Shown one piece after another: positions 1 to 34,364 of a stretch of DNA of 34,364 nt. This stretch comes from Alphaproteobacteria bacterium (GTDB lineage: Bacteria > Pseudomonadota > Alphaproteobacteria > SMXS01). The first letter of the stretch is position 1, and the number at the start of each line of letters is the position of its first letter. The notes beneath the pieces are model-generated. The model did not search any database. It had not been told where the DNA came from and worked only from the letters and a program-made list of their open reading frames with translations. The DNA lies in NCBI GenBank assembly GCA_004356955.1, contig SMXS01000122.1, positions 1 to 34,364 on the forward strand, in the 5' to 3' direction. A program made the translations under genes and the position numbers.

Positions 1-675
1 CAGATTATCGCTTTCCTCGTTGATCAGCGGCTCGTGAGCAGCAGCGACAGTGGTCTTTTTTTCCTTCATGGGTTTGCCCATGGCACCGCCCAGCATGTCC
101 CCTAAATTGATCATACCCATCTGGGCCCCGGGCATGCCGGGGATATCAAAGGCAGGCATGCCGCCGCCGTGGTCTGCGACCTGCAGCGTAATTTCTTTGT
201 CGTCCAATTTGCCGTCGCGCAGCATCTGACGGAACTTTTTGCGCGTATCCTCGCGGGCGTCTTCACCCACCAGGGCGTCAAGCACCCGTTCTTCGGCAGA
301 CAATTCGGCCTGGGCGCGCACGTTGGCGCGCTTTTTGTCGCGCACCATCAGGATGGCAAATTCGACCAGGTCACGAATGATGGATTCGACGTCGCGGCCG
401 ACATAGCCCACCTCGGTAAATTTGGTGGCCTCAATCTTCATGAACGGGGCTTCTGCCAGACGGGCCAGGCGGCGTGAAATCTCGGTTTTGCCAACACCGG
501 TCGGGCCGATCATCAGGATGTTCTTGGGCAACACTTCGTCGCGCAAATCATCGGGCAGCTGTTGGCGGCGCCAACGATTGCGCAGGGCAATGGCCACGGC
601 GCGCTTGGCGTCGTTTTGGCCAATAATATAGCGGTCGAGCTCGGAAACGATCTCGCGGGGGGAAAAGCTACTCAT
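1..675 (-). CDS. hslU: ATP-dependent protease ATPase subunit HslU (C-terminal part runs off the window)
   Basis: Reverse complement from ATG at 675 reads [40 protein letters not shown]...[46 protein letters not shown]: HslU N-terminus with Walker A. Absent from the ORF track because it is truncated at the window edge. Confidence 0.96.
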
Positions 676-688
676 GTAAAGGGTCCGA

Positions 689-934
689 TCCCACAAATGA
701 GATCCATTCTGCGCGAGCAAATTTTGCCAGTGAGCAGGAAGGAAGTTGAAGGAATATCATGCATATTTCGAGACTTTCTGACGCAGTCACGGGCAGAATG
801 TGCCGCGCCCGTAGGGTTGTTCAAGGACGGTCAACTACTGTGTCAACAGCCCTTGAAGGGGGAAGCCCCTCCGGCGGACTGTTTCCGTGTATTTGAACGA
901 CCTTGAACAACAGAATTGAACCTCATTTGTGGGA
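689..934. repeat. Imperfect long inverted-repeat element between hslV and hslU (MITE-like or structured RNA candidate)
   Basis: Perfect 13-bp inverted repeat TCCCACAAATGAG (689-701) / CTCATTTGTGGGA (922-934), plus ATTCTG/CAGAAT just inside, plus GTTGTTCAAGG (816-826) / CCTTGAACAAC (901-911), plus a central AGGGG-GAAG-CCCCT hairpin (857-870). Confidence 0.6.
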
Positions 935-941
935 CTGGACG

Positions 942-1490
942 CTAGACGTCCAGTTTTTCGATAACAACATTTTCATTGGTGTAGACACAGATGTCGGCAG
1001 CGATGGCCATCGCTTTGCGCGCAACGGCCTCGGCATCCATATCCGTGTTAATCAGCGCCCGGGCCGCGGCCAGGGCATAATTGCCGCCGGACCCAATGGC
1101 GATGATGCCATCAGGCGTGTCCAGCACATCACCGGTGCCGGTGACCAGCAGGGATACTTCTGCATCCGCCACAATCATCAAAGCTTCAAGTTTGCGCAGG
1201 TACCGGTCGGTGCGCCAATCCTTGGCCAACTCGACACACGCACGGGTCAGGTTCTGCCCATGGCGCTCCAGTTTCTCCTCCAGGCGCTCGAACAAGGTAA
1301 ACGCGTCTGCGGTTGCCCCGGCAAAACCGGCAATGATCGAATTGCCCTTGCCAAGCGTTCGGACTTTGCGGGCGTTGCCTTTGACGATCGTGTCGCCCAT
1401 CGAAACCTGCCCGTCGCCAGCGACGACAACCGTTCCATTTTTGCGCACCGATATAATGGTGGTGGCATGCCATGTCATATTTTCACTCAT
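942..1490 (-). CDS. hslV: ATP-dependent protease peptidase subunit HslV
   Basis: 182 aa; [42 protein letters not shown]...[23 protein letters not shown]: typical HslV with N-terminal Thr; adjacent to hslU. Confidence 0.97.
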
Positions 1491-1570
1491 AGGCCCCTAA
1501 TTAGGCATGAATCGGCCCAGATGCAATGGGTGACGTAGCGGGGGTTAAAAAATGAAATTCATTCCGATCC

Positions 1571-1706
1571 TCCGTCATGCCGGGCCGGGCGCAGCCCGAT
1601 CAGACCCGGTATCCAGAAAAAGAGGTGGTCCGGCTGAAAGCAGGGTCATTAAATCCCACTGGATCCCGGGTCATAACCTGACCTGGTGGTCAGGGCACGG
1701 GAGGAC
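1571..1706. repeat. Degenerate intergenic palindromic repeat element
   Basis: GACCCGGTATCCAG (1603-1616) pairs with CTGGATCCCGGGTC (1659-1672) with one mismatch; flanked by TCCGTCATGCCGGGC on the left and a degenerate counterpart GGGCACGGGAGGA on the right. Confidence 0.5.
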
Positions 1707-1809
1707 AAACAGGGCGGCATGGGATTTCATTGGACTCACTAACTCCTTCCCCGCATAGCCCCTTCTTGCTATAGAGCGCGCATTGGTTAGATATGCACAG
1801 GAGCCGGCC

Positions 1810-2409
1810 ATGCGTACGGCGAAAATTGAGCGTAAGACAAATGAGACCCAGATTGTGGTCGAGGTGAACCTCGATGGCACCGGGTCCTATGATATTTCAA
1901 CCGGGATTGGCTTTCTCGATCACATGGTTGAGCAGCTGTCCCGTCATTCCCTGATCGACATCAACATGTCGGTGCAGGGCGATTTGCATATCGACCAGCA
2001 CCACACGGTGGAAGACAGTGCCATTGCCCTGGGCGAGGCCTTGTCGCAGGCCCTTGGTGGCCGCGAAGGCATCACCCGCTATGGCGCCGCTGTTACACCC
2101 ATGGATGAAACATGCACCCGCGTTGCCATCGACCTGTCGAACCGGCCCTATCTGGTCTGGAAGGTCGACATGACGCAAAAGCGCATGGGCGAAATGGATT
2201 CAGAGCTGTTCAAGGAATGGTTCTACGCCCTGGCCCAGTCATTGGGCGCGACCTTGCATGTGGAATGTCTGTATGGGGCCAACAACCATCATATTATCGA
2301 GGCATCCTACAAGGGTCTGGCGCGCAGCCTGCGCCAAGCCGTTGAAATTGATCCACGAAAAGAAGGGGCCGTGCCCTCGACGAAGGGGACGCTCGGCGGT
2401 ACGCTTTAG
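1810..2409 (+). CDS. hisB: Imidazoleglycerol-phosphate dehydratase
   Basis: [51 protein letters not shown]...[15 protein letters not shown]...[25 protein letters not shown] at 1810 is the likely start within ORF 1783-2409. Confidence 0.96.
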
Positions 2410-2457
2410 CCACCAAGCCTTCCAGCTCTCAACAACTAAGACGCAGGCAGAACTGTC

Positions 2458-2928
2458 ATGCACATTTATACAATCCATGAACATGGCGACACCCCAGCCG
2501 GGGAACGGGACCCGCATGCCAAATTTGTGCGTGAAGGGTTCAGTGTTCCGGCATTGATCTTTTCGGTCGCGTGGTTTCTGTATCACCGCATGTGGCGGGA
2601 CGCGATATTGCTGGCGGTAGCAATTTTCGTGGTGATGGTTGTCGTCGCTGGTGGCGATTTGGGCGATATCTTGGGCAACGCCCTGCGGATTGTTATCAGC
2701 CTGGCGGTGGCTTGCTTTGCCCAGGATTTGCGGCGCGTGGACCTGGCGCGCAGGGGCTATCGCGAAGTCGGCGTTGCCTCGGGCGGCAATGCAGAAGAAG
2801 CCGCGTTGGAATATCTGCTGCGGCCCGACCCAGCGGTCCCAGCGGTCCCAGCGGTCCCAGTGGCGGAAGACAGCGTGACCTCTGCCCCGTCGCCGGACGA
2901 CGACAAGGATTTGATCAGTGAACAATAA
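2458..2928 (+). CDS. DUF2628-like membrane protein embedded in the his cluster
   Basis: 156 aa; MHIYTIHEHGDTPAGERDPHAKFVREGFSVPALIFSVAWFLYHRMWRDAILLAVAIFVVMVV: DUF2628-type N-terminus and hydrophobic helices; sits between hisB and hisH. Confidence 0.8.
   Translation: MHIYTIHEHGDTPAGERDPHAKFVREGFSVPALIFSVAWFLYHRMWRDAILLAVAIFVVMVVVAGGDLGDILGNALRIVISLAVACFAQDLRRVDLARRGYREVGVASGGNAEEAALEYLLRPDPAVPAVPAVPVAEDSVTSAPSPDDDKDLISEQ
2829..2863 (+). repeat. 9-bp tandem repeat (CCCAGCGGT), about 3.9 copies
   Basis: cccagcggt cccagcggt cccagcggt cccagtgg; encodes PAVPAVPAVPV near the C-terminus of the DUF2628 protein. Confidence 0.85.
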
Positions 2929-3601
2929 GGCGGGTGGCGAGACTGTCGCCATCATTGACTATAATTCGGGCAATTTACGCTCGGCGGCCAAGGCGTTTGA
3001 ACGCATGGCTGACGAGGCCGGTAAGGGTACCCAAATCGTTGTAACCAGCGACCCGGCCGTCGTGCGCGCCGCCGATCGCATTGTGTTGCCCGGCGTCGGT
3101 GCCTTCGGCGACTGCATGGCCGGGATAACGGCCATCGAGGGCATGCGCGAAGCGTTGGAAGAAGAAGTGATCACCAAATGCAAACCCTTCCTGGGCATTT
3201 GCGTGGGCATGCAGCTGATGGCGACACGGGGGCTGGAACATGGCGAATTTGAGGGCTTTGGCTGGATCCCCGGGTCCGTCCAGATGATTGAACCTGCTGA
3301 CGACAGCCTTAAGATCCCCCACATGGGGTGGAATGATCTGCAGATCAGCGAGGTGGGCGCGACGCACCCGGTCTTTGCCGGGCTGAACCACGGCGAGCAC
3401 ACCTATTTTGTGCACTCTTTTGCGTTCTATCCTGAAGACGACAGCCATGTGCTGGCGTCCGTGGATTATGCAGGCAATATTGTTGCGGCTGTGGGCCGGG
3501 ATAATATGGTGGGCACGCAATTTCACCCTGAGAAAAGCCAGAAGGTCGGCCTACAGCTGATCGATAACTTCCTGCGCTGGCAGCCCGGAGAGATGACATG
3601 A
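2918..3601 (+). CDS. hisH: Imidazole glycerol phosphate synthase subunit HisH (GTG start)
   Basis: [21 protein letters not shown]...[15 protein letters not shown]...[20 protein letters not shown]...[20 protein letters not shown]: class I glutamine amidotransferase, HisH. Confidence 0.96.
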
Positions 3602-4317
3602 TCCTGTTTCCGGCGATCGATCTGAAGGACGGCCAATGTGTGCGCCTGTATCAGGGCGATATGGACAAAGCGACGGTCTTTAATGACAGCCCGGCCAATC
3701 AGGCCGCACAATTCGAAGCAAATGGGTTTGAATGGTTGCATCTGGTCGATCTCGACGGCGCTTTTGCCGGCAAGCCAGTGAATGGTGCCGCCGTCGAGGC
3801 GATTTTAGCGGCCACCGACCTGCCGACGCAATTGGGTGGCGGGATCCGCGACCTTGCGACCATCGAGATGTGGCTGAACAAGGGCATCAAGCGGGTGATC
3901 CTGGGCACAATCGCTGTTAACGACCCCCAGATTGTACGCGACGCCTGCAAGGCCTTTCCCGGTCAGGTGGCGGTCGGCATTGATGCGCGCGATGGCCTGG
4001 TGGCGGTCGAAGGGTGGGCCGAGGTGTCGTCGCTGACGGCCATCGATCTGGCGCGCGAGTTTGCAGACGCGGGTGTGGCGGCCATCATCTATACCGATAT
4101 TGAACGCGACGGCGCCATGAAAGGCGTCAATGTTGACTCGACCGCAACACTGGCCAAAGCGACGTCGATCCCGGTGATTGCCTCGGGTGGCGTGGCCTCT
4201 ATTGAAGACCTGAAAGCCCTGAAAGCCCAGGATGTTATTTTTGAAGGCGTGATTTCTGGCCGGGCGATTTACGACGGACGACTGGACCCGACAGAAGCCC
4301 TGAAGGTGCTGCGCTGA
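3598..4317 (+). CDS. hisA: Phosphoribosylformimino-5-aminoimidazole carboxamide ribotide isomerase
   Basis: [62 protein letters not shown]...QLGGGIRDL...[13 protein letters not shown] overlap with hisH. Confidence 0.97.
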
Positions 4318-5075
4318 TGCTAAAAGCACGCATTATTCCCTGTCTGGATGTCAAAGATGGCCGTGTGGTCAAAGGCGTCAACTTTGTTGACCTGCGCGAT
4401 GCGGGTGACCCGGTGGAACAGGCCAAAATTTACGACAAAGCCGGTGCGGATGAGCTGTGCTTTCTCGATATCACCGCCAGCCACGAAGATCGCGACATCA
4501 TCTTTGATGTGGTGCGCCGAACGGCAGAAGAATGCTTTATGCCCCTCACCGTTGGTGGCGGTGTGCGGACCATCGATGACGTGCGCAAATTGTTGTTGGC
4601 GGGGGCCGACAAAGTCTCGGTCATGACAACAGCGATCAACAATCCAGAATTTATTCGCCAAGCATCCCTAAAATTTGGTTCGCAATGCATCGTGGTGGCC
4701 ATTGATGCCAAGGCCACAGGTGCAGGCACCTGGGAGGTTTTTACCCATGGCGGACGCACGCCAACAGGCGTTGATGCGGTCGAACACGCGATACGGATGG
4801 AAGAGATGGGCGCAGGCGAAATATTGCTGACATCGATGGACCGCGATGGCACGGGGGACGGCTTTGACATTGAATTGACGCGGACAATCTCTGACGCCGT
4901 GCGCATTCCCGTCATTGCCTCGGGTGGTGTTGGCACCCTTGATCACATGGTCGAGGGTATTCGTGATGGTGGTGCCACCGCTGTGTTGGCAGCATCGATC
5001 TTTCACTTTGGCACCCACTCGATTTCCGAGACCAAAGATTATATGCGGGCCGCAGGCGTTGCAGTTCGTGACTAA
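4317..5075 (+). CDS. hisF: Imidazole glycerol phosphate synthase subunit HisF
   Basis: [59 protein letters not shown]...[26 protein letters not shown]. Confidence 0.98.
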
Positions 5076-5107
5076 GCGTTTAAGCTAGCGTCCCAGAGGA
5101 CATCATC

Positions 5108-5434
5108 ATGAGCCAGAACGACGACATATTAGACCAGGTCTTTCAGGTCATCCAAAGCCGCAAGAATGCCGACCCATCAAAAAGCTATGTGGCCAGTCTT
5201 TACCAAAAAGGCCGGCACAAAATAGCCGAAAAGGTCGGGGAAGAAGCCATTGAGACTGTCATTGCTGCGGTCGGCGGCGATAACAAAGAAGTTATTGCGG
5301 AATCAGCTGATCTGATCTTTCACCTGATGATCCTGCTGGCCGAGCTTGACCTGACGCTTGATGACGTGCGGGACGAATTGGCGCGCCGCGAGGGCATTTC
5401 TGGCATTGATGAAAAGAACAGCCGCAGCAAGTAG
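5108..5434 (+). CDS. hisE: Phosphoribosyl-ATP diphosphatase
   Basis: 108 aa; [60 protein letters not shown]: HisE signature; end of the his cluster. Confidence 0.95.
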
Positions 5435-5445
5435 GGAATATTTCG

Positions 5446-5859
5446 ATGCCAATGCCTGATTTCAAGACCTATGACGATAGCAATATCTTTGCCATGATTC
5501 TGCGCGGCGAAATCCCCAACAAGACGGTCTATGAAGACGACCATGCCCTGGCCTTCCACGACATCAACCCGCAGGCTCCTGTCCATGTGTTGGTGATCCC
5601 AAAGGGCAAGTACATTTCCATGGTGGATTTCACGGCCAAGGCCAGTGACGCAGAAATTGCCGGGTTTTTCCGTGCTGTCGGCAAAACAGCAGAAATTCTA
5701 GACCTGCCAGACCCCGGCTATCGCCTGTTGGTCAATCACGGACCGCACTCGCACCAGGAAGTCCCCCATCTGCACGTCCACATCTTTGGCGGCAAGCATG
5801 TTGGCCCGCTGTTGATGCGGGGCTGGGAAGGCAAGATTAAGATGCCCAATATGGATTAG
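5446..5859 (+). CDS. HIT family (HinT-like) nucleotide-binding protein
   Basis: 137 aa; NIFAMILRGEIPNKTVYEDDHALAFHDINPQAPVHVLVIPKGKY...HSHQEVPHLHVHIFGGKHVGPL: HxHxH histidine-triad motif. Confidence 0.93.
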   Translation: MPMPDFKTYDDSNIFAMILRGEIPNKTVYEDDHALAFHDINPQAPVHVLVIPKGKYISMVDFTAKASDAEIAGFFRAVGKTAEILDLPDPGYRLLVNHGPHSHQEVPHLHVHIFGGKHVGPLLMRGWEGKIKMPNMD

Positions 5860-5892
5860 GGGCGATGGACGACCAGGTTCATATAAATTCAT

Positions 5893-5998
5893 CCGTTCGT
5901 ATCGAGTGATTTGGCGCGCCAGCGACAAATTGTATCGAGACACGTGCCCTTGTCAGGTCTCTCGATACAATCGCTTTGCGATCACTCGAGACGAACGG
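5893..5998. repeat. Nested intergenic palindrome (two stacked inverted repeats) between convergent genes
   Basis: Outer arms CCGTTCGTATCGAGTGAT (5893-5910) / ATCACTCGAGACGAACGG (5981-5998), 17/18 pairing; inner arms ATTGTATCGAGA (5929-5940) / TCTCGATACAAT (5960-5971), perfect 12 bp. Confidence 0.85.
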
Positions 5999-6006
5999 GG
6001 CCCTTT

Positions 6007-6987
6007 TCAGAGCTCCTTTTCTACCAACGCCTTCAAATCCGTGACAGGTCGCGCGCCCATGTGGCTGATGATTTCGGCCGCCGCAATCGACCCCATATGG
6101 CCGCATTCGCCCAGGCTACGCCCCTGGGTCAGACCGGTAAGCACGCCAGCGGCATAAAGGTCACCGGCCCCCGTCGTGTCGACCACATGGACGTCGGGGA
6201 CCGCATCAATCAGGTGAATTTCGTCACCATCCATCAACAATGATCCTTTTTCTGACCGGGTCAGGGCGGCCATGGTGCCCGCAGCGCGGACGGCCTGCAG
6301 GGCGTCGTCGAACCCTTTGACTTCATAAAGCGAACAAATCTCGTCTTCATTGGCGAACACCAGATCAACCGTCTTGACCAACTCTTTGAACTCTTCACGG
6401 AAACGATCAACGCAAAAAGCATCAGAAAGCGTCAGCGCGACCTTGCGATTGTGTTGATGGGCCATGCGCATGGCATGACGAAAGGCTTCCTTGGCGTCCT
6501 CGGGGTCCCAAAGATAGCCCTCCAAATAGGTAAAATGCGCGCGCGAGATCAAATCTTCATCGATATCAGCAGGCGATAACAGGTTGGACGCGCCCAGATA
6601 GGTGTTCATGGTGCGTTGCGCGTCAGGGGTTACCAAAATCATGCTGCGGGCGGTCGGCAGGCCATCGGTCAGGCGTTCTGTACGATAGACCACATTGGTG
6701 GCGCGCAGGTCCTCGGCGAATATATCCCCCAGGGTGTCGTCGGCCACTTTGCCAATATAGGCCGCCTTACCCCCCAGGGCCGCAACCCCGGCAATAGTGT
6801 TGGCCGCCGATCCGCCCGAAATTTCAGTCGAGGCGGTCATCCCGGCATATAAGGCATTGGCCTGGTCCGTATCGATCAGCTGCATGGACCCCTTAACCAG
6901 GCCATGATCTTCCAGAAACTGGTCTTCTGTGTGGCTTAGCACATCAACGATGGCATTACCGATACCGACAACGTCGAGCAGGGACAT
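6007..6987 (-). CDS. PfkB-family carbohydrate/nucleoside kinase, probably adenosine kinase
   Basis: 326 aa; DVVGIGNAIVDVLSHTEDQFLEDHGLVKGSMQLID...ISGGSAANTIAGVAALGGKAAYIGKVADDTLGDIF...VDTTGAGDLYAAGVLTGL: PfkB motifs. Confidence 0.92.
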   Translation of the reverse strand: MSLLDVVGIGNAIVDVLSHTEDQFLEDHGLVKGSMQLIDTDQANALYAGMTASTEISGGSAANTIAGVAALGGKAAYIGKVADDTLGDIFAEDLRATNVVYRTERLTDGLPTARSMILVTPDAQRTMNTYLGASNLLSPADIDEDLISRAHFTYLEGYLWDPEDAKEAFRHAMRMAHQHNRKVALTLSDAFCVDRFREEFKELVKTVDLVFANEDEICSLYEVKGFDDALQAVRAAGTMAALTRSEKGSLLMDGDEIHLIDAVPDVHVVDTTGAGDLYAAGVLTGLTQGRSLGECGHMGSIAAAEIISHMGARPVTDLKALVEKEL

Positions 6988-7023
6988 AGGGGCTCCTTAA
7001 TTTTCCGCACCATACAGCATATA

Positions 7024-7038
7024 GGTGGATTATCCACC
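7024..7038. promoter_or_regulatory. 15-bp perfect palindrome in a divergent intergenic region (candidate operator)
   Basis: GGTGGAT-T-ATCCACC between the kinase (-) and the EI24-like gene (+). Confidence 0.4.
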
Positions 7039-7140
7039 GACACAGCACATTGATACCGATCATATTCTCCCTATATGAAAGAGGCTTTTTGTTATCAGGT
7101 TTCCATTGCGCCCCATCGGACAAACAGGTTCAATAGATTT

Positions 7141-7821
7141 ATGTTTTCAGCGATCTTCAAGACACTGAACCAATTTTCAGAAGCCAGTTTTTGGCGAATC
7201 CTGGTGCGCGCGATGATCATCAGCCTGATTTTGCTGGGCCTATGCATCTGGGCGGGCGTAGAGCTTGCGGGCCTTGTCCCCAAGACTGAAATCGGCTGGA
7301 TCAACTGGATTATCGAACAATTGTCGTCCTTTGGCGTGGCGTTCGCCATATTGTTCTTGTTTCCGGCGCTGGCGAGTTTGGTGATGGGCCTGTTTCTTGA
7401 CCAGATTGCCGACGCGGTGGAACAGCGGCACTATCCCAATGATCCGCCGGGCGTGCCCGTTGGTATTGCCCAAAGCATGTCCTCTGCCGGTAAACTTGCC
7501 GGCCGGATGTTGTTGTTTAACTTGATTGCCCTGCCTTTCTATATTGCTTTCCTGTTCTTCCCCCTTCTCAGCTTCGGGCTTTACTATCTGATCAATGGAT
7601 ATTTGTTGAATAAAGAATATTTCGAGATGATCGCGCTGCGCCATGGCGATGCCGACCAGCACAAGGCGTTGCGTCGCAAGCATGGTGGGCGGCTATTTGT
7701 CGGGGGGTGCCTGATTGCTTTCCTGTTCAGCATCCCGATCCTCAACCTCACAACACCTTTGTTGGCCACGGGCCTGATGGTCCATTTGTTCAAAGGATTT
7801 AAACCGGGGGCACAGACCTGA
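7141..7821 (+). CDS. EI24/CysZ-like integral membrane protein
   Basis: MFSAIFKTLNQFSEASFWRILVRAMIISLILLGLCIWAGVELAG...FLFPALASLVMGLFLDQIADAVEQRHYPNDPPG...NGYLLNKEYFEMIALRH: EI24 domain pattern. The ORF extends to 7075 but ATG 7141 fits better. Confidence 0.8.
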   Translation: MFSAIFKTLNQFSEASFWRILVRAMIISLILLGLCIWAGVELAGLVPKTEIGWINWIIEQLSSFGVAFAILFLFPALASLVMGLFLDQIADAVEQRHYPNDPPGVPVGIAQSMSSAGKLAGRMLLFNLIALPFYIAFLFFPLLSFGLYYLINGYLLNKEYFEMIALRHGDADQHKALRRKHGGRLFVGGCLIAFLFSIPILNLTTPLLATGLMVHLFKGFKPGAQT

Positions 7822-8180
7822 TGCGACCTATAATCCTGGCTATATTGCTGATCTTCACGACACCATCTTTGGCCCAGGAAGCCGACCTTTCCCTCATGGG
7901 TAAGACAGCGACTGAATTGAAGGCGACATTGGGAGATCCCAGCCTGATCTGGCCGGAACACCCTGCCTATACCTGGCAATATGCCGATGATCTGTGTGTT
8001 CTACAGCTCTATCTCTATGCGCCGACTATCGGTGGCGAGGCGGTTGTAAAATACGCCGAGGCGTCGATGCGAGGGGATGTTGAAGCGGTCATGAATCCAG
8101 ACAATGTCCCGATCTGCCTGGTGTCACGGGGGCTAATGCCCGGTCCGGCTTCTGATTCTGGCCCAGACTCTCGCCGTTAG
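7821..8180 (+). CDS. Small secreted/periplasmic hypothetical protein
   Basis: 119 aa with N-terminal signal peptide MRPIILAILLIFTTPSLAQEA; contains LKATLGDPSLIWPEHPAYTWQYADDLCVLQLYLYAP; overlaps the upstream stop by one nt (TGATG). Confidence 0.7.
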   Translation: MRPIILAILLIFTTPSLAQEADLSLMGKTATELKATLGDPSLIWPEHPAYTWQYADDLCVLQLYLYAPTIGGEAVVKYAEASMRGDVEAVMNPDNVPICLVSRGLMPGPASDSGPDSRR

Positions 8181-8219
8181 AGGCGTTATACTAACGGCTC
8201 CTCTAGGAAGGAGGGGTCG

Positions 8220-8612
8220 ATGCCCATAAAGCTGAACCACACAATTGTCCCCTGCCACGAAGAAGCCAGCCCGGACGGGGTTCCGCGCGACAAGGACGCC
8301 AATGCGAAGTTCTATGCGCGCATATTGGGGTTAAACTATGTTGGCTCAACCGGGCACTTTGTCGCCGTCGAGATCAATGACAGCCTGACGTTTGATTTCG
8401 ACAATGCGAAAATGTTCGCCCCCCACCATTATGCCTTCAAAGTGTCCGAGGCAGAATTCGACGAAATCTTTAGCCGCATCAAAGAAGAAGACCTGGCCTA
8501 TGGCTCAGAACCCTTCACGCCGGACAATATGGAAATCAATCATAGAAACGGCGGGCGGGGCCTCTATTTTGCCGACCCAAACAGCCATTTATTGGAAATT
8601 CTAACGGCCTGA
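8220..8612 (+). CDS. VOC-superfamily (glyoxalase/bleomycin resistance-like) protein
   Basis: 130 aa; LNHTIVPCHE...KFYARILGLNYVG...HHYAFKVSEAEFDEIFSRIKEE...GGRGLYFADPNSHLLEILTA: VOC beta-alpha-beta motifs; AGGAAGGAGG SD upstream. Confidence 0.9.
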   Translation: MPIKLNHTIVPCHEEASPDGVPRDKDANAKFYARILGLNYVGSTGHFVAVEINDSLTFDFDNAKMFAPHHYAFKVSEAEFDEIFSRIKEEDLAYGSEPFTPDNMEINHRNGGRGLYFADPNSHLLEILTA

Positions 8613-9260
8613 CCAAATCTCTGGGTCCTCTGCGGTCTTCTTTTTGAAGTTGCACAAATCATAGATCATGCATTTGTGGCACTCTGGCTTGCGGGCTTTG
8701 CAGATATAGCGTCCGTGCAAAATCAGCCAGTGATGGGCGTGTTGCAGAAACTCTTCAGGGACAATTTTTTCGAGCCGCTTCATCATCGCGTCGGCGGTTT
8801 TGGCATGGGAAAGCCCGGTGCGGTTCGATAGCCGGAATATATGGGTGTCCACTGCAATTCTGGGATGCCCAAAGGCAATATTCATCACTACAGCGGCTGT
8901 TTTCTGGCCAACACCAGGTAGTTTGAACAGCTCGTCGGCGTCTTCGGGCACTTCGCTGCCATATTCATCGATCAGAATTTGGCTCAGCCGATAAACATTC
9001 TTGGCCTTGGTGTTGAACAGGCCGATGGTCTTTACATAATCACGGATCGTATCTTCACCCAGCGCGACCATCTTTTCTGGCGTATCGGCAACCGCAAACA
9101 ACGGCCCGGTGGCCTTGTTGACCCCGACATCGGTGGCCTGGGCCGAAAGCGCAACTGCCACCAACAGCGTATAAGGGTTCTTGTAGTTCAGCTCGCCGAC
9201 CGGTTCGGGGTCACCGTCACGCAGTCGAGAAAACATGTCATGGATATCAGCTTTTTTCAT
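8601..9260 (-). CDS. nth: Endonuclease III
   Basis: 219 aa; ELNYKNPYTLLVAVALSAQATDVGVNKATGPLF...LPGVGQKTAAVVMNIAFGHPRIAVDTHIFRLSNRTGL and 4Fe-4S motif CKARKPECHKCMIYDLC (C-X6-C-X2-C-X5-C). Confidence 0.97.
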   Translation of the reverse strand: MKKADIHDMFSRLRDGDPEPVGELNYKNPYTLLVAVALSAQATDVGVNKATGPLFAVADTPEKMVALGEDTIRDYVKTIGLFNTKAKNVYRLSQILIDEYGSEVPEDADELFKLPGVGQKTAAVVMNIAFGHPRIAVDTHIFRLSNRTGLSHAKTADAMMKRLEKIVPEEFLQHAHHWLILHGRYICKARKPECHKCMIYDLCNFKKKTAEDPEIWSGR

Positions 9261-9272
9261 CGATGAATGCGG

Positions 9273-10094
9273 CTAAAAGCCCAGCACATCGGTCATGGTG
9301 TAATAGCCGGGGGCTTTGCCTTGGGTCCACAAGGCGGCATGGACGGCACCACGGGCAAAGATGGTGCGGTCACCGGCCCTGTGGGTCAGCTCAATGCGTT
9401 CATCATCGGCGGCAAAGATGACGGTGTGGTCGCCGACGACATTCCCGCCGCGCAGACTGGCAAAACCAATATTACCGACCTTGCGGGCACCGGTGACGCC
9501 ATCGCGAGCCCGATCAGCAACGTTATCCAGGGAAACACCACGGCCTTCTGCAGCGGCATGGCCCAGGGCCAGGGCGGTCCCGGATGGTGCGTCGACTTTG
9601 TGGCGGTGGTGGATCTCGAGGATTTCGATATCAAATTGTGGGTCCAGGACCTGGGCGACTTGGCGGGTTAGGGCCGCCAACAAATTGACACCGATGCTGA
9701 AATTGGGGGCCTGCACAACCACTGTTCGGCGGGCTGCGTCCGTGACCACTCTCATTTGGTCTTCATCAAGGCCTGTCGTGCCAACAATGTGTGCGGTTTT
9801 GGTCTCGGCCGCCAGGGCTGCCAGCAAGGCAGTTGTGTCGGGGACCGTGAAGTCGATGATGACGTCACTGGTCTCAAACAAAGATTGGCGATCCGCCGAA
9901 GCGACCAGGTTCAAGGGCTCTTCCAACCCGGCAAGTAGGCCCAGATCGATACCGATCGCGTGATGGCCATCGATCTCTGTGCCACCAGCCAGGGTACAGC
10001 CGTCAGTCTGCGTGACCTGACGCAACAACGTCCGGCCCATCCGGCCACCGCAGCCAACAATGCCAATCGATAGGTCTGTCACCACTTGCTCCAT
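9273..10094 (-). CDS. dapB: 4-hydroxy-tetrahydrodipicolinate reductase
   Basis: 273 aa; IGIVGCGGRMGRTLLRQV...DVIIDFTVPDTTALL...VGTTGLDEDQMR...APNFSIGVNLLAAL...EILEIHHRHKVDAPSGTALALG. Confidence 0.97.
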   Translation of the reverse strand: MEQVVTDLSIGIVGCGGRMGRTLLRQVTQTDGCTLAGGTEIDGHHAIGIDLGLLAGLEEPLNLVASADRQSLFETSDVIIDFTVPDTTALLAALAAETKTAHIVGTTGLDEDQMRVVTDAARRTVVVQAPNFSIGVNLLAALTRQVAQVLDPQFDIEILEIHHRHKVDAPSGTALALGHAAAEGRGVSLDNVADRARDGVTGARKVGNIGFASLRGGNVVGDHTVIFAADDERIELTHRAGDRTIFARGAVHAALWTQGKAPGYYTMTDVLGF

Positions 10095-10174
10095 TGTCTT
10101 CTAAACAACTGAAATCTAACACAGGCTTGGGGCTGGAGCGACTCCATAGAGACGCTTTACCAAGGGTCCTGGCC

Positions 10175-11320
10175 TTAGTCTGTGGTTTCGTTCCAACGTT
10201 CGTTGATGCGATCGCTGAAATTGTCTGCCTTGGGGCTGCTGCCCTTGTCAGCATCGACAAATTGTTGCAACAGTTTTTTCTGTTCCTTGGTCAGGTCGAC
10301 CGGTGTTTCGACCGAAATCAACACAAACATATCACCGCGGCCTGATCGCTGCAGGCGGGGCATGCCCTTGCCCCGCAAGCGGAAGTGACGGCCGGACTGG
10401 GTGCCTGCGGGGATCGTGATACGTGCTTTGGTGCCCTCAACAGTCAGGACTTCGATAGGCCCGCCAAGGGCAGCGGTCGCCATGGCCAAGGGTACATTGC
10501 AATAGACGTCGTTACCGTCGCGTTCGAACAGTTCATGATCGCGGACAGATATAAACATATATAGATCACCTGCCGGTCCACCGCGCTCGCCGTCTTCGCC
10601 TTCGCCGGACAGGCGGATGCGGGTGCCTTCTTCAACGCCAGCGGGGATGGAAACGGACAAGGTTTTGTCTTTTTGCACGCGGCCTGCTCCGTGACAGGTG
10701 GTGCAAGGGTCAGAGATGGTTTGGCCAGCGCCATGACAGGCGGGGCAGGCCCGTTCGACGGTAAAGAAGCCCTGCTGTTGGCGGACTTTGCCCATGCCCT
10801 GACAGGTCACACAGGTGGTGGGCGAGCTGCCAGGGGTCGCACCAGACCCGCCACAGGGGGCGCATTTCACGGCTGTATTAATTTTGATCTCGGCTTTTTT
10901 GCCCGAGAAGGCGTCTTCCAGCGATACGTCGTAATTATATCGCAGGTCAGAGCCCCTTTGGGGCCCACCGGCGCCACCACGACCGCGGCCGCCACCGCGA
11001 CGATCGCCAAATAGATCTTCGAAGATGTCGCCGAAGGATCCACCAAAGTCAAAGCCGCCACCGGCTGCGCCGGGACCACCCTGGCCCATGGAACCGTCAA
11101 AGGCCGCATGGCCAAAGCGGTCATAGGCCGCCCGTTTTTGGTCGTCCTTCAGGGCGTCATAGGCTTCGTTGATTTCTTTGAACTTTACCTCAGCCGCCGC
11201 ATCGTCCGGATTGCGGTCGGGATGATACTGCATCGCCAGCTTGCGATACGCCTTCTTGATGTCGGGGCCAGGTGCGTCCTTGGATACCCCGAGGAGTTCA
11301 TAAAAGTCAGTTTTGGCCAT
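10175..11320 (-). CDS. dnaJ: Chaperone protein DnaJ
   Basis: [40 protein letters not shown]; Gly/Phe-rich linker; four CxxCxGxG-type zinc repeats. ATG at 11320 is the likely start within the longer ORF. Confidence 0.97.
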
Positions 11321-11393
11321 CAATCCCGTCCGGCTGGCGCGTCTGGCTCCATTTTGCATAGCAGGGCACCATCAAGGTGCCCTGTTACCATGC

Positions 11394-13340
11394 TTAGGAG
11401 GTCGCGTCTTTCTTGTCGTCGTCGACTTCTTCAAAATCGGCGTCGACAACGTCATCAGCGCCTGCACCTGCACCTGCACCGGCTTCTTCGGCAGCCATAT
11501 CTTCAGCTGTTGGTCCCGCTTCGGCTTGTGCTGCTTGTTCAGCCGAATAAATGGCTTCACCCAGCTTCATGGACGCTTGGCCCAACGCTTCGGTCTTGGT
11601 ATTGATGTCGTCAATGTCATCGCCTTCCAGCGCCGTCTTCAGCTCTGTAACGGCTGTTTCAATCGCCTGCTTTTCATTGTCTTCGATTTTGTCGCCGTGT
11701 TCTGACAGGCTTTTCTCGGTCGAATGGATGATCGAGTCTGCCTGGTTGCGGGTGTCGACAGCTTCACGCTTGGCCTTGTCTTCGGTGGCGTTTTCTTCGG
11801 CTTCCTTGACCATGCGCTCAATATCGTCATCGGTAAGACCACCAGATGCCTGAATGCGGATCTGCTGTTCTTTGCCGGTGCCTTTATCCTTGGCCGTCAC
11901 ATGGACGATGCCGTTGGCGTCGATATCAAAGGCGACTTCGATCTGTGGCAGGCCGCGCGGGGCGGTGGGGATACCGATCAGATCAAACTGCCCCAGCAGC
12001 TTGTTGTCAGCAGCCATTTCGCGTTCACCCTGATGGACGCGGATGGTCACAGCAGACTGATTGTCCTCAGCCGTTGAAAAAACCTGGCTTTTCTTGGTGG
12101 GGATGGTGGTGTTGCGTTCAATCAGGCGCGTGAACACACCGCCCAGGGTTTCAATACCCAGCGACAGAGGCGTGACGTCGAGCAGCAGCACGTCTTTGAC
12201 GTCGCCCTGCAACACACCGGCCTGAATGGCCGCACCCATGGCCACCACTTCATCAGGGTTCACGCCCTGGTGAGGCTCGCGACCAAAGAACTGTTCAACA
12301 ACTTCCTGGATCCGGGGCATGCGGGTCATGCCGCCAACCAGGACCACTTCATCAATTTCACCAGCTGTGAGGCCGGCATCCTTGAGGGCCGCCTTGCAGG
12401 GCGCGATGGTCTTGTCGATCAGGTCTGCAACCAGGGCTTCCAGCTTGGCGCGGGTCAGCTTCATGGTCAGATGCTTGGGGCCTGATGCATCAGCAGTGAT
12501 GAAGGGTAGGTTTATTTCGGTCTGTGTTGCGCTGGACAGTTCAATCTTGGCCTTTTCAGCGGCTTCCTTCAGGCGCTGCAGGGCCATTTTGTCACCGCGC
12601 AGGTCGATGCCGTTTTCTTTTTTGAATTCTTCAGAAAGATATTCCAACAGGAGCATGTCAAAGTCTTCACCGCCAAGGAACGTATCGCCATTGGTCGATT
12701 TTACTTCAAACACACCGTCGCCAATTTCAAGGATGGACACGTCGAATGTGCCGCCACCAAGGTCATAAACGGCGATCGTCTGGCCCGACTTTTTGTCAAG
12801 GCCATAGGCCAAAGCGGCCGCTGTTGGTTCGTTGATGATGCGCAACACTTCAAGGCCGGCAATTTTACCGGCATCTTTCGTGGCCTGGCGCTGCGCGTCG
12901 TTGAAGTATGCAGGAACGGTGACAACAGCCTGAGTGATCTCTTCACCCAAATATTTCTCAGCGTCTTCTTTCAGCTTTTGCAGGATGAAGGCACTGACCT
13001 GGCTGGGGGAATATTTTTCGCCGCGGGCGGTGACCCAGGCGTCGCCATTGTCAGCCTCGATAATGGCATAAGGCACCATGTCCATATCTTTGCGGGTGGC
13101 AGGGTCATCAAAAGACCGGCCGATCAGCCGCTTGATGGCAAACAGGGTGTTTTCGGGATTGGTGACAGCCTGGCGCTTTGCCGCCTGGCCTACGAGGCGC
13201 TCATTACCATCGGCGAAAGCGACCATGGAAGGGGTTGTGCGACCGCCTTCAGAATTTTCGATGATCTTTGGGTCACTGCCGTCCATGACAGCCACGCAGG
13301 AATTTGTTGTTCCCAGATCAATACCAATAACTTTACCCAT
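11394..13340 (-). CDS. dnaK: Molecular chaperone DnaK
   Basis: 648 aa; [42 protein letters not shown]...[23 protein letters not shown]...[16 protein letters not shown]. Confidence 0.99.
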
Positions 13341-13490
13341 TTTTACCTCTTCTGTTTGGCAAGCCCTTTGTACCAGTCACATCATGCCCTGGCGTCTCTT
13401 TGGGAGAGGGCTCCCACCTAAGCAAAGGATCCCGCCTTTTTGACGGTACCCCAGCTTTTTCGACGGAACCATTGTCATTTCAGCCCGGCT

Positions 13491-13519
13491 TATATAGTGA
13501 AGCAGGCAGGGCCGTTCAA
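13491..13519 (-). promoter_or_regulatory. Candidate promoter for dnaK(J): TTGAAC-N17-TATATA on the minus strand
   Basis: Minus strand: TTGAAC (13519-13514), 17-bp spacer, TATATA (13496-13491), about 150 bp upstream of the dnaK ATG. Confidence 0.5.
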
Positions 13520-13619
13520 CCGGCAGAGGTCAAAAAAACGTCAATAGCGCTGATTTATTTTCGCTGATACGAAGAATCTGACCAAAAAACCGCATTTTGG
13601 GCGAAATTAGAGGCGTTTC

Positions 13620-14153
13620 ATGGGAATTCACCGGTGGGTTAGGAATATTTCAGTAATTTTGCTGTTTGCTTTTCTGGCGGCTTTTCTGGCTTCTTGTGGC
13701 GCTGAAACACCAGAAAAAGCTGATTCAACCGATTCTTTCCTGGTGAAAAAAGCCAACACAGTGCAGATCAGCCAGGTCTGGGCCCGCCAGACATTGGTGC
13801 CGGGTCAGCCGAGCGGCGTCTATCTGACCATCGAAAATGCGACCAATAAGGATGTCCGGCTGCTGCAAGTCAGTGTAAATGGGGCCGAGAGGGCGGAAAT
13901 GCACGATAGTGTGCACACCGACGGCATCGTGCGGATGGTGCAGCTGGACGATCTGGTGGTCGCCGCGGGTGGTATTGAGCAGTTCCAGCCAGGGGGGAAG
14001 CACATCATGGTGTTTGGCCTGCCACAATTGCTAAAGCCTGGGATGCAAGTGCTGGTGACCCTGACGTTTGAAAATGCCAGCCCTATGGACGTACAGGCTA
14101 TTGTCTCTGAAAATATGAATGCCCCAGATAACAGGGGCCATCATGGTCACTAA
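13620..14153 (+). CDS. PCu(A)C-type copper chaperone lipoprotein
   Basis: Lipobox LAAFLASC; QISQVWARQTLVPGQPSGVYLTIEN...AEMHDSVHTDGIVRMVQLDDLVVAAGGIEQFQPGGKHIMVFGL: PCu(A)C metal ligand pattern; His-rich C-terminus NRGHHGH. Confidence 0.93.
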   Translation: MGIHRWVRNISVILLFAFLAAFLASCGAETPEKADSTDSFLVKKANTVQISQVWARQTLVPGQPSGVYLTIENATNKDVRLLQVSVNGAERAEMHDSVHTDGIVRMVQLDDLVVAAGGIEQFQPGGKHIMVFGLPQLLKPGMQVLVTLTFENASPMDVQAIVSENMNAPDNRGHHGH

Positions 14154-14565
14154 CCCCCAAGACATTATCGACCGTCTAGAGCTGCAGCCTCACCCTGAAG
14201 GCGGCTTCTATCGTGAGATCTATCGAGCCGAAGGCCTCGTGGATGAACGGTCGCCTGTCACCAGCCTCTACTATTTGCTGCAGGCGGGACAACGGTCGGC
14301 CTGGCATCGCGTCGACGCGACCGAAATCTGGCACTTCCATGACGGTGCGCCGTTGCGGCTGTCAATTTCTGCAGGCGGACCACAGAGTGATCATGTTTTG
14401 GGCTTAGGCCTGGCCGCGGGCGAACAGCCGCAGATTATTGTCCCACCCCATGCGTGGCAAAGTGCCGAAACATTGGGAGAATGGACGTTGGCGGGCTGTA
14501 TAGTTGCCCCGGGGTTTGACTTTGCCGGGTTTGAGCTGGCGCCCGACGACCGTTTACCTGACTAG
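14143..14565 (+). CDS. DUF985/Cupin_5 family protein
   Basis: MVTNPQDIIDRLELQPHPEGGFYREIYRAE...TSLYYLLQAGQRSAWHRVDATEIWHFHDGAPLRLSIS...WTLAGCIVAPGFDFAGFELAP. Confidence 0.92.
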   Translation: MVTNPQDIIDRLELQPHPEGGFYREIYRAEGLVDERSPVTSLYYLLQAGQRSAWHRVDATEIWHFHDGAPLRLSISAGGPQSDHVLGLGLAAGEQPQIIVPPHAWQSAETLGEWTLAGCIVAPGFDFAGFELAPDDRLPD

Positions 14566-15338
14566 GCTTCGTCTTTGTCCTCGTTTTCATCTGGCTCTGG
14601 CTCAGCTGGTTTGGCCGGGGCTTTTGACACACCAACCATTGCAGGCCGTAACAGGCGATCACCAATCGTGTAGCCAATTTGCATGACCTGCAGCACGGTT
14701 CCCGGAGCTTTATCAGCATCTTCGACCTCAAACATGGCCTGGTGCAAATTGTGGTCGAACTTGCCGCCATCAGGTCGAATTTCTTTGATGCCGTGCTTTT
14801 CAAACGCGATGGCCAGGTCTTTGCCTGTCAGCTCGACGCCCTCGATGAAGCTTTTGAAGTTTTCGTCCTCGCGGGCGTTTTCTGGCAGGGTATCGACGGC
14901 GCGACCCAGATTATCGGCAACCGGCACCATGTCGCGGGCAAAAGTGGTGATGCCATATTTAGCGGCGTCTTCTTTATCGCGGATAGACCGGCGGCGAATA
15001 TTTTCGGTCTCGGCCATGGCGCGTAAAAGTTTGTCCTTCAGATCGGCCAGCTCTTCATAGGCTTTGATCAGCATTTCTTCGATAGTGGGCTCGGCGTCTG
15101 TATCCTCCGCGTCCGCACCCGCATCTGGGGCGCCCTCTTCAGAGGCCGGCTCAGCATTGACCGTGGCGTCTTCGGCCCCAGCTTTATCCTCTGGGGTGGC
15201 CTCTTCAGAGGCCTGCTCAGCATTGACCGTGGCGTCTTCGGCCCCAGCTTTATCCTCTGGGGTGGCCTTATCCTTTGGAGTGGCCTTATCCTCTGGGGTG
15301 GCCTCGTCTTCTGGTTTTTTGTTTTCGTTGTCACTCAT
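14562..15338 (-). CDS. grpE: Nucleotide exchange factor GrpE with a repetitive acidic N-terminal extension
   Basis: LADLKDKLLRAMAETENIRRRSIRDKEDAAKYGITTFARDMVPVADNLGRAVDTLP...HNLHQAMFEVEDADKAPGTVLQVMQIGYTIGDRLLRPAMVGVSK; N-terminus of EDKAT/GAEDATVNAE repeats. Confidence 0.96.
   Translation of the reverse strand: MSDNENKKPEDEATPEDKATPKDKATPEDKAGAEDATVNAEQASEEATPEDKAGAEDATVNAEPASEEGAPDAGADAEDTDAEPTIEEMLIKAYEELADLKDKLLRAMAETENIRRRSIRDKEDAAKYGITTFARDMVPVADNLGRAVDTLPENAREDENFKSFIEGVELTGKDLAIAFEKHGIKEIRPDGGKFDHNLHQAMFEVEDADKAPGTVLQVMQIGYTIGDRLLRPAMVGVSKAPAKPAEPEPDENEDKDEA
15135..15266 (-). repeat. 66-bp in-frame tandem duplication in the grpE 5' region (2 copies), followed by 18-bp repeats
   Basis: 15135-15200 and 15201-15266 match except for one base (gccggc/gcctgc); 22-aa unit. 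18-bp PEDKAT/PKDKAT-type repeats continue to about 15303. Confidence 0.9.
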
Positions 15339-15347
15339 AATGTGCCG

Positions 15348-16436
15348 TTATCCTAGCAATCGTCCTATTACCTTGGCGGTGTAATCAACCATTGGTACTA
15401 CCCGCGCATAGTTCATGCGGGTTGGCCCGATCACACCAACGACACCGATGACCGATTGTTTTGCATTCATATAGGGTGCCAGAATCAAAGATGATCCGGA
15501 CATGGAAAACAGCTTGTTTTCCGACCCGATGAAGATGCGAACACCCTCGGCATCGTGTGCCAGGTCGAGCAAATGGACGAAGTCGCGCTTGTTTTCAAGG
15601 TCCTTTATCAAATTTTGTATGCGCTCGAGGTCTTCTGCGGCTTCCAGATTGTCCAAAAGGTTGCTTTGACCCCGGACAATCAACAATTGGTCACCCTCTT
15701 GCTCGTTGGACCACTGGGCCAGGCCGTCTTCGACCACTTTGGTGGTTAACTGGTCCAGTTCGGCCTCGTGCAGGGCCAGTTCACGGCTGATATCGGCCTG
15801 GGCTTCTTCCAGCGTGCGGCCCATCAGGCGGGTGTTCAGATAATTACTGGCCCGTACCAATGTCGACGGCATCATATCAAGTGGCACGGCAACAATTCGG
15901 TTTTCGACATGACCGTCTTCGGTCACCAGCACCAACAAAGCCCGGCCTGGGGACAGGCCAACAAATTCTACATGCCGTAATTTAGAATTGGTCTTGGGCG
16001 CCAGCACAACACCGGCCCCATGAGACAACCCCGACAGCATGGTCCCGGCCTGTTCCAGCACATTCTCGAAATTGTTGCCATTGGCCACGCACTGGCTTTT
16101 GATTTCCTGCCGTTCAGTCTCGGTCAAATTGCCCAGCTCCAGCAAGCCATCGACAAACATGCGCAGGCCAATGTCAGTGGGCAGCCGCCCGGCCGACGTA
16201 TGGGGCGAATACAATAGGCCCGTGTCTTCCAGATCGGCCATGACGTTGCGAATGCTGGCCGGCGAGATGTTCAGATCGAGCGTTTTCGACAAAGTGCGCG
16301 ACCCCACAGGTTCGCCCGTCTCGAGATAATTCTCGACGATATGGCGAAACACTTCGCGGGTGCGTTGGTCAAACTCTTCGATCATCTGGGGCGTCCTTTG
16401 TCGCCTAAAACTAGGGTGTTGGGTAAAAGCCGTCAA
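15348..16436 (-). CDS. hrcA: Heat-inducible transcription repressor HrcA
   Basis: FDQRTREVFRHIVENYLETGEPVGSRTLSKTLDLNISPASIRNVMADLEDTGLLYSPHTSAGRLPTDIGLRMFVDGLLE; upstream of grpE. Start may be ATG 16385. Confidence 0.97.
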   Translation of the reverse strand: MTAFTQHPSFRRQRTPQMIEEFDQRTREVFRHIVENYLETGEPVGSRTLSKTLDLNISPASIRNVMADLEDTGLLYSPHTSAGRLPTDIGLRMFVDGLLELGNLTETERQEIKSQCVANGNNFENVLEQAGTMLSGLSHGAGVVLAPKTNSKLRHVEFVGLSPGRALLVLVTEDGHVENRIVAVPLDMMPSTLVRASNYLNTRLMGRTLEEAQADISRELALHEAELDQLTTKVVEDGLAQWSNEQEGDQLLIVRGQSNLLDNLEAAEDLERIQNLIKDLENKRDFVHLLDLAHDAEGVRIFIGSENKLFSMSGSSLILAPYMNAKQSVIGVVGVIGPTRMNYARVVPMVDYTAKVIGRLLG

Positions 16437-16529
16437 TCTAGGTCTGGACGGGTTGGGGCTGTCAGGATAGAAGGCCCCAAATAGGATATGAAAACGTCAG
16501 ATCAAGGGTCTGACCAGAAAGGGCAACAG

Positions 16530-17249
16530 ATGCGACCTTCCGGACGCGCCGTCGACATGATGCGCAATGTAACACTCGAAACCGGCTACACCAAACATGC
16601 CGAGGGTTCCTGCATGATCAAGTTTGGCGACACGCATGTATTGTGCAATGCCAGCCTTGAAGACCGGGTGCCGCCATTTCTGCGCAACAGCGGCAAAGGT
16701 TGGGTCACGGCGGAATACGGCATGCTGCCGCGCGCGACCCACAGCCGGTCAAGCCGCGAGGCCGCTCGTGGCAAACAATCTGGCCGTACTCAGGAAATTC
16801 AGCGCCTTATCGGCCGTAGCCTGCGCGCAGTGACCGATCTGGGAAAAATGGGCGAACGCCAGATCACGCTCGATTGTGATGTGATCCAGGCTGATGGTGG
16901 TACGCGGACAGCGTCGATTACCGGTGCCTATGTGGCGCTGCATCTGTGTTTCAAAAAAATGCAGGCCGATGGTCTGATCGACGAGATCCCCCTGGTGGAC
17001 CAGGTCGCCGCGATTTCGTGCGGTATTTATAAGGGCACGCCTGTGCTGGACCTCGATTATGCCGAAGACAGCAACGCCGATGCAGACGCCAATTTTGTGC
17101 TGACGGGCAATGGCCAGATCTGCGAAATCCAGGCAACTGCAGAACAATCGCTGTTTTCACAAGATTCGTTCAATCAACTATTGGTCCTGGCGCAAAAAGG
17201 GATTGGCGAACTGGCTGATCTGCAGCGCCAGGCCATCCATAGCGCCTAG
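16530..17249 (+). CDS. rph: Ribonuclease PH
   Basis: [104 protein letters not shown] extends upstream to 16488. Confidence 0.98.
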
Positions 17250-17251
17250 CC

Positions 17252-17851
17252 ATGGCCCGTCAATTTACCGAACCCAAACTTGTTATCGCCAGCCACAACG
17301 CGGGTAAGGTTCGGGAAATTGGCGATCTGCTGCGACCCTTTGACACAGATGTCGTCTCAGCGGGCGATTTGGATATCGAAGAGCCCGAGGAAACCGGCAC
17401 AACCTTCGTCGCCAACGCCTCGTTAAAGGCCCGTGCCTCGGCCCAGGCGTCAGGGCTGCCCGCGCTGGCCGATGATTCTGGCCTGGCAGTCGTTGCCCTG
17501 AACGGAGACCCCGGCATCTATTCGGCCCGATGGGGCGGCCCAGACCGTGACTTTAACCTGGCCATGCAAAAGGTCGAAGAGGCTGTGCAGGCGACGGGCA
17601 ATAATGATCGCCGAGCCTATTTCGTGTGTGCCCTCTGCCTGGCCTGGCCGGATGGCCATGAAGAAATTTTCGAAGGGCGGGTCGACGGCACGTTGGTATG
17701 GCCTGGGCAGGGCGATCAGGGGTTTGGCTATGATCCGATCTTTTTGCCTGCAGGCGCCACGTTGACCTTTGGACAAATGGACCCGGACGCAAAACATGCC
17801 ATTAGCCACCGGGCGGACGCTTTCAGGCAATTGGTCGATGCCTGTTTCTAA
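17252..17851 (+). CDS. rdgB: RdgB/HAM1 family XTP/dITP pyrophosphatase
   Basis: [22 protein letters not shown]...[51 protein letters not shown]...[15 protein letters not shown]. Confidence 0.97.
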
Positions 17852-19028
17852 TGTAAAAAGCCAGGCCGGCTCCTTGGATGGGGGCGGCTTTGGCATTTAT
17901 GTGCACTGGCCTTTTTGTCTGGCGAAGTGCCCCTATTGCGACTTCAACTCCCATGTGCGCGAACAAATCGACGAAAGCGGCTGGCGCGACGCGCTGCTGG
18001 CTGAATTGTCCTACTTTGCCGCCCAAACAGGTTCGCGATCTGTCGACAGCATCTTTTTTGGCGGCGGCACGCCTTCCCTGATGTCACCAGCCAGCGTTGG
18101 CGCGGTGATTGACGCCGTTGGCAAGCACTGGTCAGTTGGTTCTGATACCGAGATCACGTTGGAGGCAAACCCCACCAGCGTCGAGGCCAAAAAATTTGCC
18201 GGGTTTGCCTTTGCCGGGGTGAACCGGTTGTCCATGGGCGTGCAATCCCTGGATGATAGGGCGTTACAGTTTTTGGGGCGCGAGCACTCGGCAAGTGAGG
18301 CGCTTGCGGCATTTGAGGTCGCGCGGCAGCATTTTCCGCGAATTTCGTTCGACCTGATCTATGGTCGTCCTGACCAGACAATTGATCAATGGACCAAAGA
18401 GCTGAACCGCGCCATCGACCTGACAGCCGGGCATCTGTCGGTTTACCAGCTGACCATCGAAGAAGGCACAGCGTTTCATACGGCGTTTCGCCAGGGCCGA
18501 CTGACCATGCCGTCAGATGATCTGGGCGCCGATATGTATATGGCCACACAAGATCTGACACGGGCGGCCGGCCTGCCCGCATACGAGATTTCCAACCACG
18601 CGCGGCCGGGTGAAGAATGTCGCCATAATCTGGTTTATTGGCGCTATGGCGACTATGTAGGTGTTGGTCCCGGCGCCCACGGGCGCATCACGCGTGACGG
18701 CCAAAAAATAGCCACAGCCCAGCGTCACAAGCCGGAATCATGGATCGACGCTGTGACGCGTAATGGTCATGGATCGGTCGAAGATACGGTCCTGGACCAC
18801 CAAGTCTGCGCCGAGGAAATGTTGATGATGGGCCTGCGCCTGACGGAAGGCGTCGACCTGGCCCGATTGACCAAAATTGCCGGGCAACCCTGGCAGAATG
18901 TGATCGATTTAGACGCCTGCGAGGCGTTGGTATCAGAAGGAATGCTGGTCCTATCCGCAGATAGGATTCAAGCTAGTCCAACGGGAACTGTGGTGTTGAA
19001 CTCTCTGACGGCGGCACTGCTGGCATAG
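17838..19028 (+). CDS. hemW: Radical SAM family heme chaperone HemW
   Basis: [23 protein letters not shown] (CxxxCxxC) ... [22 protein letters not shown]...[31 protein letters not shown]...[13 protein letters not shown] 17838 within ORF 17769-19028. Confidence 0.95.
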
Positions 19029-20523
19029 AATTGTCGCCGGGCAGCGCATCGATCAGCGGTTCATCTTCAAATTCCAGGAAGTCGTATTCGTCGATTTCCT
19101 CTTCAATTCCAAAGTCGTATCGGTCGTCTGGGACGAACTCCAAATCTATACCAATGTCGTCCTCGGGGTTTGGCGACAATGGCGTAGCCAGGGGCGGTGG
19201 GATATCACCGCCGACGACCCGCATGCCTTCTGGCCTGATCTCGATAATGGCCAGTCTTCGTTGTGCCGTCCCATCATCGCCAAATTTAAAGACACCATCA
19301 ATGCCGGAAAAACCGCGCGGATTGGTCAGGGCATCGGGCCCAAATGGTTGATAGACATCCAGGCGCAACAGGGTTGCGGCCAGTGCCGTGGCGTCATAGG
19401 CCAGGCTGGCAATGCGTGGCGGAGTGTTGCCATAAATCGTGTTGTATCGTTCAGAAAAACTGGCCGCTGCCTGGGGCACGGGTCCTGCAAACAACGCCCC
19501 ATACAGGGCGGGTTCCAGGTGCAGGCCGGGGTCATCCCATACACCGGTGCCCAAAAATTGCACGATTTTGGGGTCGATTTCATAATAGGGCAGCAAGGGT
19601 GCGATACTGCGGATCATACGACCACCAGCAATCATCAAGACCGCGTCATAGGATAGGTTGCCAAGTACCTCTGTTTTGTTGAGGCGCCCCCGCATTTCCC
19701 GGGCCAGATCGTCATCAGCGCCAAAGCTGCGCAAAAACTTGACCTCTTCAAGCAGGGCGGTTCGGCGCTTGTCATAATTTGCCAGGCGTTTGACGGAATC
19801 GATAGGCGAGTCATCGCCTTCGGCATAAAACTCTACCTGAACAAGTTCTGCCCTTCTTTTGGTGATGGCCGCCCGGTAGGCATCCAACATGCGATTGCCC
19901 GCTGTTGTCTGGGGCAAGAATGCCGCAAAGCGGGTTTTGCCCATCGAAATCGCATGGCCGACGACATCGTCGATCTGTTGTTCGGGGGTAAAGCCCATAA
20001 TGTAGACGCCCTGCCCGGCCACCGACCGATCTGTGGAAAACCCGATGATCGGGATGCCATTGGTTTGCGCACGCGCCTTGATGGCCTGAATGGATGCCGA
20101 GAAGACCGGCCCCAGCACCAGATGCGCACCACTGGTAATGGCTTGTTCCATGGCCGCCGCTGCCCCCTCGGGCGTGCCTTTTGTATCGATTGGCAAAAGT
20201 GTCAGTCGGTCGACATGGGTATCAAACAGCCCAATCTGGGCGGCGTTCAGCAATGATCTTCCCAACTCTGCAAAGCGGCCGCTCAGGGGGATCAACAAGG
20301 CAACACGGGCTTCACCCGCGCCGACAGATTTTGTCTCGAACGGGGGTGGGACCAGAGGGACCAGTGCCGACGGTCTGACCAAGATGGGTTTTGGTGCAGG
20401 GGCTGGGGTTGGGACGCTGGCCTGCCGGCTACCAAAGCCACCTGCGCACGAGGCCAACAGCATCGTTGCTGCCATCAAAAAAAACAGGCAGAAGTGGACC
20501 GGTCGGGCGTGGTCTGCGAACAT
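18973..20523 (-). CDS. LppC/LpoA-like penicillin-binding protein activator (type-1 periplasmic binding fold lipoprotein)
   Basis: 516 aa; lipobox LLASCAGG; VALLIPLSGRFAELGRSLLNAAQIGLFD...LVLGPVFSASIQAIKARAQTNGIPIIGFSTDRSVAG; adjacent to rsmI-yraN. Confidence 0.9.
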   Translation of the reverse strand: MFADHARPVHFCLFFLMAATMLLASCAGGFGSRQASVPTPAPAPKPILVRPSALVPLVPPPFETKSVGAGEARVALLIPLSGRFAELGRSLLNAAQIGLFDTHVDRLTLLPIDTKGTPEGAAAAMEQAITSGAHLVLGPVFSASIQAIKARAQTNGIPIIGFSTDRSVAGQGVYIMGFTPEQQIDDVVGHAISMGKTRFAAFLPQTTAGNRMLDAYRAAITKRRAELVQVEFYAEGDDSPIDSVKRLANYDKRRTALLEEVKFLRSFGADDDLAREMRGRLNKTEVLGNLSYDAVLMIAGGRMIRSIAPLLPYYEIDPKIVQFLGTGVWDDPGLHLEPALYGALFAGPVPQAAASFSERYNTIYGNTPPRIASLAYDATALAATLLRLDVYQPFGPDALTNPRGFSGIDGVFKFGDDGTAQRRLAIIEIRPEGMRVVGGDIPPPLATPLSPNPEDDIGIDLEFVPDDRYDFGIEEEIDEYDFLEFEDEPLIDALPGDNSMPAVPPSESSTPQFPLD

Positions 20524-20589
20524 TCGTAAACTGGCTCAGCACATAGGATGGCGGGCATGCCATCGGGTTAATTTGGAGACGCTTAAAAC

Positions 20590-21474
20590 ATGGAAGTTCC
20601 TGATCCACAAGTCAATCTGGCGAACGGCCTGTTTGTCGTCGCGACGCCCATTGGCAATTTGCGCGATGTGACTCTGCGGGCGCTTGATGTGCTGAACGGG
20701 GTCGACCTGATCGCCTGTGAAGATACCCGCATTACCAGCCGTCTGTTGACGCGCTATGGCATCAACACACCAATGGTTGCCCATCACGAACACAATGCCG
20801 CTGCCGTGCGTCCCCGATTGCTTGGCGCGTTGGACGCCGGCGAGAAAGTCGCGCTGGTCAGTGATGCGGGGACGCCCCTGATTTCGGACCCCGGGTACAA
20901 ATTGGTGCGTGAAGCCGCAGCCGCTGGCCATCGAATTATTCCGGTACCGGGCGCTTCGGCCACCCTGGCTGCCTTGTCGGCGGCTGGGGTGCCGACCGAT
21001 CGCTTTCTGTTTGTCGGCTTTCTGCCGGAAAAGCAGGTGGCCAGGCAAAAAGCCTTGCGAGCCCTGATTGGCGAGGACGCGACACTGGTTATTTACGAAT
21101 CGGCTCGGCGCTTGCCGGCATCCATCAAAGACATGGCGGCAAACCTGCCCGGCCGCGAGGTCGTCGTGGCCCGCGAACTGACCAAACGATTTGAAGAATT
21201 TGTGCGTGGCGATATTCAAGAGGTTTGCGACCATTACCAAAGGGCCGGGCCACCCAAAGGGGAAGTAGTGGTTTTGCTAGGTCCACCCCCTGTCGAAGAG
21301 GTGTCCAACGCGTCTGTTGATGCGGCCTTGAGGGCTATTTTGGATGATGTGGGTGTCAAAGCAGCATCATCGGCCGTGGCGGCCCTGACGGGTCAACCCA
21401 AGCGGGATATTTATGCCCGGGCCCTCAAATTGACCAAATCTGCTGATCCCGCCAATTCTACTGATCCTAAATGA
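20590..21474 (+). CDS. rsmI: 16S rRNA (cytidine(1402)-2'-O)-methyltransferase
   Basis: GLFVVATPIGNLRDVTLRALDVLNGVDLIACEDTRITSRLLTRYGI...LVSDAGTPLISDPGYKLVREAAAAGHRIIPVPGASATLAALSAAGVPTDRFLFVGFLP. Confidence 0.97.
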   Translation: MEVPDPQVNLANGLFVVATPIGNLRDVTLRALDVLNGVDLIACEDTRITSRLLTRYGINTPMVAHHEHNAAAVRPRLLGALDAGEKVALVSDAGTPLISDPGYKLVREAAAAGHRIIPVPGASATLAALSAAGVPTDRFLFVGFLPEKQVARQKALRALIGEDATLVIYESARRLPASIKDMAANLPGREVVVARELTKRFEEFVRGDIQEVCDHYQRAGPPKGEVVVLLGPPPVEEVSNASVDAALRAILDDVGVKAASSAVAALTGQPKRDIYARALKLTKSADPANSTDPK

Positions 21475-21845
21475 CGAATACCCGATCCCGGCAACTGGCG
21501 CGAAAGCGCGGTCTCAGGGCCGAGGCCCTGTGTGCGCTGATACTGCGGTTGCAGGGATATCGGATTTTGGACCGCAACTGGCGCGTACCGGTGGGCGAGG
21601 TCGACATCATTGCGCGTCGGGGCAAGGTTCTGGCCTTTGTCGAGGTGAAAACCCGTGATACAGAAGATGCCGCATTTGAGGCGGTGTCCCTAAAACAGCG
21701 TCAACGCATTGAAAAAGCAGTAGGTGCATATCTGGCCATGCATCCAGAGTGTGCGAATTTGCACGCACGCTTTGATGTAATGGCCGTTGCCCCCTGGCGC
21801 TGGCCCGCGCATATTCAGGCTGCTTGGGGTTGGACTAACGTCTGA
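21471..21845 (+). CDS. yraN: UPF0102 YraN-family protein
   Basis: [76 protein letters not shown] overlap with rsmI. Confidence 0.93.
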
Positions 21846-21885
21846 CCCCGTGCGCAGGGGTCCAGACCCGGAGGAGAAAGACCAA

Positions 21886-22824
21886 GTGACATTGTCCGTT
21901 GCGATCCAAATGGACCCAATCCAAACAGTTGATATAGATGGCGACAGTACTTTTGCGCTGGCGCTGGAAGCGCAGTCGCGCGGGCATTCACTGTTCTTCT
22001 ATTTACCCAGGAACCTTTCCCTGCGCGATAATGTGGTGGTCGCCCGTGGCCAGGATATGACTGTCCGGCGTGAACTGGGCAATCATGTGACCCTGGGCGA
22101 GGAACGCCAGATTGACCTGTCGACCATGGATGTGGTGCTGCTGCGCCAGGACCCGCCTTTTGATATGGGCTATATCACCACGACCCATTTGCTGGAGCGC
22201 ATCCACCCGAAAACCCTGGTGGTGAACGACCCGGCCCAGGTGCGCAATGCGCCCGAAAAGATATTGGTCACCGAATTTCCCGACCTGATGCCAGAAACGC
22301 TGATCACCGCCAACAAAGACGACATCGTCGCGTTTCGGGCCGAATACAAAGACATCATCATGAAGCCGCTTTACGGCAATGGTGGCGCTGGTGTGTTCCG
22401 TGTTCGACAAGGCGATGAGAATTTGAATGCACTGTTCGAGATGTTCGAGCAATTTTACCGCGAGCCGATCATTGTCCAGCGCTATCTGCCCGAGGTTCGT
22501 CAGGGCGATAAACGCATCATCCTGGTCGATGGCAAAGCGGCGGGCGTGATTAATCGGATACCCGCCGAGGGTGAAACGCGGTCCAACATGCATGTTGGTG
22601 GCGTCGCTGAAAAGTCAGGCATGACGACCCGCGATCATGAAATATGCGAGGTCATTGGCCCCATGTTGTCGGAACGCGGGCTGATATTCGTCGGCATTGA
22701 TGTCATTGGTGACTATCTGACAGAGATTAACGTGACGTCACCCACCGGCATTCAGGAGATAGACCGTTATGACGGCGTCAACCTGTCTGGCCAAATCTGG
22801 GATGCTATCGAGGCCCGACGCTAA
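21886..22824 (+). CDS. gshB: Glutathione synthase (GTG start preferred)
   Basis: [42 protein letters not shown]...[22 protein letters not shown]...[13 protein letters not shown]...[30 protein letters not shown]; in-frame GTG at 21886 preceded by GGAGGAG. Confidence 0.95.
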
Positions 22825-22881
22825 ACAGGTATGGCGCTAAAAAGGTCCATTGCAAAATAAACCAGCAAAACGAGGGAACAG

Positions 22882-25197
22882 ATGAGTAATTGGGTAAGTA
22901 ATTATGTTCATAGCCTTTTTCGGTTTCGTTGGCTTGTTTTGTTGGGGGTCATTGCAGTAACGGCGCTGGCGCTGTATGGCGCCACCTACCTGACCTTCAA
23001 GGGAGACTACCGCATCTTTTTTGGGGATGACAATCCTCAACTACAGGCGCATGACGCCTTGGAGCGGAAATATACCAAAGCCGATAACATCCTGTTTGTC
23101 ATCCAGCCCCATGAGGGCACGGTATTCAACCGCGATGTGCTGGTTGCCGTTGCATGGCTGTCCGAGGAATCCTGGTATATGCCCCTTGCTCTGCGGGTGG
23201 ATTCACTTTCAACCTATCAGCACACTCGGGCCGAGGGAGACGATCTGACAGTCGAGGCCATTGCTCAATATCCGCAGGAAATGAGCGATGAGGACATTGC
23301 CTATTTGCGCGACGTCGCCCTGAACGAACCCTTCCTGGCGGGTAAAGCAATTGCTTTGGATGAGCGCACAACGGCGGTTGCGGTCACCTTCCAACTACCC
23401 GATACCACGGGCACGATCGCCAATGAAATAGCGGTCTCGGCGCGGGAAATTCAGGCCAGGGCACGCGAGAAGTACCCAGATCTTCGTATTGAGTTGACCG
23501 GCACGATCATGCTCAATAACTCGTTTTCAGAAGTCGCGTTCAACGATTTTACGACCCTGTTCCCTTTGATGCTGTTGCTGCTGGTTGTCACCATCTTATG
23601 GTTTCTGCGATCGGCCTGGGCAGCGCTGGCCACCCTCATTGTGGTGTTGCTGTCGGCCGCCGTCGGTTATGGCGGGGCGGGCTGGATGGGGCTGTTTATC
23701 AGCGCGCCGACCTCAAATTGTTTTGTTATTATCCTGACGGTGGCAGTGGCGGATTCGATCCATCTGTTGATCACCCTGTTCAAGCAAATGCGCCTGGGCA
23801 TGTCAAAAAGGGATGCCATGGCGGAAAGCATGCGGTTGAACATGCAGCCGGTGTTCCTCACCAGCCTGACGACGGCCATCGGGTTCCTTAGCCTGAATTT
23901 TGCCGACGCGCCGCCCATTCAGCATTTGGGCACAATTTCGGCCATTGGGACGATAGCAGCCTATTTCTATTCGGTCGTCCTTTTGCCAATCCTGATAGAC
24001 TTTCTGCCGGTCAAGGCACACGACACAGCGCACAAAGACGAAGCTGTTCTGACCCGTATCGTTGAATTTGTTATCGGCCATAGCCGAAAAATCATCGTCG
24101 GGACCATTGGCTTGTTGGCGGTTTCGATCGCCTTTTTGCCACAGATCATTGTGAACGATAAATTTGTCGAGTTTTTCTCGACCAATATGGACTTCCGCAA
24201 CGCCTCAGACTTTGCTACCGAAAACCTGACCGGCATTTACATAGTCGAGTTTTCTCTGGGCTCTGGTGAAAGCGGCGGCATTGCAGAGCCCAGCTATCTG
24301 CAGAATCTGCAAGATTTTGAAGACTGGATCATGGCCTACCCCACCTATGGGCCTACGGGCGGCGGCGTCCAGCACGTGAACGACTTCAACTTCGTCATGA
24401 AAAAGCTGAACAAAAGCATGAATGGCGACGATCCCAGTTTCTACAGATTGCCTGAACAGCGCGACCTGGCGGCGCAATATCTGTTGATGTATGAGATGTC
24501 TCTGCCAGAAGGCCAGGATTTGAATAATCAGATCAATGTCGACAAGTCTTCAACCCGGGTATCGGTTACCTTGGGTGATGTTGCCAGTTCCTATATGCGC
24601 AAATTCTCTGCCGATGGTGAACAATGGCTGATCGACAACAAGCCGGCGGCCATGGTGTCCAAGGGCAGTGGCGTGCCCATCATGTTTTCCTTCCTGACAG
24701 AGCGCAACGTATTGGACATGATCAAGGGAACTGGCATTGCGTTTATTTTGATCTCGATCGTCTTGATGCTGGCGCTCAAGAGCTTTCGCATAGGGTTGAT
24801 CAGCCTGTTGCCGAATTTTCTGCCCCCCATCGTGGTGTTCGGATTTTGGTCGATGCTTTATGGTGAAATTGGCCTCTATGCGGCTTTTGTCACGGCGACG
24901 GCTCTGGGCCTGATCGTCGACTTCACAGTGCATTTCCTCAGCAAGTATTTGCGCGCCCGACGAGAGAAGGACCTGGGTGCTGAAGAGGGTATTCGATACG
25001 CTATGGCCAATGTTGGCAGTGCCCTTTGGGTCACAGCAGCGGTCCTGATAACCGGCTTCATGGCCTTGACCCTGTCTGATTTCCTCATTAACTCCTTAAT
25101 GGGATTATTGACGGCGATGATTATAGCTGTGGCACTTGTATTTGATTTTCTATTTTTACCGGCACTGTTATTGGTGTTTGATAAGAAAAAAAGGTGA
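22882..25197 (+). CDS. RND superfamily (MMPL-type, COG1033-like) exporter
   Basis: 771 aa; two hydrophobic halves, each a large extracytoplasmic loop followed by a multi-TM block (e.g. TTLFPLMLLLLVVTILWFLRSAWAALATLIVVLLSAAVGYGGAGW...NCFVIILTVAVADSIHLLITLFKQMRLG). Confidence 0.9.
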   Translation: MSNWVSNYVHSLFRFRWLVLLGVIAVTALALYGATYLTFKGDYRIFFGDDNPQLQAHDALERKYTKADNILFVIQPHEGTVFNRDVLVAVAWLSEESWYMPLALRVDSLSTYQHTRAEGDDLTVEAIAQYPQEMSDEDIAYLRDVALNEPFLAGKAIALDERTTAVAVTFQLPDTTGTIANEIAVSAREIQARAREKYPDLRIELTGTIMLNNSFSEVAFNDFTTLFPLMLLLLVVTILWFLRSAWAALATLIVVLLSAAVGYGGAGWMGLFISAPTSNCFVIILTVAVADSIHLLITLFKQMRLGMSKRDAMAESMRLNMQPVFLTSLTTAIGFLSLNFADAPPIQHLGTISAIGTIAAYFYSVVLLPILIDFLPVKAHDTAHKDEAVLTRIVEFVIGHSRKIIVGTIGLLAVSIAFLPQIIVNDKFVEFFSTNMDFRNASDFATENLTGIYIVEFSLGSGESGGIAEPSYLQNLQDFEDWIMAYPTYGPTGGGVQHVNDFNFVMKKLNKSMNGDDPSFYRLPEQRDLAAQYLLMYEMSLPEGQDLNNQINVDKSSTRVSVTLGDVASSYMRKFSADGEQWLIDNKPAAMVSKGSGVPIMFSFLTERNVLDMIKGTGIAFILISIVLMLALKSFRIGLISLLPNFLPPIVVFGFWSMLYGEIGLYAAFVTATALGLIVDFTVHFLSKYLRARREKDLGAEEGIRYAMANVGSALWVTAAVLITGFMALTLSDFLINSLMGLLTAMIIAVALVFDFLFLPALLLVFDKKKR

Positions 25198-25205
25198 GTA
25201 GTAAC

Positions 25206-26102
25206 ATGAAATTGGCAAGATTTTGGACCTTCACCCTTGTTGCAACGTTCGGCCTGATAGCCGGACTAAATAGCGCGAATGCGGCTGGCGTGCCCGTCGA
25301 AGAAGGGGTGCGTATCGCCACAGAAGTGGCCAACAGATGCAAAGAAACTCTCGACGTAGCGACACTGGCGGATGCTGTTTCCCGAGGGACGGCGATCGCC
25401 CTGGCGACCGAGGAATATGACCAGGGATTTGGTGACGTAGAATCAGAAATGCATATGGTCCTCTATAACCGCCACGGCGAAAGCGCCGAGCGCGACTTGC
25501 GCCAGCACACGCTCGAAATGGTAGGCTTGGATGTTGGTGACAAATCCATGATCATCTTTGATCGGCCGCGCGATGTCGCGGGCATGGCCATGCTGACCTA
25601 TGCCAAAATACTGGAGGCCGATGATCAGTGGATGTACATGCCGGCGATCAAGCGCGTAAAGCGCATCTCATCCAAAAACAAATCCGGCCCTTTTATGGGA
25701 AGTGAATTCGCATTTGAAGATTTCTCAGGCCAGGAATTTGGTAAATATTCCTATCGCTACCTTCGCGACGAACCATGCCCCGATGACGAAAGCCTGACCT
25801 GCCATGTGGTGGAACGCTATCCGCTTTATGAGAATTCTGGCTACGTGAAACAGATTGGTTGGTCTGACGACATGCACCGTGGCCGCCGGACCGAGTTTTA
25901 CAATCGCCGCTGCGACTTGCTGAAGGTCATGGTCGCCAGCGACTTCCGCCAGTATCTGGACCATTACTGGCGCGCCCACAAATTGCGTATGGAAAACCAG
26001 CTGACGGGTAAGGCAACAGACCTGACGTGGGACGACTTCACCTTCAATGTTGGCCTGACAGATGCGGACTTCACCCAGAACAGCCTGAAGCGCGCACGCT
26101 AG
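25206..26102 (+). CDS. LolA-like outer membrane lipoprotein-sorting family protein (PF17131-like)
   Basis: Signal peptide MKLARFWTFTLVATFGLIAGLNSANAA; MIIFDRPRDVAGMAMLTYAKILEADDQWMYMPAIKRVKRISSKNKSGPFMGSEFAFEDFSGQEFGKYSYRYL. Confidence 0.88.
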   Translation: MKLARFWTFTLVATFGLIAGLNSANAAGVPVEEGVRIATEVANRCKETLDVATLADAVSRGTAIALATEEYDQGFGDVESEMHMVLYNRHGESAERDLRQHTLEMVGLDVGDKSMIIFDRPRDVAGMAMLTYAKILEADDQWMYMPAIKRVKRISSKNKSGPFMGSEFAFEDFSGQEFGKYSYRYLRDEPCPDDESLTCHVVERYPLYENSGYVKQIGWSDDMHRGRRTEFYNRRCDLLKVMVASDFRQYLDHYWRAHKLRMENQLTGKATDLTWDDFTFNVGLTDADFTQNSLKRAR

Positions 26103-26139
26103 AACGATCAGGGGCTGAAAGGGAGGCGTCGCCACGGCG

Positions 26140-27351
26140 ATGAGAAGGCTTTGCACGGCATTGTTGGTCGCGACTTTTGGTGTGCTGGGCACGCTGTCAA
26201 GCGCAAGCGCCGAGGCTGATTTTCAGCTTGAGGGTAATATCGAGCTTGAGGGTCGCTTTTTTACCAATGGCATCGACCAGGATGGCCGGCATGATCCCAA
26301 TGTGTCGGTCTCATTCGACCCGATCCTGATCATGTTATTGGACCGTCGCAAACACACATTCACATTTAATCCCTATTTCCGGTGGGACAGCAATGATGGC
26401 AAGCGCACTCATTTTGACATTCGCCAGGCCAGTTGGATTGGTGCATTTGGTAATTGGGAATTCCATGTCGGGATCGACAAGGTGTTCTGGGGGGTTACAG
26501 AGGCAGCCCATCTGGTCGATATTATCAACCAGGATGACGCGGTCGAAGACATCGACGGCGAAGACAAATTGGGGCAACCACTGGTTTCGGCGTCTTATTG
26601 GAGCCAATATGGCACGCTGACGGCCTACATCATGCCCTACTTTAGAGAGCGCACCTTCGCCGGTGTCGATGGTCGGCCCACGGCGCCCCTACCGGTTGAT
26701 ACGGATAATCCTATTTTTGCGTCCGGAACCAATAATTGGCACCCGGACTGGGCTGTACGGTATCAACATTCGTTCAGTGTTTTTGACGTTGCAGCGTCCT
26801 ATTTCAGCGGTTTCAGTCGTACGCCAGAACTTGTGCTTGGATTAGACGATACCGGGCAGCCGGTGGTTCGGCCTTTTTACGACACCATCAAACAAGTGGG
26901 CCTGGAAATGCAGGCCACGGTCGGTGCCTGGTTGTTCAAGTTTGAAGGCATAAACGTCAATCCTACGAACGACCTGACCTATCAGTCTTTTGCCGCAGGG
27001 TTCGAATATACGTTCTACCAGGCCTTTGGGACCTACGGCGACATCGGCATTATATCGGAATATCTATGGGACAGCCGCGGACAGAGCGGACCATCTTTTA
27101 CTGAAAGCGACTTGTTTTTTGGGATTCGGTGGGAAGGCAATGATGTTGCGACAACCAGAATTCTGGCTGGCATGATCTTTGACCTGGACACAAGTGCCAA
27201 GACATTCTTCATCGAGGCCAGCCGTCGTATCGGTGATCGATGGCGCATTACGCTCGATGGCCGGTTCTTCCTTTCAGTACCCATAGGTGACCCAGCCTAT
27301 GTTTTCCGGCGAGATGACTTCATCCAACTGCGACTGGCGCGGTTCTTTTAA
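26140..27351 (+). CDS. Outer-membrane beta-barrel-type hypothetical protein, third gene of the RND/LolA-like module
   Basis: 403 aa; signal peptide MRRLCTALLVATFGVLGTLSSASAEA; amphipathic strand pattern throughout; C-terminus ...YVFRRDDFIQLRLARFF ends in Phe as in many outer membrane proteins. Confidence 0.72.
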   Translation: MRRLCTALLVATFGVLGTLSSASAEADFQLEGNIELEGRFFTNGIDQDGRHDPNVSVSFDPILIMLLDRRKHTFTFNPYFRWDSNDGKRTHFDIRQASWIGAFGNWEFHVGIDKVFWGVTEAAHLVDIINQDDAVEDIDGEDKLGQPLVSASYWSQYGTLTAYIMPYFRERTFAGVDGRPTAPLPVDTDNPIFASGTNNWHPDWAVRYQHSFSVFDVAASYFSGFSRTPELVLGLDDTGQPVVRPFYDTIKQVGLEMQATVGAWLFKFEGINVNPTNDLTYQSFAAGFEYTFYQAFGTYGDIGIISEYLWDSRGQSGPSFTESDLFFGIRWEGNDVATTRILAGMIFDLDTSAKTFFIEASRRIGDRWRITLDGRFFLSVPIGDPAYVFRRDDFIQLRLARFF

Positions 27352-27452
27352 CCCCGCTTATTGGGCAATTGCCTAAATACGTCTTATCTCATACAGATAG
27401 AGAACATATTTTCGCCACCATCAATCGATGGTCGCTATAGGAATAGATTGCC

Positions 27453-28964
27453 ATGGTCGCCCATATTCGCACCGTTTCCTTCTTTGGGGTTGAGGCCCGA
27501 CCCGTTGATGTCCAGGTTCAGGTGATGTCCGGATTGCCCGCCTTCACCATCGTTGGCCTGCCAGACAAGGCGGTGGCCGAATCAAAAGAACGCGTGCGCG
27601 GGGCCCTCAGTGCGATTGGCCTGGCGCTGCCGGCCCGGCGCATCACAGTTAATCTGGCGCCCGCAGACATGCCCAAGGAAGGCAGCCACTTTGACCTGCC
27701 CATTGCGCTGGGGATGCTGTCCGCCATGGGTGTGTTGCCAGCGGACGAAATGCAGCAATTTTGTGTCTTGGGCGAGTTGGGCCTCGATGGGTCTATCATG
27801 GCCGTCAATGGCGTGTTGCCCGCCGCGATCGCAGCCCATGCAGAGGGCCTGGATCTGATATGCCCGGCGGCCTGCGGTGGTGAGGCGGCCTGGGCCGGTG
27901 GTGGCGAAGTGCTGGCACCCGATCATCTGATCGCCCTCGTCAACCACATCAAAGGCACCCAGGTATTGTCACCGCCCAAACCCGAAATTGCCGTAGAGCC
28001 GGCAAGCCTGGTCGACATGCGCGATATCAAGGGCCAGGAAAGCGCCAAAAGAGCGCTCGAGATTACGGCGGCTGGTGGCCACAATCTGTTGCTGGTGGGC
28101 CCACCGGGTGCGGGTAAAAGCTTGCTGGCCGCGCGATTGCCCGGTCTGTTGCCACCGATGGAGGCGCAAGAGGCCCTCGAGGTGTCGATGATTGCCTCGG
28201 TTGCAGGTACCTTGCGGGACGGGCGCTTGATCCAGGCGCGTCCCTTTAGGGCACCGCATCATTCGGCCTCGATGCCCGCACTTGTCGGCGGGGGCCATAA
28301 GGCCAAGCCAGGCGAAGTATCGCTGGCGCATAATGGCGTGTTGTTTTTGGACGAGCGGCCCGAATTTTCTCGCCAGGCTCTCGATTCGTTGCGTCAGCCG
28401 CTCGAAAGTGGCGAGGCTGTCATTGCCCGGGCCAATGCCCATGTGACCTACCCCGCAGATGTGCAGTTGATCGCGGCCATGAATCCCTGCCGTTGTGGCT
28501 ATCTGGGTGACCACGAACTGGCTTGCACCCGGGCCCCAAAATGCGCCATTGATTATCAATCCAAAATTTCCGGCCCCCTTTATGACCGGATCGATCTGCA
28601 TGTAGAGGTCCCACCAGTGAGCGCGTCAGAGCTAAGCCAGGTCAATGATTCTGAACCAACAGCCGTGGTCGTGGCCCGAGTGGCGCGTGCCCGTCAGATC
28701 CAGCTAGACAGATTTGCCGAACTGGGCTCCGCAGTGCGAATCAACGCGCGTGCAGACGGCCAGCTTTTAGCGACGATTGCTGTGCCGGTTGGTGATGCCC
28801 AGACGCTGCTAGAGGACGCGACGGACCGCATGCGCCTGAGTGCGCGCGGTTATCACCGTGTATTGCGGGTTGCCCGTACCATTGCCGACCTGGATGGTCG
28901 CACAGATATTAATCGCACCCATATTGCCGAGGCATTGTCCTACCGACGCATGCAGATCCGGTGA
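27453..28964 (+). CDS. YifB/ComM family Mg chelatase-like AAA ATPase
   Basis: 503 aa; MVAHIRTVSFFGVEARPVDVQVQVMSGLPAFTIVGLPDKAVAESKERVRGALSAIGLALPARRITVNLAPADMPKEGSHFDLPIALG; Walker A GPPGAGKS; FRAPHHSASMPALVGGG; NPCRCGYLGD. Confidence 0.96.
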   Translation: MVAHIRTVSFFGVEARPVDVQVQVMSGLPAFTIVGLPDKAVAESKERVRGALSAIGLALPARRITVNLAPADMPKEGSHFDLPIALGMLSAMGVLPADEMQQFCVLGELGLDGSIMAVNGVLPAAIAAHAEGLDLICPAACGGEAAWAGGGEVLAPDHLIALVNHIKGTQVLSPPKPEIAVEPASLVDMRDIKGQESAKRALEITAAGGHNLLLVGPPGAGKSLLAARLPGLLPPMEAQEALEVSMIASVAGTLRDGRLIQARPFRAPHHSASMPALVGGGHKAKPGEVSLAHNGVLFLDERPEFSRQALDSLRQPLESGEAVIARANAHVTYPADVQLIAAMNPCRCGYLGDHELACTRAPKCAIDYQSKISGPLYDRIDLHVEVPPVSASELSQVNDSEPTAVVVARVARARQIQLDRFAELGSAVRINARADGQLLATIAVPVGDAQTLLEDATDRMRLSARGYHRVLRVARTIADLDGRTDINRTHIAEALSYRRMQIR

Positions 28965-30319
28965 GCAACCCGGCCCTCGATACGGTCATCCCGCCGCGCT
29001 GGGCAGCATTTTTTGGACCCGGCGCGGTCTATTTTGAACGCAATGTCTTCCTGTTTTTGTTTATGGGGTTTTCGGCCGGCGTCCCTCTGGCGCTGTCTTT
29101 TGGGACGCTTAGCTATTGGCTGATCGAGTCTGGCACGTCCAAAGGCGAGATCGGTCTGTTCACGCTGCTGACGATTCCCTATGCGTTTAAATATATCTGG
29201 GCCCCTTTTATGGACGGGCTGCGGTTTCCTATCCTTTGCAGGATATTTGGACGCCGACGGGGCTGGATGCTGGCGACGCAATTTGCCCTGATTGGGGCGA
29301 TTGCACTGGCCGGATTGTCGGATCCCGTGCCTGGGCATTTGACCTATGCGGCGGTGGCGGCCTTGGCTATTGCCTTCTTTTCGGCCTCGCAGGACATTGT
29401 CATCGATGCCTATCGAGTGGAAATTTTGACCGACGACCAACAGGGGGCCGGTGCGGGGGCATATCAGATCGGCTATCGGCTGGCGATGTTGGCATCAGGC
29501 GCTGGTTCGTTGATTTTGGCCGATCAAGTTGGGTGGCCGACCACCTATTTCACCATGTCGTTGCTGATGCTTGTTGGCGTTGTGACAGTATTGTTTAGCC
29601 CGGAACCGCGATCGCGCGCGCCTGCGGCCACAGTCCCGACTACGGATGATAAGTCAGGGGCTATGTCGGCCAATTTACAGCGTCTCTACACCATGGTGAC
29701 GGGGCCATTTGTCGAATTTTTCCGCAAGCCTGGCTGGCTTGCGATTCTGGCTTTTGTTTTGTTTTACAAATTTGGGGACACGCTGGCTTCGATGATGACC
29801 GGTCCTTTTTATATGGAAATTGGGTTCTCCAAGACCGAGATAGGCTTTGTCGGCAAAGCGGTTGGCATTGCTGCGACCATCGTTGGCGCCATCATCGGTG
29901 GTACCTTGGTCTATTCCCGGGGTATTGTTGCCAGCCTGTGGATTTGCGGCGTTTTTCAACTGGTATCGAACTTCATGTTTGTGCTGTTGGCCATGGCAGG
30001 CCACGATTTGTGGGTTCTGGGCCTGACAGTCGGCATCGAAAACCTGGCTGGCGGCATGGGTGGTGCAGCCTTCATCGCCTATATGTCCAGCCTGTGTAAT
30101 ATTTCTTACACGGCGACCCAGTATGCGCTGCTGAGTTCCCTGGCCAATATTGGGCGCACGGTTTTTGCCGCGCCGTCGGGCTATTTGGCCGAAGCTGTAT
30201 CGTGGGAGGTGTTCTTCTTGCTTACGGTGATTGCCGCTCTGCCGGGGCTGGCATTGCTGTGGTATCTGGGGCAGCGATATAGCGTCGACGAAAGCCCGAC
30301 CCCTGCCCAAGATGATTGA
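28961..30319 (+). CDS. AmpG-like muropeptide MFS transporter
   Basis: FLFMGFSAGVPLALSFGTLSYWLIESGTSKGEIGLFTLLTIPYAFKYIWAPFMDGLRFP...GRRRGWMLATQFALIGAIALAGLSDP; overlaps the comM-like stop (GTGA). Confidence 0.88.
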   Translation: MSNPALDTVIPPRWAAFFGPGAVYFERNVFLFLFMGFSAGVPLALSFGTLSYWLIESGTSKGEIGLFTLLTIPYAFKYIWAPFMDGLRFPILCRIFGRRRGWMLATQFALIGAIALAGLSDPVPGHLTYAAVAALAIAFFSASQDIVIDAYRVEILTDDQQGAGAGAYQIGYRLAMLASGAGSLILADQVGWPTTYFTMSLLMLVGVVTVLFSPEPRSRAPAATVPTTDDKSGAMSANLQRLYTMVTGPFVEFFRKPGWLAILAFVLFYKFGDTLASMMTGPFYMEIGFSKTEIGFVGKAVGIAATIVGAIIGGTLVYSRGIVASLWICGVFQLVSNFMFVLLAMAGHDLWVLGLTVGIENLAGGMGGAAFIAYMSSLCNISYTATQYALLSSLANIGRTVFAAPSGYLAEAVSWEVFFLLTVIAALPGLALLWYLGQRYSVDESPTPAQDD

Positions 30320-30412
30320 CAAGCTTGCCTGGTTTTGGCATGCGGTGTCGCAAGTACCTGTGGTACTATGCCGCAGCCCTGTTGGCCGCGCGTAATATAA
30401 AGAGGTAATCCC

Positions 30413-31195
30413 ATTTCTGTAGAAGCCAAGAAAAAGGCCCGGTTGGAAGTTCGACTGGCCAAGGACGACTCTGAAATCGAGGCCGCCCAGCGGCTCCGCT
30501 ATCAAGTGTTTTTCGAGGAAATGGGTGCCCAGACAACGCCAGAACTGGCGGAATTGGGTCTCGATATCGATGAATATGACGCCATTTGCGACCATCTATT
30601 GGTGATCGACGGCGCGCTGCCTGCAGAAGAAGCTGTGGTCGGCACCTATCGCATATTGCGCGAAGAAGTTGCCAACCAAAACAACGGCTTCTATTCAGCA
30701 GCAGAATATGATCTCAGCGCGCTGTTGGCGGGGCGCGACGAGGCAACCATTCGGGACCAGGGTCAATATATCGAAGTTGGTCGATCCTGTGTGCGCGCCG
30801 ATTACCGATCGAATGCGACTATTCAGTATTTATGGCGCGGCTTGGCGGTCTATGTGCGCGAACACAATGTGTCCTGCATGTTTGGATGTGCCAGTCTTGA
30901 AGGGACAGACCCACAAGAGCACGCCTTGGCTTTGTCCTATCTTCATCACAACTTCCAGGCGCCCGACGATATGCAGGTCAAAGCCATCCCGTCCAGGCAC
31001 GTCGCCATGAATATGATGCCCGCAGATGAGATTAGTGATCGCGCGGCGATACGCGTGTTGCCGCCACTGATCAAAGGCTATTTGCGGGTTGGATGCTATA
31101 TCGGCGACGGCGCTGTGGTGGATGAAGAATTCGGCACCACCGATGTCTTCATCATTGCGCCCACCGACCGCATTCCAGATAAATACTTTAGCTAA
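30413..31195 (+). CDS. OlsB-like GNAT acyltransferase (ornithine-acyl-ACP N-acyltransferase family); non-ATG start at ATT 30413 or TTG 30443
   Basis: LEVRLAKDDSEIEAAQRLRYQVFFEEMGAQTTPE...EYDAICDHLLVID...VVGTYRILRE...YIEVGRSCVRADYRSNATIQYLWRGLAVYV...GCASLEG...PPLIKGYLRVGCYIGDGAVVDEEFGTTDVFII. Confidence 0.85.
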   Translation: MSVEAKKKARLEVRLAKDDSEIEAAQRLRYQVFFEEMGAQTTPELAELGLDIDEYDAICDHLLVIDGALPAEEAVVGTYRILREEVANQNNGFYSAAEYDLSALLAGRDEATIRDQGQYIEVGRSCVRADYRSNATIQYLWRGLAVYVREHNVSCMFGCASLEGTDPQEHALALSYLHHNFQAPDDMQVKAIPSRHVAMNMMPADEISDRAAIRVLPPLIKGYLRVGCYIGDGAVVDEEFGTTDVFIIAPTDRIPDKYFS

Positions 31196-31209
31196 AAAGC
31201 AAAAATTCC

Positions 31210-33477
31210 TTACAGAATGTCCGACTCATAGGCAGCCAGGGCGGCCATGTTGACGACTTCTGATGCAGTTGACCCGATGGGGACGATCTGTACCGATTTG
31301 TCGAGGCCAATCAACAGCGGTCCCACAACGGACCCGCCCCCTAGTTCCTGCAACAGCTTGGCGCTGATATTGGCAGAATGCAGCGCGGGCATGACCAGAA
31401 TGTTGGCCGGGCCAGACAAGCGCGAGAACGGATAAATCGACTGTAGCTCTGGATTCAGGGCCACGTCGGCGGCCATTTCGCCATCATATTCAAAGTCGGT
31501 CTCACGGCTATCGAGGATTTCTACAGCCTCGCGAATTCGCGCGCTGCGTTCTCCTGGCGGGTGTCCAAAATTGGAATAGGACAACATCGCCACCCGGGGC
31601 TCTTGCCCTAACCGCCGCACCGCCGCCGCCGCACCCATTGCGATGTCTGCAAGCTGGCTTGGATTGGGTAATTCGTTGACCTGGGTGTCGGCGATGAACA
31701 CCGTGCGTTCGCGGGTGACGACCATCGACATACCAAATACGGTTTTTTGTGGTTGCGGGTCGATGACACGGCGGATGTCGTCAAAGGCATCAAAATAGTT
31801 GCGGGTAATGCCGGTGACCATGGCATCGGCATGGCCATGGGCGACCATGCAGGCACCAAAGACGTTACGGCCATTATTCACCATACGGGTGCAATCGCGA
31901 TACAACAGGCCATTCCGCTGTTGCCGTTCATAGACATAGTCAGAATAGACTTCATTATAGTCGCTGGTCCGGGCGTTATGGATTTCCAGATCGACCGTCT
32001 TTTCGTCCAGACCCATGTTGCGCAGGACTTTGAAGACTTCTTCTTCGCGGGCGATCAACACGGGAGTGCCATAGCCTGCATTGCGGAATGAAAGCGCGGC
32101 GCGGATGACTTTTTCTTCCTCGCCTTCTGCAAAAACCACGCGTTTTGGGTTGGCTTTGACCGAATTAAAAATCAGTTGCAGTGAACCAGCTGCTGGGTTC
32201 AACCGCGCGCTTAGCTCGTCCTTATAGGCATCCATGTCAATGATAGGACGACGCGCCACGCCGGAATCCATGGCAGCCTGGGCGATAGCAGGGGGTATAT
32301 GGCTGATCAGGCGCGGGTCAAAAGGTGCCGGAATGATATAGTCACGGCCATAGGTTGGGCGCTCCCCGGCATAGGCGCTGGCGACTTCATCGGGGACGTC
32401 TTCGCGGGCCAGTGCAGCGAGGGACCGGGCTGCGGCGATCTTCATGTCTTCGTTGATGGTGGTCGCCCGCACATCAAGGGCGCCGCGGAAGATGTAGGGG
32501 AAGCCCAGCACATTGTTCACCTGGTTTGGATAGTCCGACCGGCCAGTGGCGACAATGGCGTCACTACGAACCGCGTGGACGGCCTCGGGCGAAATTTCGG
32601 GATCCGGGTTGGCCATGGCAAAAATGATGGGGCTGTCCGCCATGGATTCGATCATTTCAGGGGTAAATGCGCCGGCAACCGACAAGCCCAGGGCCACATC
32701 GGCGCCAACCATGGCTTCTGCCAGGGTGCGGGCGTCGGTATCAGCCGCGTGGGCGGCCTTCCACTGGTTCATGCCTTCCTCGCGGCCCTGATAAATCACG
32801 CCTTTAGAGTCGCAGATAATGGCGTTGGCGCTAGAGATACCCAAGGCTTTGACCAATTCCAGGCAGGCGATGGCCGAGGCGCCAGCACCGTTGACGACAA
32901 TCTTGCAATCTTTGATATCGCGGCCAGTCAGGTGCATCGCGTTGATCAGGCCCGCCGCCGTGATGATGGCGGTGCCATGTTGGTCATCGTGAAAAACGGG
33001 GATGTTCATTTCATCGCGCAGGCGCTGTTCGATGATGAAGCATTCGGGTGCCTTGATATCTTCAAGGTTGATGCCGCCAAAGCTGGGTTCCATCACCCGG
33101 ACAGCGTTGCAAAACTCGTCAATGCTGTTGGTGTCCAACTCAAGATCAATTGCATCGACATCGGCAAAGCGCTTGAACAGCACCGCCTTGCCTTCCATCA
33201 CTGGCTTGGAGGCCAAGGCACCCAGGTCACCCAGGCCAAGAATTGCCGTGCCGTCCGATATCACCGCCACCAGATTGCCGCGGGCCGTATAGTCATAGGC
33301 GGCGTCAGGATCCTCGGCGATGGCGCGCACGGGCGCGGCCACACCGGGCGAGTACGCCAGCGACAAATCGCGCTGTGTCGCCATGGGCTTGGTTGGGACA
33401 ATTTCGATTTTGCCGGGACGGCCCCCTTGGGTGTGATAGAGCAGGGCTTCGCGGTCGGTAAATTTTTGGTCTGGCAT
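31210..33477 (-). CDS. maeB: NADP-dependent malic enzyme with C-terminal phosphate acetyltransferase-like domain
   Basis: 755 aa; REALLYHTQGGRPGKIEIVPTKPMATQRDLSLAYSPGVAAPVRAIAEDP...DDQHGTAIITAAGLINAMHLTG; C-terminal PTA-like domain VVFAEGEEEKVIRAALSFRNAGYGTPVLIAREEEV. Confidence 0.96.
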   Translation of the reverse strand: MPDQKFTDREALLYHTQGGRPGKIEIVPTKPMATQRDLSLAYSPGVAAPVRAIAEDPDAAYDYTARGNLVAVISDGTAILGLGDLGALASKPVMEGKAVLFKRFADVDAIDLELDTNSIDEFCNAVRVMEPSFGGINLEDIKAPECFIIEQRLRDEMNIPVFHDDQHGTAIITAAGLINAMHLTGRDIKDCKIVVNGAGASAIACLELVKALGISSANAIICDSKGVIYQGREEGMNQWKAAHAADTDARTLAEAMVGADVALGLSVAGAFTPEMIESMADSPIIFAMANPDPEISPEAVHAVRSDAIVATGRSDYPNQVNNVLGFPYIFRGALDVRATTINEDMKIAAARSLAALAREDVPDEVASAYAGERPTYGRDYIIPAPFDPRLISHIPPAIAQAAMDSGVARRPIIDMDAYKDELSARLNPAAGSLQLIFNSVKANPKRVVFAEGEEEKVIRAALSFRNAGYGTPVLIAREEEVFKVLRNMGLDEKTVDLEIHNARTSDYNEVYSDYVYERQQRNGLLYRDCTRMVNNGRNVFGACMVAHGHADAMVTGITRNYFDAFDDIRRVIDPQPQKTVFGMSMVVTRERTVFIADTQVNELPNPSQLADIAMGAAAAVRRLGQEPRVAMLSYSNFGHPPGERSARIREAVEILDSRETDFEYDGEMAADVALNPELQSIYPFSRLSGPANILVMPALHSANISAKLLQELGGGSVVGPLLIGLDKSVQIVPIGSTASEVVNMAALAAYESDIL

Positions 33478-33674
33478 GATAGGTCAAGCTTTGTTCTGGC
33501 TGGATGGGTTGGGGATGGTTTTCGTTCGTTTGGTCCAAGTTGACCGTTGTCCTAATCAGACGCGGGCGCTACTTTGGCTAATCACAAGTCCTGAAATGAG
33601 GGGCTCGTTTAAACCAGGAAAAGAGCCGCGGCCAGCACTGATGTCACCGCCGTCGAGTTCAACGGAGATTTTTG

Positions 33675-33710
33675 ATGCCGATCGAGACAGAAGATTATTA
33701 TGTTGAGTAA
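33675..33710 (+). CDS. Candidate 11-codon leader ORF (MPIETEDYYVE) upstream of mutS
   Basis: atg ccg atc gag aca gaa gat tat tat gtt gag taa taa; GGAG 7-8 nt upstream of the ATG; tandem in-frame TAA TAA. Very short, could be chance. Confidence 0.25.
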   Translation: MPIETEDYYVE

Positions 33711-33717
33711 TAATCTT
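33691..33717. promoter_or_regulatory. Perfect 10-bp AT-rich stem, 7-nt loop, in the maeB/mutS divergent intergenic region
   Basis: AAGATTATTA (33691-33700) tgttgag TAATAATCTT (33708-33717). Confidence 0.5.
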
Positions 33718-33776
33718 ACGCATTGTTCCTTCTCTTGGTTTTATTGTTAACCAGTATTGGCCGAAAACGTTATTTT

Positions 33777-34364
33777 ATGTCTTTAGCAGGATCACCAGAG
33801 AACGCAAGCCCAAAGAATGCGCCGGTTTTGACAAAATCTGCCGCTGAAAAGGCGGGTAAAGCCACTGTTACGCCGATGATGCAGCAATATCTTGGCATCA
33901 AGGCTAATAATCCAGGCAGCCTGTTGTTCTATCGCATGGGCGACTTTTATGAGCTGTTCTTTGACGACGCCGTCATGGCGTCCAAAGCCCTGGATATTGC
34001 GCTGACAAAGCGCGGCAAGCATCTGGGCGAAGATATTCCCATGTGCGGTGTCCCCGTCCACGCTGCTGACAATTATCTGGCGCGCCTTATCCGCAAAGGT
34101 CATCGCGTTGCCGTGTGTGAGCAGCTGGAAGACCCTGCCGAGGCCAAAAAGCGTGGGCCCAAGTCGGTTGTCAAACGCGATGTCGTCCGCCTGGTCACGG
34201 CAGGCACGCTGACGGAAGAGACCCTGTTGGATGCCCGTAGCCATAATTATCTGGCCGCCCTGGCCCGCGCTGAGGGTCTGTTTGCCCTGGCCTGGGTCGA
34301 TATTTCCACGGGTGACTTCACGGTCACTGACACGACGCCAGAGGAATTGGATGCCCATCTGGCG
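33777..34364 (+). CDS. mutS: DNA mismatch repair protein MutS (N-terminal part, truncated by window end)
   Basis: ATG 33777: [120 protein letters not shown]. Not in ORF track because it is open at the window end. Confidence 0.97.

Follow-up and report, generated by a model that had tools for sequence, protein, structure and literature searches.

Transport cassettes that combine an RND transporter with a LolA-fold periplasmic protein and an outer-membrane barrel are known but little studied, and other MMPL-family systems offer points of comparison. AmeABCD of Castellaniella defragrans comprises a DUF1302 outer-membrane protein, a DUF1329 protein of the LolA superfamily, a YCF48-like protein and an HAE3 RND transporter (PMC6394551). 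In Bacteroidota, operons of Prevotella nigrescens (L207) and Porphyromonas gingivalis (PG1175-81) place MMPL, LolA_like and barrel genes directly adjacent in this order. In Methylococcus, the MMPL-family protein BstA acts with two sterol-binding partners, one periplasmic and one outer-membrane-associated (PMC10942540), and mycobacterial MmpL transporters export PKS lipids, with MmpL7 reported to interact with the PKS PpsE (PMC1238737). The module analyzed here is a variant of the known, little-studied kind represented by AmeABCD and the MMPL/LolA/DUF1302 operons of Bacteroidota. A first-pass annotation of this DNA had called it under-described; "little-studied" is fair, but AmeABCD is a published example of the same architecture (PMC6394551), and DUF1302, DUF1329 and RND proteins of P. 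putida have been tied to the use of Tween 20 (PMC10866462).

The module occupies positions 22882-27351 (+) of a 34,364-nucleotide stretch from an alphaproteobacterial genome (contig SMXS01000122.1), hereafter the window. ORF scanning, Pfam and AlphaFold2 confirmed the annotated arrangement of three consecutive same-strand genes encoding an RND/MMPL protein (22882-25197, 771 aa, ATG start), a LolA-like protein (25194-26102, 302 aa, GTG start) and a barrel (26140-27351, 403 aa, ATG start). The first two ORFs overlap by 4 bases (25197 vs 25194), and 37 bases separate the second from the third. The housekeeping genes gshB and comM flank the module. The annotation noted no HlyD-type adaptor or TolC, which would lie beside the RND gene of a tripartite HAE1 pump, and a Pfam scan of window ORFs likewise found neither.

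The first protein matches MMPL (PF03176) at 91.8 bits, against a gathering cut-off of 20.5 (E 5.3e-26). Its top NCBIfam match is HAE3 (TIGR00921), although the score of 159.5 bits is below the cut-off of 351.9; we describe it as an MMPL/HAE3-like inner-membrane transporter. The hydropathy plot gave 11 strong hydrophobic segments in two clusters, as expected of an RND protein with two periplasmic loops; 12 segments are expected, and one fell below the hydropathy cut-off used. Both aspartates for proton coupling, in TM4 and TM10, are present: Asp291 (codon 23752-23754, +) is conserved in 25 of the 26 sequences aligned, the remaining one having Asn, and Asp680 (codon 24919-24921, +) is invariant (26/26), as are His294 and His684 (26/26 each). 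The two aspartates are putative proton relays, and coupling is predicted.

The second protein scores 171 bits with the LolA_like model (PF17131), well above the gathering cut-off of 30 (E 2.8e-50), and its solved relatives are 3bk5 (E 8.8e-68), 4z48 and 9tp6. Like the barrel, it begins with what by eye appears to be a Sec-type signal peptide; the probable peptide of the LolA-like protein (25194-25283, +) is a hydrophobic segment followed by ANA-A, with cleavage near Ala30, and that of the barrel (26140-26211, +) is a hydrophobic segment followed by ASA. The LolA-like fold raised the possibility, along with the annotated comparison to HpnN, that the module belongs to a lipoprotein-sorting (Lol) or hopanoid pathway. 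Pfam gave no PF03548 (canonical LolA) match for this protein, and a canonical LolA is encoded elsewhere in the same genome, at C92. Neither LolCDE nor LolB is encoded beside the module, which has an RND protein in place of the former and a barrel in place of the latter. Similarity of the RND protein to HpnN is weak (105.9 bits against an NCBIfam cut-off of 751.9), and a family search of the genome, which is 91% complete, found no match to squalene-hopene cyclase (PF13249). The separate canonical LolA speaks against the lipoprotein proposal, and the failure to find a hopene cyclase against the hopanoid one; we consider either pathway barely credible.

For the third protein, no Pfam or NCBIfam match was found, and a single-sequence AlphaFold model was uninformative (pLDDT 32). 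With 72 aligned sequences, AlphaFold2 returned a confident beta-barrel of ~18 strands (pLDDT 93.6, pTM 0.87). Among solved structures, porins and AlgE are its nearest matches; hits in a viral structure library were no more specific than generic porin-like folds. The probable signal peptide, the modeled closed barrel and the C-terminal Phe (RLARFF), much as annotated, together predict an outer-membrane location. The protein has no match to DUF1302 (PF06980) in Pfam, but hhalign against DUF1302 proteins gave probabilities of 93 and 95%, and by these profile comparisons we classify it as a remote DUF1302 relative. The most conserved segment, residues 114-145 (26479-26574, +; KVFWGVTEAAHLVDIINQDD...KLG), is predicted to form a long loop after strand 5, at the L3 position. 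It contains the motif FWGVTExxHLVDIINQ and has a mean conservation of 0.85, with 18 of 32 positions at ≥90%, against 0.5-0.7 for the strands. One scan of species genomes yielded at least 573 relatives of this family, which has no Pfam entry.

Set beside the described systems, the window module shares with AmeABCD an HAE3-type RND protein, a LolA-superfamily periplasmic protein and an outer-membrane protein in one cassette. It differs in its carrier (LolA_like PF17131 rather than DUF1329), in its barrel, which falls outside Pfam DUF1302, in its gene order and in lacking a monoterpene island, and a family search of the window's genome gave no match to AmeC (YCF48/PSII_BNR, PF14870). BstABC resembles the module in pairing an MMPL-family pump with periplasmic and outer-membrane-associated lipid-binding proteins, but its BstB is a binding protein of family PF12974, and both BstB and BstC lie outside the LolA_like and DUF1302-type families (PMC10942540). 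The Bacteroidota operons share the gene order, but they carry two upstream ABC transporter genes, with no ABC genes beside the window module, and their barrel is a true DUF1302 match. A plasmid search for DUF1302 relatives gave few records, and the Prevotella record carried the full operon. The Bacteroidota operons also differ in being strongly iron-regulated: expression of the Porphyromonas and Prevotella MMPL-LolA operons increases 13- to 223-fold when iron is low (PMC10434189), and mycobacterial MmpL4/5 are reported to export mycobactin (PMC12803245), which together would fit transport of a siderophore or iron-related amphiphile. We consider this very improbable for the window copy, given the ABC genes and proper DUF1302 barrel of the Prevotella operon and since no iron or siderophore synthesis gene adjoins the module among the Pfam-scanned window ORFs.

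Co-conservation of the three families had been suggested as a check on the module, and we ran it across 385 alphaproteobacterial genomes. The barrel was found in 58, the LolA-like protein in 59 and both in 55 (Fisher p 6e-58, a statistic that ignores phylogeny), and at 39 loci in these genomes the LolA-like gene had the RND gene directly upstream and the barrel gene directly downstream on the same strand. Among 41 relatives, the same 11 carried both LolA-like protein and barrel. At the 77 loci of the genome collection with a called barrel, the preceding gene was LolA-like in 52 and the second gene before the barrel was an RND gene in 50. Given the co-occurrence in 385 genomes and the adjacency at 39 loci, the grouping is beyond chance: RND protein, LolA-like protein and barrel are one conserved module, retained as a set in many Gram-negative bacteria.

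A second such system is encoded elsewhere in the window's genome (C167), with the three functions ordered as in the window. There, MMPL and PF17131 are joined in one 1070-aa ORF followed by a barrel that scores above the DUF1302 cut-off, and the RND portion is 24% identical to that of the window. A signal-peptide-like hydrophobic stretch joins MMPL to PF17131 and would place the LolA part in the periplasm.

We also noted the module beside a highly reducing polyketide synthase in three alphaproteobacterial lineages. In genus g3, from the same family as the window, and in a genome of another family (G099), a KS-AT-DH-ER-KR-ACP-Condensation PKS gene adjoins the module. In Sulfitobacter dubius, RefSeq annotates PKS, MMPL and LolA genes, followed by galE and then a barrel of the window barrel's family (hhalign E 3.5e-46). 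The module-linked PKS resembles Pks2 (1227 bits, under its cut-off of 2400), and the arrangement is like that of mycobacterial PKS/MmpL loci (MmpL7 with PpsE, MmpL8 with Pks2), offering by analogy a new substrate lead. The mycobacterial exporters share the MMPL fold; we know of none with a LolA_like partner or a barrel of the window type. The PKS-linked RND proteins are just 31-36% identical to that of the window and may differ from it in cargo, and the window copy has no specific linkage to a gene for a PKS or for lipid synthesis. An olsB gene lies 3 kb downstream of the window module, but we rejected ornithine lipid as cargo, as olsB is also found 5-8 kb from comM in G037, G038 and G018, where the module is absent or elsewhere. 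A literature search on LolA in aryl polyene clusters produced nothing usable.

A lipid-like cargo is favored by the fusion of MMPL with LolA and by the relatives that adjoin PKS genes, and the annotated idea of hydrophobic-cargo transport by an RND protein and a LolA-fold carrier remains the best reading. We give a probability of roughly 55% to the module being proton-driven and exporting a lipid-like molecule across the envelope. In this model, the MMPL/RND protein would extract its hydrophobic substrate from the inner membrane, then load it onto the LolA-like protein, which would ferry it through the periplasm in its greasy cavity and unload it at the beta-barrel, and the barrel would let it go to, or through, the outer membrane. 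The contacts between the parts, the direction of transport, the ligand of the LolA-like cavity and the cargo are what we infer here; in the window's genome the cargo would most likely be a lipid of acyl or polyketide type whose synthesis genes are not linked to the module.

The same parts could serve inducible efflux of toxic hydrophobic compounds such as solvents, terpenes, detergents or drugs, with the pump removing the compound from the membrane and its two partners passing it to the outside. This has been proposed for AmeABCD, deletion of which lowers monoterpene tolerance and increases Nile Red entry (PMC6394551), and a TetR-type regulator lies directly upstream of the RND gene at at least 29 of 80 loci and beside it at about half of 40 alphaproteobacterial loci. 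The window copy, however, sits between housekeeping genes with no TetR neighbor, relatives of the module occur inside PKS operons, and TetR regulators govern lipid genes too, such that we regard efflux of this kind as unlikely. Transport could also run inwards, with the barrel admitting external lipids or fatty-acid esters, the LolA-like protein carrying them and the RND protein delivering them to the inner membrane. DUF1302, DUF1329, RND and periplasmic proteins of P. putida are required for growth on Tween 20 (PMC10866462), although that phenotype could reflect detergent or fatty-acid stress. The fatty-acid degradation gene fadE lies divergently upstream of the module at five Alteromonadales loci, a pairing that suits uptake as much as efflux. 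Where the direction of RND transport is known, it is mostly outward, and the PKS operons imply export in relatives; uptake therefore seems to us quite unlikely.

Under the favored reading of lipid export, the domain-named families LolA_like, DUF1302 and HAE3/MMPL would gain a shared job. We tentatively suggest, at somewhat less than even odds, that modules of this type represent, widely among Gram-negative bacteria, an equivalent of the mycobacterial PKS-MmpL route, in which a polyketide- or fatty-acid-derived lipid would pass from the RND protein to a soluble LolA-fold shuttle and on to a dedicated barrel. If so, lipids would reach the surface along a path that involves no ATPase and no continuous tunnel. 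The PKS-linked copies, one of them in a named Sulfitobacter, provide a tractable route to the identity of the cargo, and they suggest that Gram-negative surfaces may bear polyketide lipids, as those of mycobacteria do.

All three plus-strand ORFs proposed in the first-pass annotation were found at the positions it gave. They encode an MMPL-family RND transporter (22882-25197; PF03176, E = 5.3e-26), a secreted LolA_like protein (25194-26102; PF17131, 171 bits) that overlaps the first ORF by 4 bases, and a barrel protein (26140-27351) that matched none of the Pfam or NCBIfam models. The top NCBIfam model for the RND protein is HAE3, with a score under the cut-off, and the closest PDB entry to the LolA_like protein is 3bk5 (E = 8.8e-68), deposited as a putative outer membrane lipoprotein-sorting protein; 4z48 and 9tp6 are more distant. 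As noted previously, no adaptor or TolC gene accompanies the RND gene among the window ORFs scanned with Pfam. On the basis of Pfam and NCBIfam matches, the module is preceded by rsmI, yraN and gshB and followed by comM, an AmpG-type transporter gene and olsB (27453-31195). We considered olsB as a specific partner and rejected it, since the comM-olsB neighborhood is kept independently, in genomes where the module is absent or lies elsewhere.

Folding of the third protein from its single sequence was uninformative (pLDDT 32). With 71 relatives aligned, the model was confidently a barrel, as had been suggested (pLDDT 93.6, pTM 0.87); it has ~18 long strands preceded by a signal helix at the N terminus, and the chain ends in Phe. 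Among solved structures the nearest folds are those of chitoporin, general porins, OccK-type channels and AlgE, at TM-scores of 0.4-0.6, so the barrel has an ordinary size and no close relative of known structure. Residues 114-145 (KVFWGVTEAAHLVDIINQDD...KLG) are the best-conserved segment (mean conservation 0.85, with at least 90% at 18 of 32 positions; strands, 0.5-0.7). Counting strands and taking the short turns as the periplasmic side would put it within the third of the outer loops, the one that in porins folds into the pore as the constriction loop. The barrel profile aligned with a DUF1302 protein encoded on contig C167 of the same genome (365 columns, probability 93%, E = 3.6e-7) and with that of a Prevotella MMPL-LolA-DUF1302 operon (probability 95%, E = 3.1e-8), and the barrel is thus a remote DUF1302 relative, though by Pfam's test not a member. 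At least 573 relatives were found in the genome collection, the best 80 being from Alpha- and Gammaproteobacteria plus MAGs labeled as other phyla. Both this family and its confident model are new.

The RND, LolA-like and barrel proteins belong together. LolA and the barrel are both encoded by the same 11 of 41 relatives, the remaining 30 having neither; in a set of 385 alphaproteobacterial species genomes, 58 have the barrel, 59 have LolA and 55 have the two together (Fisher p = 6e-58, shared ancestry ignored). In the alphaproteobacterial set, the RND gene lies directly upstream and the barrel gene directly downstream on the same strand in at least 39 of 76 LolA loci; the true figure may be higher, given that many contigs are broken and that no more than two RND candidates were scored in each genome. 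For the 77 genome-collection loci with a called barrel, the preceding gene is LolA in 52 and the second preceding is RND in 50. These co-inheritance statistics are new, as is a fusion paralog in the window's genome, where two PF17131 genes only were found. In this second system (L003, contig C167, 3621-8172), a complete MMPL transporter is joined to a LolA domain in one 1070-aa ORF via a hydrophobic, signal-peptide-like stretch that would bring the LolA part to the periplasm, and a 449-aa barrel-like protein above the DUF1302 cut-off follows. A natural fusion of this kind argues strongly that the transporter and its carrier handle one and the same cargo. A further RND of this genome (L155, C55:8000-18834, 8571-10835) shares 47% identity with the window's; its gene runs off the contig end, so its partners are not visible. 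Elsewhere, a tandem pair of RND genes shares one operon with LolA and a TetR gene (L156, G036:C22, 229-6427), possibly a two-pump version; the pair are 46% and 49% identical to the RND of the window. On a Pseudoalteromonas rhizosphaerae plasmid (L206, 3586-11695), MMPL and LolA_like genes directly precede gamma-mobile-trio recombinase genes; mobile DNA thus carries the module at least in part.

The module belongs to a known but poorly understood kind of system. Its closest published counterpart is AmeABCD, which comprises an outer-membrane DUF1302 protein, a LolA-superfamily DUF1329 protein, a YCF48-like protein and an HAE3 RND and is needed for monoterpene tolerance (PMC6394551). The overall plan is the same, but the window module takes its carrier from PF17131, its barrel falls outside DUF1302, and a search of the genome (91% complete) for a PSII_BNR (AmeC-type) gene found none. 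Low iron strongly induces operons of Porphyromonas and Prevotella that contain MMPL and LolA-type genes (PMC10434189), BstABC is a case of an MMPL pump working together with lipid-binding partners in the periplasm and at the outer membrane (PMC10942540), and export of a non-polar ligand was recently proposed for a Borrelia ABC/LolA-like/Omp85 cluster (PMC13078400). The first-pass observation of the module stands, and its interpretation holds in part: lipoprotein trafficking is disfavored because a canonical LolA is encoded elsewhere in the genome, and HpnN-type hopanoid transport because no hopene cyclase was found in the 91%-complete genome.

Asp291 is kept in 25 of the 26 aligned RND sequences and Asp680 in every one, as are His294 and His684 close by; the positions are those that serve proton coupling in MmpL-type transporters. 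In the most economical scheme, the RND protein would extract a hydrophobic molecule from the inner membrane, driven by protons, and pass it to the cavity of the LolA fold, and the LolA-like protein would then take it across the periplasm and deliver it to the barrel. Direct results are the parts themselves, their gene order and conserved residues, the barrel's predicted fold and the fusion; the contacts in this scheme, like the ligand, direction and cargo, we infer. Two alternatives are alive. Uptake would fit fadE lying divergently upstream of the module in five Alteromonadales loci, as well as the Tween 20 phenotype published for the Pseudomonas putida proteins (PMC10866462). Separately, a lone second RND in the same family near thiolase-, enoyl-CoA hydratase- and thioesterase-like ORFs, as judged by eye (L157, G002:C3, 4139-10296), may be a further fatty-acid link. 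Efflux would fit the AmeABCD precedent (PMC6394551) and the TetR-type regulator genes: at least 29 of 80 loci have one directly upstream, and about half of 40 alphaproteobacterial loci have one close to the module. As a further substrate lead, a PEMT-family methyltransferase gene separates LolA from the barrel in seven loci, mostly of Thiotrichaceae (among them L105, 3967-5040; L130, 7488-7940; L142, 7474-7926); some Thiotrichaceae inserts before the large barrel also contain a small barrel-like ORF. The window copy has no PKS, fadE, PEMT-family or TetR-type neighbor.

Outward transport is the direction to which relatives of the module point, because they occur in PKS operons. Genus g3, which belongs to the window's family, has the module behind a 2617-aa PKS that carries KS, AT, DH, ER, KR, ACP and C-terminal Condensation domains (at L159, the RND gene begins where the PKS gene stops). 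Between LolA and the barrel there is an ORF that by eye resembles a phosphopantetheinyl transferase, with no match in Pfam. The best full-length NCBIfam resemblances of this PKS include Pks2 of mycobacterial sulfolipid synthesis, under its cut-off. In G099, a genome from another family, LolA-barrel-RND is followed by a comparable PKS, which has the same domains and 38% identity. On a Sulfitobacter dubius plasmid, RefSeq annotates consecutive type I PKS, MMPL transporter and LolA-type genes, with a barrel of the window's family two genes beyond (hhalign E = 3.5e-46). The type I PKS genes adjoining modules (L159, 5538-13388; L160, 350-8233; L161, 3626-11509; L203, 11307-19193; L208, 1-7586) represent three alphaproteobacterial lineages, and the loci resemble mycobacterial lipid PKS loci; both PKSs scanned with Pfam (L159, L203) have the terminal Condensation domain. 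Separately, RND, LolA and barrel genes lie among genes that by eye resemble those for a peptidase-containing ABC transporter, a leader-peptide-type protein and a flavin halogenase, possibly a natural-product cluster (L204, G295:C73, 1-14909). With the PKS-linked relatives, which are new here, identification of the cargo becomes practical.
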